Both the position numbers and the translations under genes were made by a program. 40,044 nucleotides of DNA. It comes from Parachlamydia sp. Lineage in GTDB: Bacteria; Chlamydiota; Chlamydiia; Chlamydiales; Parachlamydiaceae. Below are positions 1 through 40,044 of the stretch, piece after piece (position 1 is the stretch's first letter; each line of letters starts with the position of its first letter). The DNA lies in NCBI GenBank assembly GCA_021372155.1, contig JAJFUZ010000143.1, positions 1 to 40,044 on the forward strand, in the 5' to 3' direction. Below the pieces are notes generated by a model. That model had not been told where the DNA came from, searched no databases, and saw only the letters and a program-made list of their open reading frames with translations.

Positions 1-134
1 GTGGTTTCATGTGGGTTTTGCTGGGTTTTAAATTAACTTTGTTACCTTTCCTGCAAAATCCTAGCATGAATTCAAGACTTATGTAAATCCTATAACAGCT
101 TGTGAAGGCATTTTTCTTGCCATTTCAGGGACGA

Positions 135-395
135 CTAGATAGTCTTTGATTGCCAGGTACCATTTATCAGATAATATTCTCCCTCTCTGCTGGCGAGTGT
201 CAAGGGATCGCCCATTTGCCAGGAAGATGCGTAGTTGGTATAGGCAGGATTTGGCACCCACTGTGTGCCAACGTTCAAAGTCATGTGCCCATTGCTGGCA
301 ATCTTAGTGATTTTCAAAGTGGTACTGGGCTCGAGCAGGCGCAGGGTGGTGGGATCGTAAAAGATACTTAACCATTCATCGAGCAAACATGTCAA
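135..395 (-). CDS. small hypothetical protein, possibly a gene remnant
   Basis: An 86-codon frame on the minus strand opens with TTG and ends in TAG. I do not recognise its family. The protein is Trp- and Tyr-rich and neither low-complexity nor hydrophobic (stretches such as TQWVPNPAYTNYASSW and GEYYLINGTW), so it reads like real coding sequence. No ATG precedes it in frame. The frame stays open upstream of the TTG for about 15 more codons to a TGA, and another frame there begins GTG AAA AAA ATT and soon stops. It may therefore be the 3' part of a frameshifted gene. A purine-rich GAAGAG lies about 15 nt before the TTG. It is divergent from murF. Existence is moderately likely; the start is uncertain. 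Confidence 0.4.
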   Translation of the reverse strand: MTCLLDEWLSIFYDPTTLRLLEPSTTLKITKIASNGHMTLNVGTQWVPNPAYTNYASSWQMGDPLTLASREGEYYLINGTWQSKTI

Positions 396-471
396 CCCCC
401 ATTGTTTGTCTCTTCTATATGAAAAAAGTCCGAATTTTTTTCACGGCTATGTTACATTTGAGTCCTGAATA

Positions 472-500
472 TTGTTTAAAATTCCCTGAATGCCTAAGAT
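472..500 (+). promoter_or_regulatory. candidate promoter of the murF operon
   Basis: TTGTTT (472-477) and TAAGAT (495-500) are 17 nt apart, and the -10 lies 27 nt before the murF ATG. Spacing fits a housekeeping sigma promoter. The -35 is imperfect and the region is AT-rich, so a chance match is possible. Confidence 0.35.
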
Positions 501-527
501 AAGCTCTCATTTAACAAATTTTCAATT

Positions 528-1865
528 ATGCCAAACTATTCTTTGCGCGAGCTGGCTTCGTTTATGGGCTTCTCAGAAGCTCCAGAAGCTGTTGTGACGG
601 GGTTTGCCACAGACAGCCGTCTTCTTAAACCGGGTGAGCTCTATTTTGCCTTGAGAGGGGAGAGGGTCGATGGCCATGTTTTTATCTCTGAAGTGGCTGC
701 AAAAGGGGCTGTCGGGGCGGTGGTGGATCGTTCATTCCTAGGCGATAGCTGCGGATTGCCGCTGTTTCATGTTGAGGATGTTTTAAAGAGCCTTCAGCAG
801 ATAGCCAGAACAATTTTGGCTGTAAGGAAACCCCTTGTGGTGGCTGTGACAGGTTCGGTTGGCAAGACGACGACGAAGGAATTTATCGCGGGTTTACTGA
901 GGTCAAAATTTATTGTGGCCAACTCTCCGGGCAACAGCAACTCGCAGGTCGGGCTGCCGCTAGCTATTCTGAACCATACCGAAGGCCGAGAGGATGTTTT
1001 GGTTCTCGAGATGGGGATGACGAATAAGGGGGACATCGCGGGGTTGGTGCAGATCGCTCCGCCGCATGTGGCGGTGATTACTACGACGGCCCTAGTGCAT
1101 GCGTGCAATTTCGAGGGGCTTGAAGAGATTGGCCGGACCAAAGCGGAGATTTTTTCGCATCCACAGACACAGGTAGGCATCCTGGATCGCGGGATTGTCA
1201 ACTTTGACGAGTTGATTGGGATTGGCAATTGTAGAAAGTTGTCATTTAGCCTTGAGAGGCCTGATGCAGATTTCAGGATGTGGCACAGCGATAAAAAAAT
1301 GATCGTGGTAACTCCTGAAGGCTCTGGCGAATTGAATCTCCTTCAGCTACATGGCCTGCACAACCGCCACAACTTTCTGGCTGCGGTTGCGGTTGCCCGT
1401 ACGCTGGGCCTGGAATGGGAAGATATCAACAGGGCGATGCCGCTTCTGCTGTTGCCTGAAAGGCGTCTGCAAATGGTGGAGAAGGATGGCGTTCTGTTTG
1501 TCAATGATTCCTACAATGCCTGCGAGGTCTCTGTCAAGGCGGCTTTGAACAGTCTGCCTGAGCCCGGGCAGGGGGGAAAGAAGATTGCGGTCCTTGGGGG
1601 AATGGTCGAGCTTGGCAAATTTTCGCTTGGGTGCCATCAGGCCGTCGGCCAATATGCTCTTGACTGCGTCGACAGTTTGTTCTGCTTTGGCAGCGATTGC
1701 AAGGCAATGAGGGATATATGGGCGGCAGCGGGAAGGCCTGTGGTATGGGCTGAGGAGCGAATCGAGGTTGTGAGGAAACTGCGTGAGGTCCTTTCGGCTG
1801 GCGATGTCGTGCTGCTAAAGGGATCGCGCGCAAAAGAAACCTGGAAGGTTCTCGAAGAATTATGA
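528..1865 (+). CDS. murF: UDP-MurNAc-tripeptide:D-Ala-D-Ala ligase MurF
   Basis: MurF adds D-Ala-D-Ala to UDP-MurNAc-tripeptide in the cytoplasm, the last soluble step of peptidoglycan precursor synthesis. The 445-residue length is normal for the family. The N-terminal Mur domain carries TDSR near residue 28. The ATP-binding loop VTGSVGKTTTKEF is at about 107-119, followed by NSPGNSNSQVGLP and EMGMTNKGDIAGL of the central Mur ligase domain. NDSYNACEVSVKAAL marks the C-terminal domain. The ATG at 528 has no obvious Shine-Dalgarno sequence. The stop overlaps the mraY start (ATGA), so the two are probably translationally coupled. It is the first gene of the cell-wall operon. Confidence 0.97.
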   Translation: MPNYSLRELASFMGFSEAPEAVVTGFATDSRLLKPGELYFALRGERVDGHVFISEVAAKGAVGAVVDRSFLGDSCGLPLFHVEDVLKSLQQIARTILAVRKPLVVAVTGSVGKTTTKEFIAGLLRSKFIVANSPGNSNSQVGLPLAILNHTEGREDVLVLEMGMTNKGDIAGLVQIAPPHVAVITTTALVHACNFEGLEEIGRTKAEIFSHPQTQVGILDRGIVNFDELIGIGNCRKLSFSLERPDADFRMWHSDKKMIVVTPEGSGELNLLQLHGLHNRHNFLAAVAVARTLGLEWEDINRAMPLLLLPERRLQMVEKDGVLFVNDSYNACEVSVKAALNSLPEPGQGGKKIAVLGGMVELGKFSLGCHQAVGQYALDCVDSLFCFGSDCKAMRDIWAAAGRPVVWAEERIEVVRKLREVLSAGDVVLLKGSRAKETWKVLEEL

Positions 1866-3049
1866 TTTACTTGCTTTTGCAATACCTTCATGAAGAACTG
1901 GGGCTGAAGATCCCCGCGGCCTTCAATTATTATTCAACGCGCATGATGCTGTCGGCGTTGACGGCGTTGGTGCTGAGCATCTTTTTGGGCCCCCGCTTCA
2001 TCAAGAAATTGTATGAAATGAAAATCGGCCAGACCATCCGCACAGAGGAGTGTCCGCTTTTAGGAGCCCTGCACCAGAAGAAAAAAGATACGCCGACAAT
2101 GGGCGGAGTTTTGATCCTGTTTTCCATGATTGTCTCGATGCTGTTGTGGATGGACCTCAAGCACGTTTTCACACTGATCCTACTCATCACGACCCTTTTC
2201 TTTGGGGTGCTGGGTGGACGGGACGATTATTTGAAATTAAAATATCGCAATACTAAGGGGTTAGCCGGACGTAAAAAACTTATGTTTCAGGGACTATTGG
2301 GAGCTCTTCTAGCCCTCTATCTGCTTAGCCCGGGGTTTGCAAGTTTTGTACAGATGGGAAGCTGGTTTGCGCCGCCTCTTGTCAAAGATCAGCAAGAGGT
2401 GATTAGCCTTCAGGAATATGCCACGCGGTTTTATTTGCCCTTTTTCAAAGACCCGATCTTTGTCTTTTCTGGTGCATTTATCATTCTGGCGGCACTTTGG
2501 ATTATGTTTGTGGTGACGGGGGCGTCTAATGCCGTTAATTTGACTGATGGCCTGGATGGGCTTGCTGCAGGCTGCCTTTTGATGGTGGCTGCCTGTCTCG
2601 CATTTGTTGCCTTTGTCTCCAATCATAGCCAATTGGCCAGCTATCTGAACATCCTCTATATCGAAGGCAGCGGCGAAATAGCCATTTACTTGTGCGCCTT
2701 TGCAGGAGCGTGCCTCGGCTTCCTCTGGTACAATGGCCATCCCGCACAGGTCTTTATGGGTGACACGGGTTCCCTGTCGTTGGGCGGCGTGATCGGAGTC
2801 TCCTCTATACTTTTGAGAAGGGAGATGCTTCTGGGAGTGGTGGGAGGTATTTTCGTAGCGGAAGCTCTTTCAGTCATCCTTCAGGTAGGCAGTTATAAGT
2901 TGCGAGACAAAAAGCGCATTTTCCTTTGCGCACCGCTCCACCACCATTTTGAGTATCAAGGCTGGCCTGAGACCAAAGTCGTGATCCGTTTCTGGATTGT
3001 GGGGCTGTTGCTGGCAATTATTGGACTTGCTTCGCTGAAACTGCAATAG
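1862..3049 (+). CDS. mraY: phospho-MurNAc-pentapeptide transferase MraY
   Basis: This polytopic inner-membrane enzyme transfers phospho-MurNAc-pentapeptide from UDP to undecaprenyl phosphate, giving lipid I. Visible signatures are TPTMGGVLIL early in the protein, NLTDGLDGLAAG with the catalytic acidic residues, FMGDTGSLSLGG, and the C-terminal histidine cluster LHHHFEYQGWPE. About ten hydrophobic segments are evident. At 395 residues it is somewhat longer than a typical 320-360 residue MraY. The extra length sits in the loop between residues about 150 and 190 (QMGSWFAPPLVKDQQEV). It starts inside the end of murF and is followed directly by murD. Confidence 0.96.
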   Translation: MIYLLLQYLHEELGLKIPAAFNYYSTRMMLSALTALVLSIFLGPRFIKKLYEMKIGQTIRTEECPLLGALHQKKKDTPTMGGVLILFSMIVSMLLWMDLKHVFTLILLITTLFFGVLGGRDDYLKLKYRNTKGLAGRKKLMFQGLLGALLALYLLSPGFASFVQMGSWFAPPLVKDQQEVISLQEYATRFYLPFFKDPIFVFSGAFIILAALWIMFVVTGASNAVNLTDGLDGLAAGCLLMVAACLAFVAFVSNHSQLASYLNILYIEGSGEIAIYLCAFAGACLGFLWYNGHPAQVFMGDTGSLSLGGVIGVSSILLRREMLLGVVGGIFVAEALSVILQVGSYKLRDKKRIFLCAPLHHHFEYQGWPETKVVIRFWIVGLLLAIIGLASLKLQ

Positions 3050-4399
3050 GTGACCATGTATCAAGGACGCAACGTTTTAGTGATCGGCTTGGGACTCAGT
3101 GGAAGGGCTGCGGCGGGTTTCCTGCTTAAGCGGGGCGCGCGCGTCCATGGGATCGACCGCGACCGCGAACTGTTAGCTTCGCATGAAGAGATCAAAGGTC
3201 TCTACAACCTCGGATTTAGCGCCAGTCTTGAGAGCGAACCTCTTGATGTCGGTTCTTTTGATCTGGTTGTTGTTTCGCCAGGAGTTCCTCAGACGAATCC
3301 CTGTTATGCGGCTGCATTATCAGCGGGGATTGAAATCATAGGGGAAATGGAGCTTGCCTGCCGCCATATGAACCAGAGATGCTTTGGAATTACCGGCTCC
3401 AATGGAAAAACGACGACGACGATGCTTGTCACTCATGTCTTAAACCATAGCGGGAGAAAGGCGCGTGCGCTTGGCAATATTGGAATGCCTCTGACAGAAG
3501 CTCTAGATGCCCACTGTGATGGTGAGATCCTCGTTATCGAACTGAGCTCCTGGCAACTTGAAACCTTACACGCCAGAGTGTTTGACGCAGGAGCCATCCT
3601 GAACATCACTCCGAACCATCTTGATCGCCACAAAACCATGCTGAATTATGCGAGAGCAAAGATCAATTTGAAGAACTGTTTGAAGGTTGACGCTCCGCTG
3701 TTCATGGGGAAAGTGTGCAGGGAGGAGTTTGAACAGCTTCTCGAGGGGGTTCCTGCAAAAACATTTGGTTTTGATTCTTCCTGCAATGTTTATTCGGATC
3801 GATTTCGGGTTTATTTTGAGAAGGAGAGCGCATTTGAGCTGCCCTCGGAATTCCAGGGAAAAGCAACGCACGATGTCGAAAATATGATGGCCGGCTATGC
3901 ATTATGCCGGATGGCTGGTGTTTCGGGAGAAGAATTTCTTGCTGCGCAGGAGACCTTTCGAAAACCGCCGCATCGCATAGAGTTTGTCAAAAAAATCGAA
4001 GGTGTGGCTTACTATGATGACAGCAAGGGAACGAGCATCGCTGCTGTCGAGAAAGCTGTGATAGCCCTTGAGGGACCCATCCATCTGATTGCCGGCGGGG
4101 TTCATAAAGGGGCCAGTTACGCACCCTGGCGCGAGACCTTCAGGGGGCGCGTCAGCCATGTTTATGCCATCGGGCAGGCAGCCAGTCAAATTAAGAGCGA
4201 TGTTGGGGATCTTGTGCCTGTAGAGATGCATTCCAGCCTGGGGGCTGCGCTGGAAAGCGCCGCGCTTCGAGCGAGGCCTGGAGAGAATGTGCTGCTGTCT
4301 CCGGGCTGCTCCAGTTATGATATGTTTAAAGACTATAATCATCGAGGCGATGAATTTCAGCGCCTGGTAAGTGAATTAAAGATAGGAAAGAAAGCATGA
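3050..4399 (+). CDS. murD: UDP-MurNAc-L-Ala:D-Glu ligase MurD
   Basis: MurD adds D-glutamate to UDP-MurNAc-L-alanine. The N-terminal nucleotide-binding loop is VLVIGLGLSGRAA. The ATP loop is GITGSNGKTTTTMLVTHVL, followed by ITPNHLDRHKTMLNYARAK with the metal-binding His/Asp. The C-terminal domain has YYDDSKGTSIAAVEKA. The 449-residue length is normal. The start is ambiguous: GTG at 3050 directly follows the mraY stop, while ATG lies at 3056 and would use the AGGTG at 3048-3052 as a close ribosome site. The same TAG-GTG-NNN-ATG arrangement is found at murC. The 3' end overlaps the next gene by ATGA. Confidence 0.96.
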   Translation: MTMYQGRNVLVIGLGLSGRAAAGFLLKRGARVHGIDRDRELLASHEEIKGLYNLGFSASLESEPLDVGSFDLVVVSPGVPQTNPCYAAALSAGIEIIGEMELACRHMNQRCFGITGSNGKTTTTMLVTHVLNHSGRKARALGNIGMPLTEALDAHCDGEILVIELSSWQLETLHARVFDAGAILNITPNHLDRHKTMLNYARAKINLKNCLKVDAPLFMGKVCREEFEQLLEGVPAKTFGFDSSCNVYSDRFRVYFEKESAFELPSEFQGKATHDVENMMAGYALCRMAGVSGEEFLAAQETFRKPPHRIEFVKKIEGVAYYDDSKGTSIAAVEKAVIALEGPIHLIAGGVHKGASYAPWRETFRGRVSHVYAIGQAASQIKSDVGDLVPVEMHSSLGAALESAALRARPGENVLLSPGCSSYDMFKDYNHRGDEFQRLVSELKIGKKA

Positions 4400-5127
4400 C
4401 GCGACGAGATCTGATCATTGTAGCTGCCCTGGCCAATGTGGGTGTATTGGCGATTCTTTTTATGCTCGCATTTCGGACAGAGGAGGACCAGGGAAAGGAT
4501 AGCACTGAAATCGCCTACACATTGACGGAGGAGTCTAAGCCTGCGCCGATTGAAATTCCTGTGAAACCTGAACCGATGGACATGGTCGATACTGCCCTCG
4601 ATGACGAGTCAGCGCAGCAGGCTCCTACCCTCATCACTGGAGATGACGATAACTTCCAGCTTCTCGAGCCGGAAAAGCCTCAAGAGATTGCCGCGGAGCC
4701 GCCAAAGGAAGTAATCAAAGATGCTGCTGATGCACGCTATGTCGATGTGACCATCAAACGTGGAGACGCATTGGAAAAGATTGCGCGAGCCAATGGGACC
4801 ACAGTCGAAGCGATCATGAAGGCAAACAACCTTAAGAACGATCGCCTGCGCATCGGCCAGACGTTGAAGATTCCCGTAGGAACAAACAAAAAAACTGCCC
4901 CGGTGGTCATTACTCCAAAGGATACACCTCCCAAGGAAACAGTCAAGCAAATCGCCAAAGCGGATACAGACAATAAGGCCCAATATTACACGGTCAAGAG
5001 CGGCGACAATCCCTGGAAGATTGCAAAGCAGTTCAACCTGAAGCTCGATGAGCTTCTCAAGCTCAACAATCTTGATCAGGATAAGGCGCGCAATCTCAAA
5101 GTCGGTGACACAATTCGAGTGAAGTAA
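4396..5127 (+). CDS. membrane-anchored double LysM protein (NlpD-position gene)
   Basis: This 243-residue protein has one N-terminal membrane segment (about residues 6-26), an acidic Pro/Glu-rich linker, and two LysM domains that bind peptidoglycan glycan strands. LysM 1 (about 115-158) begins VDVTIKRGDALEKIA and has NNLKNDRLRIGQTLKIP. LysM 2 (about 197-242) begins YYTVKSGDNPWKIA. The C. trachomatis gene in this position is, from memory, annotated nlpD. I see no M23 peptidase domain or HxH zinc motif here, so an adaptor or anchoring role is more likely than hydrolysis. It overlaps murD by ATGA and is 2 nt from ftsW, suggesting a role at the division site. Confidence 0.88.
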   Translation: MTRRDLIIVAALANVGVLAILFMLAFRTEEDQGKDSTEIAYTLTEESKPAPIEIPVKPEPMDMVDTALDDESAQQAPTLITGDDDNFQLLEPEKPQEIAAEPPKEVIKDAADARYVDVTIKRGDALEKIARANGTTVEAIMKANNLKNDRLRIGQTLKIPVGTNKKTAPVVITPKDTPPKETVKQIAKADTDNKAQYYTVKSGDNPWKIAKQFNLKLDELLKLNNLDQDKARNLKVGDTIRVK

Positions 5128-5129
5128 AT

Positions 5130-6239
5130 ATGCGTGCGCTCCTCATTTTGGTTGCGACCTGCATTGTCGCTATTGGTCTGACGATGATTTTCAGCACCAC
5201 CTCGGCTGAAATTCTCGACCACGATCTGGATAAAAGCACTCATTTGGCTCTTCTCAAGCAGATGTATTACGCGCTTTGCGGCATCGGCCTGGGGACGGTT
5301 GTCTATGGAGTCGGTTACCGCAGACTAATTGCTTACAGTCCGTTTCTGCTAGGTTTGTTAACTGTGACGCTGGTAGCCGTTCTGATTCCAGGTATTGGCA
5401 GAGAGGTCAATGGTTCGCGCCGTTGGCTTTCGCTGGCTGGTTTGTCCTTCCAACCATCCGAGTTTGTCAAATACTGCGTGCCCGCCTTTTTTATCCATTC
5501 CGTGCTTCGCATCCAGGAAGAGGAGCTGACTTTCAAACGCTTCTTGAAGCTGGTGGCGCTTCCCGCTGTGCCCATGTTTCTGATCATGATCGAGCCAAAC
5601 AATGGCACGGCAGGTGTGATTGGATTGACGATGGTTGTCCTCTGTTTTCTCACCCGCATCCCCTTAAAATACTGGGCCTGGCCTCTCTTGATTGCTGTCA
5701 CTGTTGGCGGGGTCTTTGCCATCAATCTTCCCTATGTCGCTGCGCGTCTCAAGGTCTACCGACATCCAGAGCTCGATCTAAAAGGCAAGGGCCATCAGCC
5801 CTATCAGGCTAAAATCGCCGCGGGGTCGGGAAAGGTCTTTGGCAAAGGGCCAGGTAATAGCCTGCAGAAGCTCAGCTATCTGCCCGAAGCTCAGAATGAC
5901 TACATAGCGGCGATCTATGCCGAGGAATTTGGATTTGTCGGGATTGCCGGTCTGATCTGTCTCTATGCCCTGCTGGGTTTTCTGGGATTTCAGATTGCTG
6001 CGAGCGCTTCCGATCGAGAGGGATATTATTATGCCGCATCGGTCACCTTCCTTCTCTGTTTCCAGGCATTTTTAAATCTGGGCGTTGTCTCGGGTCTTTT
6101 GCCGAGCACAGGATTGAATCTGCCTCTCTTCAGCCAGGGTGGTACTTCTCTCATGGCCAATCTTGTTGGGATCAGCATTCTACTAAGCATTGCAAAAGAA
6201 GCTGACTCTCTTGCCACTATTACGCTCAGCGAGGTATGA
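5130..6239 (+). CDS. ftsW: SEDS-family lipid II polymerase FtsW/RodA
   Basis: This is a polytopic SEDS protein of 369 residues, a glycosyltransferase that polymerises lipid II with a partner penicillin-binding protein. Diagnostic segments are VNGSRRWLSLAGLSFQPSEFVKYCVPAF, LIMIEPNNGTAGVIGLTMVV, the large loop PEAQNDYIAAIYAEEFGFVGI, and GLLPSTGLNLPLFSQGGTSLMANL near the C-terminus. Its position between the LysM gene and murG in a division cluster favours FtsW over RodA, although Chlamydiota lack FtsZ and polar division chiefly uses MreB. The first segment (residues 1-23) is hydrophobic. The gene is 25 nt before the preferred murG ATG. Confidence 0.93.
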   Translation: MRALLILVATCIVAIGLTMIFSTTSAEILDHDLDKSTHLALLKQMYYALCGIGLGTVVYGVGYRRLIAYSPFLLGLLTVTLVAVLIPGIGREVNGSRRWLSLAGLSFQPSEFVKYCVPAFFIHSVLRIQEEELTFKRFLKLVALPAVPMFLIMIEPNNGTAGVIGLTMVVLCFLTRIPLKYWAWPLLIAVTVGGVFAINLPYVAARLKVYRHPELDLKGKGHQPYQAKIAAGSGKVFGKGPGNSLQKLSYLPEAQNDYIAAIYAEEFGFVGIAGLICLYALLGFLGFQIAASASDREGYYYAASVTFLLCFQAFLNLGVVSGLLPSTGLNLPLFSQGGTSLMANLVGISILLSIAKEADSLATITLSEV

Positions 6240-6264
6240 TTCCGGCTAAAAGTAATTGGGGCTT

Positions 6265-7383
6265 ATGTTCCAGAAAAAAAAGGTCCTCATAGCTGCTGGA
6301 GGGACAGGCGGTCATATTTTTCCAGCTCTGGCGCTAGCCAGACAGCTTTCCGCAAATGCGAATATCGAAGTGGTCTTTGCTGGCGGGAATCTGGAGCGCA
6401 ATCGCTATTTTGATAAAAGTGCCTATCAGTTTCACAGCACAGCTTGTGGGGCATTTTCAAGCAAAAATCCACTCAAGCTCATCCTCTCAGTTGGAAAAAT
6501 TGGCCAGGGTCTGTGGCAAAGCCACCGCGCGATTGCAACAATCCGTCCCGACCTTGCTGTAGGTTTTGGCAGCTACTACACATTTCCGGCCCTTGTCGCG
6601 TCTCTTCTCCATCGGGTTCCTGTTGTTTTGCACGAAGCCAACAGCATTCCTGGAAAGGTGAACCGCCTACTCTCCAGGTATGCCCTGGTGACGGGGATCC
6701 ATTTCCCGGATACTGCGGCTTTTATGCCTGGAAAAACAGCTGTAGTAGGCATGCCGCTCAGGCCTGGATTTAAAAAGGGTAGTGTTACTGTGGAAGAGGC
6801 TAGGAACTATTTTGGACTGGCTCCCGACAAGCTGACGCTGCTGGTATTTGGCGGATCCCAAGGGGCCCAGGCGATCAACAACTGCGTCATTAAAGCCCTA
6901 TGCTCTTCGCTCAATTCCTTGATGGATGAAAATTTTCAAGTCATCCATGTCACAGGCCATCCCGAGGCAACTTCCGCCATCCGCTATCGTTACCGCGAAT
7001 GGAACATCCCCGCATGCGTCAAAGATTTCGAAACAAGGATGGATCTGGCTTGGGCGGCGGCCGATTTCGCGATTTCTCGTGCAGGCGCAGGTACGATCTC
7101 GGAAGCCATTGAATACGAGGTGCCAGCGATATTAGTACCCTTTCCTCGCGCCGCAGATAATCATCAGGAGCTCAATGCCGATTTTATGGTCAAGACTGTG
7201 GGCGGCGCTGAAAAGCTGCTGGAAAGAGACTTGAATGAACGTCTTCTTCTTCACGTGATCGAGGATTGGACTAGCAATGGGGCGGCTAAAGCCCAAGAGA
7301 TGCGCAATCGGATTGCCGCCTACAAGATTGAAAAGGAATTGAAGGATCTGGCTGGGCTGATCCATGAAATTTTATACAAATAG
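6265..7383 (+). CDS. murG: UDP-GlcNAc:lipid I GlcNAc-transferase MurG
   Basis: MurG is a peripheral membrane GT-B enzyme that adds GlcNAc to lipid I to make lipid II. Hallmarks are IAAGGTGGHIFPALALA at the N-terminus, HEANSIPGKVNRLL, VFGGSQGAQAINN in the linker, and SRAGAGTISEAIEYEVPAILVPFPRAADNHQ in the UDP-GlcNAc-binding C-terminal domain. I chose ATG 6265 (372 residues) over an in-frame TTG at 6256, because the glycine-loop spacing then matches other MurG proteins and GGGG sits just upstream. The stop abuts the murC start region. Confidence 0.96.
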   Translation: MFQKKKVLIAAGGTGGHIFPALALARQLSANANIEVVFAGGNLERNRYFDKSAYQFHSTACGAFSSKNPLKLILSVGKIGQGLWQSHRAIATIRPDLAVGFGSYYTFPALVASLLHRVPVVLHEANSIPGKVNRLLSRYALVTGIHFPDTAAFMPGKTAVVGMPLRPGFKKGSVTVEEARNYFGLAPDKLTLLVFGGSQGAQAINNCVIKALCSSLNSLMDENFQVIHVTGHPEATSAIRYRYREWNIPACVKDFETRMDLAWAAADFAISRAGAGTISEAIEYEVPAILVPFPRAADNHQELNADFMVKTVGGAEKLLERDLNERLLLHVIEDWTSNGAAKAQEMRNRIAAYKIEKELKDLAGLIHEILYK

Positions 7384-9792
7384 GTGTATATGTCACAGAC
7401 TGTTCAGGAGAAGCGAGTACATTTTATCGGAATAGGCGGAATTGGCATGAGCGGGCTCGCCAGGCTGTTGCTGAAGCGACACATTCAAGTATCCGGAAGT
7501 GATCTCGCTTCGAGTTATGTGACAGAAGGTCTTATCAAAGAGGGCGCCAAGGTCTATTTCGGACATTCCTCTCAGAATATCAGTTCCGATATGAAGGTAG
7601 TCTATACATCTGACATCAAACAAGATAATCCCGAATTTCTTGCCGCTAAAAGTCTCAACTGCGCTTTGTTGCATCGCTCAGAGCTGCTTGCAGAAATGAT
7701 GCAGGGATATAAGACTCTTGCAGTGGCCGGTACGCATGGCAAGACGACGACAACGGCTCTTCTGACGCATGTGCTGAAGGAGGGAAATTTAGATCCAAGT
7801 TTTGCTGTCGGAGGTTTACTACCAAAGCTGCAGATCAATGCTGGACATGGCTCTGGGGAGCATTTTGTCGTGGAGGCGGATGAAAGCGATGGGACATTTC
7901 TCAGGTATCAGCCCTGGGCAGCGATTGTGACGAATATCGACTTGGACCACCTCGATTATTACAAAAGCGAAGCAGCGCTTCTCGATGCTTTCAGCACATT
8001 CATACGAAAGGTGCCGGATCCTGACAGACTTTTCTGGTGTGGAGACGACTCTCGTCTGGAAAGTTTGGCACCAGAGGGAATCAGTTATGGTTTCGGTCGA
8101 AATAATGCTCTCCAGGCTTCTCATTTTCGCCAGGATGGCTGGATGTCCATTTTTGACATCGATTTCCAGGGACGGCGATACAAGAACGTCGAACTTGCAC
8201 GCATTGGAAAGCATAATGTTTTGAATGCGCTGGCAGTCTTTGGTCTGGCAATCACTCTGGGAATTTCTGAGGATGCCATCAGGCGTGCATTTCGTTCTTT
8301 TGAAGGTGTTGTGAGGCGCTGTGAAAAAAAAGGCGAGACTTATGGAATCCTTCTGATCGATGATTATGCGCACCATCCCACAGAAATCGAGTGTACGCTC
8401 AGCGGTCTTCGGGAGGCTGTCCAGGAGAGGCGTCTGATCGCCGTTTATCAGCCCCACCGCTATTCCAGGACAAGGGATTGTCTGGGAAGCTTTGGCAGGA
8501 TTTTTGATGATGCCGATGAGGTCTGGATTACAGATATTTATGGCGCGCGCGAAACGCCTATACCTGGTCTGTCGAGCGATCAAGTTGTGGCAGAAGTGCA
8601 GCAAGCTTCAAAGACGCCTTGCCGTTATGTGCCGCGCGAGAGTCTTGTCGAGTCTTTGGGAGCCTATCTACGCCCTCATGATGTGCTGGTGAGCCTGGGG
8701 GCCGGCGACATCACCCGATTAGGGGCTGATCTGCTGAGCTATTTTAAAGAAAATCCCGTTCACAGGTACAAGATCGGCGTGATTTTTGGAGGCAGGTCTC
8801 TCGAGCATGCAGTCTCTTTAATGTCCGCAAAGTTCATGATGGATTCGTTAAATCCAACGCTCTATGATGTCGCCTCCTTTGGCATTACCAGAGAGGGCTG
8901 CTGGCTGCAAGGCTCGGCCGCGATGCAACAACTTGAGGCTGGTGTGAAGAGCGAAGGGAATCTTCCTCTTCCACCCGAAATTCTGGAGGAGTTGTCAACT
9001 TGCGATGTCCTATTTCCCATCCTCCACGGGCCTATGGGAGAAGATGGCACGATCCAGGGTTTTTTTGAGATGTTAGGCAAGCCTTATGTCGGATGCGACC
9101 ATCGCTCATCCGCAGTCTGCATGGACAAAGCGCTGACCAAAAAGCTGATGCTTCTCAACGGCATCGCCATTATTCCTTTTGTCGACTTCAGCCGCTTTGA
9201 ATGGAAGCGAAATCGAGAAAAATATCTCAAAACCATTTCGGAACAACTGACACTCCCGCTTTTTGTCAAACCGCTGCACCTTGGTTCGACAGTTGGAGTC
9301 AAAAAAGTCCAATCACTGGAAGGGCTTGAGGCTGCTATGGAGGCTGCCTTTGCTGTGGATACACACATTCTCGTTGAAAATGGTCTCAAGGTGCGCGAGA
9401 TCGAATTCGCCTTGATGGGCAATGGCTGGGTCACTGTGCTTCCTCCAGGCGAGGTGTGTACAGAGGGCAAAATCTATGATTATGAAGGCAAGTATGGAGG
9501 CGCCAAGTCGGCACCGTTCATGCCGAAAGCGGAACTATCCCTGGAATTGATCCAGGAGGGCATTTTTATGGCTCAGGCAGCCTATAAGGCCGCAGGCTGC
9601 TCAGGCTTTGCCCGGGTCGATTTCTTCCTCGATGAGAAGGATAAATTCTGGTTGAACGAAATCAATCCTATCCCAGGTTGCACGCCAACGAGCGCCTATC
9701 CGCGCATCTGTCAGGCCAATGGTATCACTGGCCAGATTCTCGTCGACCGCCTGATCACCTATGCGCTGGAAAGCAGGCGGCGTGCCAAGTGA
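7384..9792 (+). CDS. murC-ddl: bifunctional MurC ligase / D-Ala-D-Ala ligase fusion
   Basis: This is one 802-residue polypeptide with two enzymes. Residues 1 to about 455 are MurC (adds L-Ala to UDP-MurNAc): HFIGIGGIGMSGLARLL, the ATP loop VAGTHGKTTTTALLTHVL, VEADESDGTFL, TNIDLDHLDYY, DDYAHHPTEIECT and PHRYSRTRD. From about residue 460 a complete ATP-grasp D-alanine-D-alanine ligase follows: GVIFGGRSLEHAVSLMSA, LHGPMGEDGTIQGF, KPLHLGSTVGVKKV and WLNEINPIPGCTPTSAYP. This fusion is known as a hallmark of Chlamydiae. GTG 7384 follows the murG stop directly; ATG 7390 is the alternative start. The 3' end overlaps the next gene by GTGA. Confidence 0.97.
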   Translation: MYMSQTVQEKRVHFIGIGGIGMSGLARLLLKRHIQVSGSDLASSYVTEGLIKEGAKVYFGHSSQNISSDMKVVYTSDIKQDNPEFLAAKSLNCALLHRSELLAEMMQGYKTLAVAGTHGKTTTTALLTHVLKEGNLDPSFAVGGLLPKLQINAGHGSGEHFVVEADESDGTFLRYQPWAAIVTNIDLDHLDYYKSEAALLDAFSTFIRKVPDPDRLFWCGDDSRLESLAPEGISYGFGRNNALQASHFRQDGWMSIFDIDFQGRRYKNVELARIGKHNVLNALAVFGLAITLGISEDAIRRAFRSFEGVVRRCEKKGETYGILLIDDYAHHPTEIECTLSGLREAVQERRLIAVYQPHRYSRTRDCLGSFGRIFDDADEVWITDIYGARETPIPGLSSDQVVAEVQQASKTPCRYVPRESLVESLGAYLRPHDVLVSLGAGDITRLGADLLSYFKENPVHRYKIGVIFGGRSLEHAVSLMSAKFMMDSLNPTLYDVASFGITREGCWLQGSAAMQQLEAGVKSEGNLPLPPEILEELSTCDVLFPILHGPMGEDGTIQGFFEMLGKPYVGCDHRSSAVCMDKALTKKLMLLNGIAIIPFVDFSRFEWKRNREKYLKTISEQLTLPLFVKPLHLGSTVGVKKVQSLEGLEAAMEAAFAVDTHILVENGLKVREIEFALMGNGWVTVLPPGEVCTEGKIYDYEGKYGGAKSAPFMPKAELSLELIQEGIFMAQAAYKAAGCSGFARVDFFLDEKDKFWLNEINPIPGCTPTSAYPRICQANGITGQILVDRLITYALESRRRAK

Positions 9793-10868
9793 AGATTGTC
9801 TTCTTCCCCGTTGCCTGTCGCCCATTTCATGCCAAAACCCTTGAGGAGAGGCCGTTAGGGGGAACGGAAACGGCTATTATACGCCTGGCAGAAGCCTTGG
9901 CAGGCCTCGGGCAGGATGTCACGGTTCTATCCGATCTCGCGGCCCATCCTCCAACGCGTCCTGCCTATCTATCAGTCCACCGAGCCGGTGAACTGGGAGA
10001 GTTCGATGTCCTGATCGTCATTCGAGGGTTGAAAGGGCTAACGTGCCATTTTCAGTGCAAAAAGCGCTTTTTCTGGTCGGGCGATGCCTATAAAAATGTG
10101 CATACCTATGGAATCGGCGATCGACGCATGATCGCCTGCATGGATGCTTTTCTGGCTGTCAGCGACTGGCAGGCTGAAACCATCTGCAGAAAGTCTGGAT
10201 TTCCCATCGAAAAGACCTATGTGCTGCGCAATGGCATTCGACTGAGCGATTTTCAAGGTGAAGAGAAGCGCTTTCGCAAGCGCCTGATCTATTCTTCAAA
10301 CCCCAGCCGCGGGCTTATCCATCTTCCTGAAATCTATCTGGATCTCAAGCGTCGCCATTCCGATGCCGAATTGTCTGTTTTTGGAAGCGCTGCGGTTTAT
10401 GAACCCACCTGGCCGCCCGTCAATCTCTTCGAGCAAGGTGAACAACTTTTTGCGTTGCTGCGTTCCCTGCCGGGATGCCGTGTTTCCACATCCCTTCTTC
10501 AGCATCTGCTGGCGCGGGAGTTTATGAAATCGGCCATCTGGGCCTATCCCACAGAATTCGAAGAAACCAGCTGCATCACGGCCATGGAGGCGCAAGCGGC
10601 TGGCTGCGTTCCGGTGACTTCAGCACTTGCAGCTTTGAAAGAGACAGTGGGGGATGGCGGTATCTTGATCGATGCTGAAGCAGGAACGAAACGCTATTTT
10701 GATCTCTTTATCGAGGCTTGTGAACGCCTGCTGACCGATGTTGCCTTTTTTGAACAAATCTCTCTGCGTGGGCGTCAGCGTGCCCAGGATCCGGTGCATG
10801 GTTTTGACTGGAAACTTCGCGCACAAGGTTTTTTGGATTATCTAAAAGAGAGATTCCAGCTGTCATGA
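9789..10868 (+). CDS. GT-B glycosyltransferase (family 4 type), first of a tandem pair
   Basis: This is a predicted retaining glycosyltransferase of 359 residues. The protein should start at GTG 9789, whose GTGA overlaps the murC-ddl stop. A longer upstream reading would run through murC-ddl in another frame and gives no homology to the neighbouring paralog. From the GTG it reads VKIVFFPVACRPFHAKTLEE, aligning residue by residue with the next protein. The N-terminal domain has LGGTETAIIRLAEALAGLGQDVTV. The C-terminal nucleotide-sugar domain has EETSCITAMEAQAAGCVPVTS. Donor and acceptor are unknown. Its location suggests a sugar added to an envelope precursor. Confidence 0.85.
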   Translation: MKIVFFPVACRPFHAKTLEERPLGGTETAIIRLAEALAGLGQDVTVLSDLAAHPPTRPAYLSVHRAGELGEFDVLIVIRGLKGLTCHFQCKKRFFWSGDAYKNVHTYGIGDRRMIACMDAFLAVSDWQAETICRKSGFPIEKTYVLRNGIRLSDFQGEEKRFRKRLIYSSNPSRGLIHLPEIYLDLKRRHSDAELSVFGSAAVYEPTWPPVNLFEQGEQLFALLRSLPGCRVSTSLLQHLLAREFMKSAIWAYPTEFEETSCITAMEAQAAGCVPVTSALAALKETVGDGGILIDAEAGTKRYFDLFIEACERLLTDVAFFEQISLRGRQRAQDPVHGFDWKLRAQGFLDYLKERFQLS

Positions 10869-11920
10869 AGATCGTCTTTTATCCCTTCAAATGCGGCCCC
10901 TTTCATGGCAACACGCTGGAGGAAAAGCCCCTCGGCGGGGTAGAGACGGCTGTCATCCGTCTGGCAAAGGCCCTGGATGCACTAGGACATGATGTCACCG
11001 TGCTCACCACGATCCGCAACCCGCCGCCATCGCAGCCGCGCTACATCCATCAGGAGGCTGTGAAATCCCTAGGTCCTGTCGATCTCCTGGTTGCGGTGCG
11101 GAGCTGGGAAGCATTTGTCATTCCAATTCAAGCCAGAAAAAGGTTGCTTTGGACGGGAGACGCCTATCATAACCTCCACACCGCAGGCCTCGGCGACAAG
11201 CGGGTCGTCTCCCTCTTTGATGGACTCCTGTGCGTGAGCAGCTGGCAGGCAGAGACGCTCTGCTCTGCTTCAGGCTATCGCAGGGAAAAAACGCACATTC
11301 TGCGCAACGGCGTCGATCTCGCTGATTTCAGCGGCGGCGAAGACAGAATACGCAAAAGGCTAATCTACTCCTCCAATCCTCAACGAGGTCTGGTCTTTCT
11401 TCCCCTGATCTTTTTCCGGCTGAAACAGAGGCATCCCGAACTGGAGCTGCATGTCTTCAGCAATGCTGCACTATTCGATATGGCCTGGCCGCCAGTTGTT
11501 GCGGCAGACATGCCTCATCAAGCCTTGCTGAACTTGTTGAAAGGGCTGCCTGGCTGCACGGTTCATGGCACAGTCCTTCAGAAGCAGCTGGCGCGGGAAT
11601 TCATGAAGTCTTCTATCCTGACTTATCCCAGCAATATTGAGGAGACCAGCTGCATTACCGTTCTGGAGGCCCAGGCGGCCGGATGCTGCGTTGTGACCTC
11701 TGCAATGGGAGCCCTGGAAGAATCAGTAGGAGAAGGCGGGATCATTGTGCGCGAAGAGCCCGGTTCTGATCCCTTCCTGGATAAATTCACAGAGGCTGTG
11801 GACCTGCTTCTGAAAGATGACAGCCTCTTTCAGAAGCTTTCGCAAAAAGCGCTGGAGCAAAGTCAAGCGTGCGACTGGAAAAAACGGGCTGTAGAGCTCA
11901 TGGAGATAGCAAGCAAATGA
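10865..11920 (+). CDS. GT-B glycosyltransferase (family 4 type), second of a tandem pair
   Basis: A 351-residue paralog of the preceding gene, clearly from tandem duplication. Matching blocks include MKIVFYPFKCGPFHGNTLEE, LGGVETAVIRLAKALDALGHDVTVL, SSWQAETLCSASGYRREKTH, KRLIYSSNPQRGLVFLP, REFMKSSILTYPSNIEETSC and EAQAAGCCVVTSAMGALEE. The acidic EE pair plus the Gly-rich turn near residue 275 is the usual donor-binding region. It begins with ATGA over the previous stop and ends with ATGA into the family 2 enzyme, so the three transferases are probably made together. The substrate is not predictable. The two copies have diverged, so they may catalyse successive additions. Confidence 0.85.
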   Translation: MKIVFYPFKCGPFHGNTLEEKPLGGVETAVIRLAKALDALGHDVTVLTTIRNPPPSQPRYIHQEAVKSLGPVDLLVAVRSWEAFVIPIQARKRLLWTGDAYHNLHTAGLGDKRVVSLFDGLLCVSSWQAETLCSASGYRREKTHILRNGVDLADFSGGEDRIRKRLIYSSNPQRGLVFLPLIFFRLKQRHPELELHVFSNAALFDMAWPPVVAADMPHQALLNLLKGLPGCTVHGTVLQKQLAREFMKSSILTYPSNIEETSCITVLEAQAAGCCVVTSAMGALEESVGEGGIIVREEPGSDPFLDKFTEAVDLLLKDDSLFQKLSQKALEQSQACDWKKRAVELMEIASK

Positions 11921-12669
11921 TGCATCGTTTCAAGATTGTAGTGCCCTCATTCAACAGCGTGGATTTTTTACCCAAAACGCTGCATTCCATCGAGATGCAG
12001 ACATTTAAGGACTATGATGTCTGCGTGATCGATGACGCCTCTACGCTGAAAGCTCAGAGGGAAATCATCGGCGATTATTGCGGACGCAATGACTGGAAGG
12101 CCATCTACCATACCAAAAATGAAGGGGCATTAAAAGGCCTTGTGGAGGCCATTGGAATCCTGAATTGCCAGGACGACGACGTCGTCGTAGTCATCGATGG
12201 TGATGACTGGCTTGCCCACGATAAGGTCCTGGACAGACTGCATCAGGCCTACAGCGACAACGATATCTACATGACCTGGGGGCAGTGCGAGATACATCCC
12301 GCAGGCAAGACCCCTATGAAATATGCCCAGCCTGTCCCCGATATGGTGATCGACCAGAAGCTCTATCGCGACATCCCCTTTGTTTTCTGGCATCCAGCCA
12401 CTTTTAAGTATCTCCTGTGGCGCCATATCGACGACAAGGACCTTCGCGACACAAATGGCGAATACTTTCGCATCATGAAGGACAAGGCAACGCTCTTTCC
12501 TATGCTCGAGATGTGCGGCCACAAAAAGATGTTTATCGGTGAAACGCTCTACATCTATAATATTGGCAACCCGCTCAATGATTATGCCAACACATCCCAG
12601 GAGGAGATCCAACGCGTCGACCGCTACCTGCAATCCAAAACACGCTATCAACAGTTGGTACCCAAATGA
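11917..12669 (+). CDS. family 2 (GT-A) glycosyltransferase
   Basis: An inverting GT-A transferase of 250 residues. The N-terminal nucleotide-binding half is visible as FKIVVPSFNSVDFLPKTLHSIEMQTFKDYDVCVIDDAST, and the metal-binding acidic motif is VVVIDGDDW near residue 93. No transmembrane segment is present, so it is probably cytoplasmic or peripheral. I place the start at ATG 11917, where ATGA overlaps the upstream stop; a second ATG follows at 11920. A longer in-frame reading to 11869 lies inside the neighbour. It overlaps ftsQ by ATGA. Donor and acceptor are unknown. Confidence 0.85.
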   Translation: MMHRFKIVVPSFNSVDFLPKTLHSIEMQTFKDYDVCVIDDASTLKAQREIIGDYCGRNDWKAIYHTKNEGALKGLVEAIGILNCQDDDVVVVIDGDDWLAHDKVLDRLHQAYSDNDIYMTWGQCEIHPAGKTPMKYAQPVPDMVIDQKLYRDIPFVFWHPATFKYLLWRHIDDKDLRDTNGEYFRIMKDKATLFPMLEMCGHKKMFIGETLYIYNIGNPLNDYANTSQEEIQRVDRYLQSKTRYQQLVPK

Positions 12670-13547
12670 TTCCTAAACGCAAAGCCTGGCTGATCATTCT
12701 TTTATCCATCCTCCTCGTTTCAGGGCTCGCGTCTGCCTCGATGGCTTATTATCACTACATTCAGAAAAAGCGTCTGAGCGATCCCAAATTCCGCATCGTG
12801 GCGATCGCTCAGATGAGCGGCGATGGAGAAGTCTTGAAAACAGGTTATCTGGCCGAACTTCTCGGTCTATCTGTCGATCGTCCGGTCAGCCTGCTCTCAT
12901 TCCCTGCCAAGAAAGCAGAGACAATCCTGCGCCAAAACCCGCTCATTACAAATGTCCACATTTCCAAAATCAAGCCAGGAACACTTCTGGTTGAGTATCA
13001 GCTCCGCAAGCCCATTGCCTTTTTAGGCGATTATGCAAACACCGCGATCGATGGTGAGGGGTATCTCTTTCCCTTTCACCCCTTTTATACCCCCAAAAAA
13101 TTGCCCGAAATTGTCCTGGGAGCGATGGTGGGGGAAGAGATAGGTGATCTCGATTCTCCTTGGGGATACCAGATCAAGGGGCATCGCGCCCGCTTAGCTC
13201 TCGAAATCTATCGTACAATGTCCACCCAGTTCGCTGATGTTTCGATCAGGCGCATCGATGTTTCTAAAGCGCATGCCTTGAGCTATGGCCAGCGCCAGCT
13301 GGTGATCATGTTGGAAGAGCGCCTAATGCGCGAGGAGAATGGGCGCCGCATTCTGGTCATCCAGCCGCAGATTCTGCAGCTCAGCTCCTCTGACTGGCGC
13401 CATGAGCTGGAGCGCTACAAAGTCCTGCGCCTGCATTTAGCCACCGAAGAGAAAAGCCAACCTCTTCCCGAGCTCGATCTGCAAGAGAGAAAGCATCTTG
13501 GCATCGATTTGCGTGTCCCCTATCTGGCAGTATTCCATGAGATTTAA
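12666..13547 (+). CDS. ftsQ: FtsQ-like division protein (POTRA domain)
   Basis: This bitopic membrane protein has a cytoplasmic basic N-terminus, one transmembrane segment at about residues 8-29, and an extracytoplasmic POTRA domain at about 42-118. The POTRA/FtsQ pattern is visible: FRIVAIAQMSGDGEV, then YLAELLGLSVDRPVSLLSF, QNPLITNVHISKIKPGTLLVEYQLRKPIAFLG, and IDGEGYLFPF. FtsQ scaffolds the septal FtsB/FtsL/FtsW/PBP3 complex. A divergent FtsQ has been proposed in Chlamydia (CT764, from memory), in the matching position. Length 293 is normal. It is the last gene of the operon. Its TAA lies inside a hairpin. Confidence 0.82.
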   Translation: MIPKRKAWLIILLSILLVSGLASASMAYYHYIQKKRLSDPKFRIVAIAQMSGDGEVLKTGYLAELLGLSVDRPVSLLSFPAKKAETILRQNPLITNVHISKIKPGTLLVEYQLRKPIAFLGDYANTAIDGEGYLFPFHPFYTPKKLPEIVLGAMVGEEIGDLDSPWGYQIKGHRARLALEIYRTMSTQFADVSIRRIDVSKAHALSYGQRQLVIMLEERLMREENGRRILVIQPQILQLSSSDWRHELERYKVLRLHLATEEKSQPLPELDLQERKHLGIDLRVPYLAVFHEI

Positions 13548-13595
13548 TCGCTTTGGCGATTAAATTTGCTTATTTTTAATCGCTATAGCGATTAA
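13543..13595. terminator. double hairpin between convergent ftsQ and cutA
   Basis: Two hairpins share the arm TTAATCGC. The first is a perfect 9-bp stem (13543-13551 with 13556-13564, loop TTTG) that includes the ftsQ stop codon. The second (13576-13595) is a perfect 20-bp palindrome. T-rich sequence separates them. The placement suggests a bidirectional terminator, although both stems are AT-rich. Confidence 0.6.
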
Positions 13596-13596
13596 T

Positions 13597-13944
13597 TCAA
13601 CCTGCCGAGCTGCCTGCCTGAATTTCCGTGCTCTGAGAAAGCCAATCCATGTATTCTTTATTGCCGCCGTCGAGGGCGGTAAAGGTGATTTCGGGGATCT
13701 GGTATTTGCAGTTTTTCTGGATGATCTCTTTCACCTTCTCATACAGATCGGAGCGGGTTACCATGCTGATTTTGCTCTCCTGAGTGGTCTCAAGCTGGTT
13801 GTTCCACATGTAAATGGATTCTACCCACGGGACGATTTTCGCACAGGCCACAAAGCGCTCCTGCACAAGATAGCGAGACACTTTGCGCGCCTCGTCGAGG
13901 CTTCCGCGTGTCCAATGAATTTCGATGAAATGTGACATAGGCAT
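13597..13944 (-). CDS. cutA: CutA1-like divalent-ion tolerance protein
   Basis: A small trimeric CutA1-family protein whose true function is unsettled (linked to copper tolerance and a PII-like fold). Visible family signatures: HWTRGSLDEARKVSRYLVQERFVACAKIVPWVESIYMW, then KISMVTRSDLYEKVKEIIQ and YQIPEITFTALDGGNKEYMDWL. I chose ATG 13944 (115 residues), which places the core at the usual distance from the N-terminus. An upstream TTG at 13995 would add 17 residues with no family support. It converges on ftsQ and diverges from khpA. Confidence 0.88.
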   Translation of the reverse strand: MPMSHFIEIHWTRGSLDEARKVSRYLVQERFVACAKIVPWVESIYMWNNQLETTQESKISMVTRSDLYEKVKEIIQKNCKYQIPEITFTALDGGNKEYMDWLSQSTEIQAGSSAG

Positions 13945-13986
13945 ATGCTGTATCACATTTTCCAGTGCGGTTGCAAGGTTTTTTGA

Positions 13987-14016
13987 TTGAGACAAAACAG
14001 GTCGTCATGGTATGAA
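13987..14016 (+). promoter_or_regulatory. candidate promoter of khpA
   Basis: TTGAGA (13987-13992) and TATGAA (14011-14016) are separated by 18 nt, about 48 nt before the khpA ATG. Four of six bases match in each hexamer, so support is modest. Confidence 0.3.
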
Positions 14017-14064
14017 AATCGGACATGTTCTGAAAAACGAGTCAATCGACATTACAGGTAAATC

Positions 14065-14295
14065 ATGAAGGAATTTATTGAATATTTAGTGAAAAATTTA
14101 GTGGATCAGCCTGATAAAGTAGAAGTACAGTGCAGCCAGAATGACCGCGGGGTGCGCGTCCAGGTGCGCGTATCGCAGGATGATATGGGAAAAGTTGTGG
14201 GTCGAAAGGGGATGACGATCAAAGCTTTGAGAACGATTGTGCTCTCGGTTTGTGCCCGGGTCGGCCAGCGTGTTGAATTGGATTTAGTGGAGTAA
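14065..14295 (+). CDS. khpA: KH-domain RNA-binding protein KhpA
   Basis: A 76-residue protein consisting of one KH domain. The nucleic-acid-binding GxxG loop is GKVVGRKGMTIKALR at about residues 42-56, followed by the final helix and strand ending ELDLVE. KhpA proteins bind RNA, often with KhpB/EloR, and in Gram-positives influence cell division and elongation. Length is typical. It lies apart from the usual rpsP-rimM context. It is preceded by a weak AGGT ribosome site and separated from ssb by 133 nt with its own promoter-like signal. Confidence 0.9.
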   Translation: MKEFIEYLVKNLVDQPDKVEVQCSQNDRGVRVQVRVSQDDMGKVVGRKGMTIKALRTIVLSVCARVGQRVELDLVE

Positions 14296-14362
14296 TAGAA
14301 TCGAAGGAATTTAGTCGCAAATCATTTAGTTACAGCTTCTTGCGTATTTCGTTTTTTTCGCC

Positions 14363-14391
14363 TTGTTAAAAAAATTCTTTATTCATATGGT
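14363..14391 (+). promoter_or_regulatory. candidate promoter upstream of ssb
   Basis: TTGTTA (14363-14368) lies 17 nt before TATGGT (14386-14391) in an AT-rich gap. Transcription would start about 30 nt before the ssb ATG, leaving room for the strong AAGGAGAGG ribosome site at 14412-14420. Confidence 0.4.
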
Positions 14392-14428
14392 GAGGCAAAA
14401 CGAAGGAAAATAAGGAGAGGACTATCCT

Positions 14429-14800
14429 ATGGTGGCGCTAAACAAAGTTCTCATTGCCGGTCGATTGACGCGAAAGCCCGAGTTGCGTAAAACCCCTAAT
14501 GGGGTAGCGGTCACAGATCTTTTGATCGCGCTCAATCGGGATTATGTCAATCTTTTCGGCGAACGCCAGCAGGAGGTCTGTTTTGTCGATGTGGTTGTCT
14601 GGGGAAAACAGGCTGAGGTCTGTGTCCAGATGCTCGAATGTTCGTCGTCCGTGTTAGTTGAAGGACGTCTGCAACTGGATGTCTGGTATGCTAAAGATGG
14701 GGAGAAACGCTGCAAACTGCGCGTAGCTGCTGAACGAGTTCAGTTTTTAGATAAGACCTCTGTCCATTCACATGCTAACGTGGACTCGGCACAGAAGTAA
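14429..14800 (+). CDS. ssb: single-stranded DNA-binding protein, OB fold without acidic tail
   Basis: A 123-residue protein matching the bacterial SSB OB fold: LNKVLIAGRLTRKPELRKTPNGVAVTDLLIALNR, FVDVVVWGKQAEVC, SSVLVEGRLQLDVWYAKDGEKR and LRVAAERVQFL. SSB coats single-stranded DNA and recruits repair proteins through a C-terminal acidic tip. Here the OB domain fills almost the whole protein and the end reads HANVDSAQK, with no DDDIPF-like tip and hardly any linker. It may be an accessory paralog of a full-length SSB elsewhere. The ribosome site AAGGAGAGG with 8-nt spacing is one of the best in the window. Confidence 0.85.
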   Translation: MVALNKVLIAGRLTRKPELRKTPNGVAVTDLLIALNRDYVNLFGERQQEVCFVDVVVWGKQAEVCVQMLECSSSVLVEGRLQLDVWYAKDGEKRCKLRVAAERVQFLDKTSVHSHANVDSAQK

Positions 14801-14812
14801 AACGAGGAATCT

Positions 14813-15166
14813 ATGGGAATCGGCGAAGGCGTTGTCGAGGTTAAAGAAGAAAAAAAAGGGGATATTCTCATCCTGCGCATGCGAGGCAGGCTGGATGCAG
14901 TCTCTTCGCCTGCAACTGAGAAGAAAGTATTTGAATGTATCAATAGCGGTCAGAGTAAGCTTATCCTTGATTTCAGCGGCATCTCCTATCTGAGCAGCGC
15001 AGGGATGCGCATGCTGCTTTCGACAACCAAGAAGTTAAAAAGTCTTTCTGGTAGACTTGTTGTCAGCAGCGTGAATCCTAATGTCATGGATGTCCTCAAA
15101 ATGTCCGGCTTTGATCATGTTTTGGACTTATCGCCGACGGAAGATGAGGCGCTGCGCAAGTTTTAA
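14813..15166 (+). CDS. STAS-domain anti-sigma factor antagonist (RsbV-like)
   Basis: A 117-residue STAS protein of the SpoIIAA/RsbV type. The core is ILILRMRGRLDAVSSPATEKKV, LILDFSGISYLSSAGMRMLLSTTKKLKS and VLKMSGFDHVLDL. By alignment with SpoIIAA, the phosphorylated serine corresponds to Ser62 of the LSSAG motif. In partner-switching systems a kinase phosphorylates this site to release an anti-sigma factor, and a PP2C phosphatase reverses it. Chlamydiae have RsbW- and RsbU-like partners elsewhere; none is in this window. An rsbV paralog also precedes miaA in C. trachomatis (from memory). It starts 12 nt after ssb with a GAGGA site. Confidence 0.9.
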   Translation: MGIGEGVVEVKEEKKGDILILRMRGRLDAVSSPATEKKVFECINSGQSKLILDFSGISYLSSAGMRMLLSTTKKLKSLSGRLVVSSVNPNVMDVLKMSGFDHVLDLSPTEDEALRKF

Positions 15167-15181
15167 AATCAAAAGCGAGTT

Positions 15182-16246
15182 TTGCAACTAGCTCTCAAAC
15201 CCCTCGATGCCGTGACCAGTGAAACCACCTGTGTAGAAGAACAGATTGAGCGCATTTTTGCCGGTTTTGCGGTTGAGGCCAAAAAACAGATCCCCGAAAA
15301 TCTCCAGAAGCCTAAAAAACGCGCGATCATTTTGGCTGGTCCCACGGGCTGTGGCAAATCTGCTTTTGCGCTGACCCTGGCGCAGGCGATGGGCGGTGAG
15401 ATCATCTCTGCCGATTCCATGCAGGTCTATCGCGGGATGGATATCGGCACAGCCAAGCCAACTTTGGAAGAGCGCGCCCTCGTTCCCCATCATCTCATCG
15501 ATATCCGGGACACCACGGACAATTTCAATGTAGTCGATTTTTATTTTGAGGCACGTCAGAGCTGCCAAATGGTGACAAGTCGCGACAATGTGCCCATATT
15601 TGCTGGAGGATCTGGCTTTTACATTCATTCGCTCCTTTTTGGTCCTCCCAGCGGTCCCCCCTCAGTGCCAGAACTCAGAAAAGCGCTCGAAGAGGAAATC
15701 GAAAAATTGGGATCGGAGGCACTCTTTGAGAGATTAAGGCAGCTTGATCCTCATTATGCTGCCACGATCACAAAACATGACAAACAGAAGATCGTCAGGG
15801 CACTTGAGATCATGACCTTGACTGGAAAAAAGGTAAGCAAACTTTCCTGGAAGGCGCGCCATAAACCTCAGAATTATGACTTCCGCTGCTGGTTCCTGTA
15901 TCGCCCCAAAGAGCATCTTTATCGGCGTATCGAGAAACGCTGCGAAAAAATGATCCAGGAGGGTTTTTTAGACGAGGTCAAGGCGCTTGCCCAGGCAGGC
16001 ATTCAGCAGAATCCATCTGCTTCGCAGGCTATCGGATATCGGCAGGCTCTGGATTTCTTAGAAACAGAGCAGACGCCAGAAGACTACCGGCGCTTTGTGG
16101 AGCGGTTTAAGCAGGCATCGCGCAATTATGCCAAAAGACAGTTCACCTGGTTTCGGCGGGAGCCGATGTTTCGCTGGCTAGATCTCGATCTGCACGATCC
16201 TGAAGTTGCCATCGACATGATCCGGCAGGATTTCGAATCGCGATAA
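15182..16246 (+). CDS. miaA: tRNA dimethylallyltransferase MiaA
   Basis: MiaA transfers an isopentenyl group to A37 of tRNAs reading UNN codons. The P-loop AGPTGCGKSAFAL is at about residues 52-64 and is followed by GEIISADSMQVYRGMDIGTAKPT. The core continues with HHLIDI, FAGGSGFYIHSLLFG, QKIVRALEIMTLTGK, SQAIGYRQ and NYAKRQFTWFRRE. About 45 residues precede the P-loop with no Met, so translation must begin at a non-ATG codon. TTG 15182 (after AAAGCGAG) is used here; GTG 15212 is the alternative. It follows the STAS gene by 15 nt. The N-terminal extension is unusual for MiaA. Confidence 0.93.
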   Translation: MQLALKPLDAVTSETTCVEEQIERIFAGFAVEAKKQIPENLQKPKKRAIILAGPTGCGKSAFALTLAQAMGGEIISADSMQVYRGMDIGTAKPTLEERALVPHHLIDIRDTTDNFNVVDFYFEARQSCQMVTSRDNVPIFAGGSGFYIHSLLFGPPSGPPSVPELRKALEEEIEKLGSEALFERLRQLDPHYAATITKHDKQKIVRALEIMTLTGKKVSKLSWKARHKPQNYDFRCWFLYRPKEHLYRRIEKRCEKMIQEGFLDEVKALAQAGIQQNPSASQAIGYRQALDFLETEQTPEDYRRFVERFKQASRNYAKRQFTWFRREPMFRWLDLDLHDPEVAIDMIRQDFESR

Positions 16247-16250
16247 AGAA

Positions 16251-16279
16251 TTGCATCAAAAGGCTGGATAGAGTATGAT
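16251..16279 (+). promoter_or_regulatory. promoter of the coiled-coil/HAD/nadD/rsfS group
   Basis: TTGCAT (16251-16256), a 17-nt spacer, and TATGAT (16274-16279) form one of the better housekeeping-type promoters here. Transcription should start near 16286, giving a leader of about 47 nt before ATG 16333. The same TTGCAT -35 recurs at 21539 and at 38286-38291. Confidence 0.55.
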
Positions 16280-16332
16280 CGTCTTTATTAAAATTTTTCT
16301 GAAAACCATTATTTTCAAATCCCAATTCCATC

Positions 16333-18072
16333 ATGAACCTAGGCGAAGAATATCACCCAGCAGCACAAGAATCCACAACAGAGGCTGAGCACAGCATGGA
16401 AGCAATAGTGGAGCTGCCTGCAGAGACATTTGAAGAGACATCTGAAGAGGCACCTGAAGGTGCTCTTGAAGGTACTCCTGAAGTTGCTTCTGTTTCCGCA
16501 TCTGATGAGAATCCGCAGCGTGAAATGAGCTACAAGCAGGCTTTCGAGGCTTTCACTGGAGAGCTTGATAAGCTGCCAGATGCTGAAAGCCGGCTGAACA
16601 GGGCCATTGCCTTCATGGAAGCTGCCCTTTCGCAGGGTGGCACGCCGCATTTCAAAAGTTTCTGGGAAGCGCGCGGAATCTGCGTCGAGTTGTTCAAGCA
16701 GAACATCAACCCTATCTCACGTTCCATCTTGTGGGCAAAATACAGTGACCTCTCTAAGGAAGCAAGAAGGTTGAAAGATCTGCTGGAAGAGCAAAGTGCT
16801 TTCGCTGCCGAGCAGATCGAAATCGCCATCGCAGCTTTGGAAAAAGAGATCGAGAGCAATCCTGAGATACTGGCAAGCACGCCTCTTCTGGAATTTGCCA
16901 TTGTCTGCAAATCGCTGGATAAAAGGCGCAAGTTTTACGCTGAAACGCAGCAGGAGCTGCAGATGCTAAACGCCCACGCGGCGCGCATCAACGCTTTGCG
17001 AAAAGAGTTAATCAAGACAGAAATGCGGATCAAGCTGAAAAACAGATTCTTTCAGCGGCTCTCTTTAGCCGGCGACAAGGTATTTCCCAGACGCAAAGAG
17101 CTTATTAAGGCCATTAGCCAGTATTTTGTTGAGGATGTCGACTCCTTTATTGCTGAAAATTTCAAAGGCCAGGAGATCCATGATTCTCTGTTCTTCCTGC
17201 GCGAAGAGATAAAATCCCTGCAGGGCATGGCCAAGGTTCTGACCCTAAATACGCACGCCTTTTCCCATACAAGAATGCGCTTGAGCCAATGCTGGGACAG
17301 CGTCAAAGAGGTCGAAAAGGAGCGCAAAAAAGTTCGCGTCCAGCAAAAAGCGGCCTTCAAACAGAATTATGATCAGCTCCATAGCCAGATCGAATCCTTT
17401 AAGATTTCTTTCGCCGAAAAGCAGATCCATTTGGCCGAAGCGCAGAAGAAGCTCGATGAGATTGCTGTTGCGATGCGCCAGATTGAGCTGGGGCGCGATG
17501 AAGTCAAGCAATTGAAAGAGGAATTGGGCCAGGCGCGCCAGCCAGTTCTGGAACAGCTCAAAGCGGCTGAAATAGAAAAGCAGCAGCACCTTCAGGAGAA
17601 AGAAAACCAACGCAAAAAGGGCTTTCAAGACCTTCTTCAGCAATGCGAGGAGCTACTTGCATCTGCAGATCAATTTGATTCTGAAAATCTCTTTCAAAAA
17701 CGCGAAGACCTGCTGGCAAAGGTGGGACAGTCGACACTCTCCAAAGTGGAAAAACAGGAGCTTGAGAGAAAGCTGAAGCCTCTGCGCGACCTCATCGCCG
17801 AGAAAAAGGAGCAGGCGCTTCTTGCGCTTTCTGAGGATGATAGGAATCTGCTCCAGCAACTCAAAGATCTTCTCAAGGAAAAAAGAGATCTGCGCCAGGA
17901 AATTAAAGCGCAGATCGAGTTCTATCGCAAGGCTGTCCACGGTTCTGGGCTCGATTTCGAACAATCGATGAATTACAATGCTCAGATGGCGTCAGAAAAG
18001 GAACGCCTGGAGAAAATCAATCAGGGGATTCGCGAGATCGAAACCAAAATCGAAGAGATCGAGAGTGCCTAG
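16333..18072 (+). CDS. long coiled-coil protein of unknown function
   Basis: A 579-residue acidic-to-charged protein that I cannot assign to a functional family. Residues about 15-60 are a low-complexity Glu/Pro/Ala-rich tail with short repeats (EETSEEAPEGALEGTPEVAS). A globular segment follows from about 65 to 160 (SYKQAFEAFTGELDKLPDAESRL). Most of the rest is Lys/Glu/Gln-rich coiled coil, especially about 330-579. No signal peptide or membrane segment is seen, so it is probably cytoplasmic. A long hypothetical protein lies between miaA and the iojap gene in C. trachomatis as well (from memory), so this is likely a conserved chlamydial gene. The next gene starts inside its last codons. Confidence 0.8.
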   Translation: MNLGEEYHPAAQESTTEAEHSMEAIVELPAETFEETSEEAPEGALEGTPEVASVSASDENPQREMSYKQAFEAFTGELDKLPDAESRLNRAIAFMEAALSQGGTPHFKSFWEARGICVELFKQNINPISRSILWAKYSDLSKEARRLKDLLEEQSAFAAEQIEIAIAALEKEIESNPEILASTPLLEFAIVCKSLDKRRKFYAETQQELQMLNAHAARINALRKELIKTEMRIKLKNRFFQRLSLAGDKVFPRRKELIKAISQYFVEDVDSFIAENFKGQEIHDSLFFLREEIKSLQGMAKVLTLNTHAFSHTRMRLSQCWDSVKEVEKERKKVRVQQKAAFKQNYDQLHSQIESFKISFAEKQIHLAEAQKKLDEIAVAMRQIELGRDEVKQLKEELGQARQPVLEQLKAAEIEKQQHLQEKENQRKKGFQDLLQQCEELLASADQFDSENLFQKREDLLAKVGQSTLSKVEKQELERKLKPLRDLIAEKKEQALLALSEDDRNLLQQLKDLLKEKRDLRQEIKAQIEFYRKAVHGSGLDFEQSMNYNAQMASEKERLEKINQGIREIETKIEEIESA

Positions 18073-18712
18073 GCCCATAAGCCTATTTGATCTGGATCAC
18101 ACTCTTTTAACTGAGAACAGCAGTTATCAATTTGGTCTTTTTCGCTACCACCTGAAGGACATTTCCCGAATTTCCCTGGTGTATGCAGTCGGTTGTTATG
18201 GGCTGCATAAAGCTGGACTTCTCTCCATGCACAATTTACATCATCGGATTTTTCAAGCCCTGTTGCTGGGTGCTGCTTTTAATGCGATCGAGGAAAAGGC
18301 GGAACGCTTTGTGAGAGAGCACCTTTCTAAGATGCTATACAGGCCTGCATTCCAGCGTCTTCAAGAAGCCCAATCCAGAGGCCACCACACGGTGATTCTC
18401 TCAAGTTCGCCAGATTTTCTTATCACTCCGATTGCACGCTACTTCCAAGTGGATGAATGGGCAGCCACACCTTATCATATCGATAGTCAGAACCGCTTCA
18501 GCGCTGTGGGGCCTGTTTTATGCGGAGAAGGTAAGAAAAACTATCTAGAGCGTTTATTGCAGCAGGATCACTTTGCGCGCGAGGAGGTTTTCGCCTACTC
18601 AGACAGCCATCTCGATTTGCCTTTGCTGCAGGCTGCCGGACACCCCGTCGCTGTCAATCCCGATAGACGCCTGCGCCTGATAAGCCAGCACCAGGGATGG
18701 GAGATCATATGA
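18065..18712 (+). CDS. HAD-superfamily (SerB-like, subfamily IB) phosphatase
   Basis: A 215-residue haloacid-dehalogenase-type hydrolase of the PSPase-like IB group. Motif I is SLFDLDHTLLTE with the nucleophile and acid/base Asp pair. Motif II is VILSSSPDFLITPIA, with the serine after the hydrophobic strand. Motif III/IV is GEGKKNYLERLL and VFAYSDSHLDLPLLQAAGHPVAVNPDRRLR. An alpha-helical cap occupies about residues 20-95. The substrate is unknown. I chose GTG 18065, which overlaps the upstream stop by 8 nt and leaves VPRPISLFDLD just before motif I. Longer readings would run through the coiled-coil gene. It overlaps nadD by ATGA. Confidence 0.85.
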   Translation: MPRPISLFDLDHTLLTENSSYQFGLFRYHLKDISRISLVYAVGCYGLHKAGLLSMHNLHHRIFQALLLGAAFNAIEEKAERFVREHLSKMLYRPAFQRLQEAQSRGHHTVILSSSPDFLITPIARYFQVDEWAATPYHIDSQNRFSAVGPVLCGEGKKNYLERLLQQDHFAREEVFAYSDSHLDLPLLQAAGHPVAVNPDRRLRLISQHQGWEII

Positions 18713-19341
18713 AAATTGGACTATTTGGGGGCACTTTCGACCCCATTCACTTCGGTCATCTCAATCTTGCAGTCGAGATGCTGGAAAAACGCAGCCTGGA
18801 TGAAATCTGGTTTTGTCCCGCCCGCATCAATCCGCATAAGCAGGAAGAGATTCCCACCACTGCAGTGCACCGCCTGGAAATGGTGAGGCTCGCCATTGAA
18901 GAGCATCCTCGCTTTCGCCTTCTGCCTGTCGAGGTGGCAAGAGAGGGTCCTTCCTATACGTATGATACTGTCCGGTGGCTCGTGGATCAGGAAAAAGATA
19001 AGGCGCATCCTGCCCAATTTTCATTGATCCTGGGAGAAGATGCTCTTCAGGGATTTTATCGTTGGAACCGCGTTCTGGATCTGGTCGAACTTGTGCCTTT
19101 GCTGATCGGCAGCCGCAATAGAGGCCAGAGCGAGCTGGAAGGGTCTCCGGCCGTCCTGGAGGCCATCCACAAAGGGTTGACGCCGACGCGCATCATGGAT
19201 ATTTCCGCGACGGAGGTGCGCCAGCGACTGCAGCAGGGGCTCTATTGCGGCCATCTAGTCCCCAAGGAAGTGCTGGACTATATAAAAAAGCATGAACTAT
19301 ACTTTAATACTAAGTCCCTGGAGAAGAATGAAGCAACCTGA
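18709..19341 (+). CDS. nadD: nicotinate mononucleotide adenylyltransferase NadD
   Basis: NadD makes deamido-NAD from nicotinate mononucleotide and ATP. The nucleotidyltransferase signature is IGLFGGTFDPIHFGHLNLA at the N-terminus, followed by WFCPARINPHKQ, the substrate loop EGPSYTYDTVRWL, and ISATEVRQRL near the C-terminus. Length is 210 residues, typical. ATG 18709 is preferred over ATG 18697 because GGGAG (18699-18703) sits 5 nt upstream and ATGA overlaps the HAD stop. The pairing of nadD with rsfS is widespread in bacteria. The 3' end overlaps rsfS by 14 nt. Confidence 0.94.
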   Translation: MKIGLFGGTFDPIHFGHLNLAVEMLEKRSLDEIWFCPARINPHKQEEIPTTAVHRLEMVRLAIEEHPRFRLLPVEVAREGPSYTYDTVRWLVDQEKDKAHPAQFSLILGEDALQGFYRWNRVLDLVELVPLLIGSRNRGQSELEGSPAVLEAIHKGLTPTRIMDISATEVRQRLQQGLYCGHLVPKEVLDYIKKHELYFNTKSLEKNEAT

Positions 19342-19696
19342 TCAAGCTATTTTAAATACAATCGCCCAAGCCATTTTTGACAAGAAGGGGTTTAATATCC
19401 TGGTTCTGGATGTGCGCAAAGTAAGCTCGATGGCCGACTATTTCATCATCGCTGAAGGAAATGTCGACAAGCATGTCAGAGCGATATCCAAGGGAATCAT
19501 CGATGTGACCGATGCCATCAAGGTTCCGGTCTGGAACGTCGAAGGAGACAAGAGCGCCGACTGGGTCGTCGTCGATTATGGCGATATTGTGGTCCACCTT
19601 TTCATTCCTGAGTTGAGGGAGAGATATGCCCTGGAAGAGCTTTGGAAAGGGGCAGAGATCGTCGATGTGGCAATTGATATCAAGCCTACAGTGTAA
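19328..19696 (+). CDS. rsfS: ribosomal silencing factor RsfS (iojap)
   Basis: RsfS binds ribosomal protein uL14 and blocks 30S-50S joining when nutrients are scarce. The 122-residue protein shows the family pattern: DQAILNTIAQAIFDKKGFNILVLDV, SSMADYFIIAEGNVDKHVRAI, VEGDKSADWVVVDYGDIVVHLF and RERYALEELWKGAE. I chose ATG 19328, which has GGAG 4 nt upstream, instead of an earlier in-frame codon inside nadD. The nadD-rsfS order is conserved. Confidence 0.95.
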   Translation: MKQPDQAILNTIAQAIFDKKGFNILVLDVRKVSSMADYFIIAEGNVDKHVRAISKGIIDVTDAIKVPVWNVEGDKSADWVVVDYGDIVVHLFIPELRERYALEELWKGAEIVDVAIDIKPTV

Positions 19697-19709
19697 ATTA
19701 AGGGTCTAA

Positions 19710-20951
19710 ATGCAGAAAAAACGCATTGTCATTACAGGAATGGGAGTCGTATCGAGTTTAGGATGCGAGGTGGACGCCTTCTATCACAATCTTCTCGAGG
19801 GTAAAAGCGGCATTTCCACAATCACAGAATTTCCAGTCGACGATTATTCCACAAAATTTGCCGGAGTGATCCACGATTTTGATGTGGGCGAGTATCTGGA
19901 TAAAAAACAGGCGCGCCGCGTCGACAAGTTTATCTCCTATACCATGGTGGCAGGCAAAAAAGCCCTCGCCTCAGCTGGCCTTTCCTCTGATAAGATTGAG
20001 GGCCTTAACAAAGAACGTTGCGGTGTCCTCATTGGTTCTGGAATGGGAGGGATGACCGTCTATGCCGATGGCGTTCAAACTCTGTTGGAAAAGGGAGCCC
20101 GCCGTGTGACACCCTTCTTCGTGCCCTTTATTCTGACGAATATGGCTGGCGGACTCTTGGCTATGGATTTTGGCTTCATGGGTCCTAATTATTCGATTTC
20201 AACGGCCTGTGCCACCTCAAACAACGCCATCATCGCTGCGGCGAGCCATATCCGCAATGGCGATGCTGATTTCATGGTGTGCGGCGGAGTCGAAGCGCCC
20301 ATTCTGCCAATCGGGTTAGCCGGCTTTTGCGCCTGCAAGGCCCTGTCTCAGCGCAATGACGCCCCACAAAAAGCCTCTCGGCCTTGGGACCGCGATCGCG
20401 ATGGCTTTGTGATGGGCGAGGGCGCGGGTATCATCATCCTCGAAACGCTCGAGCATGCCACGAAACGCGGAGCGCCTATCCTGGCCGAATATCTGGGCGG
20501 CGGCATCTCCTGCGATGCCTACCATATGACAGAGCCAAGACCTGATGGTGCTGGCGTTGCCCTCTGCGTGCGCAATGCCCTTAAGGACGCTGGGATCAGT
20601 CCCGAGTCGGTCGACTATATCAATGCCCACGCCACCTCCACGCCTGCCGGTGACATGGCAGAAGTAGGAGCCTTAAAGACAATCTTTTCAAACAGGAACC
20701 GCATCGCCCTGAATGCGACCAAATCGATGATCGGCCATGCTCTCGGAGCCGCCGGCGGTATCGAAGCCGTGGCTACAATCAAGGCGATCACTGATCGCAA
20801 AATCCATCCCACCATCAATCTGGACAATCCAGAACCAGGCCTGGATTTCCATGTTCCCACCCATGCAGAAGAGCGAGAAACCAAAGTTGCCATTTCCAAC
20901 TCATTTGGCTTCGGCGGCCACAATGCGACGATTGTTTTAGGAAAGTTCTGA
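19710..20951 (+). CDS. fabF: 3-oxoacyl-ACP synthase II (FabF)
   Basis: A condensing enzyme that elongates fatty acyl-ACP with malonyl-ACP. The thiolase fold is visible from RIVITGMGVVSSLG. The catalytic triad is Cys167 in SISTACATSNNAI, His307 in NAHATSTPAGD and His343 in SMIGHALGAAGG, with the conserved Lys338. The C-terminal NSFGFGGHNATIVLG loop contains the gatekeeper Phe. The 413-residue length is normal. It starts 13 nt after rsfS. The leader contains AAGGGTCTAA, related to the CAATCAGGGTCT repeats described near 34947. Its stop overlaps the Nudix start by one base (TGATG). Confidence 0.96.
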   Translation: MQKKRIVITGMGVVSSLGCEVDAFYHNLLEGKSGISTITEFPVDDYSTKFAGVIHDFDVGEYLDKKQARRVDKFISYTMVAGKKALASAGLSSDKIEGLNKERCGVLIGSGMGGMTVYADGVQTLLEKGARRVTPFFVPFILTNMAGGLLAMDFGFMGPNYSISTACATSNNAIIAAASHIRNGDADFMVCGGVEAPILPIGLAGFCACKALSQRNDAPQKASRPWDRDRDGFVMGEGAGIIILETLEHATKRGAPILAEYLGGGISCDAYHMTEPRPDGAGVALCVRNALKDAGISPESVDYINAHATSTPAGDMAEVGALKTIFSNRNRIALNATKSMIGHALGAAGGIEAVATIKAITDRKIHPTINLDNPEPGLDFHVPTHAEERETKVAISNSFGFGGHNATIVLGKF

Positions 20952-21382
20952 TGCAGCCTAAGCGGGAGACCTGCTACGGCGTCATTCCGCTCAGGAGCCA
21001 TGAAGGGCAGTGGCAGGTTCTTCTGATCCAGCATCGCAAGGGCAATTACTGGGCCTTTCCCAAAGGCCATGCCGAAGCCGATGAAACTTCCCAACGTGCG
21101 GCTGAGAGAGAATTGCATGAGGAAACAGGCCTGCGCGTGAAAAGATGGATGATTTCTGAGACTTTACGGGAAGCCTATTCCTTCATGCGTGGCAACCAGC
21201 CTGTCGACAAAGAAGTCCACTATTTTATAGCGGAAGTTGAGGGAGAGGTCTCTCTGCAATCCAGCGAAATTGTTTCCAGTCGTTGGGCTGCCCTCTCGGA
21301 AGCACCCGAGATCATCACTTACCAAGATAGCCGCGTCGTTTGTCGCAAAGCTATCGAATTAATTTCAAATGTTGATTTATGA
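20951..21382 (+). CDS. Nudix hydrolase
   Basis: A 143-residue Nudix protein. The Nudix box is complete, GHAEADETSQRAAERELHEETGL, fitting Gx5Ex7REUxEExGU with the metal-binding glutamates. Upstream YGVIPLRSHEGQWQVLLIQHRKGNYWAFPKG is typical of bis(5'-nucleosyl)-tetraphosphatase-type or MutT-type members. The nucleotide substrate cannot be read from sequence. It is coupled to fabF through TGATG. From memory, C. trachomatis also has a mutT-like gene after fabF. Confidence 0.9.
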   Translation: MQPKRETCYGVIPLRSHEGQWQVLLIQHRKGNYWAFPKGHAEADETSQRAAERELHEETGLRVKRWMISETLREAYSFMRGNQPVDKEVHYFIAEVEGEVSLQSSEIVSSRWAALSEAPEIITYQDSRVVCRKAIELISNVDL

Positions 21383-21538
21383 ATTCTATGGCTGTTTTTG
21401 ATCATACACTCAAAGGCGAATAGATATTCCTTAAATAGATTCCTTAAGCATTTACAAAACTAATCAATAGTTGTTAATCTCCGTAATCTCAAACTCAGCA
21501 AAAGCAAAATCTCCTAGCAACGGTCTCAAACTGCCACT

Positions 21539-21566
21539 TTGCATTAATCATAAAATATTTTATATA
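21539..21566 (+). promoter_or_regulatory. promoter of the HdeD-like gene
   Basis: TTGCAT (21539-21544), 16-nt spacer, TATATA (21561-21566), in an AT-rich 222-nt gap. A strong GAGGAG ribosome site (21593-21598) lies 6 nt before ATG 21605. The remainder of the gap (21383-21538) shows nothing I can name. Confidence 0.5.
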
Positions 21567-21604
21567 TTGCCTCAGCGTTAACATATCCAACATGAGGAGA
21601 ATTT

Positions 21605-22174
21605 ATGGGCTTTCCAAGCGAGCCTGGGTTGATCCACAACTTTGGTGGGATCAAAGGCATTCGTGAAAAGTGGATCGGATTTCTGATCCTTGGCGTTATC
21701 TTAAGTCTTTTGGGACTGTTTGTGATCAATCACGCTGTTACGGCGACGGTCTTTTCGGTATTCTTGTTTGGGACGATACTCATTGCAGGCGGAATCATCC
21801 AGATTATCCAGTCTTTTTGGGCGGAAAAGTGGAGCGGAGTCTTCTTTTCGCTGATGATTGGCTTGCTCTATCTGGTTACTGGTTTTCTGTGCGTGGCAAA
21901 GCCAGGCTTGTCGGCGCTCAGTTTGACACTATTTATTGCTGCATTCTGCTTCGTGGCCGGTCTGTTCCGCATGATTGCGGCTCTCTGGTACCGCTTTGAT
22001 CAATGGGGCTGGGTCTTTTTCAACGGCCTCGTCACATTTATCTTAGGGTGGCTGATCTTTTCCGAGTGGCCCGTTTCAGGCCTTTGGGTCATCGGTCTCT
22101 TCATCGGGATCGACATGCTCATGGCTGGAATCACCTGGGTGCTTCTTTCCTTGAAAGCGCGCATCAGCGCATAA
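21605..22174 (+). CDS. HdeD-family integral membrane protein
   Basis: A 189-residue protein with about six transmembrane helices, matching the HdeD/DUF308 pattern of repeated helix pairs each ending in Gly-rich turns. Examples are GFLILGVILSLLGLFVI, TVFLFG-type segments around FSVFLFGTILIAGGIIQII, and GLFIGIDMLMAGITWVLLSL. E. coli HdeD contributes to acid resistance at high density. The role here is unknown but could be envelope stress. It is monocistronic with its own promoter, a good ribosome site and a terminator hairpin. It converges on the chemoreceptor gene. Confidence 0.85.
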   Translation: MGFPSEPGLIHNFGGIKGIREKWIGFLILGVILSLLGLFVINHAVTATVFSVFLFGTILIAGGIIQIIQSFWAEKWSGVFFSLMIGLLYLVTGFLCVAKPGLSALSLTLFIAAFCFVAGLFRMIAALWYRFDQWGWVFFNGLVTFILGWLIFSEWPVSGLWVIGLFIGIDMLMAGITWVLLSLKARISA

Positions 22175-22183
22175 ATTCATGAG

Positions 22184-22218
22184 ACGGTCGAGGGCCTTGA
22201 GTGCCCTCGATCGTTATT
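22184..22218. terminator. intrinsic terminator between hdeD-like and chemoreceptor genes
   Basis: A 12-bp stem (22184-22195 with 22203-22214, one G-U pair) encloses a 7-nt loop and is followed by TATTTT on the plus strand. It sits between two convergent stops, so it could serve both. It is clearer for the plus-strand gene. Confidence 0.75.
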
Positions 22219-24297
22219 TTACCTCTTAATACGTGAAACGGCGTTCTGCATTTCTTGCGCAGCATTGTTGAGCTGCTCGATCGCATTGTGGAACTGGCGG
22301 ATCGATTCGGTGGTCTGCACGGCCGCTTCGCTGAGCTGGTTGATCGATTCGTTGATCTGCTCCGCACCCTGGGATTGCGCCTGCATGCCCTGGTTGACTG
22401 TTTCGAAGCTGGTGGTCTGCTGCTGGACCTGTTCGATGATCTTGGAAAGCTGCTCGCCAACTGTCGTCACCTGCTTGACGCCCGTATTAATCTCTTCAGA
22501 AAACTTGTCGACTCCCATCACCCCAGCTGAAACTGCTGAGATCATTTCGTTGACCATTTTCTCAATGTCGAGGGTGGCGTTGGCGGTCTGATCGGCGAGG
22601 CGGCGGATTTCGCGCGCGATGACGGCGAAGCTGCGGCCATATTCGCCCGCTTTTTCGGCTTCTATCGCGGCGTTGAGGGAGAGGAGGTTGGTTTGGTCGG
22701 CGACCTTGCCAATGGTCGTCACAATGCTGGTGATGCTGCCGGCCTTTTCATTGAGGACCGCCAGCTTGGAGGCGATGTTGCCCGCCGCATCGACCATCTG
22801 CCGCATGATTGTCTCCATGCGGTTGAGGCCGGCTTTGCCGGATGAGGCAAGTGAGGAGGTCTGCTCGGCGCCGCCGCTGACTTCGCTCATTGTCTTGGCA
22901 AACTCTTTGGCCGTAGCTGAAATTTCACGGGCGGTGGCTGCAATTTCTTTAGTCGTGGCCTCCTGTTCGACGATTGTCGCCTCCTGCTGCTTGGCGGTCG
23001 CTGCGATCTCAGTCGTCGAAGTCGTGAGCTGGATGCCTGTCCATTGTAGCTGCCCGATCAGCTCTTGAAAAGATTCTGCCATCTGGTTGAAAGCGACGCC
23101 GACCTGGCCCACTTCGTCTTCATACAACACGGGGACGCGCGTCGAAAGGTCTCCGCCGGCCAGGTGCTTGGCGGCCGTCACGAGATTGGTCAGGGGGCGG
23201 CTGATGCCCCGCATGATCAAAAAGCCCAGTAAAAAGCCTGCAAGAGCTGCCAGGAGGCAGAGCAGGGAACTGATGCGCTGCTGCAGCTTGTAGCTGTGAA
23301 GGCGCAGCTGCAGAAGGTGGGTCAGCTGATCTATCGAGGCGTCCCAGAAATTCCAGCTGGTCTCGCGCGCTTTGCTGCTTAAAGCGATGAATGCAGCTTC
23401 GTCGGGGGCTATTTCTTTGGCCTCGAGAAGATTTTTTTCCACGTAGTCGATCAAAGCCAGCGAGGCATTGTAGTATTGGTCTGAGGCGTCTTTCAGCTTG
23501 CTTTCGGTTTCAACATCGTTGCGCAGGATCTTCTCGTAATTAAACAGCTTCTGGAGATCTGTCTGAGACTGGTCAAGTTTCGATCGCATCAGGGCAATGA
23601 GGCCTATCAGGGAGGCTCTTTCTGAAGGGCTGATCTCTTTTCGCTGAATGATTCCTTCTCCAAGCGAGCTGATCTTGGAGAGAAGCTCCTGCAATTCCAG
23701 CATCATGAGCGGGCCGCCTTCAATCAGATAGTGGGTGTCGAGTTCAGGATCGACGGTAAGATTGGATGTATCTGCGATATGGCGTGCAAGTGTTTTGAGA
23801 TCCCTCATCAGGGCATCATGCTCTTTGTCGCTTGTGGAAGTGGACATGCTGCCGAGCTGCTGCGCCAGAGCATTCCAGCGATGTTTCAACTCTTCGGGTT
23901 TCAGATTGTTCAAACCCCGCTTCTGAAATTCGCTTGGAGTGGTCGCAAAGGGGATTTCAAATTCCTGATCAGAGGCAATGAGGGTATTGAAATCCGAGCC
24001 GATCTCGCTGTCCAGACCAACCAGATTGGTTTTGAGGGCCTTCTCGCCAGTCTGGATGCGGCTTGCTGTCAGCTTGTGCTTTGGGAGCTTCTCCAACAGC
24101 CCCTTGAGTGGCTGCAGATACTGGATGCCCTGCAGCTCCTTCTCCACAAAATTGATGATTTTATTTTGGGAAGCGAGCATGAAATAGCTGCTCACCAAAA
24201 TCGACAGGCCAAAGAGGCAGCTGATGAAAATAAACTTCTGCTGATAGCTGAATGGGCTGAGCAGTTTTAAAAGTATGGACCCACCTTTATCATTCAT
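22219..24297 (-). CDS. methyl-accepting chemotaxis-type receptor, WspA-like
   Basis: A 692-residue transmembrane receptor. TM1 is at about residues 21-42. An extracytoplasmic helical sensor follows, including TVDPELDTHYLIEGGPLMM. TM2 is at about 343-363 and HAMP at about 364-415 (SRPLTNLVTAAKHLAGGDLS). A long cytoplasmic coiled coil has its hairpin tip at about 531-570 (VADQTNLLSLNAAIEAEKAG, then FAVIAREIRRLADQT). The tip binds CheA/CheW-type partners. The EAEKAGEYGRSF variant and Thr/Ala-rich flanks resemble WspA surface-sensing receptors. No CheR/CheB tether is present at the C-terminus (SRIKR). No che or wsp partner is in the window. AAGGGG upstream of ATG 24297 is a good ribosome site. 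Confidence 0.9.
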   Translation of the reverse strand: MNDKGGSILLKLLSPFSYQQKFIFISCLFGLSILVSSYFMLASQNKIINFVEKELQGIQYLQPLKGLLEKLPKHKLTASRIQTGEKALKTNLVGLDSEIGSDFNTLIASDQEFEIPFATTPSEFQKRGLNNLKPEELKHRWNALAQQLGSMSTSTSDKEHDALMRDLKTLARHIADTSNLTVDPELDTHYLIEGGPLMMLELQELLSKISSLGEGIIQRKEISPSERASLIGLIALMRSKLDQSQTDLQKLFNYEKILRNDVETESKLKDASDQYYNASLALIDYVEKNLLEAKEIAPDEAAFIALSSKARETSWNFWDASIDQLTHLLQLRLHSYKLQQRISSLLCLLAALAGFLLGFLIMRGISRPLTNLVTAAKHLAGGDLSTRVPVLYEDEVGQVGVAFNQMAESFQELIGQLQWTGIQLTTSTTEIAATAKQQEATIVEQEATTKEIAATAREISATAKEFAKTMSEVSGGAEQTSSLASSGKAGLNRMETIMRQMVDAAGNIASKLAVLNEKAGSITSIVTTIGKVADQTNLLSLNAAIEAEKAGEYGRSFAVIAREIRRLADQTANATLDIEKMVNEMISAVSAGVMGVDKFSEEINTGVKQVTTVGEQLSKIIEQVQQQTTSFETVNQGMQAQSQGAEQINESINQLSEAAVQTTESIRQFHNAIEQLNNAAQEMQNAVSRIKR

Positions 24298-24324
24298 CTA
24301 CACCCCTTATAGGCACATGTTTCA

Positions 24325-24345
24325 CTCACCCAGGAAAGGGTAGGG
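24325..24345. repeat. half-copy of the palindromic repeat at 32461-32639
   Basis: CACCCAGGAAAGGGT with flanking CT and GGG matches 32591-32610 at all but one base over 20 bases. It lies in the 131-bp gap between the divergent chemoreceptor and HerA-like genes. Only one arm of the palindrome is present. Confidence 0.55.
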
Positions 24346-24391
24346 ATCGGACGCATGTATCCTTGCCGCATTCTGTAGTTAACTTTATTTT

Positions 24392-24421
24392 TTGGCAAAA
24401 AAAAGATTTGTCAGCTATTCA
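24392..24421 (+). promoter_or_regulatory. candidate promoter of the HerA-like gene
   Basis: TTGGCA (24392-24397) and TATTCA (24416-24421) are 18 nt apart. The predicted transcription start would fall almost on ATG 24429, which has no Shine-Dalgarno sequence, so the transcript might be leaderless. Evidence is thin. Confidence 0.3.
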
Positions 24422-24428
24422 TTAGTAT

Positions 24429-26759
24429 ATGCAAATCATAGACAAATCAGGTAGTTTTTACCTCGGCAAATTTTTTAATCCATCCCTTCGAAAGGTTGAA
24501 GAGACCCCGCTGCAGTATGATGCCAGGAATCTGACGACACATGCCGTCTGCCTCGGGATGACCGGCAGCGGCAAGACGGGTCTTGGGATTGCTATGCTGG
24601 AAGAAGCGGGTCTCAATGGCATCCCTGCGATCGCAATCGATCCAAAAGGAGATTTAGGAAACCTGCTGCTGACCTTCCCCAATCTGATAGGAGCAGAATT
24701 TTTACCCTGGATCGATGCAGCGGAGGCGGAACGCAAGCGGGAGACCCCCGACCAGTATGCAGTTGAAGTAGCAAAAACATGGAAAGAGGGACTTGAGGAG
24801 TGGGGAGAGGGGGCTGATCGCATCCGCAAATTCAAGGGCGCGGTCGATGCGTCTATCTATACCCCTGCAAGCCAGGCGGGAATTCCTCTCTCCATCCTGA
24901 ACTCCTTTGCCGCTCCTCCTGCTGAGTTGCTTCTCGATCCGGGGGCATTGCGAGACCGCGTCTTATCCACAACCTCCAGCCTGCTGGGACTGATCGGAGT
25001 GGAAGCGGATCCTATCAAGAGCCGCGAACATATTCTGATTTCCACAATATTTGAGCAGGCTTGGCGTGAAAAAATGTCTCTCGATCTGCCAGGACTCATC
25101 CAGCAGATCCAGAAACCTCCCTTTGCAAAGGTTGGAGTTCTGGCAACGGAAACATTTTATCCTGAAAAGGATCGCATGGCTTTGGCGATGCGTCTGAACA
25201 ATCTGCTGGCTTCTCCGGGCTTTCAAGCGTGGATGCAGGGTGAGCCGCTCGACATTCAGAGCCTCCTGTATACAAAAGAGGGCAAGCCTCGCGTGACGAT
25301 CCTTTCCATCGCCCATCTTGGCGACTCGGAAAGGATGTTTTTCGTGACGCTTTTCCTGAACGAACTCCTGGGATGGATGCGGAAGCAATCGGGCACTTCC
25401 AATCTGCGCGCCCTGGTGTATATGGATGAGATCTTTGGATTCTTCCCGCCGACGGCGATGCCTCCTTCCAAACTTCCGATGCTTACCCTGCTCAAGCAGG
25501 CGCGCGCCTTTGGGTTGGGCATTGTCTTAGCAACCCAAAACCCCGTCGACCTGGATTATAAGGGGCTTGCCAACTGTGGGACATGGTTCATCGGCAAGCT
25601 TCAAACGGAGAGGGACAGAGCGCGCGTAATCGAAGGTCTGAGCAGCGCCAGCATAGGAGAAGTTAACGCGGCCGAGCTGCACAAGATGATCGCGTCTTTA
25701 GGAACACGCGTTTTCCTTTTGCGTAGCATTTACCTCAAAGAGCCGCAGCTGTTTCAGACACGCTGGACTCTTTCCTATCTGCGTGGTCCCTTGACTCTGC
25801 CTCAGATACAGATGTTGATGTCCGGCAAGGTGGAGGCTCGACCTGCTCCGGTCACCCCCCAATCTGGACAAAAACCCGTCGCTCCCATAGGTGTCAAAGA
25901 GCTTTTCGCACCCAGTTCGCAGCCGATCACCTATGTGCCGAAAGTGTTAGGGATGGCGAAACTGCATTTTGTCGATGCAAAGAAAAAAATCGACTCCTGG
26001 CGGCATGTGGCCCTTATGTCTGCGGTGGGGCCGGATGGGAATGCCATCTGGGAAGAAAGTAAAGAAATTGGGGATCAGATCCCCTCTCTTCTGAAGATCC
26101 CTCCAGCGAATGCTGCCTTTCAAGATCTGCCTGCGGCTTTGATGCAGGCAAAAAACTATGCTGCGTTCAGCAAGTCCTTTTCTGATTACCTTTATCAAAA
26201 TCAGACATTCGATCTGATGGAGGCCTCTGAAGCCAAAATGGTCTCGCAGCCAGAGGAAAGCGAAGCGGATTTCCGTAACCGCGTTGCCGAGGCATTAAAG
26301 AGTAAATTCCAGAAAGAAGCAGATGTCATCCGCGAACGCTATGCGGGCAAAATACGCACATTGCAGGATCGCATCCAGCGGGCGCAGGGGGTTGCCGATG
26401 AACAGAGGGCGCAGGTTTGGCGCCGAATACTCGATACCATCATCTCAGTCGGCTCCACTCTACTGGCAGCGTTTCTCGGGAGAGGTGTGACCAAAGGTTC
26501 AATTTCTCAGGCCGGCACATCGCTCAAAAAAGCAGGTAGAATCGGCAAGGAGCAGGAAGATGTGGTTCGTTCAGAAGAGACTCTGGGCTCTTTACAGCAG
26601 CAGCTTAAAGACAATCAAAGTGCGATGGAACAAGAGCTTGCTAAACTATTGAATGCAGCAGATCCACAAGCGATTGTTATTAATAAAACAGTCATCCGTC
26701 CAAAGAAAAGTGATATAGATGTTGACAGTGTTTCTCTGCTTTGGTATCCATTGGGTTAA
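24429..26759 (+). CDS. HerA/DUF87-type ATP-binding protein
   Basis: A 776-residue P-loop ATPase of the HerA-FtsK superfamily, similar to widespread COG0433-type proteins of undefined role. The N-terminus has a short beta-rich region (GSFYLGKFFNPSL). Walker A is CLGMTGSGKTGLG at about residues 41-53, followed by AIAIDPKGDLGNLLL. Walker B is ALVYMDEIFGFFPP near residue 330. LATQNPVDLDYKGLANCGTWFIGKLQTERD gives sensor and arginine-finger regions. Residues about 610-776 are charged coiled coil flanking a short Gly-rich segment (GSTLLAAFLGRGVTKG). No NurA nuclease or VirB/Tra gene is adjacent. Two small glycine-rich membrane proteins follow and may be partners. Confidence 0.85.
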   Translation: MQIIDKSGSFYLGKFFNPSLRKVEETPLQYDARNLTTHAVCLGMTGSGKTGLGIAMLEEAGLNGIPAIAIDPKGDLGNLLLTFPNLIGAEFLPWIDAAEAERKRETPDQYAVEVAKTWKEGLEEWGEGADRIRKFKGAVDASIYTPASQAGIPLSILNSFAAPPAELLLDPGALRDRVLSTTSSLLGLIGVEADPIKSREHILISTIFEQAWREKMSLDLPGLIQQIQKPPFAKVGVLATETFYPEKDRMALAMRLNNLLASPGFQAWMQGEPLDIQSLLYTKEGKPRVTILSIAHLGDSERMFFVTLFLNELLGWMRKQSGTSNLRALVYMDEIFGFFPPTAMPPSKLPMLTLLKQARAFGLGIVLATQNPVDLDYKGLANCGTWFIGKLQTERDRARVIEGLSSASIGEVNAAELHKMIASLGTRVFLLRSIYLKEPQLFQTRWTLSYLRGPLTLPQIQMLMSGKVEARPAPVTPQSGQKPVAPIGVKELFAPSSQPITYVPKVLGMAKLHFVDAKKKIDSWRHVALMSAVGPDGNAIWEESKEIGDQIPSLLKIPPANAAFQDLPAALMQAKNYAAFSKSFSDYLYQNQTFDLMEASEAKMVSQPEESEADFRNRVAEALKSKFQKEADVIRERYAGKIRTLQDRIQRAQGVADEQRAQVWRRILDTIISVGSTLLAAFLGRGVTKGSISQAGTSLKKAGRIGKEQEDVVRSEETLGSLQQQLKDNQSAMEQELAKLLNAADPQAIVINKTVIRPKKSDIDVDSVSLLWYPLG

Positions 26760-26789
26760 AGATAAATATTGTCACAAACGGAGGAAATA

Positions 26790-27116
26790 ATGGATATAGG
26801 TAGTTTACTCGTCAGCTTGATCAGCGGTGTCGTGGGAGGCAATGTTGCCGGTGCTGCTTTACCCGATAAGAGCCTTGGCGCTTTGGGAAACAGCCTTTCA
26901 GGACTTGTGGGCGGTGGAATCGGGGGCTCGATCCTCCAGGCTCTCGGTGTGATTGCGACACAGGTCGCCACTGGAGCAGGAACTGCCGGAGCGGCAGGAG
27001 CTGCTTCTGGTCTTGATATCGGATCTCTGCTGGGTAATATCGGCGGTAGCGGTGTCAGTGGCGCGATCCTGATGATCATCGTATCGCTCATCAAAAATGC
27101 GATGAGCCAGAAATAA
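26790..27116 (+). CDS. small glycine-rich membrane protein (copy 1)
   Basis: A 108-residue, strongly hydrophobic Gly/Ala-rich protein: LLVSLISGVVGGNVAGAAL, SLSGLVGGGIGGSILQALG and LLGNIGGSGVSGAILMIIV. The spaced glycines resemble glycine-zipper membrane helices. I know similar short Gly-rich proteins only as uncharacterised. The start ATG 26790 is fixed by GGAGGAA 26780-26786; an upstream in-frame TTG at 26769 precedes that site and is rejected. It lies 30 nt after the HerA-like gene and is probably co-transcribed. Copy 2 follows at 27167. Confidence 0.8.
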   Translation: MDIGSLLVSLISGVVGGNVAGAALPDKSLGALGNSLSGLVGGGIGGSILQALGVIATQVATGAGTAGAAGAASGLDIGSLLGNIGGSGVSGAILMIIVSLIKNAMSQK

Positions 27117-27123
27117 ATCTCTG

Positions 27124-27147
27124 CGGCAGCGTCTTACGACGCTGCCG
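27124..27147. terminator. perfect GC-rich hairpin between the glycine-rich paralogs
   Basis: A 10-bp perfect stem (27124-27133 with 27138-27147) with loop TTAC lies 7 nt after the first gene. No T-run follows, so it may attenuate or stabilise mRNA rather than terminate fully. Confidence 0.45.
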
Positions 27148-27166
27148 TTCATGCCAGGATCTTTCT

Positions 27167-27445
27167 TTGGAATTCTTTCTTTTGCTCGTCAGTCTGACCA
27201 GTGGAGCCATTGTCGGCCATGCTGCATCCATGCAGGAACAGAGCCTTGGCCCTGTCGGCAATATTGTGTCAGGATTGATCGGCGGGGGATTGGGCTGGAT
27301 CCTATTAGAATGGCTAGGATGGTACACAGGCGAAGCGGCTCTGCTTGGTTGGCAAATCAGCGCCTTGCTCGGTTACATGGTCACAGGTGCTGTCACGGGA
27401 GGTCTGGCCGTTATCCTCGCTGCTTTAGGTAAAAAACTTATTTGA
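27167..27445 (+). CDS. small glycine-rich membrane protein (copy 2)
   Basis: A 92-residue paralog of the preceding gene. The first half aligns well (LLVSLTSGAIVGHAASMQEQ with SLGPVGNIVSGLIGGGLG, against LLVSLISGVVGGNVAGAALP with SLGALGNSLSGLVGGGIG), while the second half has diverged. Two or three membrane helices are likely. No ATG is available. TTG 27167, 8 nt after AGGA (27155-27158), is the best start. The last 8 nt overlap the 3' end of the convergent oxidoreductase gene. Existence rests on the clear homology to copy 1. Confidence 0.72.
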   Translation: MEFFLLLVSLTSGAIVGHAASMQEQSLGPVGNIVSGLIGGGLGWILLEWLGWYTGEAALLGWQISALLGYMVTGAVTGGLAVILAALGKKLI

Positions 27446-28388
27446 TTTTCAGCACAATTTTGCCCTGCGTATGTCCCTGACGTACCTTCTCATGCGCCTC
27501 AGCAGCTTGATCGAGCGTCATCTCTTCAATATGGGGAATCGGCAACCTTTCCTGTTCAATCAAGGAAGCGATCTGCTGTAATTGAGTGCCATTGGGGGCT
27601 ACGAAAAGATAACTGAAATCGATATTCTTCTTTTTGGCAATTTTTGGATCGAGCTGGCCCAGGATGCTAACCAGGCGACCTCCAGATTTAAGGACATTAG
27701 CGCTAGTCTTCAAAACCTCGCCTCCGATGCACTCCAGCACGACATCGATACCATGCGGTTCGAGCTTTTTGAGTACATCGACAAAAGACTCACTGGTGTA
27801 GTCGATGGGTACATCTGCACCCAGGTTTTTAACATATTCATGATGATCTTTGCTTGCTGTTGTGTAGATCCTGGCTCCAGTATTCTTGGCCAGGGCAATC
27901 GCAAGGCTTCCGACTCCTCCAGCTCCAGCTTGAACGAGAATGGTCTCTCCCTTTTTCAATTTGGCGGTATCGAAGAGTGCTTGCCAGGCTGACAGGCCAA
28001 CCAGGGGAATCGCGGCGGCCTCGGCAAAGCTGAGATTTTTTGGTTTTAAAGCCACATTCTCGGCATCAAAGCAGATATATTCCGCATAGGTACCATCGTG
28101 GATGATGGGCTTTCTGCAGTAAGCATATACCTCATCGCCGACATGCAGGTTTTTGACGTTGAGACCCACTTCGGTCACAATACCCGAGGCGTCCCAACCA
28201 GGGGTAATCGGAAATTCATGAGGGAGCCTGCCCTGAAGCAAACCTTCGCAGAGTTTCCAGTCCACGGGATTGACGGAGGTATAGAGGATCTGGATCTGGA
28301 CTTCATCCTCTTCCGGCTGGGGGATGGGACGATCAACCAGATGCAGGTTTTCCGTATGTCCAAATTGATCGATCACGACTGCTTTCAT
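27438..28388 (-). CDS. medium-chain (MDR) NADP-dependent oxidoreductase, quinone-reductase type
   Basis: A 316-residue zinc-independent MDR enzyme. The N-terminal GroES-like domain has VDRPIPQPEEDEVQIQI and TSVNPVDWKLCEG. The Rossmann domain has the nucleotide loop VQAGAGGVGSLAIALAKNTG, then IYTTASKDHHEYVKNLGAD, which suggests NADPH use. The structural-zinc cysteines of alcohol dehydrogenases are absent. Such enzymes reduce quinones or enones; the substrate here is unknown. The ATG at 28388 is preceded by GGAG and AAAGGA. It is a single gene convergent with the glycine-rich pair. Confidence 0.9.
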   Translation of the reverse strand: MKAVVIDQFGHTENLHLVDRPIPQPEEDEVQIQILYTSVNPVDWKLCEGLLQGRLPHEFPITPGWDASGIVTEVGLNVKNLHVGDEVYAYCRKPIIHDGTYAEYICFDAENVALKPKNLSFAEAAAIPLVGLSAWQALFDTAKLKKGETILVQAGAGGVGSLAIALAKNTGARIYTTASKDHHEYVKNLGADVPIDYTSESFVDVLKKLEPHGIDVVLECIGGEVLKTSANVLKSGGRLVSILGQLDPKIAKKKNIDFSYLFVAPNGTQLQQIASLIEQERLPIPHIEEMTLDQAAEAHEKVRQGHTQGKIVLKIK

Positions 28389-28521
28389 AGTCCTTTCTCC
28401 ATTTAATTGTCTCTGTAAGGGATTGGCGAGTTGAATGCAACATCTGCATCGTTCGTCAAAAAAATCTCTACGGACCTGGGCTTTTCAGCGAGAATTTTTC
28501 CAACGGGAACGGCTGCAATAT

Positions 28522-28550
28522 TTGTGAATTAATAATTAAATCGCTAAAGT
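28522..28550 (+). promoter_or_regulatory. candidate promoter of the phosphoesterase-like gene
   Basis: TTGTGA (28522-28527), 17-nt spacer, TAAAGT (28545-28550) in AT-rich sequence, about 60 nt before ATG 28612. Confidence 0.4.
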
Positions 28551-28611
28551 CGGGATAAAGGTATTGAAAGGCCCCCATGGCTCAGATTCTGAATCAAGCA
28601 ATCAAGAAATC

Positions 28612-29892
28612 ATGACACATTTTTTTCTTACAGCCATTTTTGTTCTTTTTGCCACCACTGCTCAGGCTCAAGAGTCTGACCTCGATGAACGTTTCTTCCA
28701 AGATGAAAAAGAGCTCTTGTACCATAACATGGAGACACACGCTGTCAGCCGCGTGGAATTGATGCAATTATTCTGGGAACTGCAGATAGAAGCCCTCGCA
28801 GAAACGATCAATGCCCAAGAGGTAAGGGATTTAAAGCTTCTTGAATCTGCTGAGCTGAACAAAACAAAGAAAATGTCCTATCGCTATAGTGTCCTCGAGA
28901 AGTTTCAGAAGCAGGCGGGACTTGAGAGACGTCCTTACACGGGACGCAGAGTGGCCTTTCTGGGTGACAGCGCCAATCCATTTCTCCAAAACGGTTTTGA
29001 TCCTGAGGTTCTTGGCCAATTGCTGGATCGGATCAAGGCACAGAGGCCGGAAGCTCTCTTCTTTACAGGAAACCTTATCTGGAGCCTGGAATTGCCTCAG
29101 AATGGTAAGAAGGAAGATGTCGTCAAGCTAGCCCCCGTTCGCGATCAATTGGGCAATGTCGCCTATCAGCCCGCTGGCACCTATGACAGTGGGCATTTTC
29201 GCGAGCGGCTTAAGCGCTTTGCTGCCTTTGTCAAGAGACGCCTCGGCGATATCCCCCTTTATCCTGTCCTTGGAGAAGCTGAAGCCGCCGGCCCAGACAG
29301 CCTCCAGATATTTCTGGAGCAATTTCCTGTGCCCAACAGTACCATTATAGACTCTTCACAGCTGGTCTATAACGTTTCATTAGGAAATGCCGACTTCGTC
29401 GTCCTCTCTCTTGCTGCCTACGACAAAGCGAACAAAACACTCCTGCAGCATCGCATGACAAGTCCTTTGCTGCAATGGGTGGATGAAACCCTTGCAGCAC
29501 AAGCGTCGAGTCACACCTATCTCTTTGCCGTTGGAAACGAACCGGCCTTCTCACCGGAAGGCCTGTTTAAATCTTATGCCGGCGATGATCGCTCTGGGCG
29601 CATGCGCTTCTGGCATCTCCTCATGCGCCATCATGTGGTTGCCTATTTCTGTTCCAACCAACCTGTTTTTGACCGCACCTATCGCTATGGCGTCTGGCAG
29701 ATTCTCAGTGGGGGAGGAGGGGCTGAGTTGGACTTCGAACACGAAGATAAAAGGGCCTTTTATCATTACCTGCTCCTGACCATCCCACAACAGGGCGCTC
29801 CCATGCTGCAAGTCTTTGATCAGCGCGGAAGAAAAAGGGATGAACTGCTCTTTTCAAAACGTCTTCCCGCTGTCATGCATTTCAGGGAATAG
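28612..29892 (+). CDS. secreted metallophosphoesterase-like protein lacking metal ligands
   Basis: A 426-residue protein with a clear signal peptide (MTHFFLTAIFVLFATTAQAQ, cleavage about residue 19-20). The layout follows calcineurin-like or purple acid phosphatases, but each metal motif is altered. RVAFLGDSANPFL (about 113) keeps one Asp. LFFTGNLIW (about 149) has Asn for the bridging Asp. YPVLGEAEAAG (about 217) replaces GNHE. FAVGNEPAFS (about 305) replaces GHxPxYS. CSNQPVFDRTYRYG (about 347) replaces the GHxH motif, and ILSGGGGAEL then fits the usual phosphatase ending. It is probably an inactive scaffold or binding protein outside the inner membrane. I prefer ATG 28612 over an upstream TTG because the signal peptide then starts cleanly. 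Confidence 0.75.
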   Translation: MTHFFLTAIFVLFATTAQAQESDLDERFFQDEKELLYHNMETHAVSRVELMQLFWELQIEALAETINAQEVRDLKLLESAELNKTKKMSYRYSVLEKFQKQAGLERRPYTGRRVAFLGDSANPFLQNGFDPEVLGQLLDRIKAQRPEALFFTGNLIWSLELPQNGKKEDVVKLAPVRDQLGNVAYQPAGTYDSGHFRERLKRFAAFVKRRLGDIPLYPVLGEAEAAGPDSLQIFLEQFPVPNSTIIDSSQLVYNVSLGNADFVVLSLAAYDKANKTLLQHRMTSPLLQWVDETLAAQASSHTYLFAVGNEPAFSPEGLFKSYAGDDRSGRMRFWHLLMRHHVVAYFCSNQPVFDRTYRYGVWQILSGGGGAELDFEHEDKRAFYHYLLLTIPQQGAPMLQVFDQRGRKRDELLFSKRLPAVMHFRE

Positions 29893-29906
29893 CCACTCTA
29901 TCTTGC

Positions 29907-29944
29907 TTGACAATTTTGAGAAAATGTAATACTATTAGTATTAC
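29907..29944 (+). promoter_or_regulatory. vapBC promoter with overlapping palindromic operator
   Basis: TTGACA (29907-29912), 17-nt spacer, TACTAT (29930-29935) is the best promoter in the window. A palindrome with 9-bp perfect arms around one base (29926-29944, arm GTAATACTA) covers the -10. This fits autorepression by the VapB/VapC complex, as in other vapBC operons. Confidence 0.7.
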
Positions 29945-29962
29945 AAGATATTGAGGCGAGCT

Positions 29963-30235
29963 ATGAAACAACAGACAATCAGCAGCAGGATAAAAACTGA
30001 AACAGCGCTGGAAATCCAGTTTCTCAAAAAAGAATTGGGGATCAACCAAACCTCAATTATTGAATCTGCGATCCATCATCTGTATCAAGAGACAAAACAG
30101 AAGAAAAAGCAATCTCGCTACGAGCTGTTCAAGAAATCGGGTTTCATCGGAGCTATCAAGGCTGAGCCCGATCTTTCGGTCAACTACAAGAAAAAGTTTG
30201 CCGATTATCTGAGTGAAAAGTATGCCCAGAAATGA
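29963..30235 (+). CDS. vapB: VapB-like antitoxin
   Basis: A 90-residue protein. The first 45 residues (MKQQTISSRIKTETALEIQF, LGINQTSIIESAIHHLYQE) have the form of a ribbon-helix-helix DNA-binding domain. The basic, flexible C-terminal half (YELFKKSGFIGAIKAEPDLS) is typical of the toxin-binding tail. ATG 29963 follows GAGGCGAG. It precedes the PIN toxin and overlaps it by 14 nt, the usual antitoxin-first order. It should bind the palindrome over its own promoter. A toxin-antitoxin pair is unusual in reduced Chlamydiaceae genomes but not in environmental chlamydiae. Confidence 0.8.
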   Translation: MKQQTISSRIKTETALEIQFLKKELGINQTSIIESAIHHLYQETKQKKKQSRYELFKKSGFIGAIKAEPDLSVNYKKKFADYLSEKYAQK

Positions 30236-30653
30236 CAATTCGATCATCATCGATACTGGATGCTTCTTAGCTTTAGCGTCTCCAAGTGATACTCACCATA
30301 AAAAAGCGATCAAGCTTTTAAAACAGACGGAAGAACAGGAGTGGATCACGACATGGCCTGTCGTAATAGAAACTTGCCACCTCTTGGGTCGTCTATCAGC
30401 CCTGGAAGTCAATCATTTTCTGGATCTCTATTATCAAGATGCTTTCAGTATATTTGAACTCACCAAAGAACATGTTTCGCGTCTTCAGGATTTAATGATC
30501 AAGTATGCAGAATTGCCTATGGATCTAGCCGACGCCTCTCTGGTTGTTTTAGCCGAATTTCTAGGACATGGAAAAATTTTATCCACAGATTCGAGAGATT
30601 TTTGCACCTATAAATGGAAGAATCGGCATCCATTTCAGAATCTGTTTTACTGA
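30222..30653 (+). CDS. vapC: VapC-like PIN-domain toxin
   Basis: A 143-residue PIN ribonuclease. The acidic metal site is visible as the Asp in SIIIDTGCFLALAS, the Glu in PVVIETCHLLGRL, the Asp in MDLADASLVVLAE, and the Asp in ILSTDSRDFCTY. VapC toxins cleave tRNA or rRNA when free of the antitoxin. All expected acidic residues are present, so it is predicted active. ATG 30222 is chosen over GTG 30213. It is followed by a strong bidirectional terminator. Confidence 0.87.
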   Translation: MPRNDNSIIIDTGCFLALASPSDTHHKKAIKLLKQTEEQEWITTWPVVIETCHLLGRLSALEVNHFLDLYYQDAFSIFELTKEHVSRLQDLMIKYAELPMDLADASLVVLAEFLGHGKILSTDSRDFCTYKWKNRHPFQNLFY

Positions 30654-30664
30654 TCATCATTTGA

Positions 30665-30697
30665 AAAGAGTGCGGCGCCTGAGCGCCGCATCTCTTT
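30665..30697. terminator. bidirectional terminator between vapC and sat-cysC
   Basis: An 8-bp perfect GC-rich stem (30671-30678 with 30683-30690, loop CTGA) is extended by AAAGAG pairing with CTCTTT across a bulged base. A-rich and T-rich flanks serve both directions. It lies between convergent genes and touches the sat-cysC stop. Confidence 0.8.
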
Positions 30698-32408
30698 AAT
30701 CAACGAATTCCTCTTTGCGCAGGTAGTCGATGATCTTTTCAATTGCCTCAGACACATTGCAATTGGCTGCATCGATGACAACCTCTGGATGAGTGGGAAC
30801 CTCATAGGGATCGTCGATGCCGGTGAAGCCTTTGAGTTTCCCTTCTCTGGCCATAGCATAGAGTCCTTTTGTATCTCTGCGTTCACACTCGTCAAGAGAT
30901 GTGCAGACATAGATTTCAATATAGTTGGCCCCATTGCTGATCAGTTTGCGATTATAGATGCGGTCAGCTTCATAAGGGGCGATCAAGGCGCAGATGGCCA
31001 CGCCTCCGTTTTTGCTGATCTCGCTGGCCACGAACCCAACGCGGCGCACATTGAGCGAGCGGTGCTCTTTAGAGAATCCCAGCTCGCTGGATAGATGCAG
31101 GCGGATCAGATCGCCATCCAGAACTGTAACGGCGCGATTCTGCATCTCCATCAGCTTGACGCCAAGGCCATTGGCAATTGTCGATTTTCCAGACCCCGAA
31201 AGGCCTGTGAAAAAGAGGGTGAAGCCCTGTTTCAGGCGGGGAGGATAGACTTTTCTTAGCTCGCTGAACACTTCTGGAAAGGAAAACCACTCGGGGATAT
31301 CTTTGCCTTCGCGCAGCATTTTTCTTAGCTGTGTCCCCGATATATTGAGAACCGTCTTACCTGAAGGCACCTCGTCGATGGGCTGGTAGTTGTTGTCCTC
31401 TTTCACATAGACCATCTCCTTGAAGGGCACGATAGTGATGCCGATCTCTTTTGCAAGGGATTTGGCCAGCTCCTGCGCATCATAGGGTTCATAGAAATCT
31501 TTGCCGCTGCTGTCTTTCCCCGGTCCAGCATGGTCGCGGCCCACGATAAAATGGGTGCATCCATAGTTTCGGCGGATGATCGCATGCCATACGGCTTCCC
31601 TGGGACCTGCCATACGCATGGAAATGGGCAGCAGGCTCAAGGTTGCGCCGCCTTCTGGATAATATTTGATCAGTTTTTTGTAACATTTGACGCGCGTGAA
31701 GTAATCGACGTCGCCGGGTTTTGTCATGCCGACGACAGGATGGACGAGGAGATGAGCGCCGACAGATTTGGCTGCGCGGGTCGTCAGCTCCAGGTGGGCG
31801 CGATGCATGGGATTGCGCGTCTGGAAAGCAACGATTTTCTTATAGCCCTTTTCCTTGAAAATTGCTTTGAGCTCGTCTGGAGTCTTGCGTAAAGATGGGA
31901 AATCGTAGTGCTTGGGCAAGGTCACTTTATCGAGCCGGCCTCCCACATAAAACTCGCCCATCTGGTTGAACAGATAATCGACACCAGGGTGCTCCTGGCT
32001 CGATGTGCCGTAGACCTTTTGAGCTTCGATTTCCTTATTGGGCTTCCAGATATCAGACACTTTCATATATGCCAGAACGAATCCTTCAGGATCGCGTAGG
32101 ATAATTTCACTGGACCCTGCGATTTTCTGCCTGATTTTGTCGTTGATGTCTAAGACGATAGGCATCGGCCAGACAGATCCATCGGGCAAGCGCATCTCCT
32201 GGACCACGCGGTCATACGTTTTGCTGTCCATGAAGCCATCAAGAGGAGCAAATCCTCCGTTCATCAGCAGCTCGATGTCACATAGCTGGCGCTGAGTCAG
32301 GGTCAGCGAAGGAATCGTCGACGATGTGGAAGTTTGTGAGATCAATAGAGGCAGAAGCAGCAGCCAGACTAGGGCTGAAAGGTATTTTGATGTTTGTCTT
32401 GCGGTCAT
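30696..32408 (-). CDS. bifunctional ATP sulfurylase / APS kinase with N-terminal hydrophobic segment
   Basis: A 570-residue enzyme that converts sulfate to APS and then PAPS. The ATP sulfurylase part (about 33-390) has LTQRQLCDIELLMNGGFAPL, the nucleotide motif QTRNPMHRAHLEL (about 196-208), and GRDHAGPGKDSSGKDFYEPY. The APS kinase part (about 397-570) has P-loop FTGLSGSGKSTIA, DGDLIRLHLSSELGFSKEHR and NVRRVGFVASEI. Before the usual start of the family lies a basic, then Leu-rich segment (residues 1-24), like a signal anchor, odd for a cytoplasmic enzyme. No ATG follows before the catalytic core. No reductase or sulfotransferase is nearby. A palindromic element lies upstream. Confidence 0.9.
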   Translation of the reverse strand: MTARQTSKYLSALVWLLLLPLLISQTSTSSTIPSLTLTQRQLCDIELLMNGGFAPLDGFMDSKTYDRVVQEMRLPDGSVWPMPIVLDINDKIRQKIAGSSEIILRDPEGFVLAYMKVSDIWKPNKEIEAQKVYGTSSQEHPGVDYLFNQMGEFYVGGRLDKVTLPKHYDFPSLRKTPDELKAIFKEKGYKKIVAFQTRNPMHRAHLELTTRAAKSVGAHLLVHPVVGMTKPGDVDYFTRVKCYKKLIKYYPEGGATLSLLPISMRMAGPREAVWHAIIRRNYGCTHFIVGRDHAGPGKDSSGKDFYEPYDAQELAKSLAKEIGITIVPFKEMVYVKEDNNYQPIDEVPSGKTVLNISGTQLRKMLREGKDIPEWFSFPEVFSELRKVYPPRLKQGFTLFFTGLSGSGKSTIANGLGVKLMEMQNRAVTVLDGDLIRLHLSSELGFSKEHRSLNVRRVGFVASEISKNGGVAICALIAPYEADRIYNRKLISNGANYIEIYVCTSLDECERRDTKGLYAMAREGKLKGFTGIDDPYEVPTHPEVVIDAANCNVSEAIEKIIDYLRKEEFVD

Positions 32409-32460
32409 AAATCATCCATTTTGAGATTTATCGTAAGACTATTTTTCGATCCCTTTTCCG

Positions 32461-32639
32461 TAAAGGGAAAATGTTCACTACCCCTTCCCTTACCTGGGAG
32501 GCTGCGACGGACACACTGCCCAGCTTCTCTCGTCGGCAATAGCGCTTCGGCTATTGCCTCCTCGCGAATCTGTGCATTGCATCCGTCTCGCTCACCCAGG
32601 AAAGGGTGGGGGTAGTGAACATTTACCTAAAGGGAAAAT
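32461..32639. mobile_element. MITE-like palindromic element flanked by a 12-bp direct repeat
   Basis: About 155 bp with imperfect inverted ends of roughly 45 bp (outer arm GTTCACTACCCC at 32473-32484, complement GGGGTAGTGAAC at 32609-32620; inner arms about 32485-32510 and 32582-32608). It carries an internal 9-bp hairpin with arm GGCAATAGC (32534-32558). TAAAGGGAAAAT occurs at both edges (32461-32472 and 32628-32639), like a target duplication. It encodes no protein. One arm recurs at 24325. The rest of the 32409-32791 gap (32640-32754) holds only a 5-bp hairpin (AGCGA, 32657-32670). Confidence 0.6.
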
Positions 32640-32754
32640 ATATTTTTAATATTTAGAGCGAGTTTTCGCTTTTGGGGGGATGTGAATTTTTGATGGAAGA
32701 AATGGACTGACGTTTAGCTAGAGACAAGCTTTTCGCCAGATAAAAAGAACCAAA

Positions 32755-32784
32755 GAGAGTGCGGCAGTTCACCGCAGCACTCTC
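32755..32784 (-). terminator. intrinsic terminator of the Tyr/Pro-rich protein gene
   Basis: GAGAGTGC (32755-32762) pairs with GCACTCTC (32777-32784). Read on the minus strand, the stem is followed by TTTGGTTCTTTTT. It lies 7 bp beyond the stop codon. Confidence 0.7.
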
Positions 32785-32791
32785 GCTGATA

Positions 32792-33100
32792 TTATCTGAA
32801 TCTTGCTCCAAACGAGAAGCCGGTCCAAACTGGTGGAGGGCTTACATAGACCGGTTGGTAGGGTCTTGGAGCCATGTACATCGATTCATACATCGGATAT
32901 CCGTAAGGATCCATGTAGACGCGTCTTTCCACATAGGCAGGAGCGGGATAGACTGGAGCTGCCACATACGCAGGTCCTGGAAAGAATGTGCCGATGTTAA
33001 ATGAAAAGCGATTGTGATGTTTAGCTTCAAGATTAGGCGTATGACCGACAATAAACAAAGTAGCAAACGCGATTGTGCATAATACAATAAATGACTTCAT
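32792..33100 (-). CDS. small secreted Tyr/Pro-rich protein
   Basis: A 102-residue protein with an evident signal peptide (MKSFIVLCTIAFATLFIVGH, likely cleaved after LEA at about residue 26). The mature part is rich in Tyr, Pro, Val and Met in a loose YxxP pattern (GPAYVAAPVYPAPAYVERRV, YGYPMYESMYMAPRPYQP). It begins with a His/Asn-rich stretch (KHHNR) and ends in an aromatic tail FSFGARFR reminiscent of outer-membrane-associated proteins. It has no cysteines in the mature part. Function is unknown; a surface or periplasmic location is likely. AGAGGT is a good ribosome site. It sits downstream of dapL on the same strand. Confidence 0.75.
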   Translation of the reverse strand: MKSFIVLCTIAFATLFIVGHTPNLEAKHHNRFSFNIGTFFPGPAYVAAPVYPAPAYVERRVYMDPYGYPMYESMYMAPRPYQPVYVSPPPVWTGFSFGARFR

Positions 33101-33159
33101 AGTTACCTCTTTATACCATAAAAAATGGTTATGCTAATTATTGTAATGCTTATGTTCTT

Positions 33160-34344
33160 TTAGGGAAAGTGGAAAGTGCTGATTCGCTCAGCAGCTTCCA
33201 GCGTGTGCGGACGAAGTCCGAAGGATGTCAGGCGAAGGAAGCCTTCACCGCTGGAGCCGAATCCGGCACCGGGGGTTGTGACGATATGCAGTTTTTCAAG
33301 GAAGAGCTGAAAGACATCCCACGATTTTTGCCCCTTCAAGTCGACCCAGAGATAGGGGGCATGCACGCCTCCGAAAACTTCAAAACCCTTCTTTTCCAGA
33401 GCGCGCCTTAAGATCGCTCCATTTTCAAGATAGTGCAGCACCTGTGCGCGGGTCTCCTGAAGGCCTTGCGGGTCTAAGACTGCCAGACCCCCCATTTGGG
33501 AGATATGGGATGCCCCGTTGAAAAGAGTCGTCATGACGCGGTGCCAGTCGCGGATAATCGGCGAGCCATCATCAAATCGCAAAGTGTCTGGGACGACTGT
33601 CCAAGCGAGGCGCACGCCGGTGAAGCCGGCGACTTTTGAAAACGAGCTGATCTCAAGAGCCACTTCGCGCGCTCCCTCTATTTCAAAAATGGAGCGGGGC
33701 AGGGAAGGATCCTGAATGAAGCAGCCGTAGGCGGAATCGAAGAGAATGATCGCGTGTCGCTCTTTCGCATAGGCGACCAGCTCTTCCAGCTGTTCGTGAG
33801 TGGCGACGGCTCCGGTAGGGTTATTGGGAGAGCAGATATAGATCAAGTCGACGTCGAGTGATTTGTCAAAGCGGGGAAAGAAGTTGTTTTCAGGCAGGCA
33901 GGGGAGGAAATGGATCTCAGAGACTCCCTGCATGAGGCTGCCATCGCCATAGACCGGATAGGCAGGATCCTGGATGGCGATGCGGGCCTCTTTTCCAAAG
34001 AGAAGCTGGAGCCTGCCAATATCGCATTTGGCTCCATCGGAAATGAAGATTTCTTCCGGTTTGACTCTGTTTTCATAGAACTGAGAGGCGATTTTTTTGC
34101 GCAATTCGGGCTCCCCCTGGTCTGGGCCATAACCTGTATAGCCCTCTGGTGTGCCCAGGAGGTTTGCTGAGGCCTCCATCGCTTCAACGACATGGGGAAC
34201 GATGGGAAGCGTCGTGTCCCCGATGCCTAAGCTGATTAATTTGGCTTCGGGATGCGCGGCTAAGTATTCCTGCTTGCGCTGATGAATGGTCGGGAAAAGG
34301 TAGCTTGTCTTGAGCTTGGCAAGATTGGGATTGCGCTTTGTCAT
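33160..34344 (-). CDS. dapL: LL-diaminopimelate aminotransferase DapL
   Basis: A PLP enzyme that makes LL-diaminopimelate directly from tetrahydrodipicolinate, the route used by Chlamydiae and plants. It feeds meso-DAP to peptidoglycan. The 394-residue fold-type I protein shows LISLGIGDTTLPIVPHVVEA, GYTGYGPDQGEPELRKKIA, FISDGAKCDIGRLQ, QDPAYPVY, CSPNNPTGA, LFDSAYGCFI and the PLP lysine Lys237 in SSFSKVAGFTGVRLAW. The C-terminus has TPGAGFGSSGEGFLRLTSFG. ATG 34344 has no clear Shine-Dalgarno sequence. It complements the mur operon at the left of the window. Confidence 0.95.
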   Translation of the reverse strand: MTKRNPNLAKLKTSYLFPTIHQRKQEYLAAHPEAKLISLGIGDTTLPIVPHVVEAMEASANLLGTPEGYTGYGPDQGEPELRKKIASQFYENRVKPEEIFISDGAKCDIGRLQLLFGKEARIAIQDPAYPVYGDGSLMQGVSEIHFLPCLPENNFFPRFDKSLDVDLIYICSPNNPTGAVATHEQLEELVAYAKERHAIILFDSAYGCFIQDPSLPRSIFEIEGAREVALEISSFSKVAGFTGVRLAWTVVPDTLRFDDGSPIIRDWHRVMTTLFNGASHISQMGGLAVLDPQGLQETRAQVLHYLENGAILRRALEKKGFEVFGGVHAPYLWVDLKGQKSWDVFQLFLEKLHIVTTPGAGFGSSGEGFLRLTSFGLRPHTLEAAERISTFHFP

Positions 34345-34366
34345 GGTGGTTTATATATACAACAAA

Positions 34367-34939
34367 ATGGTCAATATTTCAAAGAGGCATGCAATCTTGA
34401 GGCGTGTACTAGTTATGCTGATTCTCTCCAGTTGCTCGCTGGTAAATAAGGTGCAGCAAACTACCCAGGTGATCGACGAAAACCGGGAAGCTGTGATTGC
34501 CAGCACCTCAGTGATTTCAGCGAACAAGGATGCTGTCCAGCAGAGCATCGACGTTATTAAGGCCAACATGAAGGTGGTGGAACAGTCCAATCAGGCGATC
34601 AAAGCCAACCAGGAGCTGGTGGCGGGCAGCAACAGAACCATATCCGAAAACGGTGCGCTGATCGCAAAGGCTAATGCCTCCATTGAGCAGAATCAAGTGG
34701 TCATTGCGCGCAGCACGCAAGCGATCAGCAAGAACCTTGATGCGGTAGAAAAAAGCACGCAGATGATCCAACGCAATGCAGAGGTGGTGGAGTATTCGAC
34801 CAAAATTTTGGCCCAGCTGCAGATAAAGCCTACTCCTTTTCATCTGCTGCTGGGAATTGGGCTGCTGCTCTTTTTGTTTTTGACGCCGGTCCTTTGCCTC
34901 GTAGCTCTCTGGAGGATCCTCAGCCATTTGAAGCGCTAA
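34367..34939 (+). CDS. repeat lipoprotein: eight 14-residue repeats and C-terminal membrane helix
   Basis: A 190-residue protein. After a basic N-terminus and hydrophobic stretch, LSSC (Cys at residue 23) fits a lipobox. Residues about 35-146 are eight consecutive 14-residue repeats, each with Ile/Val at position 2, Asn at position 5, Ile/Val at position 9 and usually Ser at position 12 (examples VIDENREAVIASTS, VIKANMKVVEQSNQ, AISKNLDAVEKSTQ). This is two heptads per unit, a long helical coiled coil. A strong membrane helix (about 153-180) and a basic end follow. ATG 34367 is used; ATG 34415 would shorten the signal. It is divergent from dapL. Function is unknown. Confidence 0.75.
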   Translation: MVNISKRHAILRRVLVMLILSSCSLVNKVQQTTQVIDENREAVIASTSVISANKDAVQQSIDVIKANMKVVEQSNQAIKANQELVAGSNRTISENGALIAKANASIEQNQVVIARSTQAISKNLDAVEKSTQMIQRNAEVVEYSTKILAQLQIKPTPFHLLLGIGLLLFLFLTPVLCLVALWRILSHLKR

Positions 34940-34946
34940 TTGTTAA

Positions 34947-34958
34947 CAATCAGGGTCT
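34947..34958 (+). repeat. CAATCAGGGTCT repeat, copy 1
   Basis: A 12-bp sequence found three times in the window. Here it lies between the lipoprotein stop and the CgeB-like ATG. It overlaps a 12-bp palindrome ATTGTTAACAAT (34939-34950) that includes the last base of the stop codon. Confidence 0.5.
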
Positions 34959-34963
34959 AAGAC

Positions 34964-36142
34964 ATGAAGATTTGTCTGCTGACTTGCCATAACCTCTACG
35001 AATCCAAGCGCTACTTTACGGCGAAATTTGCCGAAGCTTTGAACCGCAAAGGGATTGAGACGCAGATCCTTTCCTGGCCTTATGGACCTGTTCCAGAGCA
35101 CATCGTGAAAGAGATGCAGGATTTAGAACCCGACCTGACCTGCTCCTTCCATCAACTGCCTCCTCAGCAGGATGGACGCTATTTCTGGGATGCCTGGAAG
35201 CATCCCCACTGGACCATTCTGGTCGACCCCGCTTTTTACGATCTGGAGCTGATGCAGAGCCCCTGGTCGATCATCTCCTGCGTCGATCGCACCGATTGCG
35301 AGCTGCTGCGCTCCTACCGCTTTGAAAATGTCTTTTTCTGGCCCCACGCTGTTGAAAGGGAGTTGGCCGCAGAAGACGGGGAGCGGGGGCTCGATGTCGT
35401 CATGCTGGGCACCTGCTACGATCCGGACAATCTGCGCGCCTTCTGGCAAAAACAGTATTCACAGGAAGTCAGCGAGGCAATGGATGATGCCATCGAAATC
35501 ACCTTGTCGGACCGAAACACCTCCTTCTTTCGCGCCCTCATGCAGGCCCTGGCCATGCATGAGATCGATCCGCATGAGGTGGAGTTTGATCAGATGGCCT
35601 ATTATGTTGACAGCTATGCGCGCGGGATCGACCGCATTCAACTGATTCGCTCCATTCGCGACGCACAGATCCATGTGATCGGCGGCAAATGCTGGCGAGA
35701 AGAAAAGCCCATTGAAGACTGGAATTATTATCTGTCGCGCCAATCCAATGTGACCATCCATCCTTCCATACCCTATGAAGAGGCACTTGAGGTTCTGAAG
35801 CATAGCCGCATCTGCCTCAACAGCATGCCCTTCTTCAAGAATGGGACGCACGAACGGGTCTTTGCAGCACTCTCCTGCGGCTCTCTGCCTCTCACTAGCG
35901 ATAACATCTATATGAGGGAGATCTTTGCCGAAGGCGAGGATCTCCTCTTCTATCAGTTTACCCATCTGGACGAGGTCAATGGGAAGGTCCTCTCTCTCCT
36001 GAAAGATGAACCCCGCAGACGGGACATGGCAGCTAGTGGGCAGAGAAAGGTCAAAGTGCATCACACCTGGGATAATCGGGTAGACTGGATGCAACAGGCG
36101 CTTCCGCCCATACTCGATAAAATTCGATCAATTAAAATTTGA
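34964..36142 (+). CDS. CgeB-like GT-B glycosyltransferase
   Basis: A 392-residue protein resembling CgeB/DUF3880-type transferases. The N-terminal Rossmann half starts MKICLLTCHNLYESKRYFTA and includes IILVDPA-type strands (HWTILVDPAFYDLEL). The C-terminal donor-binding half has LEVLKHSRICLNSMPFFKNG, the motif THERVFAALSCGSLPLTSDN and EDLLFYQFTHLDEV. Known relatives modify surface polysaccharide or protein; the donor is unknown. It starts 24 nt after the lipoprotein gene, so the two are probably co-transcribed. It is unrelated in detail to the tandem pair at 9789-11920. Confidence 0.8.
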   Translation: MKICLLTCHNLYESKRYFTAKFAEALNRKGIETQILSWPYGPVPEHIVKEMQDLEPDLTCSFHQLPPQQDGRYFWDAWKHPHWTILVDPAFYDLELMQSPWSIISCVDRTDCELLRSYRFENVFFWPHAVERELAAEDGERGLDVVMLGTCYDPDNLRAFWQKQYSQEVSEAMDDAIEITLSDRNTSFFRALMQALAMHEIDPHEVEFDQMAYYVDSYARGIDRIQLIRSIRDAQIHVIGGKCWREEKPIEDWNYYLSRQSNVTIHPSIPYEEALEVLKHSRICLNSMPFFKNGTHERVFAALSCGSLPLTSDNIYMREIFAEGEDLLFYQFTHLDEVNGKVLSLLKDEPRRRDMAASGQRKVKVHHTWDNRVDWMQQALPPILDKIRSIKI

Positions 36143-36188
36143 TTAAAATATTTGCTTGATATAAGAGGAGCCTTAGATAACAAGGAGG
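36139..36188 (+). promoter_or_regulatory. promoter-like signal and strong ribosome site before the M29-like gene
   Basis: TTGATT (36139-36144) and TATAAG (36160-36165) are only 15 nt apart, a weak promoter candidate. AAGGAGG (36182-36188), 6 nt before ATG 36195, is the best Shine-Dalgarno sequence in the window and fixes the start. Confidence 0.45.
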
Positions 36189-36194
36189 TTCGTC

Positions 36195-37361
36195 ATGCAA
36201 ACGTCTACAATCGCGTCAGTCCTTTCTGGAAAAAAATTCCCGCCATTCGATCTTGCCAGGCTGCTGCGCACGGTCTTTGATCCCAAACAAGGAGAGAAGC
36301 TCTGCATTCTGATCGACTTTGAAGAACCTGAAGACATCCTCCATTTTGCCTTTCTCAAAAAAGAGGGCTTCGAAATCCAGAAAAGGGCTTACAATTTCTT
36401 TTATCAACCGTTGCGTCAGGGACTTGCGCAGGAGCTTGGTCTCTCAGCCTGCGATTTCTTTGCTTATCAGGCCACCGGTGGCAGCAACCTCGAATTGCCT
36501 GCGACTGCGCTTACCCCCGAAGGCAAGAGTGTCAGCTTTCAAAAAGAGATCTATCCTGTCTATGATCTTATCCTCTGCATCTCGACTTTCTCAGCCACCG
36601 CGCCTTTAACCGCAACGGCGAAGAAATTTGGCTTTCGCGGCGCCACCATGCATGGCATGAACGACGCCATCTTACAATCCGGTCTTGCAGTCGATTACAA
36701 CGAGGTGAGCCGCTTCACAGAAAAACTGAGAAAGGGGATGAGCCGAGCCGATAGCGTCGAGATCGAATTTGACTTCGATCATCAGCCCTACCACCTGGCC
36801 ATTGAGCTTGGCCGCCAAGAGGCGCAAAAGAGCCACGGCATCTGCCGCGAAAGCCCAGATATTGCCAATCTGCCTGCCGGAGAGGTCTATTTTGTTCCTG
36901 TCGATGGTAAAGGGACCTTCCCCATCAAATTTGACGATGGCACTCTCGCCCTCATGGATGTCGAGAAGGGCAGGGTCCATAAGGTGACATTCGTCAGGGG
37001 TAATCCGCACACTGTCGCAGAGATCCAGGAAAAATTCAGCAGCGATCCTGCGAGCGCCATTTTAGGAGAGCTTGGGTTTGGCACCCAGGTGCTTCCCCAT
37101 TCGGGACGCGATATTCAGGATGAAAAGATCTTTGGCACCTTCCACCTGGCGACGGGCAGGAATGACCACTTGAGTGGATCCGTCACGCTCGACCGCTTTG
37201 CCAACAGACGCAATGCCACTCACGACGACATTCTATTCTCGCCCTTCAAGACTCCTGAGATCCACATCAAACAGGTGAGCATGAATAGACAGGGGAAGAG
37301 GGAAGTGCTCATTGAAAACTATGAGCCCACAGCCTACCTCTGGAAGCTTCTGCAAGGATGA
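36195..37361 (+). CDS. M29 aminopeptidase-like protein
   Basis: A 388-residue protein resembling M29 (thermophilic AmpS/AmpT type) aminopeptidases. Predicted metal ligands appear kept: Glu230 in LPAGEVYFVPVDGKG, Glu292 in LGELGFGTQ, His325 in ATGRNDHLSG, and His343 with Asp345 in ATHDDILFSP. It is slightly shorter than the usual 410 residues. The middle part (FSATAPLTATAKKFGFRGAT) follows the family pattern. It could cleave amino-terminal residues or act on a small amide. No signal peptide is present. It is joined to the methyltransferase gene by an ATGA overlap, so both probably act in one pathway. Its role there is inferred only. Confidence 0.72.
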   Translation: MQTSTIASVLSGKKFPPFDLARLLRTVFDPKQGEKLCILIDFEEPEDILHFAFLKKEGFEIQKRAYNFFYQPLRQGLAQELGLSACDFFAYQATGGSNLELPATALTPEGKSVSFQKEIYPVYDLILCISTFSATAPLTATAKKFGFRGATMHGMNDAILQSGLAVDYNEVSRFTEKLRKGMSRADSVEIEFDFDHQPYHLAIELGRQEAQKSHGICRESPDIANLPAGEVYFVPVDGKGTFPIKFDDGTLALMDVEKGRVHKVTFVRGNPHTVAEIQEKFSSDPASAILGELGFGTQVLPHSGRDIQDEKIFGTFHLATGRNDHLSGSVTLDRFANRRNATHDDILFSPFKTPEIHIKQVSMNRQGKREVLIENYEPTAYLWKLLQG

Positions 37362-38083
37362 CCGGATATTATTCATCTGACCGGGCCCGAAGCGAATACC
37401 TTCTCTTCCATTATGGAAGTGATGAAGATTTAAGTGCTGACGATTTAATTGCAAAAACAGCGCTTCATTTTCCTGTGCGCTGTGTCACGGAATGTCTGGA
37501 TCCAAAGCTGCCTCCCCATGCTAGGGCGCTGGATCTTGGCTGTGCTGTGGGACGGTCGAGTTTTGAGCTGGCGCGGCATTGTGAAAAGGTAGTCGGCGTC
37601 GACAGCTCCAAAATTTTTATCGAGGCTGCCCGCACAATCCAAAAGCAAGGATTTTTAGAATATCCCATCATCGAAGAAGGCTCCAAAATAGGATTGCGAC
37701 TGGCACAGAGGCCGGAGGGCATTTCACAGGAGCGAATTGAGTTTGTGTATCAAGATGCCCTCGGATTCTGTCGCTCATCCGCTCTTTTCGATGTCGTCCT
37801 GGTTGCCAACCTGATCTGCCGCTTGGAAAATCCCAAAGCCCTTCTAGCTGTGCTGTCAGCAATTGTCTCGTCGGGAGGACAACTCATTTTAACCTCCCCA
37901 TATTCCTGGCTGGAAGACTATACGCCGCGTGCGAACTGGCTTGATGGGCTACAGAGCCTGAAAGATATCTTAGGAATTCATTTTGAATTACAGCGGACTT
38001 TCGACATGCCTTTCCTGATTCGCGAGCATCTGCGCAAGTATCAGTGTGTCATTGCCCAAGCGTCAATCTGGAAGAAAAAATAA
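37358..38083 (+). CDS. stand-alone OvoA C-terminal-type (ovothiol) N-methyltransferase
   Basis: A 241-residue class I SAM methyltransferase matching, from memory, the C-terminal domain of OvoA, which N1-methylates the imidazole of 5-thiohistidine to give ovothiol. Signatures are YYSSDRARSEYLLFHYGSDE at the N-terminus, FPVRCV, the SAM loop LDLGCAVGRSSFELARH (58-74), VVGVDSSKIFIEAA, VLVANLICRLENP, and LILTSPYSWLEDYTPRANWL (177-196). In OvoA this is fused to a sulfoxide synthase; here it is separate and no synthase is in the window. Coupled to the M29-like gene by ATGA. The exact substrate is an inference. A long hairpin follows the stop immediately. Confidence 0.82.
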   Translation: MTGYYSSDRARSEYLLFHYGSDEDLSADDLIAKTALHFPVRCVTECLDPKLPPHARALDLGCAVGRSSFELARHCEKVVGVDSSKIFIEAARTIQKQGFLEYPIIEEGSKIGLRLAQRPEGISQERIEFVYQDALGFCRSSALFDVVLVANLICRLENPKALLAVLSAIVSSGGQLILTSPYSWLEDYTPRANWLDGLQSLKDILGIHFELQRTFDMPFLIREHLRKYQCVIAQASIWKKK

Positions 38084-38160
38084 TACCGAAGAACATTGAA
38101 AATTTGGCAAATGGGCTTTCGCGCAAGTCCATTTGCCAAATTTTCAATGTTCTTCGGTAT
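38083..38160 (-). terminator. very long (36-bp) near-perfect hairpin
   Basis: Arms 38083-38118 and 38125-38160 pair over 36 bp with a single G-U pair and a 6-nt loop TCGCGC. The arm starts on the last base of the methyltransferase stop. Read on the minus strand it follows the tRNA-Ser 3' end by 4 nt and leads into TTATTTTTTC, so it can terminate the tRNA transcript. The length is far above that of ordinary terminators. Confidence 0.75.
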
Positions 38161-38164
38161 AATA

Positions 38165-38251
38165 CGGAAGAGGAGGGATTCGAACCCCCGTTACCATTGC
38201 TGGTAAATCTGTTTTCGAAACAGACGCATTCGGCCACTCTGCCACTCTTCC
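38165..38251 (-). tRNA. tRNA-Ser (anticodon CGA)
   Basis: An 87-nt serine tRNA. The acceptor stem GGAAGAG pairs with CTCTTCC, and the discriminator base is G. The anticodon stem TCTGT/ACAGA encloses loop TTCGAAA, anticodon CGA (38215-38217), reading UCG. A long variable arm (around ACCAGCAATGGT) and the T loop GGTTCGAATCC are present. CCA is not encoded. Confidence 0.95.
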
Positions 38252-38262
38252 GAAAAGCAGAT

Positions 38263-38291
38263 AGTATGCCTAAGTCTGATCTTTAATGCAA
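38263..38291 (-). promoter_or_regulatory. promoter of tRNA-Ser
   Basis: On the minus strand, TTGCAT (38291-38286), a 17-nt spacer and CATACT (38268-38263) place the start about 5 nt before the tRNA 5' end. The -35 overlaps one CAATCAGGGTCT repeat. Confidence 0.5.
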
Positions 38292-38314
38292 TCAGGGTCT
38301 TACAATCAGGGTCT
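38289..38314 (+). repeat. CAATCAGGGTCT repeat, copies 2 and 3
   Basis: Two copies of the 12-mer (38289-38300 and 38303-38314) stand in tandem 2 nt apart, between the tRNA promoter and the VgrG-like stop codon. A third copy is at 34947. Confidence 0.55.
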
Positions 38315-40044
38315 AGCCAAGTTTGGCTTTTTTGACGGCGGCTTCCAAGGCACTTGATTCCAAGCCAATCTTATTTTTGCCCTTCATGGCCACCTGGTTT
38401 TTGGCTTCGACGTTGAAATCTTCGGTGACGCTGATGGAGAGTGTTTTGCAATCGATCGCGATGGAATCCGGCTTTAGGACGATCTTGCTTTCACCTGGCT
38501 TGCCTTTGCAGGAAAGGGTCATTGCCTTCCCATCGAAGTTGGTCTGTTGGGTGACGCCGGCGCTCTTATCTTCCAGGGATAGCGTGAGGCCTGTTTCCTT
38601 CGTAATCTGGATAAAAAGCTTCTTTTTATCCTTCTCCTCGACACAGAGGGAAATATCCTGCTGTTGGATCTGGAAAGTCTGGGTCTCAGTCGCGGAAGCC
38701 TTTTGAACGATAGTGAAGACAGATTTTTTGCCGTCGACAAACTCATGGCGAAGCAAGGTAAATTCGTCCTTTCCATTGGAGGCGAGCACAATCTGATGGA
38801 TCTGCACCCCAGTGGGATTGGGTGGCTGGACCAGCTTTTGGTGGCCTTTGGGACGTATATTGTCTGCTGTATGTAGGTACATGTCAAGTACCACTTCATC
38901 ATCCTTGCCAAAAGGAAAGTAGAAATGTCCTGGCATGTTGACAGCAAGAGGAACAACCATATTCTTGCCGTCTTCAACCAGAGGGGCTTTCACCAGATAG
39001 AATCCCAGGGGTGAATCATCCGCTTTTTGAATTTTGTAGGTGGATTGCTCCTTGTCGCCCACGTCGCAGAAGATTCTTCCTTTGATTTCGAAAGGATAAA
39101 CGGGAGGGACAATGAAGGGACGGTCGATAAAGGGTTCATCCTCTTCTTCCAGATGGGTGGTCAGACTGATGCGGTAGCTTTCCATTGGAGCGGGTTTGTC
39201 TATTGTCTTACCGACTTTATGCGCTCTAAAAGTGAGTTCCCGCACTCGAAATGTTTTGCCTTTGAAGCAGGCGTCGCTAGACCAGTAGACAGTTTCTTTT
39301 TCCAGAAATTTGATCGCACAGCCTGGCAGCAATTGATCCAGACCAAAATCGTGAAATTTTTGAAATGTCAGGCTTAGCCGGTCTTTTTGAGGAATCAAAA
39401 TGGATTTAACCGGATCGGGAGATTGTTGAGGATAGCGAAGGTTGTCATCAGAATTGAGAGTTTCATGTGCCACCTGCTTAAAGGCCTTTGGGTCGTTTTC
39501 TTCCTTGTTTTCAACGCTGTCAAAAGTCTGTTTTCGCTTCTTGCTATTAAAAGTCGGTGTCGGGGCGCACTGTAACTTAGGAAAAACTACCCATTCCTCG
39601 TCTACATCCAATGGCTTGCCATCTACTTTGTTTTTTTTGCCAAGAATGGTGTAGCTTTTCTTCTTATAATCATAAGACCAAACGCCATTTTCTTTATGAA
39701 GGATCCACATCAGGAATGAGTAAAAACTGGTTTGCTTATCAGCAGGGACCCCTTCGCGAAAAGGCAGGGAAAATGCGGTAATTTTATGCTGAGTTTCCAG
39801 ATCTGCCCAATCATACTTGATCTTAATTTCAGGGTTGCACTGTTTTTCAAAAATTTGCTTCAGTGACTGATCCACATAGACGCCTGTCGGAAAATGATCC
39901 CCCCATGTCACCTTGGCGGGATCTTCGACAGAAATGGTATAGACTCTTTCGGGGCGCTTCAGATCGATCTGTTCAGATGGTTCGACTGTCAGATCTTTTT
40001 TGATGACGATCCCCTCGATTTCTAACCAGGGTGGACCCTTTTCT
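38313..40044 (-). CDS. VgrG/Gp27-Gp5-like contractile-injection spike protein, 5' end outside the window
   Basis: The frame runs open to the window edge, so the N-terminus is missing; at least 576 residues are visible. The early part (QTSFYSFLMWILHKENGVWSYDYKKKSYTI) resembles the gp27-like portion of VgrG. A central OB-like region has YPFEIKGRIFCDVGDKE and FYFPFGKDDEVVLDMYLHTAD. The end has the alternating beta-strand pattern of a spike helix: ITKETGLTLSLEDKSAGV, KIVLKPDSIAIDCKTLSISV, MKGKNKIGLESSALEAA. Such spikes tip type VI-like or phage-tail-like injection systems and carry effectors. No sheath, tube or baseplate gene is visible. The assignment is by pattern and moderately sure. Confidence 0.6.
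   Translation of the reverse strand, partial: EKGPPWLEIEGIVIKKDLTVEPSEQIDLKRPERVYTISVEDPAKVTWGDHFPTGVYVDQSLKQIFEKQCNPEIKIKYDWADLETQHKITAFSLPFREGVPADKQTSFYSFLMWILHKENGVWSYDYKKKSYTILGKKNKVDGKPLDVDEEWVVFPKLQCAPTPTFNSKKRKQTFDSVENKEENDPKAFKQVAHETLNSDDNLRYPQQSPDPVKSILIPQKDRLSLTFQKFHDFGLDQLLPGCAIKFLEKETVYWSSDACFKGKTFRVRELTFRAHKVGKTIDKPAPMESYRISLTTHLEEEDEPFIDRPFIVPPVYPFEIKGRIFCDVGDKEQSTYKIQKADDSPLGFYLVKAPLVEDGKNMVVPLAVNMPGHFYFPFGKDDEVVLDMYLHTADNIRPKGHQKLVQPPNPTGVQIHQIVLASNGKDEFTLLRHEFVDGKKSVFTIVQKASATETQTFQIQQQDISLCVEEKDKKKLFIQITKETGLTLSLEDKSAGVTQQTNFDGKAMTLSCKGKPGESKIVLKPDSIAIDCKTLSISVTEDFNVEAKNQVAMKGKNKIGLESSALEAAVKKAKLG

Follow-up and report, generated by a model that had tools for sequence, protein, structure and literature searches.

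A stand-alone SAM-dependent methyltransferase and a metalloenzyme resembling the M29 aminopeptidases are encoded by overlapping genes in a Parachlamydia genome, and together they constitute a two-gene module that is widespread among bacteria of the PVC group and not specific to chlamydiae. We tentatively propose that this module serves the formation of a methylated, ovothiol-like metabolite of the 5-thiohistidine type in bacteria lacking OvoA, the M29-like enzyme making or freeing the substrate of the methyltransferase.

Genomic context of the gene pair

The analysed stretch of DNA, hereafter the window, comprises 40,044 nucleotides from a Parachlamydia sp. MAG (4.0 Mb in 402 contigs, 93.8% complete, 8% contamination). 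Its first 10 kb encode Mur ligases, MraY and a MurC-Ddl fusion, which identifies the contig as chlamydial, such a fusion being typical of chlamydiae. The M29-like protein and the methyltransferase both group with counterparts from other genomes of the order, chlamydiae among them. The features of the pair and its surroundings are listed in Table 1; the two open reading frames and their ATGA overlap are exactly as given in the original prediction.

Table 1. Features of the module and of the adjoining part of the window.
Feature	Position	Strand	Evidence or remark
Repeat lipoprotein	34310-34939	+	Upstream of the pair
CgeB-like glycosyltransferase (PF13524)	34964-36142	+	Upstream of the pair
Shine-Dalgarno sequence AAGGAGGT, 5 nt ahead of the start codon of the M29-like gene	36182-36189	+	Sequence
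M29/NicX-superfamily metalloenzyme, upstream gene of the module	36195-37361	+	ORF, 388 aa; remote PF02073; AlphaFold; invariant residues
ATGA overlap, methyltransferase start within the stop of the M29-like gene; translational coupling	37358-37361	+	Sequence
METHYLTRANSFERASE, stand-alone OvoM/OvsM-type SAM-dependent imidazole N-methyltransferase (predicted)	37358-38083	+	ORF, 241 aa; TIGR04345; OvsM/OvoM by sequence and fold
Inverted repeat, 84 nt, 42-nt arms 93% complementary, no spacer	38080-38163		Between the methyltransferase stop and a tRNA-Ser(CGA) gene

The M29-like gene had also been credited with the strongest ribosome-binding site of the window. This is fair but minor, since a second copy of the 8-mer AAGGAGGT occurs on the minus strand of the window and two matches are no more than expected by chance. 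The inverted repeat directly 3' of the methyltransferase stop is a possible end of transcription.

The glycosyltransferase and the repeat lipoprotein do lie upstream, as had been pointed out, but neither belongs to the module. The former represents a chlamydial multigene family found in 50 of 177 genomes of the order, and only two chlamydial genera were seen to have a member close to the pair; the latter is without a counterpart at the other pair loci. A role of the glycosyltransferase as a SenB-like selenosugar synthase was likewise ruled out, as it gave no such NCBIfam match. Peptide modification, raised as another function of the pair, is not borne out, as no open reading frame resembling a precursor was found next to the two genes of the window or in between them.

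The window also contains, in this chlamydial genome, a gene for a bifunctional ATP sulfurylase/APS kinase (30696-32408, minus strand; PRK05537, 875 bits) and one for a methyl-accepting chemotaxis protein with HAMP and MCPsignal domains (22219-24297, minus strand). A small open reading frame followed by a PIN-domain protein (29951-30653, plus strand) has a layout like that of a toxin-antitoxin pair, and an open-ended 576-aa protein (38313-40043, minus strand) shows a weak VgrG/TssI match in its C-terminal part (NF041249, E 4e-4).

The methyltransferase

The methyltransferase aligns with the whole of TIGR04345, the family of the OvoA C-terminal domain (model positions 1-242 of 242), with 181.6 bits (E 1.8e-53), above the curated cut-off of 170 bits. 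This is its best family match, in agreement with the original prediction. Three strong relatives were found in the PDB by sequence search: OvsM, OvoM and a full OvoA (8khq). OvoM of Sulfuricurvum (9bxl/9bxn) and OvsM of Marinimicrobium koreense (9bxh/9bxk) are stand-alone N-methyltransferases of ovothiol and ovoselenol synthesis, whose substrates are 5-thiohistidine and 5-selenohistidine, respectively. The window protein matches them over its whole length (E about 1e-42), and its predicted model (pLDDT 94.2) reaches a TM of 0.89-0.90 to both; the next fold group, with clearly lower scores, includes NodS, METTL9 and CARNMT1. Identity with the bacillithiol methyltransferase NmbA was ruled out, since the resemblance to 9ri2 is at the superfamily level only (E 0.16; TM 0.52).

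Unlike the OvoA domain of the same family, the window methyltransferase is unfused and its genome is without an OvoA sulfoxide synthase. The unfused state, predicted at the outset, is real but neither unusual nor new in itself, since OvoM and OvsM of the same family are already known; most TIGR04345 copies of Verrucomicrobiota also stand alone.

The residues N151, R155, P181, E223, K227 and Q229, which are common to OvoM, OvsM and canonical OvoA domains, are all present in the window protein, together with SAM motif I. Among 68 methyltransferases linked to an M29-like gene, N151 and P181 are invariant, while E223, K227 and Q229 are retained in 63, 64 and 62 sequences, respectively; these five positions are mostly lost in the divergent OvoA domains described below. 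The differences from OvoM and OvsM are the M29-like genetic partner, the OvoA-less genome, a branch of its own in the tree, with OvsM nearest, and the replacement of D154 by Cys. The same replacement occurs in 59 of the 68 M29-linked methyltransferases, so that the acceptor may differ, and in three of the seven OvoA-linked ones.

The M29-like protein

PF02073, the M29 family model, matches the upstream gene product with only 10.4 bits (E 0.27), below its gathering cut-off of 27 bits, and matched 13 of 31 homologues, at best with E 5.8e-5. The protein reached no Pfam or NCBIfam family in profile searches, and a PDB sequence search with the M29-like profile gave no match. Its AlphaFold model (pLDDT 94.7) was compared with solved structures by Foldseek, where the nearest fold is that of the 2,5-dihydroxypyridine dioxygenase NicX (7cn3; TM 0.58/0.64, E 1e-15), followed by the M29 aminopeptidases PepS and AmpT (TM 0.51-0.54), with E values ranging from 2e-11 to 1e-15. 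A viral fold library search returned nothing, and a plasmid search yielded remote M29-type relatives only, of about 30% identity.

All 68 homologues retain the predicted metal ligands E230, E292, H317, H343 and D345. The residues H153, H214, C217, R322, D324 and H325 are also invariant in the family, H153 and H214 not being so in four paralogues. M29 aminopeptidases carry the motif EEHYHD, represented in AmpS by E253, E319, H348, Y355, H381 and D383 (PMC7023490). With these enzymes (PF02073; AmpT 2ayi, PepS 4icq, AmpS) the M29-like protein has in common the fold and the Glu, Glu, His, His, Asp ligands, but it falls below the family cut-off, lacks the catalytic Tyr and possesses extra invariant His and Cys residues. 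The invariant D324-H325 pair lies near the place of the Tyr, and when AmpT is aligned to a paralogue its Tyr falls in a two-residue gap.

NicX binds a single Fe(II) by His265, Ser302, His318 and Asp320 and acts on an N-heterocycle (PMC7910607). In a comparison made without coordinates, in which the Ser could not be placed, the two His and the Asp have counterparts here, but H317 and H343 are 26 residues apart as against 53 in NicX. Thus the closest solved fold is that of NicX, while the ligand spacing, with two Glu, is M29-like. From profiles and the predicted model, the protein would possess an M29/NicX fold and metal site, yet it would be placed in neither family. The M29-type ligand set favours hydrolysis, and the kinship with NicX is compatible with redox chemistry on an N-heterocycle. 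As regards the original assignment, the intact metal ligands and a remote likeness at the level of the fold stand, but a true M29 aminopeptidase does not, given the sub-threshold score, the missing Tyr and NicX as the closest fold.

A second paralogous M29-like family was observed at four Verrucomicrobiota loci (L211-L214); it has the same ligands, Glu-His in place of D324-H325, and scores of 130-140 bits to the profile.

Distribution and gene order

Among 234 genomes of the order to which the window belongs, nine contain some M29-like match, six of them strong and one a broken copy (genome G100). The methyltransferase is encoded in five genomes, each time adjoining the M29-like gene. Two chlamydiae possess the M29-like gene or its remains but no methyltransferase, namely G077 (79% complete) and G100. 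In the latter genome, which is 98% complete, the broken M29-like gene (L021, G100:C1:643316-643818) is interrupted by in-frame TGA codons.

A scan of genome contigs revealed more pairs in Verrucomicrobia and other PVC bacteria. In a survey of 388 Verrucomicrobiota genomes, where M29-like genes were called at over 550 bits, the M29-like gene is present in 57 genomes, a stand-alone TIGR04345 methyltransferase in 64 and OvoA with a fused methyltransferase domain in 18. Co-occurrence is near-perfect: a stand-alone methyltransferase is encoded by all 57 genomes with the M29-like gene (Fisher p 5e-61, which ignores shared ancestry). In 33 of them it lies within 200 nt downstream and in 11 the distance downstream is 0.4-6 kb, while the other 13 have it elsewhere, so that co-occurrence persists with the genes far apart or on other contigs; most marine Opitutia whose M29-like gene does not adjoin the methyltransferase gene carry the latter elsewhere. 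All 50 same-strand pairs at the retrieved loci have the M29-like gene upstream; in 31 of them the genes overlap or are separated by at most 28 nt (overlaps in 13). In two Planctomycetota the gene order is reversed with the genes still adjacent. The pair is thus conserved across the PVC group, and its absence from other genomes, on which the original prediction would have foundered, is refuted.

Further genes accompany the pair in particular lineages only. In six Verrucomicrobiota loci (L130, L135, L136, L146, L147 and L168) a single-domain cupin of about 125 aa, with an invariant CCCGTTRR motif and an HxH..E..H metal site, is encoded between the two genes; it was rejected as a part of the module, since it is confined to a sublineage and does not occur in the genome of the window. 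A polar amino-acid ABC transporter (binding protein, permease and ATPase) follows the methyltransferase gene at L096, L098, L099 and L100, all in OvoA genomes, and at L031, and is similarly lineage-limited.

Relation to OvoA

Mutual exclusion with OvoA was not foreseen in the original prediction, which had recommended a search for this enzyme elsewhere in the genome. With the OvoA sulfoxide synthase called by TIGR04344 at over 400 bits, no match above the cut-off was found in the genome of the window (a MAG 93.8% complete) or in 13 further genomes. The FGE-sulfatase proteins of the window's genome were considered as a hidden OvoA and ruled out, the two FGE proteins being sulfatase-linked and kinase-fused. 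No C-S bond-forming enzyme acting on histidine was recognisable in the same genome, and we know of nothing in the M29/NicX fold that forms such a bond on histidine.

In the Verrucomicrobiota sample the exclusion is strict: all 18 OvoA genomes have a TIGR04344 match above the cut-off, and none of the 57 carrying the M29-like gene does. Taken over all 388 genomes the exclusion is weak by itself (p 0.053), but within the 64 genomes possessing a stand-alone methyltransferase the split is perfect (p 1.6e-9, ignoring kinship), as all seven that lack the M29-like gene encode OvoA. The M29-like enzyme and OvoA therefore look like alternative partners of the stand-alone methyltransferase.

Two groups can be distinguished among the 18 OvoA proteins. 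Ten have canonical methyltransferase domains with the motifs NLIDRL, SPYTW and IRET..K, as in 8khq, while in the eight divergent ones (L073, L075, L078-L083) the fused domain has lost residues that OvoM, OvsM and canonical OvoA have in common. A stand-alone methyltransferase is present in seven of the eight genomes with a divergent OvoA and in none of the ten with a canonical one (p 2.5e-4, uncorrected for kinship). This looks like complementation, in which the separate enzyme methylates 5-thiohistidine in place of the decayed OvoA domain. Since the genomes with a methyltransferase but no M29-like gene carry an OvoA whose fused domain is degraded, the probable substrate of the stand-alone enzyme is 5-thiohistidine or a closely similar imidazole compound.

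In the tree, M29-linked methyltransferases form a branch apart from OvoA domains, and three OvoA-linked ones are placed among them (SH-aLRT 97). This nesting is only suggestive, because a single M29-linked clade is not rejected by the AU test (p 0.40); the OvoA-linked enzymes make up only two clades.

Proposed pathway and alternatives

In the proposed pathway, the M29-like protein would use E230/E292/H317/H343/D345 to hold one or two metal ions and would supply an imidazole substrate, functionally replacing OvoA. The stand-alone methyltransferase would then move the methyl group of SAM onto an imidazole nitrogen of this substrate, as OvoM does on 5-thiohistidine. We infer 5-thiohistidine, or a compound closely similar to it, as the substrate, made or released by the M29-like enzyme, which may form the C-S bond or hydrolyse a conjugate. 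A common pathway for a thiohistidine-type metabolite, as originally predicted, is supported as probable. Several points count against the proposed pathway: the window's genome has no recognisable enzyme for C-S bond formation on histidine, D154 is replaced in most M29-linked methyltransferases, the co-occurrence statistics ignore shared ancestry, and two chlamydiae carry the M29-like gene or its remains without the methyltransferase. In a more specific form, the M29/NicX-like protein would itself place sulfur (or selenium) on the imidazole of histidine, providing a second, OvoA-independent bacterial origin of 5-thiohistidine, with the methyltransferase finishing the product; we consider this distinctly unlikely.

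Salvage is a somewhat unlikely alternative: a true metallo-hydrolase would release 5-thiohistidine, or some other imidazole amino acid, from a conjugate or peptide that the cell has imported, and this amino acid would then be modified by the methyltransferase. The ligand set and spacing, which are those of M29 hydrolases and not of NicX, are consistent with it, as are the ABC transporter genes at L031 and in four OvoA genomes and the report of ovothiol in amoebae, the hosts of many chlamydiae (PMC12631010). However, the protein lacks the catalytic Tyr of M29 enzymes, most loci, the window included, have no such transporter, and many carriers appear to be free-living Verrucomicrobia; the constant absence of OvoA alongside the M29-like gene is also left unexplained.

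Less probable still is a sulfur-free pathway in which the methyltransferase has shifted to another imidazole acceptor, such as histidine, a dipeptide or another N-heterocycle, that the M29/NicX-like enzyme makes or breaks. The lack of a recognisable C-S forming enzyme, the prevalent Cys154, the separate branch of M29-linked methyltransferases and the action of NicX on an N-heterocycle (PMC7910607) point in this direction, and the fold relatives include methyltransferases of carnosine (CARNMT1) and of protein histidine (METTL9). Against this, most residues common to OvoM, OvsM and OvoA are kept, and genomes whose OvoA has a divergent fused domain contain the same Cys154 subtype.

Co-inheritance of the two genes within lineages, with no common pathway, is very improbable: the counts are uncorrected for kinship and the AU test leaves room for a single clade, but co-occurrence holds for distant loci, Planctomycetota again have the two genes side by side, in the opposite order, and no sampled OvoA genome carries the M29-like gene. 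Least credible is a plain M29 aminopeptidase acting on a modified peptide beside the methyltransferase, for although the five M29 ligands are conserved and the operon is tight in many genomes, the protein scores under the PF02073 cut-off and lacks the Tyr, its invariant H153 and H214 do not extend to the paralogues, and the window shows no precursor-like open reading frame at the two genes.

Implications

The M29-like partner and the exclusion of OvoA appear to be undescribed, whereas stand-alone OvoM and OvsM are already known; among the papers searched, none was found to link ovothiol with Verrucomicrobia or with such a partner. If the proposed pathway, with the M29-like enzyme supplying an ovothiol-type substrate, is correct, metabolites of this type would be made or handled in OvoA-less chlamydiae, Verrucomicrobia and Planctomycetes, which gene surveys would score as non-producers because they carry no OvoA. 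It would also offer an explanation for those Verrucomicrobia in which an OvoA whose methyltransferase domain has decayed is retained alongside a separate methyltransferase. The module further points to one uncharacterised metalloenzyme family whose constant genetic partner belongs to a substrate class that can be predicted, so that the function of the family can be tested directly.
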